Shown here in pieces: positions 1 to 48,901 of a DNA stretch of 48,901 bases. The stretch comes from Acidobacteriota bacterium (GTDB lineage: Bacteria > Acidobacteriota > Terriglobia > Acidiferrales > UBA7541). The notes under the pieces are model-generated. The model was not told where the DNA came from, searched no databases, and saw only the letters and a program-made list of their open reading frames with translations. The position numbers and the translations under genes were made by a program. The number at the start of each line of letters is the position of its first letter. Position 1 is the stretch's first letter. The stretch covers positions 1 to 48,901 of the forward strand of contig QHYZ01000082.1 in the NCBI GenBank assembly GCA_003225295.1, given 5' to 3'.

Positions 1-2
1 CC

Positions 3-824
3 GACCGCCGCCGGATACGCGACCGCGTCCGCAAGATCCAAACCAGTATTGATGAAGTCCGAAAACAGCGGGCCCTGCGGCGTGAGGCGCGCAACGCCGT
101 CCCTCTTGGCACCATCGCGCTTGTCGGTTACACGAACGCTGGCAAGTCTACGTTGTTCAATGCGCTGAGCCGCGCCGAAGTGCTGGTTTCCTCGAGGATG
201 TTCGCGACGCTCGATCCGACGATCCGCGCGCTGCGGCTTCCTTCGAACCGCCGAGTCCTGGTTTCCGATACCGTCGGGTTTATCCGCGATCTGCCAAAAG
301 GACTGCTGACGGCATTTCGAGCGACCCTCGAAGAAGTGCAGGAGGCCTCTTTGATTCTGCACGTGAGTGACATTTCCAATCCGCACCACGATGAACTCGA
401 CGAGGAGGTCGACAAGATTTTGCGGGAACTTGGCGTCGACGGCCGCCCCAAGCTGAGCGTGCTGAATAAGTTGGACCGGCTTAGTCCTCAGGAGCGAGAG
501 GCCATCACGAGCGGCACGGAGAGAAGCGCTGCCCCCGGCGGCGCGCCGTTGCTAGTGTCCGCTCTAACCGGCCAAGGGATCGAGGAGTTGCTGTGGCGTA
601 TCGACGCCGAGATGCCTACCGATCCCGTCGTGACACTTAGGGTACGATTGCCACTTGCGGAAGGGCGCACCTTGGCAATGATTCATGCGCTGGGACGCGT
701 CCTGCACTCGGAAATCGACGATTCGCACATGTGCCTCGATGCAGAGGTACCTGCATCGGTCGCCAAGCGCTTGAGGCTGAAAGAGTACGCCGTGGAGGAA
801 ACTTTTCCACCCCCCCTCTCGTAA
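3..824 (+). CDS. hflX: GTPase HflX, 3' part (5' end outside window)
   Basis: Ribosome-associated GTPase of the HflX family, known to bind the 50S subunit and help split stalled or heat-damaged ribosomes. The frame is open from base 3, so the N-terminal domain is missing. What remains starts with the basic helical linker typical of HflX (DRRRIRDRVRKIQ), then the G domain: G1 GYTNAGKST (about residue 40 of the visible part), G3 DTVGF with the IRDLPKGL stretch that follows it in HflX, and G4 NKLD. The C-terminal domain ends at the TAA at 822-824. No hfq is visible because the window starts inside the gene. Family assignment is firm. Confidence 0.95.
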   Translation, partial: DRRRIRDRVRKIQTSIDEVRKQRALRREARNAVPLGTIALVGYTNAGKSTLFNALSRAEVLVSSRMFATLDPTIRALRLPSNRRVLVSDTVGFIRDLPKGLLTAFRATLEEVQEASLILHVSDISNPHHDELDEEVDKILRELGVDGRPKLSVLNKLDRLSPQEREAITSGTERSAAPGGAPLLVSALTGQGIEELLWRIDAEMPTDPVVTLRVRLPLAEGRTLAMIHALGRVLHSEIDDSHMCLDAEVPASVAKRLRLKEYAVEETFPPPLS

Positions 825-899
825 TATAGAATAGAAGGCGGCGGCTTTTCGGGCATCATTCACTATGATCGCCTGGCGGCCGCCACAAGCGAGGTTGCC

Positions 900-1100
900 G
901 TGGCTGCATTCTTCCTGTGGATCATCCTGTTCATCTTGTGTTGGCCTCTCGCGCTGTTGGCTCTAGTGCTTTATCCGTTCGTCTGGTTGCTGACGCTGCC
1001 GTTCCGCCTTGTGGGAATCGCCGTCCACGGCGTTCTCAGTCTCTTCAGCGCCATCTTTATGCTCCCCGTCCGGCTCCTTCGAGGCCCCCGAGCTATCTGA
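900..1100 (+). CDS. small hydrophobic membrane protein, 66 aa
   Basis: Not a family I can name. The frame opens with GTG at 900, 75 bp after hflX, and encodes an almost continuous run of hydrophobic residues. There are two likely membrane segments (about residues 3-32 and 40-58) split by an Arg (LPFRLVG), and a basic C-terminus (RLLRGPRA) that would sit in the cytoplasm. The upstream GAGG gives a plausible ribosome binding site. The same strand and short spacing suggest co-transcription with hflX. It is short and could be a chance frame, but the sustained hydrophobicity favours a real gene. Confidence 0.6.
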   Translation: MAAFFLWIILFILCWPLALLALVLYPFVWLLTLPFRLVGIAVHGVLSLFSAIFMLPVRLLRGPRAI

Positions 1101-1635
1101 ACCGAGTGACGCGCTTTTCGACGTGCTAACTGCGAAGTAAAACAGCGGAAAACCTCTGTTTCTACGCACTTGCGGCTCCTCCGGTGGCCCCCTTTTCTGC
1201 ACCTCCGTGGCCCTATCTGCTGTGGAAAACATTGTGGAAACTGCCGCACGCTCCTCCCCATCCGCGCGCGCGTTTTATTTGATGTGCCGGAGAATCAGAA
1301 AACAAAATCAACGTAACATGCTGAAACTAAACGTCTTCTTGATCAGTCCGCGATGCTTGCATTGGGCATCACGCCTGTCCTGACGCACCGGTGCGCTTTT
1401 CACATTTGCACAGATTTGCAGCAGCCGCATTAGCAAAGAGTATAGCTTTCTGTGCCTGTGCTTCTTGGACCGTGTTAATCACAGGGTAACTACCAAAGAC
1501 GAAAATGCCCATGGATTAAGGCTCCTTGGAGCGCTCCTCGAACCGCCTCTGACGTGTTGACGCATCCTTACACCAAGTCTATAGTGAAACTGCGGTGGCC
1601 GTAGCCACGGGTCGGCACCTCCGCCGTCATGCGCC
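1101..1635. other. gene-poor intergenic stretch, about 530 bp
   Basis: No convincing gene on either strand; the open frames here have basic, composition-driven translations. The only local structure I see is a perfect 12-bp palindrome CGCACCGGTGCG at 1384-1395. The stretch should hold the pgsA promoter, but I cannot point to clear -35/-10 boxes. Confidence 0.5.
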
Positions 1636-2262
1636 ATGAATCTTCCAAACTCACTGACGCTGTTACGGATCTTCTTCGTTCCTGTCCTCATCGTGATCCT
1701 CCTTACCAAGAGTCCGAACTTAGTGGTGTGGGGCGTTTCCATGCACTTCGAGGTCTGGGGCGTGCTGATCCTGCTCCTGGCGGCGGCCACCGATTGGGCG
1801 GACGGTTATCTGGCCCGGCGGCGCCTACAGGTTACCACGCTGGGAATTCTTCTCGACCCCATTGCCGACAAATTGTTGATTTCCGCAGCGTTCATTTCGC
1901 TTGTGGATATGCAACTCGTCCCGGCGTGGATGGTGGTGATCATCATCGGAAGAGAATTCACGGTTCTCGGTTTACGGAATATCGCTTCCGCCGAGGGATT
2001 CACGATTGAGGCTTCTACCCTTGGGAAGACGAAGATGGTCTTGCAGGTGTGTGCCGTGGCGGTACAAATCGTTGGAGCGCAGCACCCGTCGCTAAATCCG
2101 CTGGCGCGAATCTTGCTTTGGCTGGTGGTCATCAGCGCGCTGGTCTCCGCTGCCCAGTACTTCCGGCGCTTCTGGAGCCACGTCGACGACAGCATCAAGC
2201 AACGCCGGCGGCTCCGGATGCTCGAAGCCCGCAAGAAGTCCCAGGATGCCGTCCCTCTCTGA
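1636..2262 (+). CDS. pgsA: CDP-diacylglycerol--glycerol-3-phosphate 3-phosphatidyltransferase
   Basis: Integral membrane enzyme that condenses CDP-diacylglycerol with glycerol-3-phosphate, the committed step to phosphatidylglycerol and cardiolipin. 208 aa, usual length for the family. The CDP-alcohol phosphatidyltransferase signature DG-x2-AR-x8-G-x3-D-x3-D is complete: D53, D56-G57, A60-R61, G70, D74, D78. The N-terminus MNLPNSLTLLRI is the classic PgsA start, which fixes the ATG at 1636. Four or five hydrophobic segments follow, and the C-terminus is basic. The last 17 bp overlap the next gene, so the two are probably translated together. Very secure. Confidence 0.95.
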   Translation: MNLPNSLTLLRIFFVPVLIVILLTKSPNLVVWGVSMHFEVWGVLILLLAAATDWADGYLARRRLQVTTLGILLDPIADKLLISAAFISLVDMQLVPAWMVVIIIGREFTVLGLRNIASAEGFTIEASTLGKTKMVLQVCAVAVQIVGAQHPSLNPLARILLWLVVISALVSAAQYFRRFWSHVDDSIKQRRRLRMLEARKKSQDAVPL

Positions 2263-2809
2263 ATCGGACCGGCGGACCGCTCTGCAATTAGCCCGGACCG
2301 TTGTCGTCGAAGCCGTCTCCCACCGCCAGCTTCCGGAGGTGTTCCCTCGCGAAGGAATTTTCGCGGAGTGCCGCGGCGTGTTCGTGACCCTTCACGTTCG
2401 CAATCGCCTGCAGGGTTGTATCGGCGTCATCGAGGCGAACGAGCCGCTTGGAGAGGCCATCGTTCACTGTGCCGCCAGCGCTGCGCTCGAAGACCCGCGT
2501 TTCGCCCCCATGAGGACGGACCAACTTGGTGAACTTAGCATTGAAATCTCATTGCTTTCGCCCATGGAACCAATCGCCGCTGAATCAATCGAAATTGGGC
2601 ATCATGGGCTATTCCTCCGTTTACGCGCGCAGCGCGGGCTTCTTCTCCCCCAGGTGGCGACCGAGCATCGGCTGACGCGCGAGGAGTTCCTCGAGGAGAC
2701 CTGCCGGAAGGCCGGGTTGAGTCGCGAAGCCTGGCGCGATCCCGAGGCTCGCCTCTTTGGATTTACATGCGAAGTCTTTTCCGAGAGTTCACCTGGCGAG
2801 GGGACCTGA
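2246..2809 (+). CDS. AMMECR1-domain protein (AmmeMemoRadiSam protein A type)
   Basis: 187 aa forming one AMMECR1 domain. The family hallmark is LQGCIGV (usual form LRGCIG) near residue 57, followed by the ALEDPRF segment and the C-terminal FLEETCRKAGL region. In many bacteria this domain is encoded with a Memo-like protein and a radical SAM protein (the AmmeMemoRadiSam set), whose function is still unclear. Here neither partner is visible. Instead the gene overlaps the 3' end of pgsA, so it probably shares its transcript. The ATG at 2246 lies inside pgsA; a later start would cut into the domain. The family call is firm and the biochemical role is unknown. Confidence 0.88.
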   Translation: MPSLSESDRRTALQLARTVVVEAVSHRQLPEVFPREGIFAECRGVFVTLHVRNRLQGCIGVIEANEPLGEAIVHCAASAALEDPRFAPMRTDQLGELSIEISLLSPMEPIAAESIEIGHHGLFLRLRAQRGLLLPQVATEHRLTREEFLEETCRKAGLSREAWRDPEARLFGFTCEVFSESSPGEGT

Positions 2810-2916
2810 AGCACTCAGCTGGGGATGAAAGATCGAAATCGCCCCATGAGGCAAAGCAAAAGGCCGGCGCGGAGAAACCGCACCGAGCCTGATCCATTCA
2901 GTGGGGCGCCGGGGTT

Positions 2917-3792
2917 CTACTCGATTTCGATGTAGTCGCCCGCGTAGACTTCGATCGAATTGAAGGTGATGATCATCGTCGATGAATTGCGGTTCACGTT
3001 AATGACGATTCCTTCGCCGAGTATTTCGCGCGGCAAGTCATTCCATTCATAGCGCATGGGGGCGCTCCCGAAGCCGTACATAAAGTACTGATAACCCTTG
3101 GTTTGTGGCACGGTCTCCGCCATCGAGCCCTGATACCGGAAGATTCGGAGGTAGTCGCCAACCTTGACCCCCTGGTTGGTTCCGAGGTTCACGTAGACCG
3201 CGCTGAGTTTACCGTAGATCTGTCCGTAGTCTTTTCCAGCCACCACCATGGCCACGGGCTTGCCGCTGACAGGCGCAAAGTGATCGAAGGCGGCGGGCTC
3301 CTTGTACGGGGGGGCCGGACGATCCTGATAAGGCTGGAGGATATCCCCGCGCTGCATGTATCCGCACGAGAATATGACCTGGGCGACAGAAACCTTGGGC
3401 TGAACGTCCACCACCCGGACCTGTCCGGCGTCCAGATAAGGCGTGCCCATGGCTTTTAGGAGCTTCTCCTGCCACTTGAACCATGGTACGTCCGTCGGAT
3501 CCTTGTCCGGCCGCACGACCGAGAACCGGTCGCCGACGCGAACGCCCTTGTCCTGGCCGCGGTTGATATGCACATAGTCGCCCCGGGCAAAGGTAATCTT
3601 GTAGTTTGATTGCTCCCCGGAGACCAGCCGGATCTCGTCAGGCACTTTCTGGTCGGTGACGAAACCTGAACAGTTTACCGTGCTGAAGTCGATTTGAGGA
3701 ATTGCCGGAGCAGCCGGGGTGGCGTTTTGTGCCCGGCTTGCCGCCGCACCTAGGAAGACCGATAGAGACAAGACAACTATTCTAGCGCGCAT
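2917..3792 (-). CDS. exported protein with two FlgT-like G-x-V-x-V-G-D repeats
   Basis: 291 aa. The start at 3792 is chosen because GAAGGAG lies 7 nt upstream and the protein then begins with a signal peptide (MRARIVVLSLSVFLGAAASR-A-Q); a longer frame to 3954 exists but is not protein-like. Two related segments follow: YVHINRGQDKGVRVGDRF near residue 80 and VYVNLGTNQGVKVGDYLRI near residue 200. This SH3-like pattern resembles the C-terminal domain of the flagellar assembly protein FlgT and other periplasmic proteins, but no flagellar genes are near. I infer a periplasmic or envelope role and cannot assign a function. It is divergent from the aroDE fusion. Confidence 0.75.
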   Translation of the reverse strand: MRARIVVLSLSVFLGAAASRAQNATPAAPAIPQIDFSTVNCSGFVTDQKVPDEIRLVSGEQSNYKITFARGDYVHINRGQDKGVRVGDRFSVVRPDKDPTDVPWFKWQEKLLKAMGTPYLDAGQVRVVDVQPKVSVAQVIFSCGYMQRGDILQPYQDRPAPPYKEPAAFDHFAPVSGKPVAMVVAGKDYGQIYGKLSAVYVNLGTNQGVKVGDYLRIFRYQGSMAETVPQTKGYQYFMYGFGSAPMRYEWNDLPREILGEGIVINVNRNSSTMIITFNSIEVYAGDYIEIE

Positions 3793-3847
3793 TCCATAAC
3801 TCCTTCGAAAACACGCCCTGTGGGCCGTGCATGGACTTTTCCTAGCG

Positions 3848-3876
3848 AACGTATCAGGGCCAACCCCAGGCGTCAA
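3848..3876 (-). promoter_or_regulatory. candidate sigma70 promoter for the exported protein
   Basis: On the minus strand TTGACG (3871-3876) is separated by 17 bp from TACGTT (3848-3853), about 55 bp upstream of the start at 3792. The -35 box and spacing are good and the -10 is mediocre. Predicted by eye only. Confidence 0.4.
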
Positions 3877-3978
3877 CAAATAGGCCAGGCTTGCTTTACA
3901 CTTTTGATACGGGCGTACGCGGCGGATACGGCATACTACTAGCTGTATTTTCAATAGATTGGCAGCACAAGGCAGGGT

Positions 3979-5511
3979 ATGGGCCTCTTTGGCACAGGGT
4001 TACGGCGGATATGCGCGGTCGTGGCGGCCTCCACGGCAGCCGAAATGTCCAAGATGGTGCGTTCCGCCTTGAGGCACACCAGGACCGTGGAGTTGCGCCT
4101 CGATTGGCTGAGCAGCGACGCGGAGCGCGCGCGATTCCTCGACTGGCTTGGGAAGGGCCAACCTCGTAAGGCCACATTTCTCGCGACCTGCCGCCGCCGC
4201 GAAGGCGGAGGCAAGTTTGCCGGGGCCGTCGACCGCGAACTCTACTGGCTGGTTCAGGCCCGCGAAGTCGGTTGCCAATGGTGCGATATCGAAGTGGAAA
4301 CCTTGCGCAAGCTTCCCGGCCAGTCCGTTCGCGAATATCCCGTGCCGCCGCGCGTCATGCTTTCCATGCACGACTTTGAACGCACTCCGGATTTGCCCCG
4401 CAGCATGAACCCTCCAGCGCATGGCCGAGTCGATGCCGTGAAGATCGCGGCCGAAGCGCGGAGCATCCACGACAGCCTGCGGCTCCTTCGTCTGGCGCGA
4501 AGTTCGAAGAGATTTGTCGCCGTTCCGATGGGCGAAGTCGGCCTGCCGGCGCGAATCCTCGCCTTGCGCGAGGGAAGTGAGCTGGCTTACGCTCCGGTTG
4601 CCGAGGCCACCGCAACCGGCCAGGTTTCGCTCGCCGAGATGAAGCATCTCTACCGCGCACACGCGCTCACGCGCCGCACGCGGGTCTACGGAGTGATTGG
4701 CGATCCCGTCGGTCATTCTCTCTCTCCGTTGCTGCACAACACGGGATTCGCGACGCGCAGCGTTGATGCCGTCTATCTCCCGTTTCTGGTGCGCCAGCTC
4801 GGCGATTTTCTCTCGGTTGTTCCGGAATTCGGTGTCCGCGGTTTCAGCGTCACCCTGCCACACAAACAGACCATCCTCAAACACCTGAGGGAATGCGAGC
4901 CGCTGGCGGCAGAGATCGGCGCCGTGAATACCGTGGTGGTTCAAAGCGACGGGTCGCTTTATGGATGCAACACGGATTACGTCGGCGTGCTCCGCGCGCT
5001 GGCGAAAAAACTCCGAATCAAAGGGAGTCGCGCTCTGATTTTAGGGGCGGGTGGATCGGCGCGTGCGGCAGCGTTTGCACTGTCGCGCGCCGGGGCTATC
5101 GTCGGAATTTGTGCCCGGCGCGAGAAAGCCGCGAAAGAGCTGGCGCGGGCCGTGGGTGGAGAACTAGTGCCGCGCGGCGCTCTCCGCACGGAATTTTTTG
5201 ACGCCATCCTGAATGCCACGCCGGTCGGCATGCACCCGCACGATGGAATTTCGCCACTCGCGCCCGGCGAGTTACACTGTCGGTTGGTCATGGACTTAAT
5301 CTACCGCCCGCAGAGGACTCGTCTCTTGAAGCTCGCCGCGCAAAAAGGAATCGCCACGGTCTCCGGTGTCGAAATGTTTCTCGCGCAGGGCGTTGCTCAA
5401 TGGGAGATCTGGGTGGAAAAACGGGCGCCGGAAGCCTCCATGCGGCGCGCCGTGCTCGCGGCACTGCGAGACGAACAGAGGCTGCACCCGCGCTCGCCTC
5501 AAGGGATGTAA
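3979..5511 (+). CDS. aroDE: bifunctional 3-dehydroquinate dehydratase / shikimate dehydrogenase
   Basis: A 510-aa fusion carrying steps three and four of the shikimate pathway. Residues 8-225 form a type I dehydroquinase: ELRLD (E38, R40), catalytic H131 in SMHDF, and the Schiff-base lysine K155 in VDAVKIA. Residues 235-505 form NADP-dependent shikimate dehydrogenase: GDPVGHSLSP (241-250), catalytic K296 in LPHKQ, D333 in CNTDYVG, the nucleotide loop GAGGSARA (356-363) and NATPVGMHP. The start at 3979 is needed to keep the first beta strand RICAVVAAST. The gene is followed by trpE and trpG, so chorismate formation and its first committed use for tryptophan sit together. The same domain order is known from plants. 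No frameshift; all key residues are present. Confidence 0.93.
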   Translation: MGLFGTGLRRICAVVAASTAAEMSKMVRSALRHTRTVELRLDWLSSDAERARFLDWLGKGQPRKATFLATCRRREGGGKFAGAVDRELYWLVQAREVGCQWCDIEVETLRKLPGQSVREYPVPPRVMLSMHDFERTPDLPRSMNPPAHGRVDAVKIAAEARSIHDSLRLLRLARSSKRFVAVPMGEVGLPARILALREGSELAYAPVAEATATGQVSLAEMKHLYRAHALTRRTRVYGVIGDPVGHSLSPLLHNTGFATRSVDAVYLPFLVRQLGDFLSVVPEFGVRGFSVTLPHKQTILKHLRECEPLAAEIGAVNTVVVQSDGSLYGCNTDYVGVLRALAKKLRIKGSRALILGAGGSARAAAFALSRAGAIVGICARREKAAKELARAVGGELVPRGALRTEFFDAILNATPVGMHPHDGISPLAPGELHCRLVMDLIYRPQRTRLLKLAAQKGIATVSGVEMFLAQGVAQWEIWVEKRAPEASMRRAVLAALRDEQRLHPRSPQGM

Positions 5512-5565
5512 TAATAGGCTTCTTTTCACTACGGACTGAACACTGTCGACGGTGAACTCACTCCC

Positions 5566-7053
5566 ATGATCCAGCCGGACTTCCGAGAATTTCGGCGCCT
5601 CGCGAAACAGGGTAACCTCATCCCGGTCTCCGATGTTTTTTCCGCGGATTTACTGACTCCCGTCAGCGCCTATCTGCGCATCGCCCAGGGTGCGCGGTAC
5701 TCCTTCCTTCTCGAGAGCGTCGAGGGCGGCGAAAAAATCGCGCGCTACACATTTGCGGGCGCTCACCCCGAGGAAGTTTTCCGCTACGCCAGCGGCGCCT
5801 GCGTCCTGGAGAGCCGCGGCCGGATGGTCTGGGAAGAGCGCGATCCCATCTCGTTCTTGCGAGAGCGCATCGAGCGCTTTCGTCCTGTGCGGCTTCCGGG
5901 ATTGCCGCCGCTTGTCGCGGGCGCCATCGGCTATTTCAGTTATGACATGGTGCGGCTGATCGAGCGCCTCCCCAAGGGCCTCCGCGATGAAATCGGACTA
6001 TACGACGCGATGCTGATGTTTTATCACGGTCTCGTCGCTTTCGATCACGTGCAGCACCGCCTGTGGATCGTTCGCAATGTGTTCACCGAAGGCCGCGGCA
6101 GCCTTCGCGCGAAATACAACGCCACGGTGCGCGAAATCAAAGAGACGCGTCGCCTGCTCGCTGAGCCAGTGGCCGCGGAACGGCCGAAGAGGCGGTCGAA
6201 AGCGAAGAGACGTGGGCCGCTGAAAGTGACTTCCAATTTCCGCCGGCCCGAATACCTGGCTGCCGTGCGGAAAGCCAAGCAGTACATTCGCGCCGGGGAT
6301 ATTTTTCAGGTCGTGCTGAGCCAGCGGTTCTCGGCCAGGACTCAAGCTCAGCCGTTCGAAGTCTATCGCGAGCTCCGCGCGCTGAATCCCTCACCTTATC
6401 TTTTCTACCTGCAATTGAATGACGTCTCGGTTGTCGGCAGCTCACCGGAAATGCTCGTCAAAGTTCAGGGACGCAATGTTTTCTACCGGCCCATCGCCGG
6501 CACGCGTTGGCGCGGTAAGGACGAAGCCGAAGACCAGCGCCTCGAACGCGAAATGCTTGCCAGCGAAAAGGAGCGCGCCGAGCACATCATGCTCGTCGAT
6601 CTGGGACGCAACGATCTTGGGCGGGTCTGCGACTACGGCACAGTGAAGCCCGAAAAATTACTGACCGTCGAGCGCTATTCCCACGTCATGCATCTGGTCT
6701 CCAGCTTGTGCGGCCGCTTGCGCGAAGATGTGGATTGTTTCGACGCGCTGATGGCCTGTTTTCCGGCCGGCACGGTGTCCGGCGCGCCCAAAGTTCGCGC
6801 CATGGAAATCATCGAGGAGCTGGAGCGCACGCGCCGCGGGATTTACGCCGGAGGAATTCTGTATCTGGATTTCGCCGGCAATCTCGATTCCTGCATCGCG
6901 CTCCGCACCATGGTGATGAAAAACGGCGTCGCCCACGTCCAGGCGGGTGGCGGCATTGTTGCGGACTCCACGCCGCAGGGCGAATATCAGGAGAGCGTGA
7001 ACAAGTCAAAGGCGTTGCTCACGGCGCTCGGAAAAGCGCACCGGCGCTGGTAG
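5566..7053 (+). CDS. trpE: anthranilate synthase component I
   Basis: 495 aa. Converts chorismate plus ammonia to anthranilate, using ammonia from the TrpG subunit. The N-terminal LLES (48-51) matches the tryptophan feedback site. The C-terminal chorismate-binding domain shows PIAGTRWRG, MLVDLGRNDLGRV, FPAGTVSGAPKVRAMEII and the closing QAGGGIVADSTPQGEY. A basic linker (about residues 205-217, RPKRRSKAKRRG) separates the halves. A p-aminobenzoate synthase (PabB) is the alternative, but the intact LLES site and the adjacent trpG favour TrpE. The stop codon TAG at 7051-7053 is also the first three bases of a REP-like hairpin. Confidence 0.92.
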   Translation: MIQPDFREFRRLAKQGNLIPVSDVFSADLLTPVSAYLRIAQGARYSFLLESVEGGEKIARYTFAGAHPEEVFRYASGACVLESRGRMVWEERDPISFLRERIERFRPVRLPGLPPLVAGAIGYFSYDMVRLIERLPKGLRDEIGLYDAMLMFYHGLVAFDHVQHRLWIVRNVFTEGRGSLRAKYNATVREIKETRRLLAEPVAAERPKRRSKAKRRGPLKVTSNFRRPEYLAAVRKAKQYIRAGDIFQVVLSQRFSARTQAQPFEVYRELRALNPSPYLFYLQLNDVSVVGSSPEMLVKVQGRNVFYRPIAGTRWRGKDEAEDQRLEREMLASEKERAEHIMLVDLGRNDLGRVCDYGTVKPEKLLTVERYSHVMHLVSSLCGRLREDVDCFDALMACFPAGTVSGAPKVRAMEIIEELERTRRGIYAGGILYLDFAGNLDSCIALRTMVMKNGVAHVQAGGGIVADSTPQGEYQESVNKSKALLTALGKAHRRW

Positions 7054-7072
7054 CACCGACTTTAGTCTGTGC
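7051..7072 (+). repeat. REP-like hairpin, copy 1
   Basis: Starts on the trpE stop codon: TAGC followed by arms GCACCGACT / AGTCTGTGC around a TT loop, with one mismatch. Closely related in sequence to the copy at 45761 (TAGCACAGACTTCAGTCTGC). It may also act as a weak hairpin between trpE and trpG. Confidence 0.55.
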
Positions 7073-7167
7073 CCTCTTGGCCTCGACTGGATTGACCGGC
7101 CCAGGTACGTCTGGCTGACCTTCAATTCGGATGAACCGTATTAGAATCGAGGGGCTGGCACTGCATC

Positions 7168-7731
7168 ATGATTCTGCTTCTCGACAACTACGATTCCTTC
7201 ACCTACAACCTCGCGCAGTATCTCGGCGAGCTGGGTTGCAACATCGAAGTGCATCGCAACGACCGGATTACCGTCGAAGAGATTGCCCGGCGGAATCCGG
7301 AACGCATCGTAATTTCGCCAGGGCCGTGCACGCCCCAGGAGGCAGGCATTTCCGTGGAGCTCGTCGAGCGCCTGGCCGGGAAATTTCCCATCCTTGGTGT
7401 GTGCCTCGGCCACCAAGCCATTGGCGCTGCGTTTGGCGGCAAAATCATCCGTGCTCCCAAATTGTTTCACGGAAAAACGAGCCAGATCCATCATGACGGC
7501 AAGAATATTTTCCGCCAGTTGCCGGATCCCTTCACCGCCACGCGCTATCATTCCTTGATCGTGGAGAAAAAATCCCTGCCTCACGAGTTGACCATCACTG
7601 CGGAGACCGACGACGGCATCATCATGGGCTTCCGTCACCGCCGTCACAAGATCGAAGGCGTGCAGTTCCACCCCGAATCCGTCCTCACCGAATCCGGCAA
7701 GCAGCTCCTCAAGAATTTTCTTTCTTTGTAG
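7168..7731 (+). CDS. trpG: anthranilate synthase component II (glutamine amidotransferase)
   Basis: 187-aa class I glutamine amidotransferase that supplies ammonia to TrpE. Begins MILLLDNYDSFTYNLAQYL, the family's standard start. The catalytic triad is complete: nucleophile C79 in GVCLGHQA, and H168 and E170 in VQFHPESV. It lies 114 bp after trpE in the same direction. In some bacteria the same subunit also serves p-aminobenzoate synthesis (PabA); no pabB is visible here, so dual use cannot be judged. It converges with the peptidase gene on the minus strand. Confidence 0.93.
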   Translation: MILLLDNYDSFTYNLAQYLGELGCNIEVHRNDRITVEEIARRNPERIVISPGPCTPQEAGISVELVERLAGKFPILGVCLGHQAIGAAFGGKIIRAPKLFHGKTSQIHHDGKNIFRQLPDPFTATRYHSLIVEKKSLPHELTITAETDDGIIMGFRHRRHKIEGVQFHPESVLTESGKQLLKNFLSL

Positions 7732-7787
7732 GTGCGCAGCATGCGGCGCCCCAGCCGGCTTGGCTGACCCCTTCAGATGTCGAGCCC

Positions 7788-9344
7788 TCACCAATTCAAA
7801 TCCGCCAAAATCGCCGCGTAGATCTCCATCCCTCTCCAAAATTGCCCCAGCCGCAAATTCTCATCCGAGCTGTGCTGATGATTGTCGTAATTCACAATCG
7901 GCACGCCCACCCAAAGTAGCCCCAGGTCTTCGAAGATATACATCGGTACGCTTCCCCCAGACGACGGCATAACCACGGTATTGTTGCCCGCCGCCGCTCG
8001 CACGACATCGACGATGGCCTTGGACATCGGCAGATCCATCGGCGTGCGCGAAGCCCGATAGCCGCCTTCGTAAATAACTTTGGCGATGCGCGCATGCGCG
8101 CGGCGCTCCTCCATCGTGGGTTCCTGGTCAATCACGAAGAATCCCTGCTTCTCGATAAATGCCGCGATTTGCTCAAACTTCTTCTTGGGATCCTCCCCTG
8201 TTACCAGCCGCGCCTCAAGCGAGGCCTCCGCCTTCTCCGGCACAACATTCTGGGCCTGCTCGCCCACATAGGCGCTACGCAATCCGCGAATGTTCAGCGA
8301 AGGCTGCATGATCAGTTCCACCAGCTTCTTCCCCCCACCCTCCGGTTTCGCAATGCCCAGTTCGCGTTGGAGATCGGCGTCGTTGTCCGGCATTTCTGCG
8401 AGCGCTTTTTTCTCCGCCTCGCCGAGCGGCGCGACATCGTCGTAATATCCCGCGATTAGCACGCGCCCATCGGCGTCCTTCATCGATGCCAGAAGCTGTG
8501 ACAACTCCGTCGCCGGATTCGGCGCCCAGTTTCCGTAGTGCCCGCTGTGCAGCGCCCGGACTGCCCCGTACACGGTGACGTCGATGCCGACGTCTCCCCG
8601 ATTTCCGAAGAAAACCAACGGCCGTCCCGATTGATGCACAGGGCCATCGGCGGTGATGAGCAGGTCCGCCCCCAGCAAATTCTTGTGCAGCTCAAGGGTT
8701 CGTCGCAGACTGCTCGATCCCGCCTCTTCTTCTCCCTCAAAAATGACCTTGAGATTCACAGCCAGCGGAATCTTCTTCGCCCTGAGTGCATCAAGTGCTG
8801 CCAGCAACGCCACGATCGGCGACTTGTCATCCGAGGACGAACGCGCGTAGAGCCGCCAATCGTCGTTATAGACGGCCCGATGTTGCGCACTGTTTTCCGG
8901 GAAGGGAATCTGCTTCCCACCCGCCTCAATAGCAGCATTGCGAAGGACTGGCTCGAACGGTTTTCCATCCGTCCAGGCGGCCGGATCGACCGGCTGCCCG
9001 TCATAATGTGCATAAAAAGTCACCGTGCGTTTCGCTTCCGGCGTGATCAGCTTGCCGAAAACCACCGGCCCGCGCCCGCTGATAGGGAGCAAATGCGTTT
9101 CGATCCCACGCGCTTCGAGCATCTCGATCAGATGCGCCGCATTCTTCTGGATGTTCGGTGTGTCGCTGGCAATGTTCGGGATCGACAGGAATTCGCTCAG
9201 CTCGCGGATGATGCGGTCCTCGTTGTCCATCCGATAGTCGCGCACTTCCTGAGCAACTTGTCGAGGCACCGGAGGAGTTGACTTCTGCGCAAGCGCCGGA
9301 TACGGTAACAGGGCAATCAACAGAGTGACCACTATGTTTCTCAA
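7788..9344 (-). CDS. exported M20-family metallopeptidase (dipeptidase-like)
   Basis: Zinc peptidase of the M20 clan, probably a periplasmic di- or carboxypeptidase; the substrate cannot be read from sequence. I choose the TTG at 9342-9344 because AGGAGG lies 6 nt upstream and the product (518 aa) then opens with a signal peptide (RNIVVTLLIALLPYPALAQ). The longer frame reaching 9608 is arginine-rich read-through and overlaps the ABC gene. Metal and catalytic residues are visible: H113 and D115 in YAHYDGQP, D172 in SSSDDKSP, the acidic EGEEEAGS (203-210), and a late DNHQHSSDEN that supplies the last histidine. The dimerisation domain lies between them. Transcribed alone, divergent from the ABC exporter. 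Confidence 0.88.
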   Translation of the reverse strand: MRNIVVTLLIALLPYPALAQKSTPPVPRQVAQEVRDYRMDNEDRIIRELSEFLSIPNIASDTPNIQKNAAHLIEMLEARGIETHLLPISGRGPVVFGKLITPEAKRTVTFYAHYDGQPVDPAAWTDGKPFEPVLRNAAIEAGGKQIPFPENSAQHRAVYNDDWRLYARSSSDDKSPIVALLAALDALRAKKIPLAVNLKVIFEGEEEAGSSSLRRTLELHKNLLGADLLITADGPVHQSGRPLVFFGNRGDVGIDVTVYGAVRALHSGHYGNWAPNPATELSQLLASMKDADGRVLIAGYYDDVAPLGEAEKKALAEMPDNDADLQRELGIAKPEGGGKKLVELIMQPSLNIRGLRSAYVGEQAQNVVPEKAEASLEARLVTGEDPKKKFEQIAAFIEKQGFFVIDQEPTMEERRAHARIAKVIYEGGYRASRTPMDLPMSKAIVDVVRAAAGNNTVVMPSSGGSVPMYIFEDLGLLWVGVPIVNYDNHQHSSDENLRLGQFWRGMEIYAAILADLNW

Positions 9345-9357
9345 ACGTTCCCTCCTG

Positions 9358-9384
9358 TAGCGCTCCCGGCGGCTTTGCTGCCGC
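9358..9384 (+). repeat. REP-like hairpin, copy 2
   Basis: TAGCGC followed by GCGGC / GCCGC arms around a 6-nt loop. It sits just upstream of the ribosome binding site of the M20 peptidase, in the gap between two divergent genes. It shares the GTAGCGC lead-in with the copies at 15446 and 29729. Confidence 0.4.
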
Positions 9385-9505
9385 AGGGCAACACGGCTAG
9401 CCCGGCGCGGCCTGCCAGCGATTCTATCTGACCCGTATGGTCTTTGCTCGTTTGCCGGTTTCTTCCCGCGGGGTGGAGCTCGGCGACAACACTTTGGGGT
9501 TGTAA

Positions 9506-10462
9506 ATGAGTGAGTTTGCGCTGGAAGTTGAAAACCTCGTAAAAGTGTACGCCTCGCGCGGGAAAGCGCCGATCCGCGCCGTCGACGGCATGAGTTTCCG
9601 CGTGCCAAGCGGGATCATTTTCGGTCTGCTTGGACCCAACGGTGCAGGCAAGTCCACGCTGCTGCGCATGCTCTCAACGCTCACGCTCCCGACCGAAGGC
9701 ACGGCGAAGATTCTCGGCTACGACGTCGTGAAAAAACCCATCGAAGTACGAAAGCGGATATCTTCCGTGATTCAGGCGACAGCGGTCGAGCTGCTCTTGT
9801 CCGTCAAAGATAATTTACTCACCTACGCGCGCTTCCAGGGACTCGACAAAGCGACGGCCGTGCGCCGCGCCGACGCGCTAATCGGGGAATTTCAGCTCGG
9901 CCCGGAAGTCGACCGCAAGGTGCAGGATTTGAGCGGCGGTTTCCGGCGCCGCGTTCAAGTCGCGAAAGTCTTCATGGTTGACACGCCGGTGCTCTTCCTA
10001 GATGAATTTTCCACCGGAATGGATCCCATCCTGAAGCGCCAGGTAATGAATCTTCTGCGCGCCGAAGTCGAGAAGGGAAGAACCATCATCCTGACGACTC
10101 AGGTTCTCAGCGAGGCAGAAGAGCTTTGCGACGATATCCTCATCATCAATAGGGGAAAACAGATCGCACGAGGCGACCTGAACACGCTGAAGCTGCTTTC
10201 CGAGGGCGTGTACGAAATCACGTTGGCTTTCGACCATCTGCCGGATAATATCCAGGCAGAGATTGCTGCACTCTCGCCCATCCGCTCCGCAATCGAAGCA
10301 AACGCGATTGATCTCGCGCTCAAGATCGAAGAAAGCCGGGTCATGGAGGTGGTCAGCGCGCTCTCGCGCAACCGCCATGTTCTGCGCGTCGAAGTCCGGG
10401 GTGCAAGCCTTGAAGATATTTTCGTCGAATTGACGACCCGCGAAGGGAGGGAACTCAAGTGA
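9506..10462 (+). CDS. ABC transporter ATP-binding protein (ABC-2 exporter type)
   Basis: 318-aa ATPase subunit of an exporter. Walker A GPNGAGKST (43-51), Q-loop region, signature LSGGFRRR (from residue 142) and Walker B VLFLDEFSTGMDP (from 162). The residue after the Walker B Glu is Phe where Pro is common in related subunits, a mild deviation. The C-terminal extension (about 230-318) is typical of the DrrA/CcmA-like subfamily that pairs with ABC-2 permeases. The stop overlaps the start of the permease gene by 4 bp. The substrate (drug, polysaccharide, lipid or other) cannot be told. Confidence 0.9.
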   Translation: MSEFALEVENLVKVYASRGKAPIRAVDGMSFRVPSGIIFGLLGPNGAGKSTLLRMLSTLTLPTEGTAKILGYDVVKKPIEVRKRISSVIQATAVELLLSVKDNLLTYARFQGLDKATAVRRADALIGEFQLGPEVDRKVQDLSGGFRRRVQVAKVFMVDTPVLFLDEFSTGMDPILKRQVMNLLRAEVEKGRTIILTTQVLSEAEELCDDILIINRGKQIARGDLNTLKLLSEGVYEITLAFDHLPDNIQAEIAALSPIRSAIEANAIDLALKIEESRVMEVVSALSRNRHVLRVEVRGASLEDIFVELTTREGRELK

Positions 10463-11214
10463 GCGCGCTATCCGCCGTTGTTTATCGTGAAATGAAGATT
10501 CGCGCGACGAACCTTACGTTTATTTTCTGGGATCTTTTCTTCCCGCTCCTCTACATGCTGGTCTTCGGCGTGGGCGTCAATTCCGCTCTTGGTGCTCCCA
10601 CGGGGATCGGGAATGTGGGTTACAACGAGTTCTTTCTGGCCGGAGTTCTGGCCATGGCCAGTTTTGCAATCGCCTCGAATACCTCGTGGTCGTTTTTCCT
10701 CGACCGCGACAACGGCATCTTCTACGAAATGCTGACCTATCCCATGCGCCGCAGCGAATACCTGCTCGGAAAGGTCCTCTTCAACGTCCTCATCGCCGTA
10801 GCTCAGGCTGCCCTCACCCTCGCCGTTGGCCGAGCCCTGCTTGGCATTCGCCTTCAATGGCCGAAATTACCGCTGCTTCTCGCGGGGATGGCCATCGGCA
10901 CGGCGGGCTGGTTTTTCTTTTATGCGATCTTTGCTTTGAGAATCCGCCGCAACGACATTTTTAACAGCATCACCAGCGTCTTCTACTTTGCCTTCATGTT
11001 CGCCAGCTCGATGTTCTATCCGCTCGAGCCGCTCCCCATCTGGTTCCGCCGGGCCGGGCTCTTGAATCCCATTACCTGGGAGATCGATTGGCTACGCTAC
11101 ACCTCCATCGGAATCGGCAATTTCCATTCGATTTTGCTCGAGGGGGCGGCGTTCCTGATTTTCTCGTTGGCCTGTTTTGCCTTTGCCGTGCGCTGCCTGA
11201 AGCAGCAGGAGTAG
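10459..11214 (+). CDS. ABC-2 type transporter permease
   Basis: 251-aa membrane subunit with about six hydrophobic segments and the ABC-2 pattern. An amphipathic N-terminus is followed by FWDLFFPLLYMLVFG, a middle region NGIFYEMLTYPMRRSEYLLGK, and the conserved late segment NPITWEIDWLRY. The start is GTG at 10459 in the overlap GTGA with the ATPase stop, which implies translational coupling and a two-gene operon. With the ATPase it should form an exporter dimer of heterodimers. Substrate unknown. Confidence 0.9.
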   Translation: MSALSAVVYREMKIRATNLTFIFWDLFFPLLYMLVFGVGVNSALGAPTGIGNVGYNEFFLAGVLAMASFAIASNTSWSFFLDRDNGIFYEMLTYPMRRSEYLLGKVLFNVLIAVAQAALTLAVGRALLGIRLQWPKLPLLLAGMAIGTAGWFFFYAIFALRIRRNDIFNSITSVFYFAFMFASSMFYPLEPLPIWFRRAGLLNPITWEIDWLRYTSIGIGNFHSILLEGAAFLIFSLACFAFAVRCLKQQE

Positions 11215-11383
11215 TTATCCGGGTGGGGTTGGTCCTCTTGCCGATTGGCGCTGTTCCGGGAGAGCACCCCGGACACGAGGGCAGCCCTGCCCCAGTTAAG
11301 GACTGATTGGGCACAGTACCACCCGTTAGGCCGTTCTATCTTCTAGACTTAGGGTGCGCTTCTATCGGAGGACTCGTATAGTT

Positions 11384-12052
11384 ATGCCTCGCCGCGCTTG
11401 GGCTACCATGCTGTGGTTTCTGCTGGCGGGCGCTCCCCTGCCTGCACGAGCTGCGGGCACTCCCAACCTGCTTCCCCTGGGTGTTGTCACGCAAGCCTCC
11501 GGCGCGCACTTCAATGCCGCCAAGGTCTCCGCAGGTTCCACCATTTACGACGGCGATGGCTTGTCCACGGAGGCCGAAGGAGCACTCCAATTCCGCGGTT
11601 CAGCTGCGCAGCTGTATCTGCCCGGATCCAGCGGGGTTACCTTGCATGGCCTGCCGATGAGAACGCAGGCACAGCTTCAAACCGGCACGGTGGTCTTCTC
11701 CACAGCGAAAGCTGCCGCCATGGAAATCATTGCCGATGAGGCTCTCATTCGCCCGGGTGCCGATGGTCCCACGGTGGCTCAAGTCACCATGATCGGCCCG
11801 AAGGAATTGCAGATCAGCGCTCGGCGCGGTGTCTTGCAATTTGCCTATGCGGGCGAAACCGAGAAGATAGCCGAAGGCGCGTCCTACCGCATCGTTCTGG
11901 ATCCTCCCGAAGCTGCGCCGCCTTTCCCCCAGCGGCCCCCAGTGAAGGCCGGACGTGAAAACAAGAAATTCAAAATTATCGTAATCGTGGCCGTCGCCTG
12001 GGCCACGGAATGGGCCCTGCACGAAGTCTTCGAAAGCCCCGACCGTCCTTGA
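11384..12052 (+). CDS. exported FecR-like domain protein with C-terminal membrane anchor
   Basis: 222 aa from the ATG at 11384; a GTG ten codons upstream (11354) is in frame, but GGAGG lies between the two and serves the ATG. N-terminal signal peptide (WFLLAGAPLPARA-AG). Residues about 35-100 follow a FecR-like layout (AGSTIYDGDGLSTEAEGALQFRGSAAQLYL pattern: G..i..GD.l.T...g.l.f), here probably as a ligand or peptidoglycan-side domain rather than an iron regulator. After a proline-rich stretch (PPEAAPPFPQRPPV) comes a single hydrophobic helix (FKIIVIVAVAWATEWAL). No sigma factor gene is beside it. Function unknown. Confidence 0.65.
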   Translation: MPRRAWATMLWFLLAGAPLPARAAGTPNLLPLGVVTQASGAHFNAAKVSAGSTIYDGDGLSTEAEGALQFRGSAAQLYLPGSSGVTLHGLPMRTQAQLQTGTVVFSTAKAAAMEIIADEALIRPGADGPTVAQVTMIGPKELQISARRGVLQFAYAGETEKIAEGASYRIVLDPPEAAPPFPQRPPVKAGRENKKFKIIVIVAVAWATEWALHEVFESPDRP

Positions 12053-12058
12053 CCTCCT

Positions 12059-12090
12059 CCCCGGCCTGAAGTCCGGGGCCTTACGGCCCC
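12059..12090. other. overlapping GC hairpins between convergent genes
   Basis: CCCCGG (12059-12064) pairs with CCGGGG (12073-12078), and GGGGCC (12075-12080) pairs with GGCCCC (12085-12090) around a TTAC loop. The two stems share bases, so only one can form at a time. The position between the FecR-like gene and the end of trpD fits a bidirectional termination role, but there is no T-run. The wording of this element also resembles hairpins at the ends of IS200/IS605-type elements. Confidence 0.4.
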
Positions 12091-12137
12091 ACGGGGTAAC
12101 TCCGAATTCTTTTTGAATCGAAATCCCGATTGTGAAT

Positions 12138-13163
12138 CTAACTCCCGCTGGTAAATTCGGCCAGACTCGCCAGTTTCTCGCTGGCTGCCCCTGATGAGAT
12201 GACGAAACTTGCGAGTCCGGCTGCCTCGCGAAAATTGGCCGCGCCATCTGCAGCAACGAGCGCAGCAGCAGCATTGACCACCACGATATCGCGCGCCGGT
12301 CCGGCTTCCCCTTCTAGGACCCGCCGTATGAGTGCAGCATTTTCGGCAGCCGTTCCTCCACGAATGGATTCGAGCGGCGCGCGCGCCACGCCGAACTCTT
12401 CCGGTGTCAACGTGAAGCGCCGGACCGCACCACCATGGACCTCCGCAACCAGCGTCTCGCCGGCGAGCGAAATCTCGTCCAGGCCCCCAGCCCCATGCAC
12501 CACAAAGGCGCGCTCCACACCAAGCTCCGCCAGCGTCGCGGCCACTAGGTCGATCACATCCGCTGAAAAAACGCCCAGCACCTGCGATTGCGCCCCCGCT
12601 GGATTCGTGAGCGGCCCCAGAAGATTAAACACGGTACGCACGCCCATTTGTTTACGTGCGGGAGCAGCATGCCGCGTCGCCGTGTGTGCGACTTGCGCGA
12701 ACAGAAATCCGATGCCAATCTCCCGGATGGCACGCCCATACTGTTCGAACGGCAAATCGATCCGTACCCCCAACGCTTCCAGCACGTCTGCCGATCCGCT
12801 TCGCGAGCTGACCGCGCGATTTCCATGCTTTGCAACGCGCGCGCCGGCCGCCGCCACAACGATGGCCGCCGCCGTCGAAATATTAAACGTGTTCGAGCCA
12901 TCGCCGCCGGTTCCGCACGTGTCCACCATATTGGCGGGCCGCGCCTCGCCCTCCGCAAACACGCGTGCGGCGCGCCGTCGCATCACTCGCCCAAAGCCGG
13001 CAAGTTCCTGCACTTCGAGGGGCCGCCGATTAAGCGCCTCTAGCAACCGCACGATCTCCGGCGTTTCAACGTGGCCGGAGAGCAGCTCTTCCATCACCGC
13101 TTCCGCTTCCTGGTGCGCAAGGATGTGTCCAGCCTCGACGAGCTCGATCAGGGGAAGTGTCAT
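12138..13163 (-). CDS. trpD: anthranilate phosphoribosyltransferase
   Basis: Transfers the phosphoribosyl group of PRPP to anthranilate, the second step of tryptophan synthesis. The glycine-rich PRPP site DTCGTGGDGSNTFNIST and the downstream KHGNRAVSSRSGSADVLEALG motif are intact. I take the ATG at 13163 (MTLPLIELVEAG, 341 aa), because the family starts with this helix; an in-frame ATG at 13211 would add 16 residues and neither has a strong ribosome binding site. The gene stands alone on the minus strand, 4.4 kb from trpEG and separated from it by unrelated genes. The pathway is therefore not in one operon in this window, and trpC, trpF, trpB and trpA are not here. Confidence 0.92.
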   Translation of the reverse strand: MTLPLIELVEAGHILAHQEAEAVMEELLSGHVETPEIVRLLEALNRRPLEVQELAGFGRVMRRRAARVFAEGEARPANMVDTCGTGGDGSNTFNISTAAAIVVAAAGARVAKHGNRAVSSRSGSADVLEALGVRIDLPFEQYGRAIREIGIGFLFAQVAHTATRHAAPARKQMGVRTVFNLLGPLTNPAGAQSQVLGVFSADVIDLVAATLAELGVERAFVVHGAGGLDEISLAGETLVAEVHGGAVRRFTLTPEEFGVARAPLESIRGGTAAENAALIRRVLEGEAGPARDIVVVNAAAALVAADGAANFREAAGLASFVISSGAASEKLASLAEFTSGS

Positions 13164-13353
13164 TCGAAGGCGGCCCCGGTCGACCGCCGCACCGTTCTGC
13201 AGTCCGCACATTTTTTCGCCGCTTGCAGCCTCATTAGGCGCGTCCGTGTCCTTGCTCGATCTTAATGTTCCGAGTAAACTTTACAGTTTCGAGCATCCTC
13301 AAAATTCTAACATTGGTTGACTGCTCCATCGTCACACGGAAAACAGGACCGCG

Positions 13354-14523
13354 ATGAAGATCCACGAGTATCAAGCGAAGGCGATTCTAGCGCGCTATGG
13401 CGTGACCACTCCTCGCGGCGAAGTCGCCTTCACCAAGGAAGAAGCGCGCGAAGCGGCGCAGCGCCTGAAGTCGCACATCACCGTCGTGAAAGCCCAAATC
13501 CACGCGGGCGGCCGGGGCAAAGCAGGCGGCGTGAAGCTGGCGCGTTCCTCCGATGAGGCCGCCGATATCGCCGGCCACATTCTCGGCATGAAATTGGTCA
13601 CTCCGCAAACCGGTCCCGCCGGACGCATCGTCAAGCGTCTTCTCATCGAAGAAGGCCTCGACATCAAGCGCGAACTTTACCTCGGCCTGCTCGTGGATCG
13701 TGCCACCGGCCGCGTGGTATTCATGGCCAGCGCCGCGGGCGGCATGGAAATCGAGGAAGTCGCCAAGGAAAATCCCGGCGCCATTTTGCGCGAAGCGATT
13801 CATCCTGCGGTGGGTCTGCAGCCGTATCAAACTCGCAAGATTGCGTTTGGCCTCGGCCTGCCCATCGAAGTGGTGAACTCCGCGACACCGTTCCTCCAGG
13901 CTCTCTACCGAGCTTTCATCGATACGGATGCCTCGCTGCTCGAAATCAATCCTTGCGTGCTGACCGGCGAAGGCAAACTCGTCGCGCTCGACGCCAAGAT
14001 GACCTTTGACGACAACGCACTCTTCCGTCACAAGGAACTGCGCGAGCTGCGCGACTTTGATGAAGAAGATCCCCTCGAAGTCGAAGCCTCCAAGCATGGG
14101 CTCAACTACATCAAGCTCGATGGCAGCGTGGCCTGCATGGTCAACGGCGCCGGTCTGGCTATGGCCACCATGGACATCATTAAGTATGCCGGCGGCTCTC
14201 CTGCAAACTTCCTGGACGTCGGGGGCGGCGCCTCTGCCGAACAGGTGAAAAACGCTTTCCGCATCCTCATGAGCGATCCGGAAGTCAAAGCCGTGTTCAT
14301 CAATATTTTCGGCGGCATCTTGCGCTGCGACGTCCTCGCCACCGGGGTGGTCGCTGCTGCCAAGGATTTGCAATTGAGAGTCCCCGTGGTCGTTCGAATG
14401 GAGGGAACCAACGTCGAAGTCGGCCAGCAAATTCTCCGCGACAGCGGCTTGAATCTCACCATCGCCGACGGCATGAAGGACGGCGCGCAAAAGGTCGTGG
14501 CCCTCGGGGTAGGTGCGCGATGA
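13354..14523 (+). CDS. sucC: succinyl-CoA ligase, beta subunit
   Basis: 389-aa ATP-grasp subunit that provides the nucleotide site for converting succinyl-CoA to succinate with substrate-level phosphorylation in the TCA cycle. Starts [17 protein letters not shown], the family signature, with AGGA upstream. Further marks: [15 protein letters not shown] (nucleotide loop), EINPCVLT, and the C-terminal CoA-ligase half with [10 protein letters not shown] and VRMEGTNVE. Overlaps sucD by 4 bp (ATGA), so the subunits are made together. Normal length. Confidence 0.96.
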
Positions 14524-15389
14524 GCATCTTGGTAAACGAAAAAACTCGCCTGCTCGTCCAGGGATTTACGGGGCGTGAGGGAACTTTCCATGCTCAACAA
14601 ATGATTGAGTACGGCACGAATGTGGTTGGCGGCGTGACGCCAGGCAAAGGCGGAACGAAACATCTCGAGCGCCCGGTCTTCAACACCGTGGCTGACGCCG
14701 CGACAGCCACCGGCGCAAACGCCTCTGTGATTTTCGTTCCCCCACCCTACGCCGCCGACGCCATCTTAGAGGCTGCCGACGCCGAGCTACCGCTCATCGT
14801 TTGCATCACCGAAGGCATCCCCGCCATTGACATGGTACGGGTCGCCTCCGTTGTGGACTTCAAGAAAACGCGTCTGATCGGCCCGAACTGCCCGGGCATC
14901 ATTTCCCCCGGCAAGTGCAAAATTGGCATCATGCCGGGCCGTATACACAAGCAGGGAAATGTCGGCGTCGTCAGCCGCAGCGGCACGTTGACCTACGAGG
15001 CTGTCCATCAATTGACGCAGCTCGACATCGGCCAATCCACCTGCATCGGCATTGGCGGCGATCCCATCATCGGCACGACGTTTCTCGACGCCATCCAGTT
15101 TTTCAACGCCGATCCGGACACCCTCGCCGTCATCCTGATCGGCGAAATCGGCGGCAACGCGGAAGAGCGCGCTGCGGAGTGGATCAAGGCCAACATGGAG
15201 AAGCCCGTCGTTGGCTTTATCGCCGGCCAAACCGCCCCGCCGGGACGTCGCATGGGCCACGCCGGAGCGATCATCAGTGGCGGCCAGGGCACCGCCAAAG
15301 ACAAGTACGACGCGATGGCCGCCGCCGGCATCCGCACCGTCAAAACGCCCGCGGACCTCGGCGCCACCGTCGCCTCCGCCTTGAAATAG
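14520..15389 (+). CDS. sucD: succinyl-CoA ligase, alpha subunit
   Basis: 289-aa CoA-binding subunit. N-terminal Rossmann-type CoA domain ([20 protein letters not shown]), the [20 protein letters not shown] segment, and the phosphorylated active-site histidine H247 in [11 protein letters not shown]. It begins in the ATGA overlap with sucC and is followed by ndk after 110 bp. The ndk neighbour makes sense because the ligase can charge GDP or ADP and Ndk equalises nucleotide pools. Confidence 0.96.
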
Positions 15390-15445
15390 CTTTGGCCGTT
15401 TTCTTTTTTGGCCCTGCGGTTTAGCGGCAGGACATATCCGCCCGG

Positions 15446-15466
15446 TAGCGCCGGCATCTTGCCGGC
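15446..15466 (+). repeat. REP-like hairpin, copy 3
   Basis: TAGCGCC lead-in with a perfect GCCGGC / GCCGGC stem around ATCTT, between sucD and ndk. Same lead-in as the copies at 9358 and 29729. Confidence 0.5.
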
Positions 15467-15499
15467 AAATTTTGCAGGTCAATGGGGAGGAACTCTCTC

Positions 15500-15919
15500 G
15501 TGGCAATCGAGCGCACTTTTGCAATCATCAAACCCGACGCCGTCAGTCGCGGTCAACAGGGAGAGATTCTCTCTCGCATCCACAGCGCGGGCTTCAAGAT
15601 CATGGCTATAAAATCTATGCGCTTGACCAAAGAAGAAGCCGGCGGCTTCTACGCGGTCCACAAAGAGCGCCCCTTCTTCCCCGAACTCACCGATTTCATG
15701 AGCTCCGGCAAAATCTTCGCCATGGTCCTCGAAGCAGAAGGCGCCATCCTGAAGTGGCGCGACACCATGGGCGCCACCGACCCGAAGAAAGCCGCGCCAG
15801 GCACCATTCGCCACGATCTCGGCACCAGCATCGGCAGCAATTGCACCCACGGCTCGGATGCCCCTGAAACCGCCACCTTCGAAATCGGCTACTTCTTCTC
15901 CGGTCTCGAACTGATCTGA
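15500..15919 (+). CDS. ndk: nucleoside diphosphate kinase
   Basis: Transfers the gamma phosphate of ATP to other nucleoside diphosphates through a phosphohistidine. GTG at 15500 is preferred over the in-frame ATG at 15482: GGGGAGG lies 7 nt before it, and the product then starts MAIERTFAIIKPDAV and has 139 aa, the family norm. K11 and the active-site H117 in NCTHGSDAPE are present, with RHDLG upstream. Third gene of the sucC-sucD-ndk row. Confidence 0.95.
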   Translation: MAIERTFAIIKPDAVSRGQQGEILSRIHSAGFKIMAIKSMRLTKEEAGGFYAVHKERPFFPELTDFMSSGKIFAMVLEAEGAILKWRDTMGATDPKKAAPGTIRHDLGTSIGSNCTHGSDAPETATFEIGYFFSGLELI

Positions 15920-16020
15920 CCACCCGACAGGGGCGAAATCCCGAGGAGCCCGCCGCGGCGGGCGAGGAAGGATCCTTCCCCTGGTTACTTCTTTACCGCA
16001 TTCCTTCTACACTCTTTCCC

Positions 16021-16254
16021 ATGGATCCCGTCCGCGAACTCGGCCGCACCCTCCTCGTTCTCGGCGCCCTGCTCTTCTCCGTTGGCGCGGTACTTTATTT
16101 CGGCGGAAAACTCCCATTGCGTCTCGGCCACCTCCCCGGCGACATCATCCATAGAGGCGAACACACCACTTTCTATTTCCCCATCGTCACCTGTCTCGTC
16201 CTCAGCCTCGGCCTCTCTCTCCTCTTCTGGCTTTTTGGACATCTCCGCAAATAA
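16021..16254 (+). CDS. DUF2905 family small membrane protein
   Basis: 77 aa. Two hydrophobic helices (about residues 8-27 and 52-72) flank the conserved motif LPGDIIHRGEHTTFYFPI, which defines DUF2905. The family is widespread as a tiny inner-membrane protein of unknown function. It stands about 100 bp after ndk in the same direction and converges with the cysteine protein gene. Family call firm, role unknown. Confidence 0.85.
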   Translation: MDPVRELGRTLLVLGALLFSVGAVLYFGGKLPLRLGHLPGDIIHRGEHTTFYFPIVTCLVLSLGLSLLFWLFGHLRK

Positions 16255-16293
16255 GCGAGTCTTTTGGTTTACCTCCTTGTGGCCCTAACTTCC

Positions 16294-16773
16294 TTACCTT
16301 ATTTTCTCCACGCCAAACTCCGCGCGAATAAAAGCCTTGATCCCTTCCTCCCCCGTCAATCGCAGGCACAGCAATTTGCCCTGGCGCTCGACATCGATGT
16401 GAAAATCAAAGAACGGGCAGCACTTGCTTTCCGCGCCGACCCACTCCGCCAGCTCAGCAAGCGATATGTCCGTCGGGCGGTACTGAAATTCGTAGCCTTT
16501 CGCTGTTTCCGCGATCGCCTTTCGCAGCGCCTGCAATTTCTCTCCCAATTGCTGATGGCGCGCCCGCTCCGCCGGATTCAGCGCTTTGGTGTTGCAATAG
16601 AATTTGCTTTGTGTCGTTGCCACTTGTTTCTCCTGCTCCATGAGTGCGGTTGAGTCTTGAGCAACGAGCCCTGCCGCTTCGCCGCCCACAATCAGTAGCG
16701 CCAGCGCCGCACTTGCGGTCACCGCCGCCCTTCTTTGGCTCACTTTTCCAAACCGTTCCCGGTTGCTATTCAT
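16294..16773 (-). CDS. membrane-anchored CCPF-motif cysteine protein under MerR-type control
   Basis: 159 aa. Residues 17-35 form a signal anchor or signal peptide (AAVTASAALALLIVGGEAAG), so the rest probably lies outside the cytoplasm. The soluble part has FYCNTKALNPAERARH (C60), a helical middle, and AEWVGAESKCCPFFDFHID (C118-C119), then C136 and LTGEEGIKAF. Proteins with this ERxCCPF-type motif recur beside MerR-like regulators in metal-resistance loci in my memory, but I know of no assigned function. A GGAGG lies 6 nt before the ATG. The gene is divergent from merR, and the promoter between them has the MerR geometry. I infer a metal- or thiol-stress-induced protein. Confidence 0.72.
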   Translation of the reverse strand: MNSNRERFGKVSQRRAAVTASAALALLIVGGEAAGLVAQDSTALMEQEKQVATTQSKFYCNTKALNPAERARHQQLGEKLQALRKAIAETAKGYEFQYRPTDISLAELAEWVGAESKCCPFFDFHIDVERQGKLLCLRLTGEEGIKAFIRAEFGVEKIR

Positions 16774-16814
16774 GGCTTTCCTCCAAAATAGGATTTGCCA
16801 CGTCCCATCCCCGG

Positions 16815-16845
16815 ATGCTAGAACTTAAAGTCAACTTTAAGTCAA
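16815..16845 (-). promoter_or_regulatory. MerR-type promoter with 19-bp spacer
   Basis: On the minus strand TTGACT (16840-16845) and TAGCAT (16815-16820) are separated by exactly 19 bp, the over-long spacer that MerR-family activators untwist. The spacer holds the inverted repeat at 16823-16842. It points at the CCPF protein gene, whose ATG is 42 bp downstream of the -10. Confidence 0.75.
16823..16842. promoter_or_regulatory. perfect inverted repeat, MerR-family operator
   Basis: ACTTAAAGT-CA-ACTTTAAGT: perfect 9-bp arms with a 2-bp centre, lying between the -35 and -10 boxes. This is where MerR, CueR and SoxR bind in well-studied systems. The shared region probably also autoregulates merR. 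Confidence 0.8.
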
Positions 16846-16867
16846 GCGATATTTCAGGAGCACCATC

Positions 16868-17278
16868 ATGAAGATCGGTGAACTTTCCGCCCGCGCCAAC
16901 CTCAACGCCTCCGCCATCCGTTACTACGAAAAACTTGGTCTCCTGGCTGCGCCACAGCGGATCGGCGGGCAGCGTCGCTACCCCAGCGGCGCCCTCCAGC
17001 GCGTCCTCCTCGTGCGCTTCGCCACCGACATGGGCTTCACCCTTTCGGAAATCAAGCTCTTCCTCAACGGCCTGGGCGACCACATCCCCGTCGGCCCTCG
17101 CTGGAAAAAACTCGCCAGCCGAAAACTCGTCGAAGTCAAAGAAAACATTTCCCGCTCCCTCAAACTCAAATCTCTCCTCCAGGGCCTTCTACACTGCCAC
17201 TGTGCCTCTCTCGAGTTCTGCGTCACCCGCCTCAGCCTTAGCCCCAACCTCCGTGGCCTCTCTCGGAGCAACCGATGA
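16868..17278 (+). CDS. MerR family transcriptional regulator, metal-sensor type
   Basis: 136 aa. The winged helix-turn-helix is typical: MKIGELSARANLNASAIRYYEKLGLL (residues 1-26) and the wing RYPSGALQRV, then the long dimerisation helix to about residue 105. The C-terminal ligand region has C110 and C112 in LLHCHCASLEFC plus C118, a cysteine arrangement suited to a soft or divalent metal. GGAG precedes the ATG. The gene is divergent from the CCPF protein and has its operator in the shared promoter. Which metal or stress it senses cannot be told. Confidence 0.9.
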   Translation: MKIGELSARANLNASAIRYYEKLGLLAAPQRIGGQRRYPSGALQRVLLVRFATDMGFTLSEIKLFLNGLGDHIPVGPRWKKLASRKLVEVKENISRSLKLKSLLQGLLHCHCASLEFCVTRLSLSPNLRGLSRSNR

Positions 17279-17729
17279 CCACCTCCGTGGTAGCGGCCGC
17301 CGGAACTATCCCGATTTGGTCGGCAGGTCGGCGTTCCTCTTTTCTTCTAGGCCCCGCATTTGGCTCGACATTGCGAGACTACCAGCGGAAGGGCCGCGTC
17401 CAATGGTCAGCAGCATGCCATCAAGCGGATCTTGACCTTTTCACTCTCGCTAAACGTTCTCTGCCGACCCAAACCTCCCGATACGTCAGATCACCCATGA
17501 CAAGAAGATGGGATGCTCCGTTGGTGAGTGGTTGGCGAATAGCACGCGCCCTCTACTTTCTTGCGGCTACTGCAATTCAGCCCGTCTCGATCCGCAACTG
17601 TGTGAGCCACTTCCAACTCATTTTCAACTTTCAACTTTCAACGTTCAACCTCCTCCCGCTCACCACACGCCACTCGTCATCCGCTTGCCCCGCACGGAGA
17701 CCAGGGGACCTTCACCCCAAGGGTCCCGC
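17279..17729 (+). other. 451-bp stretch without a convincing gene before xseA
   Basis: An open frame starts in the merR stop codon (17275) but its translation is compositionally unlike a protein and runs through repeats, so I do not call it. The stretch contains three exact copies of TTTCAAC and one GTTCAAC in tandem (17622-17649). It also holds a stem GGGACC / GGTCCC (17705-17710 with 17722-17727) that covers the AAGGG before the xseA start. Confidence 0.5.
17622..17649 (+). repeat. 7-bp tandem repeat, four units
   Basis: TTTCAAC three times in a row, then GTTCAAC. A further degenerate unit (TTCCAAC) lies just upstream at 17611. Confidence 0.75.
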
Positions 17730-19094
17730 ATGACCCAACAGCTCACCTTCAACCTCATGCCCGACCGCAAGATCTGGACCGTCAGCGAGTTGACCGCCAA
17801 GATCCGCGACCTGCTCAGCAAAAACTTCACGGACATCAGCGTCCAGGGGGAAATCTCCAACTGCCGCGAGGCCCAGTCCGGCCACATCTACTTCACCTTG
17901 AAAGATGACCGCGCTCAAGTCCGCTGCGTTTATTTCAAGCAGCAGCAGCGCGGCATCAAGTTCCGCCCCGAAGACGGCTTGCTGATGACCGTGCGCGGCT
18001 CCATAAGCGTCTACGAAACCCGCGGCGAATATCAAATTTACGTGGAAAATCTCGAGCCCGTTGGGCGCGGCGCGCTGCAACTTGCCTTCGAGCAATTGAA
18101 AAAACGCCTCGAAGCTGAGGGCCTGTTCGACGCAGCGCGCAAGAAGTCGCTGCCGCTCCTCCCCAGCCGCATCGGCATCATCACCTCGCCGAGCGGCGCC
18201 GCCGTGCGCGACGTCGTCCGCATTCTCACGCGCCGCTTTCCAAATGTGCATCTGACGGTCTACCCCGTGCGCGTCCAGGGCGAAGGCTCCGCCGAGGAGA
18301 TCGTCAAAGCGTTGAAGTTATTCAATCAGAAGAAACTCGTCGACGTGCTGATCCTGGCGCGCGGCGGCGGGTCCATGGAAGATCTGTGGCCCTTCAACGA
18401 GGAAATCGTCGCGCGCGCTATCTTCGCTTCAGAAATTCCGGTGATCTCCGGCGTCGGCCACGAAACCGATTTCACCATCGCCGATTTCGTCGCTGACGTC
18501 CGTGCTTCGACCCCTTCGGCCGCCGCGGAACTGGTCGTTCAGACCCGTCGCGAATTTGACAAGCACATTGCCGACTTGCGCGAAACGCTGGCTGGACTGA
18601 TCCGCTATCGCCTGCTGGAATTCTCCCGCCATGTCCACGAGCTTTCCGCGCGCCGAGGGTTCCGCCGCCCCCTCGATCTCCTGCGCCAGCAGCGCCAGCG
18701 CGCTGATGAAATGACTTCGCGCCTGGCCCTCGGTCTTCGCGCCCGCCTCGAACAATCGCGCAAGCGTTTCACCGCCGCCCACCTGCGCATCGCTTCGTTT
18801 GATTTTCGCGTGAAGATCGCAGCCTTTCGCTTGCATCTCGAAAAGCGCACTGCCGAACTCGGCATCCGCGCCGAGCGCGTGCTCCGCGCCAAGCGTGAAC
18901 GCTGGCGGCTCCTGGCCCTGCAACTCCAAGAACGCGGCCCTCTAAAGATCCTGGAACGCGGCTATGCCATCGCCACCGACGCCACCGGTAACCTCCTCCG
19001 TTCCGCGGATCAAGTCGACCTCGGCGACACGGTAACCATCCAGCTCCACCGCGGCCGCCTCAGCACCGAGGTGCGGAAGAGAGAGACAACCTGA
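17730..19094 (+). CDS. xseA: exodeoxyribonuclease VII large subunit
   Basis: 454 aa. Large catalytic subunit of ExoVII, which degrades single-stranded DNA from both ends. An N-terminal OB-fold (TVSELTAKIRDLLSKNF, VQGEISNCREAQSGHIYFTLKD) is followed by the catalytic core with LPSRIGIITSPSGAAVRDVV, ARGGGSMEDLWPFNEE and GHETDFTIADFVAD. A long arginine-rich helical region (about 270-400) and a closing LERGYAIA complete it. The ATG at 17730 is used because upstream residues are repeat-derived. The small subunit gene xseB, often next door, is not here; a decayed TPR gene lies downstream on the other strand. Confidence 0.93.
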   Translation: MTQQLTFNLMPDRKIWTVSELTAKIRDLLSKNFTDISVQGEISNCREAQSGHIYFTLKDDRAQVRCVYFKQQQRGIKFRPEDGLLMTVRGSISVYETRGEYQIYVENLEPVGRGALQLAFEQLKKRLEAEGLFDAARKKSLPLLPSRIGIITSPSGAAVRDVVRILTRRFPNVHLTVYPVRVQGEGSAEEIVKALKLFNQKKLVDVLILARGGGSMEDLWPFNEEIVARAIFASEIPVISGVGHETDFTIADFVADVRASTPSAAAELVVQTRREFDKHIADLRETLAGLIRYRLLEFSRHVHELSARRGFRRPLDLLRQQRQRADEMTSRLALGLRARLEQSRKRFTAAHLRIASFDFRVKIAAFRLHLEKRTAELGIRAERVLRAKRERWRLLALQLQERGPLKILERGYAIATDATGNLLRSADQVDLGDTVTIQLHRGRLSTEVRKRETT

Positions 19095-19114
19095 ACTCCT
19101 CCCCTCGCGCAAGC

Positions 19115-19437
19115 CTAGGGTTGGCGGGTTGCTTCGGTTTTTTTCTGCTTGATTTCGTTAACTTTGCCGACCACCTCGTCAGCCCATTGCTCGGTGCGCC
19201 AGGGCCGTACCGCGAGGCGTACGTTGTCGCGAGCTACAAACGTGCATTCAGGAGTTTCGGGTCGAGCCGTTTTGCGCGGAGAAAGTCGCGCGCGGCCTGG
19301 TCATACTGACCGTTCTCGAAGTTTGGCACGCCCTCGTTCAATAACTCGCGCGCCTGTCTCTGCTCTTCGGTCTGCAGGGGATTGTCTTGTCGAGCGCATC
19401 TGCTCGCCCTCACCCCCGGCAGGGCCAGAAGAGACAC
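19115..19437 (-). pseudogene. remnant of an exported TPR protein gene
   Basis: The N-terminal part reads as a signal-peptide-like stretch, then QTEEQRQARELLNEG and a TPR unit (FENGQYDQAARDFLRAKRLD) ending PKLLNARL. A TAG (19236-19234) follows, exactly where TAT would continue the protein, because the next codons still read LATTYASRYGPGAPS. From about 19192 the plausible protein continues in another frame (EQWADEVVGKVNEIKQKK) to a stop at 19115. So it carries one nonsense change plus a frame break, and probably an internal deletion since TPR repeats are missing between the two ends. The intact relatives I have in mind are exported TPR proteins of Acidobacteria (from memory, not searched). Confidence 0.7.
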
Positions 19438-19520
19438 CGTGATGCGGCGGCGAAGGGAAGGTAACAAGTGCGCACCAATATCGGTGATCAACACTCCGAT
19501 CTTGCCGGCGGAGCCTGATT

Positions 19521-21332
19521 CTACTCGTCGTCGGAAGAGGAAGCCACTTTCAGGACGGCCAGGAAGGCCTCCTGCGGGATGTCCACCTGCCCGACGCGCT
19601 TCATGCGGCGCTTGCCTTCTTTTTGTTTTTCTAGGAGTTTGCGTTTGCGGGAAATGTCTCCGCCGTAGCACTTGGCGAGAACGTTTTTGCGGATGGCCGC
19701 CACGGTTTCGCGTGCAATCACGCGGCTACCGATGGCAGCCTGAATCGGCACTTCAAACATCTGCCGCGGAATGAGCTTTCGCAAGCGCGTCACCAGATCG
19801 CGCCCACGCTCGGCCGCAAAGTCGCGATGGATGATCAGTGCGAGTGCATCCACCGGTTCACCGGCGACCAGCACATCCAGTTTGATGAGGTCGGATTCGC
19901 TGTAGCCCGCAAGGTGGTAGTCCAGCGAGGCATAGCCGCGTGAAACAGATTTTAGCCGATCGTAGAAATCCAGCACGATTTCGTTCAGCGGAAGTTCGTA
20001 GGTGAGCATGACGCGCGTGGGCGACAAATACTCGAAATTTTTCTGCGTGCCGCGCTTTTCCTGGCAGAGCTGCAGAATTCCACCGACGGAGTCCTCGTTG
20101 GTGATGATCATCGCTTTAATGATCGGCTCTTCGATCTTTTGAATGTCGCTGGGGTTTGGAAATTTCGCCGGGCTGTCCACTTCAATCACTTCGCCGGTCA
20201 CGCGCGTAATGCGGTAGCGCACGCTCGGCGCGGTGGTAATCAGATTCAGGCCGAATTCGCGCTCCAGCCGTTCCTGCACGATTTCCATGTGCAGCAAGCC
20301 CAGGAAACCGCAACGAAAACCGAAACCGAGGGCGACAGAATTCTCCGGCTCGTAGAAAAACGCCGCGTCGTTCAATTGTAATTTGCCTAGTGCGTCGCGC
20401 AGTGGCTCGTAATCATCGGCAAGCACGGGAAACAACCCCGCGAAAACCATCGGCTTGATGGCTTCAAATCCGGGCAGCACTGGTGCGGGGCGGCTGGCAT
20501 CCGTAACGGTGTCGCCCATGCGCGCATCGGCCACGCGCTTGATGTTGGCGACGACAAAACCGACGTCGCCGGCTGACAGTTCTTCAAGCGCAATGGGCTT
20601 TGGTGTGAGCGTGCCGAGTTGCTCGACTTCGTAAACCTCATTGCTGTAAACCAGGCGAATTTTCATCTGCTTCGTGATACGGCCTTCCATCACGCGCACG
20701 AGAACGACGGCGCCGCGGTAAATGTCGAACCACGAATCGAAAATCAGCGCCTGCAGCGGATTTTCCGCGCTGCCTTTGGGCGGCGGCACGCGAGCGACGA
20801 TAGCTTCGAGAACCTCTTCGACGCCGAGGCCGCTTTTCGCGCTGATCAGCAAGGCGTCCTCCGCCGGAATCGCGAGCACGGTTTCGATTTGTTCTTTTGC
20901 GAAATCCGGTTGTGCGGCGGGCAAATCGATCTTATTGATCACCGGCAGAATCGTCAGGTTGTGGCCCGCTGCGAGAAATGTATTTGCCACCGTCTGAGCT
21001 TCCACGCCCTGGCTCGCGTCGACCACCAGCAGCGCGCCTTCGCACGCCGAGAGGGCGCGCGAAACTTCGTAGGAAAAATCCACGTGTCCGGGCGTATCGA
21101 TCAAATTTAATCGATAAGTGTTTCCATCTTTCGCTTTGTAGTGCAGACGGATGCTTTTTGCTTTGATGGTGATGCCGCGCTCGCGCTCGAGGTCCATCGA
21201 ATCGAGCACTTGTTCGTGCATCTCGCGCTGCGTGAGCGCCCCGGTCATTTCGAGCAAGCGATCGGCGAGCGTGGATTTGCCGTGGTCGATGTGCGCGATG
21301 ATGCAGAAGTTTCGAATGAACTGCGGGTCCAT
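19521..21332 (-). CDS. lepA: elongation factor 4 (LepA)
   Basis: 603 aa, full family length. Translational GTPase that acts on stalled or mistranslocated ribosomes. G1 [16 protein letters not shown] near the N-terminus, [12 protein letters not shown] (G3), NKIDLPAA (G4), then EF-G-like domains II, III and V ([21 protein letters not shown]) and the LepA-specific C-terminal region with [16 protein letters not shown]. The ATG at 21332 has only a weak A-rich leader. It stands alone between the TPR remnant and the MFS gene. Confidence 0.97.
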
Positions 21333-21689
21333 TTTTTCTTTTTACCGGTTTTCTCTGTTACCGGCAGGAGCTTGATTCGCCTGCTTGGGTTTCCCGACGG
21401 GCCTGCTGCATTCGAACGAGCAACACACGCAGCGCAAAAACCGTGCCGTATAAACATTCAGTTTGCCACAATTCGAAGGCCCCGTCAGCTTGCCCACCCA
21501 TCTCATGCGAAAACAAAAGCTGGGTGACCAGAGCAGAGCCCGACAAGTGAGGACCGCTCGTGGCGGCAATTCGGAGTTGCTTGACGGGCACCCTGTACCG
21601 CCATAGAGTCTCGCCAATCCTTACGACCTGCGGCCGGCGACGCCGCCAAGGAGACCCTTCGATCGGGGTGGACACGCGCCGAGGTGATC
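21333..21689. other. intergenic stretch, about 360 bp
   Basis: Lies between the divergent lepA and MFS genes. A 105-codon minus-strand frame exists, but its product shows no fold or motif and I do not call it. I see no clear RNA gene. Promoters for both neighbours should be here, but none is convincing by eye. Confidence 0.4.
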
Positions 21690-23006
21690 GTGGCCAACGA
21701 AACCGTTACCGCTGCTGTGCGCTTCGAAGCTAAGACCATTCACAACGTGCGGATGAGGATTATTCCCTTTGTCTTTCTTCTCTACATCATTTCTTTTCTA
21801 GACCGGATCAACATCGGATTTGCGGCGCTGACGATGAACAAGGAGCTGGCCATTACCAGCCAGCAGTTTGGATTAGTCGCGGGGATTTTCTTTTTGGGGT
21901 ATTTTCTGTTTGAAATTCCCAGCAACTTGCTGCTGCACAAGTTGGGGGCGCGCATCTGGATCGCGCGCATCCTGATTACCTGGGGAATTCTGGCCATGCT
22001 GACCGGCCTGGTGCAATCTGTCGACCAGTTGTACGCAGTGCGTTTCTTGTTGGGGCTGGCGGAAGCCGGTTATTTTCCTGGAATCGCCTTGTATCTGACG
22101 TACTGGTTTCGACAACGGGATCAGGCGCAGGCAATTGCGTTATTCCTGACGGGTATACCGGTCACCAGCATACTCGGTGCTCCGCTTTCCGGTTTCATCC
22201 TGGACCACGTGCACTGGCTGAGCATCAGCAGTTGGCGGTGGCTCCTGATTCTGGAGGGAATTCCGGCCGTAGTTGGCGGGGTGCTCACGTACTTTCTGCT
22301 GCCCAGCCGCCCGGCAGAGGCTAGATTTCTTAGCCAGGAAGAAAAAGACTGGATGGAAGCGGTGCTGGCGAGCGAAGAACGCGAGAAGCTGGCCAACCAC
22401 AAGATCTCAGCACTACAGGCACTGATGAACAAGCGGATCTGGCATCTGGGATTGATCGGCTTCACCTTGAATACCGGCATGTACACGATGAACTTTTGGA
22501 TGCCAAAGCTGGTGAAATCAATATCGACCGGGCACTCCAACAGTCTGATCGGACTGCTGGTGATGATTCCGCATCTTGTCGGCCTGCCCGTGATGGTGAT
22601 GGTGTCGCGGAGCTCCGACCGCCAGCGAGAGCGAAGGTTTCATGCGGCGATTCCCGCCATCGTTGCGGGCATCGCTCTGGCGTCGCTGGGTGCAACTCAT
22701 TCCATTTTCCCAACGATGCTGCTTCTGTCCTTCGCCGCCCTGGGCATCTACAGCGTCTATGGCCCTTTGTACTCGCTCCCGGGCGATTTCCTAACGGGAT
22801 TTGCGGCGGCCTCCGGGATTGCCTTGGTGAGCTCGCTTGCGAATCTGGGGGGATTCGCCGGCCCGTACGCGACAGGTTGGATCAGCCAGAAGACGGGCAG
22901 CTTGTATGGTGGCCTGGCGGTTGCGGGTGTTTCGTTGTTCGCGTCGGCGACACTCATGTTGCTGCTTCCGAGAAGACTGCGCCGTAACCCGCGTGAAAAT
23001 GGATGA
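21690..23006 (+). CDS. MFS transporter, anion:cation symporter-like
   Basis: About 438 aa with 12 predicted membrane segments. The layout fits the ACS group of the major facilitator superfamily (tartrate, phthalate and hexuronate-type organic anion importers): FLDRINIGFAALTMNKEL in the first loop, GYFLFEIPSNLLLHKLGAR, the ArgGlu region FLLGLAEAGYFPG, and a C-terminal half with YSLPGDFLTGFAAASGIAL. GTG at 21690 is preferred over GTG at 21684 because GAGG stands 5 nt before it. The substrate cannot be fixed; no catabolic partner genes lie beside it. It converges with a methyltransferase gene. Confidence 0.87.
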   Translation: MANETVTAAVRFEAKTIHNVRMRIIPFVFLLYIISFLDRINIGFAALTMNKELAITSQQFGLVAGIFFLGYFLFEIPSNLLLHKLGARIWIARILITWGILAMLTGLVQSVDQLYAVRFLLGLAEAGYFPGIALYLTYWFRQRDQAQAIALFLTGIPVTSILGAPLSGFILDHVHWLSISSWRWLLILEGIPAVVGGVLTYFLLPSRPAEARFLSQEEKDWMEAVLASEEREKLANHKISALQALMNKRIWHLGLIGFTLNTGMYTMNFWMPKLVKSISTGHSNSLIGLLVMIPHLVGLPVMVMVSRSSDRQRERRFHAAIPAIVAGIALASLGATHSIFPTMLLLSFAALGIYSVYGPLYSLPGDFLTGFAAASGIALVSSLANLGGFAGPYATGWISQKTGSLYGGLAVAGVSLFASATLMLLLPRRLRRNPRENG

Positions 23007-23018
23007 GGAATGGGCCAA

Positions 23019-23855
23019 TTACGCGTGGGTTGCTGATTTGCGGGACCAGGCGCCCACCAGGGCCATCCAGGTGACCACCGAGTTTGATGCGGAGACCTCC
23101 GCTTGGATCCGTTGTGGAAGAGTGTTGAGGTCACCGAGCGGTCTGAGGGGAAGATCGAACCGCTGAGCTAGCGGCAGCAAACTGCCCAGAACGTCGGGGA
23201 CCCAACGTATGAATTCTGGATCGTTCCCCAGCGGCATCTCGAGAGTCATGGCTGGCGCCGGCAGCCCCGCCTGCTGGAAAATCTGGTAAAGAGCGAAGCC
23301 CATCTCCGTGTTTGCGCCCGAACGCCGAAAGGTCTCGTGGATCACGGAAGTGGCCGCAGACCACAGCGGCAGGCGTGCCGCCAGCAAAAGAAAAGGCGCC
23401 CAAGACAGCTCGTGGAAAGCAACCACTCCGCTGGGACGAAGCAACTGAGACAAAGAGCGCAGCACAGTAGGGGGATCGGGGAGAAACATCAAGATGAAAC
23501 GACCCACGACGGCGTCGAAGGGTTTGCCACTCGCGATTTGAGAGACATCGGATTGGGTGAAGGTCACATTGTGCAGCCCGGCCAGGGCCACGCGAGTCCT
23601 GGCACGGTCGATGGAGCGCTCGTCGCGCTCTACGCCGACAACTTCACCTGAAGGACCGACCAGCGTGGCCGCGAGCATGGCCACGTCTCCGACCCCGGAC
23701 CCGATATCCAGGACACGCTGGCCGGTGCCAATGCCTGCGCCACGGAAGAATCGTTCGGTGAAGGGAGCCAGAAGCGCGGCTTGCCGTATGAGGCGCTCCT
23801 GTTCCGCGTCGGTGCTGCCGAGCGCATAGTGAGAAGTGGTCTTGGTCGTCGTCAT
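23019..23855 (-). CDS. SAM-dependent class I methyltransferase
   Basis: 278 aa. The SAM-binding core is clear: motif I VLDIGSGVGDVAMLAA, acidic loop VVGVERDE, motif II around FDAVVGRFILMFLPDP, and post-motif LLRPSGVVAFHEL. The ATG at 23855 is picked because residues before it (to 23939) are low quality, though the ribosome binding site is weak. The C-terminal third has no motif that would give the substrate; ubiquinone/menaquinone-type or small-molecule methylation are both possible. It converges with the MFS gene, with 12 bp between the stops. Confidence 0.82.
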   Translation of the reverse strand: MTTTKTTSHYALGSTDAEQERLIRQAALLAPFTERFFRGAGIGTGQRVLDIGSGVGDVAMLAATLVGPSGEVVGVERDERSIDRARTRVALAGLHNVTFTQSDVSQIASGKPFDAVVGRFILMFLPDPPTVLRSLSQLLRPSGVVAFHELSWAPFLLLAARLPLWSAATSVIHETFRRSGANTEMGFALYQIFQQAGLPAPAMTLEMPLGNDPEFIRWVPDVLGSLLPLAQRFDLPLRPLGDLNTLPQRIQAEVSASNSVVTWMALVGAWSRKSATHA

Positions 23856-24108
23856 ATGCTGGCAAATTGTACCACCGAGCGATTCTGCGGCCGGCGAGAC
23901 TGATTCGGGCGGATTGGATTGCCGTGACGCATACCGCATCCGTCGATTTCGGCCGTTTGCCGCTTCCCCATGGGGGTATATAGTTAATCAGGGCCGTTCG
24001 CGCCGGACGCAACGTGCAGCCCAGAATCGTCATCGAGTGGAAAATTGTTTGGCGCCAGTTGGGCGCCGGATGGACAGCTTTCAGTCACCGCAAAGGCAAC
24101 CTGAACGG

Positions 24109-26730
24109 ATGGCCGCAGACGTAAGCAAGCATCTGGATCGCGCCAAACGCTTCCTCGAGAAGAACCGCGTCGAGGACGCCATCGAGGCCTATCTCGCCGT
24201 GCTCGACGAGATGCCGCAACATCAGGAAGCCACGCAGGCGCTCGGCGATCTCTACGCGCGGATCGATCAGCCGGATCGCGCGGCGGTTTACTACGGTCTT
24301 CTCTTTGATCTCCTCGTCGAGCCCAAGGACGAAACCAAAGCTCTTGCCATCTACAACCGGTTTCTGCGGGTGGGCATCAGCCAACAACTGCCCGAGCGCA
24401 TCGCCCGATACGCCTTCCTGCAGCAAAAACAAAATCATCCTGACGAAGCCATCGAGCAATACACCAAAGCCGCGGAGCTATTCACGACGGCCGGCCGCAA
24501 CGAAGACGCGCTCTTCTGCAGCGAGCGGATTGCCCAGCTCGATCCTGAGAATCTTGCTCGCCAGCTTCGTCTTGCGGAATCGGCCGAACGCATGGGCAAG
24601 ACTGCTCTTGCCGTACGAGCCTTCCTGCGGGCCGGGCAGCTTGCTTCGGCGAGCGGCGCCGCGACCGATGCGCTCCATCTTCTTGGTCGTGCTTACAAAC
24701 TCGCGCCGCAAGAGCGCAGCGTCGGACTTCTGTATGCCCAGGCAAATCTGCAGGCCGGCAATGCCGTCCGCGCGGCAGCCTTGCTGGAACCGTTTGCCTC
24801 CTCCGAAACTGACGCGGCCTTCGTGACCGCTTTTAGCGATGCGCTCATGCGATCGGGAAATCTCGAGCGCGCGCGCGAGTTGCTCGAACGGCTTCTCCGC
24901 GAAAAGAATGAAGGAATGACCCAGCTGTTCGACCTGGCGGACCGTTACATCGCCGCGGGCCAGGACCCCAAGGCCGTGGAGATCCTCCTGACGCTCAAGC
25001 GGCGGATGTTTGCCGACAAACGGCAAAACGATTTCGCGGTGCTGATGGACGGAGTGGGGGCCAAGCACCCCCATTCTCAAGCTATTCTTGAATTCTGGGC
25101 TTCCATCCACAACGAATTGAATCGCGAATCACAGTATTTCGAAGTGCTGATCAGGCTTTTCGACCTGTACCTGTCCTCAGGGAATGTCATTAAGGCTGCG
25201 GAGTCTCTCGAGAGGCTCGTAGACATCGATGCATACGACCATCGCAATCAAGAGCGGATGGAACTGCTGCGCGGCCGAGTGGATGACACCCACCTGAAAC
25301 AGATCGCAAGCCGACTGGTGAAATCGAGCACCCCCATGCCGGGTCATGCTGCGCCGCAGACTCCTGCGGGGCAGGCTTCCACGGCTCCTTCTCCGGGCAG
25401 CGAAGAAGGCCGGCAGTTACAAGCGCTGGAAGATCTGATCGTGCAGACGGAGATTTTTTTGCAGTACTCGCTGCACAACAAGGCACTGGAGCGTCTGCAA
25501 CGAATTGCGGCGATGTTCCCCGGGGAAGAAGAGCGGAGCGCGCGGCTGGCCAATCTCTACCAAATGGCAAACTGGTGGCCCCCAGGAGCGCCCAAATCGA
25601 AGACCGAGCCCGTTCCTGTGCAGCCAGCGCCAGCCACGCCCGCGACGCCGGTTGCTCCTGTGGCTCCTGTGGCCGAGGCGCCAACGCCCATCACCATGAA
25701 GACCGGAGTTTATTCGGTTGAGACGCTGCGCGATCTTTCAAAGATTTCCGAGGTCAATCAAAAGATATTTCGCCAGCAGACGCCGCGGGCCATGCTCAAT
25801 ACGGCGGTCAACGAGGTCGGCACCTATCTTCGCGTGACGCGCGCGCTGGCCGTCGTGGGCCCACCGGGGCGGCCGCCGGAAATGGCCGCGGAATATTGCG
25901 CGCCAGAGGTGAAGCCCGCACCCGGCGCACAGGTGGTCCTGCTACTCGCGCACATTGAAAAGGCCGAGCCGGATGAACTCGGCGGACTCGTGGTGCAAGC
26001 CTCGGAGGGATCGATTCTTAGCGACCTGGGGCTGGACACCGCGCTGGGCGTGACCATCATGGACAAAGAGACGCAGATGCCCGCCGGGATGCTGATCGTG
26101 GGTCGTGCCGAAGCGCACAAGTGGAAGGCCAATGAGGCCTACTTCCTGCAGGCCATTGGCGACCAGATGCTGATGAGCGTCAGCCACACGCGGCTGCGCT
26201 CGCTGGTGCGACGCATGGGCGTCTCCGATGAGCGCTCGGGTTTGCTGAGCCGCAGTTCGTACCAGAGTTGTTTGCTAACGGAAGCGGACCGCGCGCGGAC
26301 GCAGAGCACGCCGCTGGCGCTTACCATTCTGCAGATCGATCGCGGCGCAGAACTTCTCCGGCAGCAGGGCGAATCGCCGCTGGAACGTTTTTTGGAGCAA
26401 CTGGCGCGGTCGTTGCTGCCAATCGTGCGGCAAAACGACGTGGCGGTGAAATACACTTCGTGGTCGCTGGCATTTATCCTGCCCGATACGACGCTTGCGG
26501 GAGCGCACAACCTGGTGGATAAATTGCGCCGTGCGGCGTCCGGACTGCGGCCGCCGTGGGACGCGACGCAAATTACGCTGAGCGCGGGAATTGTCGAGGC
26601 CGTGGCCAAGCACGAGTACGACAGCGAAGACATCGTGACGGACCTGATCAACCGCGCGGAGTTTTCCATCGAAGAGGCGCGCAAGCGCGGCGGGGATACC
26701 GTGGTGGCGCTGGAAACGCCCAAGCCCTAG
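24109..26730 (+). CDS. TPR-GAF-degenerate GGDEF signalling protein
   Basis: About 873 aa. The first ~440 residues are TPR-type helical repeats (HLDRAKRFLEKNRVEDAIEAYL, EMPQHQEATQALGDLYARI, QPDRAAVYYGLL and more). A Pro/Ala-rich linker (about 488-530) leads to a GAF-like domain (about 535-705). A C-terminal domain (about 706-870) follows the GGDEF diguanylate cyclase fold: LLSRSSYQSCLLTEADRA at its start and DTVVALETPKP at its end. Where GG(D/E)EF should stand, near residue 779, it reads KYTSWSLAFILPDT, so the active site is lost and cyclase activity is unlikely. The start is uncertain; ATG at 24070 is also in frame. I infer a scaffold or sensor without enzymatic output. No signal peptide. Confidence 0.78.
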   Translation: MAADVSKHLDRAKRFLEKNRVEDAIEAYLAVLDEMPQHQEATQALGDLYARIDQPDRAAVYYGLLFDLLVEPKDETKALAIYNRFLRVGISQQLPERIARYAFLQQKQNHPDEAIEQYTKAAELFTTAGRNEDALFCSERIAQLDPENLARQLRLAESAERMGKTALAVRAFLRAGQLASASGAATDALHLLGRAYKLAPQERSVGLLYAQANLQAGNAVRAAALLEPFASSETDAAFVTAFSDALMRSGNLERARELLERLLREKNEGMTQLFDLADRYIAAGQDPKAVEILLTLKRRMFADKRQNDFAVLMDGVGAKHPHSQAILEFWASIHNELNRESQYFEVLIRLFDLYLSSGNVIKAAESLERLVDIDAYDHRNQERMELLRGRVDDTHLKQIASRLVKSSTPMPGHAAPQTPAGQASTAPSPGSEEGRQLQALEDLIVQTEIFLQYSLHNKALERLQRIAAMFPGEEERSARLANLYQMANWWPPGAPKSKTEPVPVQPAPATPATPVAPVAPVAEAPTPITMKTGVYSVETLRDLSKISEVNQKIFRQQTPRAMLNTAVNEVGTYLRVTRALAVVGPPGRPPEMAAEYCAPEVKPAPGAQVVLLLAHIEKAEPDELGGLVVQASEGSILSDLGLDTALGVTIMDKETQMPAGMLIVGRAEAHKWKANEAYFLQAIGDQMLMSVSHTRLRSLVRRMGVSDERSGLLSRSSYQSCLLTEADRARTQSTPLALTILQIDRGAELLRQQGESPLERFLEQLARSLLPIVRQNDVAVKYTSWSLAFILPDTTLAGAHNLVDKLRRAASGLRPPWDATQITLSAGIVEAVAKHEYDSEDIVTDLINRAEFSIEEARKRGGDTVVALETPKP

Positions 26731-26801
26731 GTTGTGCGTGGTCTTCCGAGCATTTAAGATCGCGTTTGGCGGTGATGGCAGCCCGCGGATTCATAACACC
26801 C

Positions 26802-27331
26802 ATGAGCACGCGATTTAAGGAACGGCCACCTTTTCAGGCCTGGGAAGAGGCAGAAATGAGGTCCGTGGCTTTTGGAGTTCCGGGCTTCCTTGTCGTCGGG
26901 GCTTTTCAAGCCGTTGGGGCTATCCCCACAATCTACAGGACTACATTGGCTCCCGTCTCTGGCATGGTGAGTGCGTTCTTAATAGCCCTAACTCTATCGC
27001 TTGCTTACTATCACAAACGCTGGATGGGGGGCATGGGCGGAGCCGCACTTTTCTTGATTCTACCTCGCGTAGCAAATCTGTTGTATCAGAATCTCCGGTC
27101 GCTCTCTGATGTATCCGACGATTGTGGTGGGCCTGCTCGGAATATGCGGCCTTCAGGCCATACATCGAAGGATTTCAGGGACGCCGTGGGAAGATCCTGT
27201 GGATGAAGAGTTGCGGAATCACATGGTCGACATGGATTCCAATTTCACATGGGTGGATCACTTCACGTGGGTGTGCTTCGCCGGCGGTCGCCGGCGGGGC
27301 GATCGTTGTGTTGATACTCTTGGTTCGATAA
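26802..27331 (+). pseudogene. multi-pass membrane protein gene broken by two frameshifts
   Basis: Three pieces in three frames join into one sensible protein. Piece 1 (to about 27107) has two or three hydrophobic helices and ends RVANLLYQNLRSLS. Piece 2 (from about 27108) continues LMYPTIVVGLLGICGLQAIH and an acidic loop DPVDEELRNHMVDMDSNFTWVDHFTWVCFA. Piece 3 finishes with GGAIVVLILLVR and a TAA at 27329-27331. The first break is at (CT)3 27102-27107, where one more CT would restore the frame. The second break is a 10-bp tandem duplication (27279-27298), and removal of one copy restores the frame. The start may be 26802 or 26856 (the latter has AAGAGG upstream). Sequencing error cannot be excluded. 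Function unknown. Confidence 0.65.
27279..27298 (+). repeat. 10-bp tandem duplication causing a frameshift
   Basis: CGCCGGCGGT followed directly by CGCCGGCGGG. Ten bases shift the frame by one, exactly what separates the two coding pieces around it. Confidence 0.8.
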
Positions 27332-27458
27332 AATCCAAAATTTGAAGCGTAAAGCGCTTATCGTCGTTGATTGAGTGCCTACCCTTCGATTTGCTGTTTT
27401 GCTTTTCAACGGTAGGCTGCTCCGGTGGCCAGTTCTGCAGACTAAGGTGAGGACGAAT

Positions 27459-28646
27459 ATGTTTCCGACGGACGTGGTGATTGTGGCGGGTGCGCGCACA
27501 CCGATGGCGCGGTATACGGGAGCGTTTTCGGAGGTGAGCGCGATCGAGCTGGCGTCGTATGCTTCGAAAGAGGCCATTCGGCGCTCGGGCGTGGATCCGG
27601 GGGAGTTTGATCACGCGATTTTTGGCAATGTGATGCACACCAGCGCGGATGCGCTTTATGGGGCCCGGCATGTGGGATTGAAGGCCGGGCTGAAAATCGA
27701 AACGCCGGCGGTGACGGTGAACCGTCTGTGCGGGTCGGGCATCGAAGCGATCGCGCAGGCGGCGCAGCGATTGTTGCTTGGTGAAGCGTTGATGGTGCTT
27801 GCTGGCGGGATGGAAAACATGACGCAGGCGCCGTTTGTGGTTCGCGGGGCGCGGACGGGCTTAAAACTAGGCGGCGGAGCGCTGGAAGACTCGCTCATGG
27901 CGGGCCTGACCGATACGTATTGTGGCTTGCCGATGGCGCTCACGGCGGAAAAGCTTGCTGAGCAACATGGAATTACGCGGAAGGATGCCGATGTGTATGC
28001 GTTGCGCAGCCAGCAGGCGGCGGACGCGGCATACAAGGCGTGCCGCATCCGGGAAGAGCTTGTGCCGGTGGAAGTGAAACAGGGGAAGAAAACGATTGTG
28101 GCAAGCGAAGACGATCACCGGCGGCCGGAAACGACGATGGAGATTCTGGAAAAACTTCCGCCGTCGTTCAAAAGAGATGGCATCGTCACGGCCGGGAATG
28201 CCAGCGGGATCGTGGATGGCGCGGCCGCGGTCGTGGTGACGAGAGAGAAAATCGCGAAAGAGCGGAAATTGAAACCGGTTGGGCGCATTGTGTCGTGGGC
28301 GGTGGCCGGAGTGGATCCCAGCATTATGGGAATCGGACCGGTGCCCTCGTCGCAGAAGGCTCTGAAGCTCGCGGGACTGACTCTGGAGCAGATGGATCGC
28401 GTGGAAGTGAATGAGGCATTCGCGGCGCAATATCTGGCGGTGGAAAGGGTGCTGGGACTGAATCGCGATAAGACGAATGTCAACGGTGGTGCGATTGCGC
28501 TGGGGCATCCGTTGGGGGCTTCCGGGACGCGGCTGGTGATTACGCTTTTGAATGAGCTGCGGCGGAATGGATTACGCTATGGGTTGGCGACGGCGTGCAT
28601 CGGCGGGGGGCAGGGGATGGCCATGATTGTTGAGGCACTGAGCTAG
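27459..28646 (+). CDS. acetyl-CoA C-acetyltransferase (thiolase)
   Basis: 395-aa thiolase that joins or splits acetyl-CoA units. The start at 27459 has GGTGAGGA upstream and the product opens TDVVIVAGARTPMARYTGAF, as usual. Acylated cysteine C91 in NRLCGSGIEAI, the histidine in GGAIALGHPLGASG and the second cysteine in TACIGGGQGMA are all present. Followed in the same direction by a 3-hydroxyacyl-CoA dehydrogenase and a crotonase, so it probably works in short-chain beta-oxidation or its reverse (acetoacetyl-CoA to crotonyl-CoA). Chain-length preference is not readable. Confidence 0.93.
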   Translation: MFPTDVVIVAGARTPMARYTGAFSEVSAIELASYASKEAIRRSGVDPGEFDHAIFGNVMHTSADALYGARHVGLKAGLKIETPAVTVNRLCGSGIEAIAQAAQRLLLGEALMVLAGGMENMTQAPFVVRGARTGLKLGGGALEDSLMAGLTDTYCGLPMALTAEKLAEQHGITRKDADVYALRSQQAADAAYKACRIREELVPVEVKQGKKTIVASEDDHRRPETTMEILEKLPPSFKRDGIVTAGNASGIVDGAAAVVVTREKIAKERKLKPVGRIVSWAVAGVDPSIMGIGPVPSSQKALKLAGLTLEQMDRVEVNEAFAAQYLAVERVLGLNRDKTNVNGGAIALGHPLGASGTRLVITLLNELRRNGLRYGLATACIGGGQGMAMIVEALS

Positions 28647-28808
28647 ACGAGGTAAATGAGGCCAGGGAAGTAAAGGACGTAAAGTAACTTCGTCTCTGGT
28701 AGAATTTGGGCCGAGACAAAGAGGGCACCAAGTATCGTGCCCCCACAATACACAAGATTACATGACTCCTCCTGCCGGCATGGTGGGCGGCATTTCCAAG
28801 AGGAAAAA

Positions 28809-29690
28809 ATGGCAATTCGAAAAGTGGGTGTCGTGGGGTGTGGCCTGATGGGATCCGGCATCGCGCAGGTGGCCGCCGCATCGGGATTCCCTACGGTGGT
28901 GCGCGAAGTGAACGCGGAATTACTGGACAAGGGGCTTAAGAGCATCGACAAGAACCTGAATCGGCTGGCCGAGAAGGGCACCATCACGGAAGCGGCGAAG
29001 GATGAAATCCGCGGACGGCTCAAGGGCACCACCAAGGTCGAAGACCTCCAGGATTGCGACGTCATCATCGAGGCGATCATCGAGCAGCTCCCTGCGAAGC
29101 GAGAACTTTTTGGGGCGCTGGATGCGCTCTGTCCGCCTTCGACGATTTTTGCAAGCAACACGTCTTCCTTGACGATCACGGAAATCGCTAGTGCTACCAA
29201 GCGGCCGCACCGATTTGTCGGTTTGCATTTTTTCAATCCCGTGCCGGTGATGAAGCTCGTCGAGGTGGTGCGGACGATCGCGACGGAGCCGGCGGTTTAC
29301 GAAGAGGTGGTGGCGTTCGGGACGAAGCTCGGCAAAACAGCAGTGCGCGCGCAGGACAGCACAGGCTTCATCGTCAACCGGCTGCTGGTGCCTTATCTTC
29401 TGGATGCGATTCGTGCGCTGGAAGAGGGTGTCGGGTCCATCGAGGACATCGACAAATCCATGATGCTGGGCTGTGGGCACCCGATGGGGCCGCTGACGCT
29501 GTTGGATTTCGTGGGGCTGGATACGACGTACTACATTTCGCAGATCATGTTTGATGAGTTCAAGGAGCGGCGATTTGCGGCGCCGCCCTTGCTGAAGCGG
29601 ATGGTGCTGGCAGGGTGGAACGGGAGGAAGTCGGGGCGGGGGTTTTATGATCACTCCGACCCAGGGAATCCCAAGGCGATAAAATTTTAG
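28809..29690 (+). CDS. hbd: 3-hydroxybutyryl-CoA dehydrogenase
   Basis: 293 aa; stand-alone NAD(P)-dependent 3-hydroxyacyl-CoA dehydrogenase. Rossmann motif VGVVGCGLMGSGIA (GCGLMG at residues 10-15), SNTSSLTITEIA, catalytic histidine in GLHFFNPVPVMKLVEVV, and the C-terminal helical domain with GFIVNRLLVPYLLDAIRALEEGV and GHPMGPLTLLDFVGLD. The ATG at 28809 follows AAGAGGAAAAA; a longer frame from 28737 is not protein-like. It interconverts acetoacetyl-CoA and 3-hydroxybutyryl-CoA between its two neighbours. The gene symbol is by function; a long-chain role is possible. Confidence 0.92.
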   Translation: MAIRKVGVVGCGLMGSGIAQVAAASGFPTVVREVNAELLDKGLKSIDKNLNRLAEKGTITEAAKDEIRGRLKGTTKVEDLQDCDVIIEAIIEQLPAKRELFGALDALCPPSTIFASNTSSLTITEIASATKRPHRFVGLHFFNPVPVMKLVEVVRTIATEPAVYEEVVAFGTKLGKTAVRAQDSTGFIVNRLLVPYLLDAIRALEEGVGSIEDIDKSMMLGCGHPMGPLTLLDFVGLDTTYYISQIMFDEFKERRFAAPPLLKRMVLAGWNGRKSGRGFYDHSDPGNPKAIKF

Positions 29691-29728
29691 TTGCAAGAGA
29701 AAATAGAAGAAAGACCTAACCTAGAGAT

Positions 29729-29757
29729 GCCCCGACACGCTCGGGGCGGGCGCGCTA
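29729..29757 (-). repeat. REP-like hairpin, copy 4 (minus orientation)
   Basis: Read on the minus strand: TAGCGCGCCCG, then a stem with perfect 7-bp arms GCCCCGA / TCGGGGC around a 5-nt loop (29729-29747). Lies between the dehydrogenase and crotonase genes. Same GTAGCGC lead-in as copies at 9358 and 15446. Confidence 0.5.
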
Positions 29758-29791
29758 CCTTGGGGAGAGCGGAGCTGAGAAGAGGGATGAG

Positions 29792-30574
29792 ATGGGTTAC
29801 GAGAACATACTGTACGAGAAGAAAGAGGGGATTGCGCGCATCACCTTCAACCGGCCGAAGGTGTTGAATGCGCTGAACCGCAAGACCGTGGAAGAGTTGC
29901 AGCATGCGTTGCTCGATGCGCGCAACGACGAGACCGTGCGCGTGCTGATTCTCACCGGCGCGGGAGAGAAAGCATTTGTGGCCGGTGCGGATATCGGCGA
30001 GCTGGCGCTGCAGACGCCTGTCAATGGCAAAGAATTTTCGCTATATGGCCAGGGTGTTTTCCATCTGCTGGAAACCATGGGAAAGCCATCCATCTGCGCG
30101 ATCAATGGGTTTGCGCTCGGTGGCGGCTGCGAGCTGGCACTTTCTTGCAGCATCCGAATCGCCAGCAAAACGGCGAAACTCGGGCAGCCAGAAGTGAAAC
30201 TCGGGATTCTTCCCGGTTATGGCGGGTCGCAGCGGCTGGCGCGGCTGTGCGGCAAAGGTGTGGCGCACGAACTTTGCCTTACCGGCGAAATGATCACAGC
30301 GGAAGAAGCGCAGCGTATCGGACTGGTTAATCATATTCATGAGCCGGCGGAGCTGATTCCCGCGGCAGAAGCGATGGCGAAAAAAATTATTGCCAACGGG
30401 CCCATCGCCGTGAAATTCACCATGGAAGCAATCGAACGTGGCGTGGAGATGGCGCAGGAAGAGGGATTGTTTCTGGAGGCCACGCTTTTCGGAGTGGCTT
30501 GCGCGACGGAAGACATGCGCGAAGGCACGAAGGCATTCTTGGAGAAGAGGCCGGCACAGTTCAAAGGGAAGTAA
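29792..30574 (+). CDS. enoyl-CoA hydratase / crotonase family protein
   Basis: 260 aa, usual length. Crotonase fold: oxyanion hole AFVAGADIGEL, GFALGGGCELALSCSIRIAS with the first catalytic glutamate (in GCELA), and LGQPEVKLGILPGYGGSQRL with the second (QPEVKLG). This two-glutamate pattern is that of true hydratases. The C-terminus ends FLEKRPAQFKGK, as in family members. GAGGG precedes the ATG. With the thiolase and dehydrogenase it completes a set that interconverts acetyl-CoA and crotonyl-CoA; an acyl-CoA dehydrogenase is not in the window. Confidence 0.92.
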   Translation: MGYENILYEKKEGIARITFNRPKVLNALNRKTVEELQHALLDARNDETVRVLILTGAGEKAFVAGADIGELALQTPVNGKEFSLYGQGVFHLLETMGKPSICAINGFALGGGCELALSCSIRIASKTAKLGQPEVKLGILPGYGGSQRLARLCGKGVAHELCLTGEMITAEEAQRIGLVNHIHEPAELIPAAEAMAKKIIANGPIAVKFTMEAIERGVEMAQEEGLFLEATLFGVACATEDMREGTKAFLEKRPAQFKGK

Positions 30575-30624
30575 GAGAAATAAGGGAAGTAAGGATAAAG
30601 AAAAGAAGGGCCGCGCTGGCTGCC

Positions 30625-31152
30625 ATGGGAGAAAAGCTACAACCCGGGAAGATTAGCGGCGAACTGAGCGCGACGGGTTTTCGCTTTGGCATCGTCGTCA
30701 GCCGCTTCAATAGTTTCATAACTGAGCGGCTCCTGGCGGCGGCGGTGGATGCACTGGAGCGGGTGGGCGCGGCCAGCAAGGACGTTGATGTCGTGCGCGT
30801 TCCGGGAGCATTCGAATTGCCGCTGGCTGCGAAAAAACTCGCGGCGACTGGGAAGTATGACGCGCTGATTGCGATCGGGTGTGTGCTTCGCGGGGAAACG
30901 ACGCACTACGATTATGTTTGTTCGGAAACGGCGCGTGGATTGCAGCTCGCGCAGATGGACAGCGGGTTACCGATTATTTTCGGTGTGCTGACCTGCGACA
31001 CGCTGGAGCAGGCCATCGACCGCGCCGGGCTCAAAGGCGGAAACAAGGGATTCGAAGCGGGGCTCGCCGCCATCGAAATGGCGCAACTGTCTCGCAAGCT
31101 TCGCTCTTTACATGCGAAGCCTGCCGCTACTGGAAAGGTGCGGCGCAGGTAA
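30625..31152 (+). CDS. ribH: 6,7-dimethyl-8-ribityllumazine synthase
   Basis: 175 aa. Condenses the ribityl pyrimidine with dihydroxybutanone phosphate in the penultimate riboflavin step. FGIVVSRFNSFITERLL at the N-terminus, VRVPGAFELPLAAKKLA (substrate loop), IAIGCVLRGETTHYDYV with the conserved histidine, and a C-terminal NKGFEAGLAAIEMAQL. ATG 30625 is used, the nearest start before the conserved core. No FMN riboswitch or other rib gene is near, so regulation is not the usual one. The stop is followed at once by nusB, as in many bacteria. Confidence 0.94.
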   Translation: MGEKLQPGKISGELSATGFRFGIVVSRFNSFITERLLAAAVDALERVGAASKDVDVVRVPGAFELPLAAKKLAATGKYDALIAIGCVLRGETTHYDYVCSETARGLQLAQMDSGLPIIFGVLTCDTLEQAIDRAGLKGGNKGFEAGLAAIEMAQLSRKLRSLHAKPAATGKVRRR

Positions 31153-31153
31153 C

Positions 31154-31561
31154 GTGTCTCTCCGCACCAAATCCCGCGAGTTTGCCATGCAGATGCTGTT
31201 CCAGTGGGACATGAGCCAGCAGGATTTTACCAAGCTGGAAGTGAAATTCTGGAGAACTGCGAAGGCTGCGAACAAAACTCGCGCTTTCGCGAACAAACTT
31301 TTTGAAGGTGCGGCGAAGGATGTCACTACGCTGGACGCCATCATCGTCAAGCATGCCGACAACTGGCGGTTCGAACGGCTCGCGGCCATCGATCGCGCCA
31401 TTTTGCGGCTGGCGATTCATGAAATGAGCGGCCAGGACACTCCGCCTAGAGTCGTCCTGAACGAAGCTGTCGAATTGGCCAAGAAATTTTCCTCCGAAGA
31501 GTCCGGGGCGTTTGTGAATGGGGTCCTCGACGCGGTTCATAAGTCATTGAACATAAACTAG
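31154..31561 (+). CDS. nusB: transcription antitermination factor NusB
   Basis: About 135 aa, all-helical RNA-binding factor for rRNA antitermination. Opens SLRTKSREFAMQMLFQWDMS, the family signature, and continues with WRFERLAAIDRAILRLAIHEM and VVLNEAVELAKKFSSEESGAFVNGVLDAVH. GTG at 31154 directly after the ribH stop is favoured; an ATG at 31112 is in frame and would overlap ribH by 41 bp. The ribH-nusB pairing is very common in bacteria and supports both calls. Confidence 0.94.
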   Translation: MSLRTKSREFAMQMLFQWDMSQQDFTKLEVKFWRTAKAANKTRAFANKLFEGAAKDVTTLDAIIVKHADNWRFERLAAIDRAILRLAIHEMSGQDTPPRVVLNEAVELAKKFSSEESGAFVNGVLDAVHKSLNIN

Positions 31562-31697
31562 TTATAACGCATTTTGCTTCTTTCCATTCCTTCCCTCTAA
31601 ACCCCTGAGCAGGACCGTGAAACTTTGTGGCCCTCCTGGTGTTTGATTTTGTAAGTGTGGTGGTGACCCCAGGAATGTTTCTATAGGAGAGAACACG

Positions 31698-32339
31698 ATG
31701 AACGCAGAACAGCTGGTCCGTCGAGGTGTGCTCGCGATTGCTTTTGCCGGTTTGCTCGCCGCTAGTGCCTATGCCCAGAGCCAGGATCCGACACCTCAAC
31801 AGCAGGACCTTCAGAAAGACAAGAAAGACATTCGAAACGACAGGAAAGATCTGGCGAACGATCGTGCGGATCGCCATGCTGATCAGCTCGATATCAATCA
31901 CGACAAGCGCGACCTGAACAAAGACCGGGCCGAGCGCAACTCGGACCAGCGGGACATCAATCACGATCGCCGGGACCTAAACAAGGACCGCGTGGACCGC
32001 AACGCGGACCAGCGCGATATTAATCGCGACAAGGCCCAGCTTGCGCGAGACGACAAAAAGTACGGCGTCAGCAGTGCGCAGGCGCAATCCGATCGCAAGG
32101 ATCTTCGTGCGGATCGCGTCGACCGGAATAAGGATCAGCGGGACATCAATCACGATCGCACGGACCTAAACAAGGACCGCGCGGACCGCCGTGCGGATCA
32201 GCGGGGCGTCAACCAGGACAAGAAGGATCTGTCCAAGGACCGCAAAGATCGCAACCAAGACCAGAAAGACATCAACAAAGACAAGAGAGACCTGCACAAG
32301 GATCGCAGGGATCTGCACCACGACAAGCGCGGGCACTAA
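31698..32339 (+). CDS. exported protein of eight 21-residue charged repeats
   Basis: 213 aa, no family I can name. The signal peptide occupies residues 1-27 (VLAIAFAGLLAASAYA-Q). Residues 44-211 are eight back-to-back units of 21 residues, each made of three heptads with the pattern D-(I/L)-N-x-D-(K/R)-x / D-L-x-K-D-R-x / x-R-N-x-D-Q-R; unit 4 is the most diverged but keeps length. Nearly every residue is D, K, R, N, Q or H. Only one small hydrophobic position per heptad remains, so I expect a long charged single helix rather than a tight coiled coil. GGAGAG lies before the ATG and a terminator follows. It may be a periplasmic stress or spacer protein, which is inference only. Confidence 0.85.
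   Translation: MNAEQLVRRGVLAIAFAGLLAASAYAQSQDPTPQQQDLQKDKKDIRNDRKDLANDRADRHADQLDINHDKRDLNKDRAERNSDQRDINHDRRDLNKDRVDRNADQRDINRDKAQLARDDKKYGVSSAQAQSDRKDLRADRVDRNKDQRDINHDRTDLNKDRADRRADQRGVNQDKKDLSKDRKDRNQDQKDINKDKRDLHKDRRDLHHDKRGH
31827..32330 (+). repeat. 63-bp tandem repeats, eight units (coding)
   Basis: Encodes residues 44-211 of the repeat protein. Units 2, 3 and 6 are the most alike at DNA level; for example GGGACATCAATCACGATCG recurs. Identity of blocks suggests recent unit duplication within the gene. Confidence 0.85.
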
Positions 32340-32386
32340 GTGCAGTTCTTCGTTGTCCGTTTTCAGTTATTAGTTTCAGAAAAAGC

Positions 32387-32430
32387 AAAGAAGGCCGCTC
32401 GGGGTTCCCGGGTGGCCTTTCTTTATTTTC
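32387..32430 (+). terminator. Rho-independent terminator of the repeat-protein gene
   Basis: AAAGAAGGCC (32387-32396) pairs with GGCCTTTCTTT (32414-32424), with a further GC-rich inner stem (CGGGG / CCCGG) and a T-rich tail. One base bulges in the outer stem. It lies about 50 bp after the stop. Confidence 0.75.
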
Positions 32431-32612
32431 ATTTGCCAGCTTGCGGTTCTCCATGAAAGGAATGATGCACGGGATTCGGTGGCGGAATCTGGTGGCGCGT
32501 GGAAGCGCCCACAGGAGCATCACGTTTCAGCACGATTCTGCCAACTACCAACCTGGCCAGAAAGCGTGCTTCAGATTGGCGACGGCGGGGGCAAGGTTCT
32601 CGCACTCCAAAG

Positions 32613-33494
32613 TCAGATGCGGATGACGCCTTCGAAGACCTTTACGGCGGCACCGCTGACGCGCGGGACGAGCTTCTTTCCAGTTTGCGTGACTTCTACT
32701 TCAATGTTGCTCGGGCGCCCCATTTCCGCTCCCTGGAGAATGGCCAGCGTATGGTCAGGCGCCAGTTTTCCGTTTTGCACCAGATAGGCACCCAGCGAAC
32801 CAGCGGCGGAGCCCGTCGCAGCGTCTTCGTAGAGTTCCCAGGGGAGCATGCCGCGGGAAAAAGCTTTCCCGTTGCCGCCGAGGGCGAAGCAGTAAGCCAT
32901 GGTCGCGTTCTTGCCTTGAAGGCGCCGGAGTTCGGTGATGTTCATGGTGATTTTGCCCAGCGCGGCGCGATTGCGCAGCGGCACCATCAGGTTGAAGATG
33001 CCGGTGGACACAAACGCAGGTTGCAGTTTTGGGTCGAAGTCTTTCGGCGAAATTCCCAGTGCCGAGGCCAGCCTCTTTTTGTTGATTTTCGCGGGCTTGA
33101 AGATGGCTTCTTTCTGGGTCATGGTGACGCACTGAGGGCGGCCGTCCTTAAAGCGGATTTCCACCGGCAGGATGCCTGCTCCGGTCTCTTGGAGGATGTG
33201 AACGCCGCCGTCCTGCGCGGGAACCACACCCAGTTCCGCGAGCAAGAACCAGGTGCCGATGACGGGATGCCCGGCCAGCTTCAGCTCTTCTTTCGTGGTG
33301 AAAATGCGCAGACGGGCCAGGGCCTCTTCTTGCGTCGGCTTTTGCACAAAGACCGTCTCCGAAAGATTCACTTCGCGCGCGATGGCGAGCATTTGGTCGT
33401 CCGAGAGTTCATCGCCGTCGGTAAATACGGCGAGCGGGTTGCCTTCGAAACGGTTATGGGTGAAAACGTCAAGGGTGTAGAAGCGGTGTTCCAT
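32613..33494 (-). CDS. PhzF family isomerase/epimerase-like protein
   Basis: 293 aa with the two-half PhzF fold related to diaminopimelate epimerase. The N-terminus YTLDVFTHNRFEGNPLAVF, the catalytic glutamate in REVNLSETVFVQ, AGHPVIGTWFLL and the second-half EDAATGSAAGSLGAYL are family marks. Known members isomerise small metabolites such as the phenazine intermediate; here no phenazine genes exist and the substrate is unknown. It is the last gene of a seven-gene minus-strand row, 37 bp after the cupin gene. Confidence 0.9.
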   Translation of the reverse strand: MEHRFYTLDVFTHNRFEGNPLAVFTDGDELSDDQMLAIAREVNLSETVFVQKPTQEEALARLRIFTTKEELKLAGHPVIGTWFLLAELGVVPAQDGGVHILQETGAGILPVEIRFKDGRPQCVTMTQKEAIFKPAKINKKRLASALGISPKDFDPKLQPAFVSTGIFNLMVPLRNRAALGKITMNITELRRLQGKNATMAYCFALGGNGKAFSRGMLPWELYEDAATGSAAGSLGAYLVQNGKLAPDHTLAILQGAEMGRPSNIEVEVTQTGKKLVPRVSGAAVKVFEGVIRI

Positions 33495-33531
33495 GGCTGG
33501 TCGCAGATCGCCGCGTGAGCAATTTGCAGAT

Positions 33532-33891
33532 TCAGATGCGCTCGAGCTGGGCGACCGTCCTTTCGTTGGTGATATTGCCGGTGTTCAACGTCGATTTTGG
33601 TTCGATCAGGATGATGTGGACCTCTTCGTCAGCAGCGGGACAGTGCTCGACGCCGCGCGGCACGACGACAAATTCGCCTTCGTTGACGACGGCTTCGTGG
33701 CCGCGGAACTTCATCCGCAGCGTGCCTTTCACTACCAGAAATAATTCGTCTTCGTTTTCGTGATGATGCCAGATGAATTCGCCTTTTAGCTTCACCGCTT
33801 TGACCTGGCAGTCATTCACCTCGCCGATGACGCGCGGGTTGCAGTAGTCGGAGAAGAGGGCAAGTTTTTCGTTCAGATTGACCGTTTTCAT
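33532..33891 (-). CDS. single-domain cupin
   Basis: 119-aa beta-barrel. Cupin motif 1 is FIWHHHENEDELFLVVKG (metal ligands HH and E), and motif 2 is PRGVEHCP with the last histidine. Probably binds a divalent metal. It starts 8 bp after the phosphohexomutase stop with AGGTGGG as ribosome binding site, so the two are co-translated. Its place beside mannose genes might suggest a sugar-phosphate isomerase role, but stand-alone cupins of this type are often of unknown function. Confidence 0.85.
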   Translation of the reverse strand: MKTVNLNEKLALFSDYCNPRVIGEVNDCQVKAVKLKGEFIWHHHENEDELFLVVKGTLRMKFRGHEAVVNEGEFVVVPRGVEHCPAADEEVHIILIEPKSTLNTGNITNERTVAQLERI

Positions 33892-33899
33892 GATCCCAC

Positions 33900-35309
33900 C
33901 TATAGATGGTGAACTATCTGAGTTACAGCTTCGAGAACGCGGCGAGTCGTTTCGGGTTTGGAGGTTTCAGAGTACACGCGCAAGAGATTCTCGGTTCCCG
34001 AGGCGCGAACCATCACCCAGCCGGCCGCACCCAGATAGAGCTTGATGCCGTCCATATTTTCCCGGCGCACCACCGGCAGATCAAGGATAACGGTCCGTTT
34101 GACATCCGAAAAGTGAGCGATGGCTTTTTCTTTTTGACCTGGTTTCAGATCGAGATCCACTCGGCCGTAATGATACTCACCGAATTCCGCATGGAGTGCA
34201 GCGAGCAATTCTCCCAGTGATTTGCCGTGCCAGGCCATCAACTCCGCTAGGAACAGCGCCGAAACCGTAGCGTCGCGTTCGGGCAAATACAAGCTGGTGC
34301 CGATGCCGCCGCTTTCTTCGCCGCCGATCAAGATGCTCTGTTCGAGCATCAACTCGCAGATGTACTTGAAGCCGATGGGCGTTTCGTGGAGTTTCCGGCC
34401 GAATTTTGTGGCGAGCTTGTCGATGAGCTTCGTGACCGAAAAGGTTTTTGCGATATCGCCGGGCAGGGCCCGGGTTCCCGCGAGGTGCCAGACCAGCAGC
34501 GCGAAGATCTGGTGGGGATTGATGAACGTGCCGTCGCGGTCGATGGCGCCAATGCGGTCGCCGTCACCATCGGCGCACAAGCCGGCGTCGAATTTTCCGG
34601 CAAGCACCGCTTGCCGCAAGGCTTGGATATGTGGTTCGATCGGTTCCGGGTGCACACCGCCGAAGCGCGGGTCGCGAGTGCCGCGAATTTCGTGGCAGGC
34701 GATGCCATTGCGCCTAAAGAGTTCGGCGAGCAAGCCTGCAGCCGAGCCATGCATAACATCGGAGACGAAGCGAAGCTTCGCGCTGCGCAGTCGCTGCCAA
34801 TCGACCAGTTTCTCGAGCGTGTCTAGATACGGCGCACGCGGCTCCAAGGGTTGAATCAATTTTTTCCGCGGCGGCAGTGGCGAGGCGCATTCCCTCTGGA
34901 CGACATCGAGGTCCTTTTCGATCTGCGCCACGATCGAAGGCAATGCCGAGCTACCGTAGCTCGCTTTGTACTTGATGCCATTCCATTGATAGGGATTATG
35001 GCTCGCGGTGATCATGAGGCCGCCAGCCGCTCCGCGTTGCCGCACAAGCAACGAAACTGCCGGCGTAGGACAGGGCTTGTCCGCCAAAAAAACGGGAGTG
35101 CCGCTGGCGGAAACCGCCTCGGCGACGGTGGTAGCGATGCCGTCCGAGGCGAAGCGATGATCGTAGCCGATGATGACGCCCTTGCGCGCGTCCTCGCAAC
35201 GTACCACGTAACGGGCGATGGCCTGGGCTACCATGCCTGCGTTCGCGAAGGTGAAGTCTTCGGCGATGACGCCGCGCCAGCCATCAGTTCCAAATCGAAT
35301 CGTAGTCAT
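33900..35309 (-). CDS. phosphomannomutase / phosphoglucomutase
   Basis: 469 aa, alpha-D-phosphohexomutase superfamily. FGTDGWRG (residues 6-13), active-site phosphoserine S103 in LMITASHNPYQWNG, Mg loop DGDGDRIGAID, sugar loop GGEESGGIG and the C-terminal phosphate-binding VRASGTENLLRVY are intact. ATG 35309 is used since the 12 residues before it are not conserved in the family. Between manC and the cupin, it should convert mannose-6-phosphate to mannose-1-phosphate for ManC. Activity on glucose phosphate is possible; manB would be the functional symbol. Confidence 0.9.
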   Translation of the reverse strand: MTTIRFGTDGWRGVIAEDFTFANAGMVAQAIARYVVRCEDARKGVIIGYDHRFASDGIATTVAEAVSASGTPVFLADKPCPTPAVSLLVRQRGAAGGLMITASHNPYQWNGIKYKASYGSSALPSIVAQIEKDLDVVQRECASPLPPRKKLIQPLEPRAPYLDTLEKLVDWQRLRSAKLRFVSDVMHGSAAGLLAELFRRNGIACHEIRGTRDPRFGGVHPEPIEPHIQALRQAVLAGKFDAGLCADGDGDRIGAIDRDGTFINPHQIFALLVWHLAGTRALPGDIAKTFSVTKLIDKLATKFGRKLHETPIGFKYICELMLEQSILIGGEESGGIGTSLYLPERDATVSALFLAELMAWHGKSLGELLAALHAEFGEYHYGRVDLDLKPGQKEKAIAHFSDVKRTVILDLPVVRRENMDGIKLYLGAAGWVMVRASGTENLLRVYSETSKPETTRRVLEAVTQIVHHL

Positions 35310-35396
35310 TGCCGGTGAGTATACGCGATCGGAACTCTTCCCCAACAGCCGGATTGGCCTGGTTGCCGGAGGACGGGCCGCATCAAAAGGCGGTTC

Positions 35397-36509
35397 CTAC
35401 AATAGCTTTCTTAGTTCTTGTTCTTCCAGCCATTTCACGATTTTTCCGACTTCTTGCGCACGGTCGCGCGGGCAGATGAGCAGCGCATCGGGCGTCTCGA
35501 CAACGATCAGGTCGCGCACACCAATGGCGGCCACGAATTTAGAGGGGCTCCACAAAAAATTGCCTTGCCCATCGAGCGTGTGACCTGGTCCGGCAAAGAC
35601 ATTTTCGCCGGGTTTCTTTGCCAGCAACTGATAGACGGCCGCCCAAGAACCGATATCGCTCCAGCCTACTTCGGCGGGAATCACAAACACGCGCGGCGGC
35701 CCCTCGGCGCGGGTGGCAGGCTCAAGGACGGCGTAGTCCACGGAAATATTTTCGAGCTGGGCATAGATAGCGCGTAACTGGCGTTCGTAATTCCGGGTTC
35801 CGATAAAGTCAGCAAGTTTCTCCAGCGCCGCGTGCGTCTTTGGAAGAAAGCTTCCCAAATTCTCGAGGAAGGCGGAAACCCGCCAAAAGAACATCCCGGC
35901 GTTCCAGTGATAGTTGCCAGTGGCAAGGTATTCTTGCGCCAGCTTCAGTTCGGGTTTCTCCGTGAATCGCCGAACGGCAAAAACGGGGAAGCCTTTGGCT
36001 CCGACCGGGGCCCCCGTCCTTTCGATGTAGCCAAACCCCGTCTCCGGCCTAGTTGGAGGGATGCCCAGCACTACCATTCGCCCAGGTTCGCGAGCCGCGT
36101 CGAGGGCGGCGTTAACAATCTTCAGAAATTTTTGCGGTTGCTCGATGTAGTGATCAGCGGGGAGCACTGCCATCAACGCGTCGCCGCGTGCCACATGACG
36201 CAGGTGAACGGCCGCGAGCCCCATCGCCACTGCGGTGTTCCGCCCCAGCGGCTCAATCAGCACGCGTTTACGCGCGGCTGCGGGAATCTGTTTGCGTACG
36301 GCAGCGGCCTGTTCGGCAGTCGTGACCGTCCAGATGCGCTCGGCGGGAATCAGCGGCTTCAGACGCGCGACGGTCTGCTGGAGCATGGTGTCCTTGTCGA
36401 CGATGTTCAAAAGTTGCTTAGGCGTGCGCGTGCGGCTGCGCGGCCAGAAACGAGTGCCGCGGCCCCCTGCCAGGATCACCGCGTGAACCGCTAGTCTTTC
36501 CTTGGCCAT
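35397..36509 (-). CDS. manC: mannose-1-phosphate guanylyltransferase
   Basis: 370 aa, makes GDP-mannose from mannose-1-phosphate and GTP. Nucleotidyltransferase motif VILAGGRGTRFWPRSR with TPKQLL, then EPLGRNTAVAMGLAA, VLPADHYIE and the sugar-binding ETGFGYIERTG and EKPELKLA, and NAGMFFWRVSAFLENL. Single-domain type: the isomerase cupin domain found in long ManC/AlgA is absent, and a separate manA is upstream. Gaps are 12 bp to manA and 87 bp to the mutase. Confidence 0.93.
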   Translation of the reverse strand: MAKERLAVHAVILAGGRGTRFWPRSRTRTPKQLLNIVDKDTMLQQTVARLKPLIPAERIWTVTTAEQAAAVRKQIPAAARKRVLIEPLGRNTAVAMGLAAVHLRHVARGDALMAVLPADHYIEQPQKFLKIVNAALDAAREPGRMVVLGIPPTRPETGFGYIERTGAPVGAKGFPVFAVRRFTEKPELKLAQEYLATGNYHWNAGMFFWRVSAFLENLGSFLPKTHAALEKLADFIGTRNYERQLRAIYAQLENISVDYAVLEPATRAEGPPRVFVIPAEVGWSDIGSWAAVYQLLAKKPGENVFAGPGHTLDGQGNFLWSPSKFVAAIGVRDLIVVETPDALLICPRDRAQEVGKIVKWLEEQELRKLL

Positions 36510-36521
36510 CGTTAAGCAGCC

Positions 36522-37571
36522 TTAATCGAAAATGACTTGCGCGAGTGCTCCCGCTGAAACTCCATGTCGATGTAATTCTGTCCGGAGAACTGGAATATCC
36601 GGCACATACGTCCGGATCAGAGACGTAGCCGTTTCCGGCAAAACGTCGATGCGCGCTTGCCAGGCGGGTACCAGCCAGCATTCACCGCGGTGATAACGCG
36701 CCGCGCTGTCCGGCCAGGCAAAGCTGCCTGCGCCTTCCAAAATCACGATCAGTTCGAACCTCCCGGGATCGACAGGGATTCCGCATTTTGCGGAACACTC
36801 CCAGCGTTCAGCCGCAAAGTAGCGGCAAGCAGCGAGCAGCACTCTCGTTGCTCCATCGGCAGGAAGAAGCAGCGATGTCGCTCTCCCCCCTGCGGGTCTC
36901 CCGAAGTTGGTGACCTGCAGCGCTTTCTCGATGTGCAATTCACGTGGTTTTCCATGCGCATCGATGCGAGCGAAATCGTAAACGCGATACGTCAGGTCGG
37001 AATACTCCTGTACTTCGCAAACCACCATGTTTGGACCGATAGAGTGAGGCGTGCCCGCGGGGACGAAAAACGTGTCGCCAGTTCGCACCGCGTGCGTTTC
37101 GAAGAGCTCTTCCAATTTGTGTGACGCCAATCCCTGGCGGAATTTCTCTTTATCTACGCCCGGTTTCAGCCCCAGCAACAATTGCGCTCCGGCGGTGGTG
37201 GACACCGCGTGCCACATCTCCGTTTTTCCACGGCCGCCGGCGGCCCTTTCGTGGACGGATGCATAGGCGTCGTCCGGATGAACCTGGAGCGATAGTTTCT
37301 CGGTTGGAAAAATAAATTTGACGAGAAGAGGGAAGGTGTCGTTGGCGACGAGTTGGCCGCCGCGCCACTCCATGGGCATTTCCGTCCAGGCCGCACCGAG
37401 CGTCCTTCCGACGAATGGACCGGAAGCGATGCGGCAATCCACACTCGTGAGCCAGGCTTCGCCGAGAGGCTCCGGCAGATTGGATTTTTCGGGGAATAGC
37501 GGTGCGAGCGAGTGCGCTCCCCAGAGGCGCGGGCTGAAGATGGGCTCGATGCGTGTCGGCGTGGGCCTCAC
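36522..37571 (-). CDS. manA: mannose-6-phosphate isomerase, class I
   Basis: 349 aa; zinc cupin that interconverts fructose-6-phosphate and mannose-6-phosphate. Visible marks: PRLWGAHSLAPLF, KFIFPTEKLSLQVHPDD (zinc ligands Q and H), GGRGKTEMWHAV (E), and FVPAGTPHSIGPNMVVCEVQE. Start GTG at 37571 lies 3 bp after the aspC stop, so translation is coupled. With manC and the mutase next in line the operon runs F6P to M6P to M1P to GDP-mannose, the donor for envelope or exopolysaccharide mannose and fucose. Confidence 0.92.
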   Translation of the reverse strand: MRPTPTRIEPIFSPRLWGAHSLAPLFPEKSNLPEPLGEAWLTSVDCRIASGPFVGRTLGAAWTEMPMEWRGGQLVANDTFPLLVKFIFPTEKLSLQVHPDDAYASVHERAAGGRGKTEMWHAVSTTAGAQLLLGLKPGVDKEKFRQGLASHKLEELFETHAVRTGDTFFVPAGTPHSIGPNMVVCEVQEYSDLTYRVYDFARIDAHGKPRELHIEKALQVTNFGRPAGGRATSLLLPADGATRVLLAACRYFAAERWECSAKCGIPVDPGRFELIVILEGAGSFAWPDSAARYHRGECWLVPAWQARIDVLPETATSLIRTYVPDIPVLRTELHRHGVSAGALAQVIFD

Positions 37572-37574
37572 GGT

Positions 37575-38777
37575 TTACGATGCGGCTTCGGCGCGAGAGA
37601 AAAAACGTTCGAGGCGGCGCAGTCCTTCGTCGATTCGTTCGATGGACGTGGCGTAGGAAAGCCGCAGGTAGCCTGGCGCGCCAAAGGCTTCGCCCGGCAC
37701 GACCGCCACTCGCGCTTTTTCCAGCAGCATCTTTGAGATCTCCGTGCACGTCTTGGCCAGCGCTGGTTTGCCGGAACTGCTCGAAAGATGTGCAGAAATG
37801 TTCGGGAAGGCGTAGAACGCGCCGCCCGGCCATTCACAGGTCACGCCGGGAATCGCCCGCAGGCCTTCCACGATGCGTTTCCGGCGCTTAGCGTACTCGG
37901 CGAGCATGACCGGCACGGTTTCCATGGTGCCGCGCATCGCTTCCAGCGCGGCGTATTGCGCGATCGACGTGGCGTTGGAGGTGGACTGGCTTTGCAGCTT
38001 GATCAGCGCCTGGATCAGAGTTTCCGGTCCCAGCGTGTAGCCGATGCGCCAGCCGGTCATCGCAAACGTTTTCGAAACCGAGCCGATGATGATGACGTTT
38101 TCTCTCGAACCCGCCGCGCTGGAGATCGAGTACGGCTTGTGCGGCTCGTAGGTGAAGTGCGAATAACACTCGTCGCCCATCAGCCAGACGTTGTGCTTGT
38201 TACAGACCGCTAGGATGCGCGCAAACTCATCCGGCGGTACGACACCGCCAGTGGGATTGCATGGTGAATTCAAAACCAGCAACCGGGTCTTCGGCGTGAT
38301 GGCTTTTTCGATGGAGGCTGCCTTCACGCTGAAGCCATCTTCCTGCTTGGTCTCCACGAATACCGGCGTCCCGCCCGCATACTTTACGATATCCGGGAAG
38401 CTCACCCAGTACGGCGCGGGGATGATGACCTCGTCGCCTTGCTGAATCAGCACGCTCATCACGTTGAAGATGGAGTGCTTTCCGCCGACGCTCACGACGC
38501 ATTCTTTCGGTTCGTACGACGAGCCGAGTTCGCGCTTGTGCCATGCGCAGATGGCTTCGCGTAGCGGCATGATCCCGCCCGTGGCGGTATATTTCGATTT
38601 GTTCTCCTCGATAGCCTTGATCGCCGCTTTCTTGATGTGCTCGGGCGTGGGGAAGTCGGGCTCGCCCGGACCGAAGTCCGCGACGTCCACGCCGCGCGAC
38701 TTCAGCTTGTCTGCTTCGGCGATTACCGCGGCCGTCGCCGAGATTTGGATGCGGTTGATGCGGTTTGTCAATTGCAC
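37575..38777 (-). CDS. aspC: aspartate aminotransferase (class I/II, PLP)
   Basis: 400 aa. Fold type I aminotransferase: FGPGEPDFPTPEHI and YTATGGIMPLREAI at the N-terminus, NSPCNPTGGV, GDECYSHFTYE and the PLP lysine in GSVSKTFAMTGWRIGY. The C-terminus has GGAFYAFPNIS and ends around the substrate arginine (YLRLSYATS). This is the 1-gamma type of bacterial AspAT. GTG at 38777 with AAGGAG 5 nt upstream is a clear start. Lies 33 bp after coaD and 3 bp before manA. Confidence 0.93.
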   Translation of the reverse strand: MQLTNRINRIQISATAAVIAEADKLKSRGVDVADFGPGEPDFPTPEHIKKAAIKAIEENKSKYTATGGIMPLREAICAWHKRELGSSYEPKECVVSVGGKHSIFNVMSVLIQQGDEVIIPAPYWVSFPDIVKYAGGTPVFVETKQEDGFSVKAASIEKAITPKTRLLVLNSPCNPTGGVVPPDEFARILAVCNKHNVWLMGDECYSHFTYEPHKPYSISSAAGSRENVIIIGSVSKTFAMTGWRIGYTLGPETLIQALIKLQSQSTSNATSIAQYAALEAMRGTMETVPVMLAEYAKRRKRIVEGLRAIPGVTCEWPGGAFYAFPNISAHLSSSSGKPALAKTCTEISKMLLEKARVAVVPGEAFGAPGYLRLSYATSIERIDEGLRRLERFFSRAEAAS

Positions 38778-38810
38778 TTTGGCTCCTTGAGATGAGTCAG
38801 CAGATCACAG

Positions 38811-39293
38811 TTATGAAAATTTCGCGCGCAGTCTCTGCTCCACGGCAGCGGGGACAAGTCCGCTCATCGGACCGCCGTGCTGGGCAATTTCGCGCACCAG
38901 CTTGGAGCTCAGATAGCTGTACGGCTCGCCCGGCAGCATGAACACGGTCTCGAGCCGCGGCTCGAGCTTGCGGTTCATCAAGGCCATCTGCAATTCGTAT
39001 TCGTAGTCGGAGACGGCTCGAATGCCGCGAAGAATCACGCCCGCGCCGCGCCTGCGCGCATAGTCGATGAGCAAACCCTCGAACACGTCCACTTTTACAT
39101 CCGGCCATTTCCCCGTGACCTCGCGCAGCATTTCCATACGTTCGGGAACCGTGAACAGCGGTTGCTTCTCGGTATTCCGCAACACGGCCACGATCAAGAG
39201 GTCGAACATCTTTTCGCCGCGTTCGATGAGGTCGAGGTGGCCGTTGGTGACCGGGTCAAACGAGCCCGGGTAAATGGCAATCGAGGTCTTCAT
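38811..39293 (-). CDS. coaD: phosphopantetheine adenylyltransferase
   Basis: 160 aa, fourth step of coenzyme A synthesis. Nucleotidyltransferase motif YPGSFDPVTNGHLDLIER (TNGH), RGIRAVSDYEYELQMALMNRKL, and the C-terminal SSKLVREIAQHGG. First gene of the minus-strand row; the divergent hexosaminidase gene starts 212 bp away, so the operon promoter should lie in that gap. Confidence 0.96.
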   Translation of the reverse strand: MKTSIAIYPGSFDPVTNGHLDLIERGEKMFDLLIVAVLRNTEKQPLFTVPERMEMLREVTGKWPDVKVDVFEGLLIDYARRRGAGVILRGIRAVSDYEYELQMALMNRKLEPRLETVFMLPGEPYSYLSSKLVREIAQHGGPMSGLVPAAVEQRLRAKFS

Positions 39294-39504
39294 CGTGGAA
39301 TCAGCGGCGCCGCACGCCTCGGTTTATTCTAACTCAGGCGAGGAAAACCGCAGCTCCGAAACTGCGTGAGAAGCCAAAGTGGATTCTTTCGGTCGCGCAA
39401 GGAATCTTCTTCGCAGGACGCGGAAGATATGACAGTATGCGGTAGCCTGTGCTACATAGCGGCCTCGAGAGAGTGCGATCCTGCGTGGGAGGATTATCCG
39501 GACC

Positions 39505-41595
39505 ATGGCTCAGAATGTGCGGTCGCCAGGCCTTGGCCTACTTGTTTTTTGCATTTTGTTGTACCCGGCGATGACTACAGCTCAACAGCCTGCATCGAAT
39601 CTCATGCCCCTTCCCGAGAGCGCGCAGTACGGGACGGGGAGCCTGGCGGTGGACTCGTCGCTTTCGGTAGTGTTCACCGGCTATACCGAGCCGCGGCTGG
39701 AGCGCGCCGCGCAGCGATTCTTGCGGCAACTCGCGCATCAAACTGGCCTCCCGCTATCCCTCAAGCCCTCCAAGACGGCAAAAGCAACGCTCGTGATTCA
39801 GACCGATCACGCCGGCAAGGAAATTCAGGAGGTAGGCGAGGATGAATCCTACATCCTGGATGTCAGCACCGCGAGCGCAAGGCTCCGAGCATCTACACCG
39901 CTCGGCACGATGCATGGACTCCAGACCCTTCTTCAACTGGTGGATGTTTCGCCCGGCGGATTTGCCGCCCCAGTGGTCACCATTCAAGACCGGCCGCGCT
40001 TCCCGTGGCGCGGATTGATGATCGACTCTGCCCGCCATTTCCTCCCGCTTGACGTCATCCGCCGAAATATCGACGGCATGGAAGCCGTGAAGATGAACGT
40101 TTTCCATTGGCACCTCTCGGAGAACCAGGGCTTCCGCGTGGAGAGCAAGAAATTTCCGAAACTTCACGAGTTGGGCTCCGACGCCCTTTACTACACCCAG
40201 GATGAGATCCGCGATCTGATCGCGTACGCGAGGGACCGCGGAATTCGCGTCGTGCCGGAATTCGACATGCCGGGTCACAGCACGGCGTGGTTCGTGGGGC
40301 ATCCCGAGCTGGCCAGCGGCAAAGGACCCTACGAAATCGAGCGGAGGTGGGGAATCTTCGAGCCTGCGATGGATCCCACGAACGAGAGAGTCTACAAATT
40401 TCTCGATGAGTTGATCGGCGAGATGGCCAAAGTTTTTCCGGACCACTATTTTCACATTGGCGGCGACGAGGTGAACGGCAGAGAGTGGGACGCCAACCCG
40501 AAGATTCAAGCGTTCATGAAGGTGCATGGGCTCAAGAACAACGAAGCGCTGCAAGCGTATTTCAGCGGACGCGTCCAGAAGCTGGTGACCAAGCACGGGA
40601 AAGCTGTGGTTGGCTGGGACGAAGTGCTGGTGGCGGGAGTGCCAAGGGATGTTGTGATTCAGTCCTGGCGCGGACAAGCTTCGCTGGCGCGAGCGGCAAA
40701 ACAGGGGTACCGCGGGATTTTGTCGAATGGCTATTACTTGGATTTGGGTTGGCCGGCGGCGCGGCATTATGCGGTGGATCCCATGAGCGGAGATGCGGCC
40801 AACCTCTCGGCCGAGGAGAAGCAGCGAATTCTAGGTGGTGAATCGTGCATGTGGGCGGAGTACGTGAATCCGGAAAACGTGGATTCGCGCATCTGGCCAA
40901 GGAATGCCGCGATTGCGGAGCGCCTGTGGTCTCCGCAGGAAGTCCGCGACCCCGCTTCTATGTATGCGCGGCTGGATTTTGTGAGCGCCCGGCTGGAGTG
41001 GCTGGGACTCACTCACCGGACCGTTTCGCGGCACATGTTGCAGCGTCTCGCCGGCTCGGCATCGCCGGCGGAATTCGCTGCGCTGCGCACTCTTGCCGAT
41101 GTCATCGAACCGGTGAAGGACTACACGCGCGAACAGACGGCTCCGGCCGAGCCCACCAGCGCCACGCCGATGAATCGCGTCGTGGATGCGGTTCCTCTCG
41201 AGAGCGATGCGGGACGGCGTTTTGTCGAAATGGTTGATCAGTTCGTGGCATCTGCATGCCACGATCCGGCGTCGGAGGCGCGACTCCGCTCACAACTCAC
41301 GATTTGGCGCGACAATGACTCAATACTTCAACCGCTCGCACAGCGCTCATTCCTGGTCAAAGAAGTTGCCGCCAACTCTCAGGACCTCTCCGCTCTGGGG
41401 ACGATGGGGCTCGCCGCACTTGATTCCATCGCCACGGGGCAGCCAGCTCCTGATTCGTGGAAAGCGCAACAACTCGCGATCCTAGAACAGATCAAAAAGC
41501 CGAAGGCCCAGTTGCTATTGATTCCCGCGCCGGCAGTCCAGAAATTGGTCGAGGGCGTCGCCGCAGGGGGGGCCTGCTCCATCGCCAAGCCCTAG
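39505..41595 (+). CDS. exported beta-N-acetylhexosaminidase, GH20
   Basis: 696 aa. Signal peptide (LGLLVFCILLYPAMTTA-Q). A GH20b-like N-terminal domain (about 30-150) precedes the catalytic barrel: RPRFPWRGLMIDSARHFLP, MNVFHWHLSENQGFRVE, VPEFDMPGHS, and the paired acids D321-E322 in HIGGDEVNG used for substrate-assisted catalysis. WAEYVNPENVDSRIWPRNAA closes the barrel, and a helical tail follows to the end. Likely cleaves terminal GlcNAc or GalNAc from chitin, glycans or peptidoglycan fragments in the periplasm or outside. GGAGGA precedes the ATG. Clear call, exact substrate unknown. Confidence 0.94.
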   Translation: MAQNVRSPGLGLLVFCILLYPAMTTAQQPASNLMPLPESAQYGTGSLAVDSSLSVVFTGYTEPRLERAAQRFLRQLAHQTGLPLSLKPSKTAKATLVIQTDHAGKEIQEVGEDESYILDVSTASARLRASTPLGTMHGLQTLLQLVDVSPGGFAAPVVTIQDRPRFPWRGLMIDSARHFLPLDVIRRNIDGMEAVKMNVFHWHLSENQGFRVESKKFPKLHELGSDALYYTQDEIRDLIAYARDRGIRVVPEFDMPGHSTAWFVGHPELASGKGPYEIERRWGIFEPAMDPTNERVYKFLDELIGEMAKVFPDHYFHIGGDEVNGREWDANPKIQAFMKVHGLKNNEALQAYFSGRVQKLVTKHGKAVVGWDEVLVAGVPRDVVIQSWRGQASLARAAKQGYRGILSNGYYLDLGWPAARHYAVDPMSGDAANLSAEEKQRILGGESCMWAEYVNPENVDSRIWPRNAAIAERLWSPQEVRDPASMYARLDFVSARLEWLGLTHRTVSRHMLQRLAGSASPAEFAALRTLADVIEPVKDYTREQTAPAEPTSATPMNRVVDAVPLESDAGRRFVEMVDQFVASACHDPASEARLRSQLTIWRDNDSILQPLAQRSFLVKEVAANSQDLSALGTMGLAALDSIATGQPAPDSWKAQQLAILEQIKKPKAQLLLIPAPAVQKLVEGVAAGGACSIAKP

Positions 41596-41622
41596 CCTTA
41601 ATTGCGCTGATGTAGCGGCCAC

Positions 41623-42618
41623 TTATTCCGATTCGGTGTGGCAGACGCCACTGCCGGAATCACGAAATGACTTCCCTGCTTCAGGGATGAATTCCCATGT
41701 GTATTTCCGAGGCAAAAGCGTGAGCTTCAGCGCGCCAAACGTGTCCCAGTCTCGTATTTCACTGTTCGGAGTGGCAAAGCCCAAGAGATCGTGGCTGCGG
41801 CCTCCCGTCCCAGCGACAATCTCGCGGATTCCATTCGTAGGATCAGCTTTGCCCTCGGGGTTCTGTGGCGCAAATCGCTCGTAGGAATGCTCGTGTCCGG
41901 CAAGAACCAAGCTGGCGTGAGCGGCATATAAGTCTTCCCAAAGCCGCTTCAGCTCGGGATGCACGGCATGGCTCTTGAAAACGCCGCTGCTGAAGAGCGC
42001 ATGATGACCATACGCCAGAATGCAAGCGTTGGGATGCTTCGCAAGATCCTCCTTCAGCCACGTCTCTTGCGGTGAGCCGGCGGCACAACCGCCCAAGCCC
42101 TTCGCGTCGCAATTGGTATTCAGCACGACGATGTGCCAGTCTCCGAGGTCATAGCTATAGTAGCCCTTGCCAGGTGGTCCTGCCTGTCTTCCCCAGTATT
42201 GGAAATAGCCTGACGCCGTACTGTCTACATACTCATGATTCCCTAGAGCCGGTTTGGTGCGGTCTTTGAAACGGCCCCAGGCTGGGTCATAGCAATTCTT
42301 GAACTCTTCCGGGCTCCCCTTTTCATAGGCCAAGTCGCCGGCGGCAAAAACCGTCCCGGGGATTTGCTCGATCAGCTTGGCTGTGGCCTGCGCTCCTTCT
42401 GGATCCTTGCAACTGGCGATGTCCCCTGCACCGACGAGAACAAAAGCTCGATCCGGCGGCCGCTTTTTTGGGGGTTGGACGTGTTTGGGCTGATCGGTTG
42501 ACGGCCGCGATGGTGTTTGCGCCAAGAGCGCTGTGGGAGCGCCAAGAACTAGAAGGAACAGCCCGCGCACCACCAGTCGGACGCCCGACTCGTTACGCCT
42601 TCTAATATATCCGAGCAT
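41623..42618 (-). CDS. exported metallophosphoesterase (purple acid phosphatase-like)
   Basis: 331 aa. The start at 42618 is fixed by GGAGGAG 4 nt upstream; the signal peptide is RLVVRGLFLLVLGAPTALLA-Q. The dinuclear metal site is visible: GAGDIASC (D), AAGDLAYEKG (D), PALGNHEYVD (N,H), ILAYGHHALFSSG (H) and LVLAGHEHSYERFAP (H x H). This spacing is that of calcineurin-like / purple acid phosphatases. Probably a periplasmic phosphatase. It converges with the hexosaminidase. No membrane segment after the signal. Confidence 0.88.
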   Translation of the reverse strand: MLGYIRRRNESGVRLVVRGLFLLVLGAPTALLAQTPSRPSTDQPKHVQPPKKRPPDRAFVLVGAGDIASCKDPEGAQATAKLIEQIPGTVFAAGDLAYEKGSPEEFKNCYDPAWGRFKDRTKPALGNHEYVDSTASGYFQYWGRQAGPPGKGYYSYDLGDWHIVVLNTNCDAKGLGGCAAGSPQETWLKEDLAKHPNACILAYGHHALFSSGVFKSHAVHPELKRLWEDLYAAHASLVLAGHEHSYERFAPQNPEGKADPTNGIREIVAGTGGRSHDLLGFATPNSEIRDWDTFGALKLTLLPRKYTWEFIPEAGKSFRDSGSGVCHTESE

Positions 42619-42742
42619 CCAGCTCCTCCATCGAGAGTCTAGGCTACCATGCTGCGAAAGCAAGCCGCGCGGATCGCAGGTCACCTGAAGCTCGCCCCAT
42701 TCTTTCTAGCCGCGGAGGGTTGGGGAAATTGCCTGCAAAATG

Positions 42743-42771
42743 AGACCAGTTTGGTCTTAACTGTAAGTTAA
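42743..42771. promoter_or_regulatory. two abutting palindromes upstream of iscR
   Basis: AGACCA-GTT-TGGTCT (42743-42757) is followed, sharing one base, by TTAACT-GTA-AGTTAA (42757-42771). Both are perfect with 6-bp arms and 3-bp centres. They lie about 45 bp upstream of the iscR -35 box. Possible regulator sites; identity unknown. Confidence 0.45.
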
Positions 42772-42813
42772 ACGAAACAAGGGGGTTGTGTTGAATGTTA
42801 GAAAGGTTTAGGG

Positions 42814-42843
42814 TTGACTTGAGGGCGACTCGGGGGATATACT
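42814..42843 (+). promoter_or_regulatory. sigma70-like promoter of the isc operon
   Basis: TTGACT (42814-42819), 18-bp spacer, TATACT (42838-42843). Near-consensus boxes; the predicted transcription start is near 42850, about 50 bp before iscR. Confidence 0.75.
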
Positions 42844-42845
42844 TC

Positions 42846-42870
42846 ATGTGCGACTGATTCAGTCGCATAT
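42846..42870. promoter_or_regulatory. IscR type 1-like operator
   Basis: Core GACTGATTCAGTC matches the type 1 IscR half-site layout GACTR-WWW-YAGTC at every position, inside a perfect 19-bp palindrome (TGCGACTGATTCAGTCGCA, 42849-42867). About 19 of the 25 consensus positions fit. It overlaps the predicted start of transcription, as expected for repression by [2Fe-2S]-IscR. Confidence 0.75.
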
Positions 42871-42899
42871 TGTGGAGCGTCTAGAAAGTCTCGCAAGCG

Positions 42900-43337
42900 A
42901 TGTTCAAGCTTTCCAAAAAAGCTGATTACGGGCTGATTGCCGTCAAGCACTTGGCCATGCATCGCCAGCAGCATGCTTGCAGCGCCAACGAGATTGCCGA
43001 GGAGTACGGCATCTCTGCGACGCTTATGGCCAAGGTGTTGCAAAAACTGGCGCACCATTCGCTCGTGGCCGCGAAGCATGGGTCGAGCGGTGGCTATCAA
43101 TTGGCTAAGGAGCCCGGGCAGATCAGCGCGCTCGATGTGATTTCGGCCATCGATGGTCCGGTGCTGATTACCTCCTGCGTTACCAGCCACGGGAACTGCG
43201 ACGCCACAGAGAAGTGTTCGGTCCGCGAGCCGCTGCGCCGCGTGAACGAAAGCATTTTGAATGTGTTGGGCACTGTTACCATTTCTCAAATGAGCGAAGA
43301 GCTGCACGAGCCCGCGCTCGTTGCGCTGAGGACTTAG
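42900..43337 (+). CDS. iscR: Rrf2 family iron-sulfur cluster regulator IscR
   Basis: 145 aa. The winged helix ([46 protein letters not shown]) is that of Rrf2 proteins. Three cysteines for a cluster: C93, C100, C106 (spacing x6, x5; E. coli IscR has x5, x5). First gene of the isc operon, with an IscR-like site at its own promoter, so negative feedback by cluster supply is likely. The residue aligned with E. coli E43 is A44 by my hand alignment. Confidence 0.92.
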
Positions 43338-43350
43338 GAGAAGAGAGCAT

Positions 43351-44571
43351 ATGGCCGTTAAGCTACCGATTTACATGGACAATCACGCCACCACGCCGGT
43401 CGATCCGCGCGTCGTCGAAACGATGCTGCCGTATTTCACTGAGAAATTCGGCAACGCCGCAAGCCGCAACCATTCGTTCGGCTGGGCGGGCGAAGAGGCC
43501 GTGGAGACCTCGCGCCAGCAGATTGCTTCGCTGATCAATGCCACCCCCAAAGAAATCATCTTTACGAGTGGGGCCACCGAATCCGATAACCTGATGATCA
43601 AGGGCATTGCCGAGATGTTCCGCGAAAAGGGTAATCACATCATCACCCAGGCCATCGAGCACAAGGCCGTGCTGGACACCTGTAAGAACCTGGAGAAGCA
43701 TGGTTTCGAAGTGACCTATCTGCCGGTCCAACGGGATGGGCGCGTAAGCATTGAGGATCTGAAGGCAGCGATTAAGCCCACTACAATTCTGATCACCATC
43801 ATGTACGCCAACAACGAAATTGGGGTGATCAACCCGATCGCGGAAATCGGCAAGATCGCTAAGGAACACGGGATTTTCTTCGCCGTGGACGGCGTGCAGG
43901 CTGTGGGCAAGGTTCCGGTAGACGTTCAAAAGGACAACATCGACATGCTGGCCATCAGCGGCCACAAGATTTACGGACCAAAGGGAGTTGGCGCTTTGTA
44001 CGTCCGCCGCCGCAACCCGCGCGTTCAGCTTTCCGCCATCATTGACGGCGGCGGCCACGAGCGTGGCATGCGCTCCGGCACGCTGAACGTGCCTGGTATC
44101 GTGGGCCTCGGCAAGGCCTGCGAAATCGCGCAGAAAGAGATGCCGGAAGAGGCGGCACGTTTGCTCGGCTTGCGCGAGCGTCTTCGAAAGGGTCTGGAAG
44201 CCAAGCTGGACGAGGTCTTTATCAACGGCTCGATGGAGCACCGCCTGCCGAACAACCTGAACATGAGCTTTGCCTATGTCGAGGGCGAATCGCTGCTTAT
44301 GGGCATCAACGACATCGCGGTGTCGAGCGGTTCTGCCTGCACTTCGGCAACCCTTGAGCCCAGCTATGTACTCAAAGCATTAGGCGTCGGCGAAGACCTC
44401 GCCCACACCTCGATTCGATTCGGCCTAGGGCGTTTTAACACCCAGGAGGAAGTCGACTACGTCATCGATAAGATGGTGCAGGTGGTGACCAAGTTGCGCG
44501 AACTGTCCCCGCTCTATGAAATGGCCAAAGAGGGAATCGACATCTCGAAAATGAAATGGCAAACCGCCTAA
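43351..44571 (+). CDS. iscS: cysteine desulfurase IscS
   Basis: 406 aa. PLP enzyme that takes sulfur from cysteine for cluster assembly on Isc[25 protein letters not shown] at the start, [16 protein letters not shown] lysine K206 in [13 protein letters not shown], and the catalytic loop cysteine C330 in [20 protein letters not shown]. The SSGSACTSA context is the group I (IscS/NifS) form, not SufS. 13 bp after iscR. Confidence 0.96.
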
Positions 44572-44589
44572 AGGACTGGAAGAGACAAC

Positions 44590-44901
44590 ATGGCAAATGA
44601 AGGAACAATTCGCATTCATCGCTCCATCGGTGGCACCGGCGCGGCTTTTCGCGTGACGTTTGTGCCCTACGGTGGGGAGGGGGAAGAGGCCGCCGTCGCC
44701 GGCGAGCGCTCTTTCCACGAGCTTCAGCAGGTACGCGCCTTTCTGAAAATGCTCGGGCTCGGCGCGGAGTTCATCAAGGACGCTCTGCGTCAGCTGACCG
44801 CTGGCCGTTCGGCTTCCGTACCGAACGTTTCGCTCACCGATAAAGCGGTCAAGAGCGCTGGTTTCGGGAATCTCGTGAATCTGGCAAGGAGCAACGGCTA
44901 A
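44590..44901 (+). CDS. uncharacterised 103-aa protein inside the isc operon
   Basis: Not recognised. A soluble small protein with no cysteine, no signal peptide and no membrane segment. The N-terminal half looks beta-rich with a glycine-rich acidic turn (GGTGAAFRVTFVPYGGEGEEAA). The second half is helical (SFHELQQVRAFLKMLGL-GAEFIKDALRQL) and ends in a short basic tail. It follows iscS by 18 bp and its TAA shares one base with the iscU ATG, so it is translated with the core assembly genes. I infer a helper of IscS or IscU; the position normally has no gene. No cluster ligands of its own. Confidence 0.8.
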   Translation: MANEGTIRIHRSIGGTGAAFRVTFVPYGGEGEEAAVAGERSFHELQQVRAFLKMLGLGAEFIKDALRQLTAGRSASVPNVSLTDKAVKSAGFGNLVNLARSNG

Positions 44902-45317
44902 TGGCATACAGCGAAAAAGTGGTGGATCACTACAACAATCCCCGCAACGTCGGCAGCCTCTCGAAGGAAGACCCCAACGTCGGCACGGGTCTCGTCGGAG
45001 CGCCGGAGTGTGGCGACGTGATGAAGTTGCAGATGAAGATCAATCCCGATACTAAGGTCATTGAAGAAGCCAAGTTTAAGACCTTTGGCTGCGGATCGGC
45101 CATCGCCAGCTCATCGCTCGCTACCGAATGGGTAAAGGGCAAGACGGTCGAGGAGGCGCTTTCGATCAAGAACACGGACATCGTGCGCGAACTTTCGCTC
45201 CCGCCGGTCAAGATCCATTGCTCCGTGCTGGCGGAGGACGCCATCAAGGCGGCGATCGGCGACTGGAAGAAAAAGCACGGCGTGGATGTGCCGGCTTCCG
45301 AAAAGCCATCGCACTAA
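44901..45317 (+). CDS. iscU: iron-sulfur cluster scaffold IscU
   Basis: 138-aa scaffold on which the [2Fe-2S] cluster is built. AYSEKVVDHYNNPRNVGSL at the start, cluster ligands C37 (APECGD, with D39), C64 (FGCGSAIASSS) and H106-C107 (KIHCSV), and LPPVK just before, the HscA recognition motif (LPPVK in E. coli). Start codon overlaps the upstream stop by one base. Complete. Confidence 0.96.
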   Translation: MAYSEKVVDHYNNPRNVGSLSKEDPNVGTGLVGAPECGDVMKLQMKINPDTKVIEEAKFKTFGCGSAIASSSLATEWVKGKTVEEALSIKNTDIVRELSLPPVKIHCSVLAEDAIKAAIGDWKKKHGVDVPASEKPSH

Positions 45318-45397
45318 GCTTGGATGGTGGCCCTTCTCTCGGCCGTGATCTCGGCGGTTAGGCTAGCCGGCCATTGCTCCGCTCAAGAGGAATTCGT

Positions 45398-45760
45398 ATG
45401 GCAACTGACGTAATCAGTCCGAATATCGCGCGGATCTACCTGACCGAGCGTGCCGCGCGGAAGATCCGCGAACTGCTCGAGAAGGATGGCATTTCGCCTG
45501 AACGCGGCGGCCTGCGCGTTGGCGTGCAGGGTGGCGGCTGCTCCGGACTTTCTTATGCCATGCGTCTCGACACGCAGGCGCGGGATCGCGACAAGATCTT
45601 CGAAGAACATGGCGTGCGGCTCTTTGTTGACCCGAAGAGTTTTCTGTTCCTGAACGGCACGACGCTCGAGTACGAAGAGACGCTGATGCGCCAGGGATTC
45701 GTTTTCCAGAATCCCAACGCCGCGCGGAACTGCGGCTGCGGCAGCTCCTTTACGGCCTAG
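45398..45760 (+). CDS. iscA: A-type iron-sulfur carrier IscA
   Basis: 120 aa. A-type carrier that passes clusters or iron to targets. LTERAARKIRELL, GLRVGVQGGGCSGLSY (C48) and the C-terminal NCGCGSSF (C112, C114) give the three conserved cysteines. ATG at 45398 has AGAGGA upstream; an in-frame ATG at 45374 lacks support. ErpA-like function is also possible. The stop is followed at once by a REP-like hairpin. Confidence 0.95.
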   Translation: MATDVISPNIARIYLTERAARKIRELLEKDGISPERGGLRVGVQGGGCSGLSYAMRLDTQARDRDKIFEEHGVRLFVDPKSFLFLNGTTLEYEETLMRQGFVFQNPNAARNCGCGSSFTA

Positions 45761-45782
45761 TAGCACAGACTTCAGTCTGCGC
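45761..45782 (+). repeat. REP-like hairpin, copy 5
   Basis: TAGCACAGACTTCAGTCTGCGC directly after the iscA stop; arms GCACAGACT / AGTCTGCGC with one mismatch. Near-identical to the copy after trpE (7051). The following 230 bp to hscB contain no gene. Confidence 0.55.
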
Positions 45783-46013
45783 TCTTTGCCTCTGACTCGG
45801 TTCCAGCGGGGGGAAACGCACAGGCGAGCCTGACAAGTGGTTGGCAGCCGCACCCGCCAGCCACTTTTTTTTGTGCCAGCACGGGGAGCAGAGCATGCTG
45901 GATCTTCTTGGATTTGTTCTTCGAACTCCTGCTGGATTTCGTGATGGAGTGTTTACTTGGCCGACCGTTTTTGCTGTTTCAGGGCTTGGGAACTGGAGCA
46001 CAACTAAAATCTT

Positions 46014-46694
46014 ATGACCGCTCCATTGACAGAAACGAATCCACCACAGGTTTGCTGGAACTGCCATGAGCGCACGAGCGGCACGCACTTCTGTGCGAGC
46101 TGCGGCAAGCTCCTGCAGATGCCGCAGGCGGTCGACTATTTCGCGCTTTTCGAAATGTCGCGCAAGCTGTGGATCGAAATGGACGGGCTGGAACAGAAAT
46201 TTCTACAGCTCAGTTGGAAGCTGCATCCCGACAATTTCGTGAATGCCACCGAGCAGGAGCGCGAGCTCTCACTCAAGCGCAGCTCGGAATTGAACGATGC
46301 CTATCGCACGCTCCGCGATCCCGTGGGCCGTGTCGAATATCTTTTGGGAATCGAAGGGGCGCGCAAGGAAGGCGAACACAAGCAGCAGGCTCCACCGGAG
46401 CTGCTCGAGGAAGTCTTTGAGCTGAACGAATCGCTCGATGAACTTCGCGAGGCGAAGGCCGCGCGAAGCGATCTCGCCGCGTTGAGATCGCGCCTGGAAT
46501 CCGCCGAGAAGAATTTTCAGGGAAAGCTCGGCGAAGTCGATGCGCAGCTTCAAGTCGCCGCACGCGAATGGGACGCTGCCTTATCAGGTGACGCCGCAAC
46601 GCGAAAAAAGATCATGGCGCAACTGAACGGACTGTTGAATCGGCGCTCTTATATCCGGAATCTGGTGACCAACGTGCAAAAGGAACTGTTGTAA
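46014..46694 (+). CDS. hscB: co-chaperone HscB with N-terminal zinc finger
   Basis: 226 aa J-domain co-chaperone that brings IscU to HscA. The N-terminus carries a four-cysteine finger, C14-x2-C17 (CWNC) and C27-x2-C30 (CASC), as in human HSC20 but absent from E. coli HscB. The J-domain follows (DYFALFEMSRKLWIEMDGLEQ) with the essential HPD at 71-73 (LHPDNF), then the helical IscU-binding C-terminal domain. About 250 bp separate it from iscA, so a secondary promoter is possible. Followed by hscA after 68 bp. Confidence 0.93.
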   Translation: MTAPLTETNPPQVCWNCHERTSGTHFCASCGKLLQMPQAVDYFALFEMSRKLWIEMDGLEQKFLQLSWKLHPDNFVNATEQERELSLKRSSELNDAYRTLRDPVGRVEYLLGIEGARKEGEHKQQAPPELLEEVFELNESLDELREAKAARSDLAALRSRLESAEKNFQGKLGEVDAQLQVAAREWDAALSGDAATRKKIMAQLNGLLNRRSYIRNLVTNVQKELL

Positions 46695-46762
46695 CTCAAG
46701 CGGTCAAGTTTAAGAGTTTTTGTTTTTGACGGACAACTGAAAGCTGGGAACTGAACCCTAAA

Positions 46763-48604
46763 ATGGGACGAATCGTCGGAATTGATCTCGGGACAACCAA
46801 CAGCCTGGTGGCGTATCTTGACCCACGGACTGGTCAGCCCACGTGCATTCCCGGTCCCTACGACGAGACGCTTTGCCCGTCCGTGGTCAGCCGCGATCCC
46901 GATGGCGGCATTGTCGTTGGCGAACCGGCGCGTCGGCGCCTACTCACGCAACCCGAGCGCACCATCTATTCCGTGAAGCGCCTCATGGGCCGGGGTCCTG
47001 CCGATGTTCAAGATGAACTAAAGCTGTTTCCGTTCCGCATCGATCCATCGAGTAAGAACGTCATCCGCGTGATGCTAGGCGAGAAAGTGTTTACACCGCC
47101 GGAGATTTCCGCTTTCATCCTGCGCGAACTGAAAAACTGGGCGGAGACCTATTTCGGCGAAACGGTCGACCGCGCTGTCATCACCGTCCCCGCGTATTTC
47201 AATGATGCCCAGCGCCAGGCCACCAAAGATGCCGGCAAGATCGCTGGCCTCGAAGTTCTGCGTCTCGTCAACGAGCCAACCGCCGCCGCACTCGCCTACG
47301 GCTTGCATGAAAAGCAGCGCGGCAAAGTCGCCGTCTACGACCTTGGCGGCGGCACGTTCGATATTTCGATCCTCAAACTCATTTCCACCAGCGACGGCGA
47401 CATCTATCAGGTCCTCTCGACCAACGGCGATACCCATCTGGGCGGCGATGACATTGACAATCTGCTCCAGGCTTATGTCCACGAATTGATTCTTAAGCAT
47501 GATGCAATCGACTTTTCGCCGCACAGCGAACTCGCGCAGGAGCTTCGCAAGGGGCTGATCGACGTGAAGCATCAGCTTTCGGGATCCGAGACGGCCACAC
47601 TTCGTTTCGTATTGCCGAACGGCCAAGTATTCGTTCATGAATTCACCCGCAGTGCGCTCGACGCCCTCATTCGCCCCGTCGTTGACCGCACCATGGGGCC
47701 CCTCAAACAAGCGCTGGCGGACGCCCAGCTCAAGCGTGCGGACATGGACGAAGTCGTGCTCGTGGGCGGCACCACCCGCACGCCGCTGATCCGCCGCACG
47801 GTGGCAGAGTTTTTCGATCGCCAACCGCACATCGAACTGAATCCCGACGAAGTCGTGGCGTTGGGGGCCGCGGTACAAGCCAACATTCTCGACCAGGGCG
47901 TAAAAAACATGCTGCTGCTCGACGTTACACCGCTTTCACTCGGCATCGAGACCTACGGCGGCGCGGTTGCAAAAATTATTCCGCGTAATTCCACTATTCC
48001 CGCGAGCGCCCAGGAGCTTTACACCACTGGCGTCGACAATCAGACCGGCATCGACATCCACGTCCTGCAGGGCGAACGCGAACTGGCTAAGGATTGCCGC
48101 TCGCTTGCGCGCTTCACCTTGCGCCTGCCGCCCGCACCCGCCGGCTTGCCGCGCATCGAATTGAAATTCCTGATCGATGCCAATGGAATCTTGCAGGTGG
48201 GCGCAAAGGATCTTCGCACCGGTGAGCAGCATTCCATCGAAGTCCAGCCGAGCTATGGCATCAACGATTCCGAAATCGAGCGCATGCTCGAGGAATCCAT
48301 CGAATACGCCGAACAGGATTTTGCCGAGCGCCAGGTGATCGAAGCGCGCACGGAATCAGAATCGATACTGGCTGCGACCGCCAAAGCACTAGCAAATCCG
48401 CAAGCTGCGGCCTTGTCTGTCGAGGAACGCGCCAAAATTGATGTGAGCGTAGCCGCATTGAAGGAATCCGTTGCCGGCAACGACTACAAATTGATTCGCA
48501 AACGCATCGACGAGCTGAATCAAGCGACCGAGCACCTTGCGGAACTGCTGATGAATTCGGCGGTTTCAACGGCCCTGGAAGGCCGCAAGCTAGCCGAGGT
48601 GTGA
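46763..48604 (+). CDS. hscA: Fe-S assembly Hsp70 chaperone HscA
   Basis: 613 aa. Hsp70 that uses ATP to release the cluster from Isc[15 protein letters not shown] (phosphate 1), [48 protein letters not shown] and [14 protein letters not shown] mark the ATPase. A short-lid substrate domain follows. The placement after hscB and its size favour HscA over DnaK. The start GRIVGIDLG is close to the family norm. Confidence 0.95.
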
Positions 48605-48683
48605 GTTTTCTTTGTAGGCGGACAGCAGCGCTGCGCCGTTGCTTGAAGCGTAGTGAGAGCCGCGAGCATCAGGGGGGAACAAA

Positions 48684-48901
48684 ATGGGCGGCAGCAATCC
48701 ATACATCGAGGAAGTCAAGTACAAACCCGCGACGAAGAAATACAAGGTGACCTTTCTTCCGAGTGGCAAAACCATCGAGGTCGACCCGGAAAAAATTCCC
48801 TACGGCCACAATGGCATTCCGGGCAGCATCCTCGACATTTCCGAGGGCATCAAGGCCGGTCTGGACCATGCTTGCGGCGGCGTCTGCGCCTGCTCGACGT
48901 G
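48684..48901 (+). CDS. fdx: [2Fe-2S] ferredoxin, ISC type (3' end outside window)
   Basis: 72 codons visible before the window ends. VTFLPSGKTIEVDP matches the start of adrenodoxin-like ferredoxins, and HACGGVCACST carries C64, C68 and C70; C64 and C70 align with the first two cluster cysteines, and the final bases TG fit a third at the next codon. Electron donor for cluster assembly, the usual last gene of isc operons. GGGGGGAAC precedes the ATG. Confidence 0.93.
   Translation, partial: MGGSNPYIEEVKYKPATKKYKVTFLPSGKTIEVDPEKIPYGHNGIPGSILDISEGIKAGLDHACGGVCACST

Follow-up and report, generated by a model that had tools for sequence, protein, structure and literature searches.

What does a MerR-type regulator sense, and what can it accomplish, when the only gene that it faces encodes a small three-cysteine protein? 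The question is raised by two divergent genes within a 48,901-nucleotide stretch of DNA, analysed here in full and denoted the window, from an 8.13-Mb genome in 385 contigs; the closest named relatives of the window, identified by protein search, are Acidobacteria MAGs. The MerR-family regulator gene (positions 16868 to 17278, plus strand; 136 amino acids, SoxR-like, with the CxCx5C residues C110, C112 and C118) and the CCPF protein gene (16294 to 16773, minus strand; 159 amino acids, a hydrophobic N-terminal segment followed by a three-Cys a-b-b-a-b-b-a domain) are separated by a gap of 94 bp. Both ORFs are located where the preliminary description placed them, and no transporter or reductase, the absence of which was also pointed out there, is found among the ORFs of the window that adjoin the pair. 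The intergenic promoter appears to drive a single gene, the one for CCPF, in agreement with that description; the small ORF beyond it (16020 to 16254) lies, by eye, on the opposite strand.

The promoter consists of the -35 element TTGACT (16840 to 16845, minus strand) and the -10 element TAGCAT (16815 to 16820, minus strand), which are 19 bp apart, and of the perfect 9-2-9 operator dyad ACTTAAAGT-TG-ACTTTAAGT (16823 to 16842, minus-strand reading) within the spacer; the ribosome-binding site GGAGG read from the sequence (16780 to 16784, minus strand) is six bases ahead of the ATG of the CCPF gene. A dyad between the -35 and -10 elements with a 19-20 bp spacer is the arrangement of MerR-type promoters, and the -35 element, the 19-bp spacer and the dyad noted originally are all present in the sequence, reading toward the CC gene. 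Mononucleotide shuffling of the 94-bp gap, repeated 20,000 times, yielded a perfect dyad with 9-base arms and a gap of 0-4 bases in 21 cases, and the entire 48.9-kb window contains four such dyads, the operator included. Comparison with relatives is more telling. The -35 and -10 elements, with the 19-bp spacing, are exact in all 15 rows compared (the window and L010-L023). The dyad keeps at least seven of its nine pairs in 20 of 23 rows and is perfect in only four, in a hand-chosen set scored by a script that favours dyads (L064, L065, L068 and L071 were left unscored); five pairs are kept in L023 and L066, and the L067 dyad was misplaced by the script, its site being located by an operator-pattern search. 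The merR-CCPF gap varies between 86 and 262 bp across the relatives (the broken L019 excluded), the same promoter architecture is found in Bacillus and Paenibacillus plasmids, and L027 shows no such promoter. A leader segment, ATGGGACGTGGCAAATC (16792 to 16808, minus strand), located between the -10 element and the start codon and exact in 10 of the 15 rows, is conserved besides the promoter and is a possible second regulatory element.

The search for merR-CCPF neighbour pairs that the preliminary description proposed revealed a conserved arrangement: the protein search yielded 18 relatives of the CCPF protein, with a MerR gene adjoining in 15 (L019 retains only a merR fragment, and L025 and L026 have no adjacent MerR). 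A chance pairing of the two genes is rejected because both the adjacency and the promoter are conserved across relatives, which is a stronger argument than the shuffles. The distribution of the CCPF gene is patchy, given that it is carried by 28 of 121 related genomes and by 19 of the 36 genomes of the window's genus (window included). These 121 genomes contain 29 CCPF places (one of them the window, and many of them the same records as L010-L022 or the 18 relatives), of which 20 have a MerR gene (broken in two, L137 and L142), 18 an intact CxCx5C site and 17 the promoter pattern. In a wider sample of the phylum, MerR is found within about 1.5 kb at only 9 of 23 CCPF places. As a separate observation, the CCPF gene is present where the merR frame is broken or truncated (L019/L137 and L142), with the promoter kept in L019/L137.

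A scan of the 8.1-Mb genome that allowed up to three mismatches located the operator pattern at a single place, so that, at this stringency of pattern matching, the CCPF protein looks like the entire regulon, and the earlier suggestion that the small protein may be the whole output is supported by this comparison. Among 297 genomes of the phylum, the pattern is found in five, and the reversed control pattern gave one match. The five are the window's genome, G179 and G286, both with CCPF operons (positions compared with L067 and L072), and G125 and G237, in which the operator lies ahead of a regulator that has all the SoxR cluster cysteines, with an SDR gene alongside. Of the 29 plasmid records with a match to the operator, just 5 are at CCPF loci. 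The operator was considered as a metal signature and rejected because dyads of the same kind precede SoxR-SDR, MFS, flavodoxin and DUF2938 genes, the latter three under other MerR proteins.

The assignment of the regulator to the MerR family stands, with the N-terminal MerR winged HTH scoring above the curated cut-offs of Pfam (53.4 bits against 21.6 for PF13411 (MerR_1), 45 against 28.2 for PF00376 and 30.5 against 25.4 for PF09278), but the SoxR-like Cys site was initially overlooked. The best NCBIfam match is SoxR (TIGR01950), at 75.5 bits, below the cut-off of 116.9; the score for the Hg(II)-responsive MerR model is 65.3 bits, below the cut-off of 150.85. The alignment to SoxR (2zhg) spans the cysteine region, with three of the four cluster cysteines retained: instead of the complete set, CxxCxCx5C, the window regulator has CxCx5C only, with L107 replacing the first cluster Cys. 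In the alignment to 5crl, no Cys is present at the C82 position of the Hg MerR.

A tree of 44 regulators puts this site into context. All 22 CCPF-linked regulators in the SoxR half of the tree, including that of the window, carry CxCx5C, and the four-Cys form is absent among them. A moderately supported fork (81/91) unites these 22 and also takes in two plasmid MerRs without the motif (L099 and L103); two four-Cys SoxRs fall outside it. The other CCPF-linked regulators are in the opposite half, together with the Hg-type MerR1 of L028 and the MerR fusions. Close to the window regulator are also a plasmid regulator with the three-Cys site that has no CCPF gene within 3 kb (L127) and a regulator of the four-Cys SoxR type (L128). 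It is conceivable, although we lean slightly against it, that CCPF is a general, hitherto undescribed domain of bacteria and haloarchaea that binds metal(loid)s through three thiolates and is employed as a sponge after export, as a partner of ACR3-like and MerF-like transporters in the cytosol, and as the sensing half built into MerR fusions; in the window's clade, the loss of one cluster ligand would then have converted a SoxR-type redox sensor into a three-thiolate sensor of metal(loid)s, with a single such sponge as its entire regulon.

In the CCPF protein, the CC pair noted in the preliminary description is confirmed, within the CCPF motif at residues 118-121, but a third conserved cysteine, C60, had escaped attention. 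The codons of C60 (16594 to 16596, minus strand) and of C118-C119 (16417 to 16422, minus strand) correspond to cysteines present in 57 of the 57 aligned members from bacteria and haloarchaea, a count that is biased upward because the search seed peptides and profiles contained these cysteines and so favoured members that keep them; E115 is found in 56 and F121 in 55. The alignment includes one sequence per locus by choice, with some start codons set by hand, and leaves out L025, L026, L078, L082, L090, L107 and the near-duplicate L063; a Cys ahead of the CC pair is found also in L107 (= L055) and at the place of L082 (L052), and L078 was missed by the simple pattern. The protein had also been called signal-anchored, and hydropathy, which is the sole basis here, agrees in that there is a hydrophobic N-terminal segment. 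At a hydropathy cut of 1.9, such a segment is recognized in 17 of the 57 members and in 10 of 16 among the window and L010-L024.

The family of the CC protein, described as unknown at the outset, has no matching Pfam or NCBIfam model in the members tested. In Pfam, neither the window protein nor any of 13 diverse members matched a model at E<=1, and the L057 fusion matched by its MerR domains only; in NCBIfam, nothing scored over the cut-off for the window protein, nothing reached E<=0.01 for five members, and the best E value for the 13 members was 0.02. This last signal, from the FtrB double-selenoprotein model, amounts to 13.8 bits against a cut-off of 160 (E 0.02-0.04, weak in 2 of the 13), and the kinship was rejected; no FtrB double-selenoprotein kin was found in 61 related genomes. 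Thioredoxin-like or ferredoxin kinship was likewise rejected, with no family match. AlphaFold2 models blocks within residues 61-150 at a mean pLDDT of 89-96 as the a-b-b-a-b-b-a domain, with low confidence at the N-terminus. The Foldseek comparison of the domain with the PDB gave no match at E<=0.001, and the best structural match, AhrC (VIA Z 7.0, rmsd 2.9, 80 aligned), is in the range of common arrangements; no relative of solved structure was considered meaningful. A phage origin was rejected as well: one member had no match in phages, the exact operator is absent from viral_contigs, and three members were negative in PHROGs except for one match at E 0.061.

Outside the acidobacteria, CCPF genes are found on plasmids, and 23 annotated loci were chosen from 40 distinct records (L029/L063 and L031/L032 are near-duplicates). 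A transporter of the SBF or 'arsenic resistance' type is encoded in 14 of these 23 (L028, L029, L033, L057, L059-L063, L085-L087, L089 and L094), ars genes are present in eight (L029, L031, L032, L063, L086, L087, L089 and L093), merB or merA in seven (L028, L033, L058, L060, L062, L086 and L087), and a MerR gene is adjacent, close by or fused in 15; L030, L088, L090, L091 and L092 have neither SBF nor ars nor merA/merB genes. This association is weakened by the general abundance of metal genes on plasmids. Fusions of the CCPF domain to MerR proteins occur in Rhodococcus, Streptomyces and Mycobacterium, and in a search with the Rhodococcus domain, 17 of 23 plasmid records are labelled as a MerR or heavy-metal-responsive regulator at the match. 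The SBF neighbours in L028 and L057 score far below the cut-off of the ACR3 model. ACR3 carries a Cys in the LARCIAM motif; among 12 aligned SBF neighbours (16-20% identity), a Cys aligns with it in nine, and a Glu is common to all 12, the three haloarchaeal transporters being without the ACR3-aligned Cys. By eye, seven loci (L028, L030, L057, L085, L086, L087 and L093) encode, beside CCPF, small membrane proteins that resemble MerF/MerT and whose first hydrophobic stretch contains a CC pair; for those of L028 and L057, Pfam gave no match and NCBIfam one weak match (L057 to MerT_CopZ_Se, E 0.0098). Redoxin, thioredoxin or CcdA genes are located beside CCPF in four loci (L087, L092, L094 and the acidobacterial L067). 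Among these, the Rhizobium locus (L092:4809-5324) encodes a CCPF domain followed by a hydrophobic segment and a CGCGSC motif, and then come thioredoxin and CcdA genes. A small membrane protein of the YnfA family is another recurrent neighbour (L030, L031, L032, L065, L067, L088, L091 and L093).

The metal link rests on these distant relatives because, in the window's own clade, no As, Hg or other neighbour genes were found beside the pair: 32 queries against L010-L023 recovered MerR alone. In the wider phylum sample, L067 has an arsC-like frame near CCPF, and at a distance of about 3 kb there is an ArsR-like frame in L065 and a P-type ATPase in L080 (28-38% identity for all three). In L067 (4820-7337), CCPF belongs to a redoxin/TlpA-like operon, with a divergent three-Cys MerR, a YnfA-like gene past the regulator and the arsC-like frame downstream. 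The window's genome has no ACR3 at E<=0.001 and no MerA over the cut-off.

The merR-CCPF pair is probably a switch by which a soil bacterium lets the CCPF protein catch a toxic thiol-binding metal(loid), such as arsenic or mercury. More specifically, we favour, with modest confidence, a minimal response unit for thiophilic metal(loid)s in which a three-thiolate sensor controls an exported three-thiolate binding protein. The SoxR-like regulator would sit on the over-long promoter with the 19-bp spacer; a soft metal(loid) with a preference for coordination by three thiolates (the likeliest candidates being As(III), Sb(III) or a relative, and otherwise Hg(II) or an organomercury compound) would bind at the CxCx5C site; the loaded regulator would untwist the promoter in the usual MerR manner, and one gene would be transcribed; its product would be exported, bind the same kind of ion via C60 and C118-C119 and, outside the cytoplasm, soak it up or hand it over. 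The presence of three-Cys sites on both sides of the switch would fit a ligand that, like As(III), takes three thiolates. We infer the ligand, its binding, the export and the sequestration alike, with a metal of either the As(III) or the Hg type. The metal/thiol module envisaged in the preliminary description is thus partly borne out: the conserved pair, the single operator and the plasmid relatives that are in As/Hg clusters or fused to MerR speak for it, but the proximity of the regulator to SoxR and an operator type shared with four-Cys SoxR genes and other MerR targets speak against a response to metals only.

The proximity to SoxR and the thiol-redox neighbours in four loci make a redox or electrophile response the main rival. 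Under this explanation, which we judge unlikely, the thiols of the SoxR-like regulator, or a partial Fe-S site in it, would respond to oxidants, electrophiles or NO, and CCPF would be an envelope thiol/disulfide protein. The kinship with SoxR and the occurrence of the operator type at four-Cys SoxR genes of two genomes would be accounted for, but one of the four [2Fe-2S] ligands is gone in all 22 CCPF-linked regulators of the SoxR half, the CCPF protein matches no thioredoxin family, and elsewhere its gene has As/Hg neighbours and MerR partners that are fused or on the Hg side of the tree. If a metal(loid) is sensed, it could be mercury instead of arsenic, with CCPF as a MerP-like exported binder of Hg(II) or organomercury under a relative of the Hg-sensing MerR. 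This sub-case appears somewhat unlikely. It draws on the merB or merA genes in seven of the 23 plasmid loci, the MerF/MerT-like neighbours recognized by eye, and the CCPF-linked MerRs that share a half of the tree with the Hg-type MerR1; however, the C82 position is not occupied by a Cys in the window regulator, which scores less than half of the cut-off of the Hg model, MerT and MerA are absent beside the pair, the CCPF neighbour in L067 is an arsC-like frame and not a mer gene, and the host has another MerR, located on a different contig near a MerB-like frame and a MerT-like gene, that fits the Hg model better (113.5 bits, its best match, below the cut-off).

An alternative of a different kind, which we consider quite improbable, is that CCPF is mainly a helper of the sensor that loads metal onto the MerR protein or removes it. 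The MerR-CCPF fusions on actinobacterial plasmids suggest such intimacy, as do L064, L068 and L071, where the two frames are on the same strand and abut or overlap. In the window's clade, however, the hydrophobic N-terminal segment of CCPF would set it apart from the cytoplasmic regulator.

Such a unit resembles several known systems without coinciding with any of them. The window regulator shares with SoxR (TIGR01950; 2zhg) the MerR fold, the DNA-binding half, the 19-bp-spacer operator type and the spacing of the last three cysteines, but has L107 in place of the first cluster Cys, scores below the family cut-off and drives the gene of a three-Cys protein rather than soxS or a redox enzyme. 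MerP is an exported binding protein with a Cys pair, so that the mercury operon (MerR with MerP/MerT) is similar in combining a MerR-type regulator, a 19-bp-spacer promoter and an exported Cys-pair protein, the export being a prediction in the present case; the window locus differs in lacking MerT, MerA and MerB, in a regulator without the C82-type Cys, and in a CCPF protein that does not match the MerP/HMA models of Pfam and NCBIfam. ArsD has a vicinal Cys pair plus a third Cys, and CCPF resembles ArsD and other three-cysteine As(III) sites in this respect, but CCPF has no Pfam or NCBIfam match, and it is probably exported in the window's clade rather than cytosolic. The control of a small metal-binding protein by a MerR regulator has precedents: in GolS-GolB and CueR-CopZ, the output of the MerR regulator includes a small metal-binding protein. 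These systems differ from the present one in the binding domain and in that a single operator was found in the window's genome. The putative binding domain of CCPF matches no model in the libraries searched; in the PMC literature, no description of the merR-CCPF pair was found among the matches listed.

The three-Cys CCPF family recurs in As/Hg clusters on plasmids of bacteria and haloarchaea, yet no Pfam or NCBIfam model covers the members tested. Should CCPF prove to bind soft metal(loid)s, the ars and mer systems would gain a component that has been missing. The two-gene acidobacterial unit would be a very small test system for ligand change in a SoxR-type sensor, and a candidate biosensor part.

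The other MerR cluster of the host, on a separate contig (L117:5478-7091), includes a DF-family protein and the MerT-like membrane protein, which has a CCLPVLP motif. The MerB-like frame nearby (L117:4019-4660, that is, G000:C264:80018-80659) matches alkylmercury lyase and has, toward the end of this match, an in-frame TGA (IVFT-TGA-KTM), possibly at a catalytic-site Cys of the enzyme. Since SelB scores over the cut-off in the host genome and the DF-family (seleno)protein is near this frame, the frame may encode a selenoprotein MerB, the alternatives being a plain stop or an error. A MerB-like selenoprotein, SaoL, is already listed in PMC13188914.
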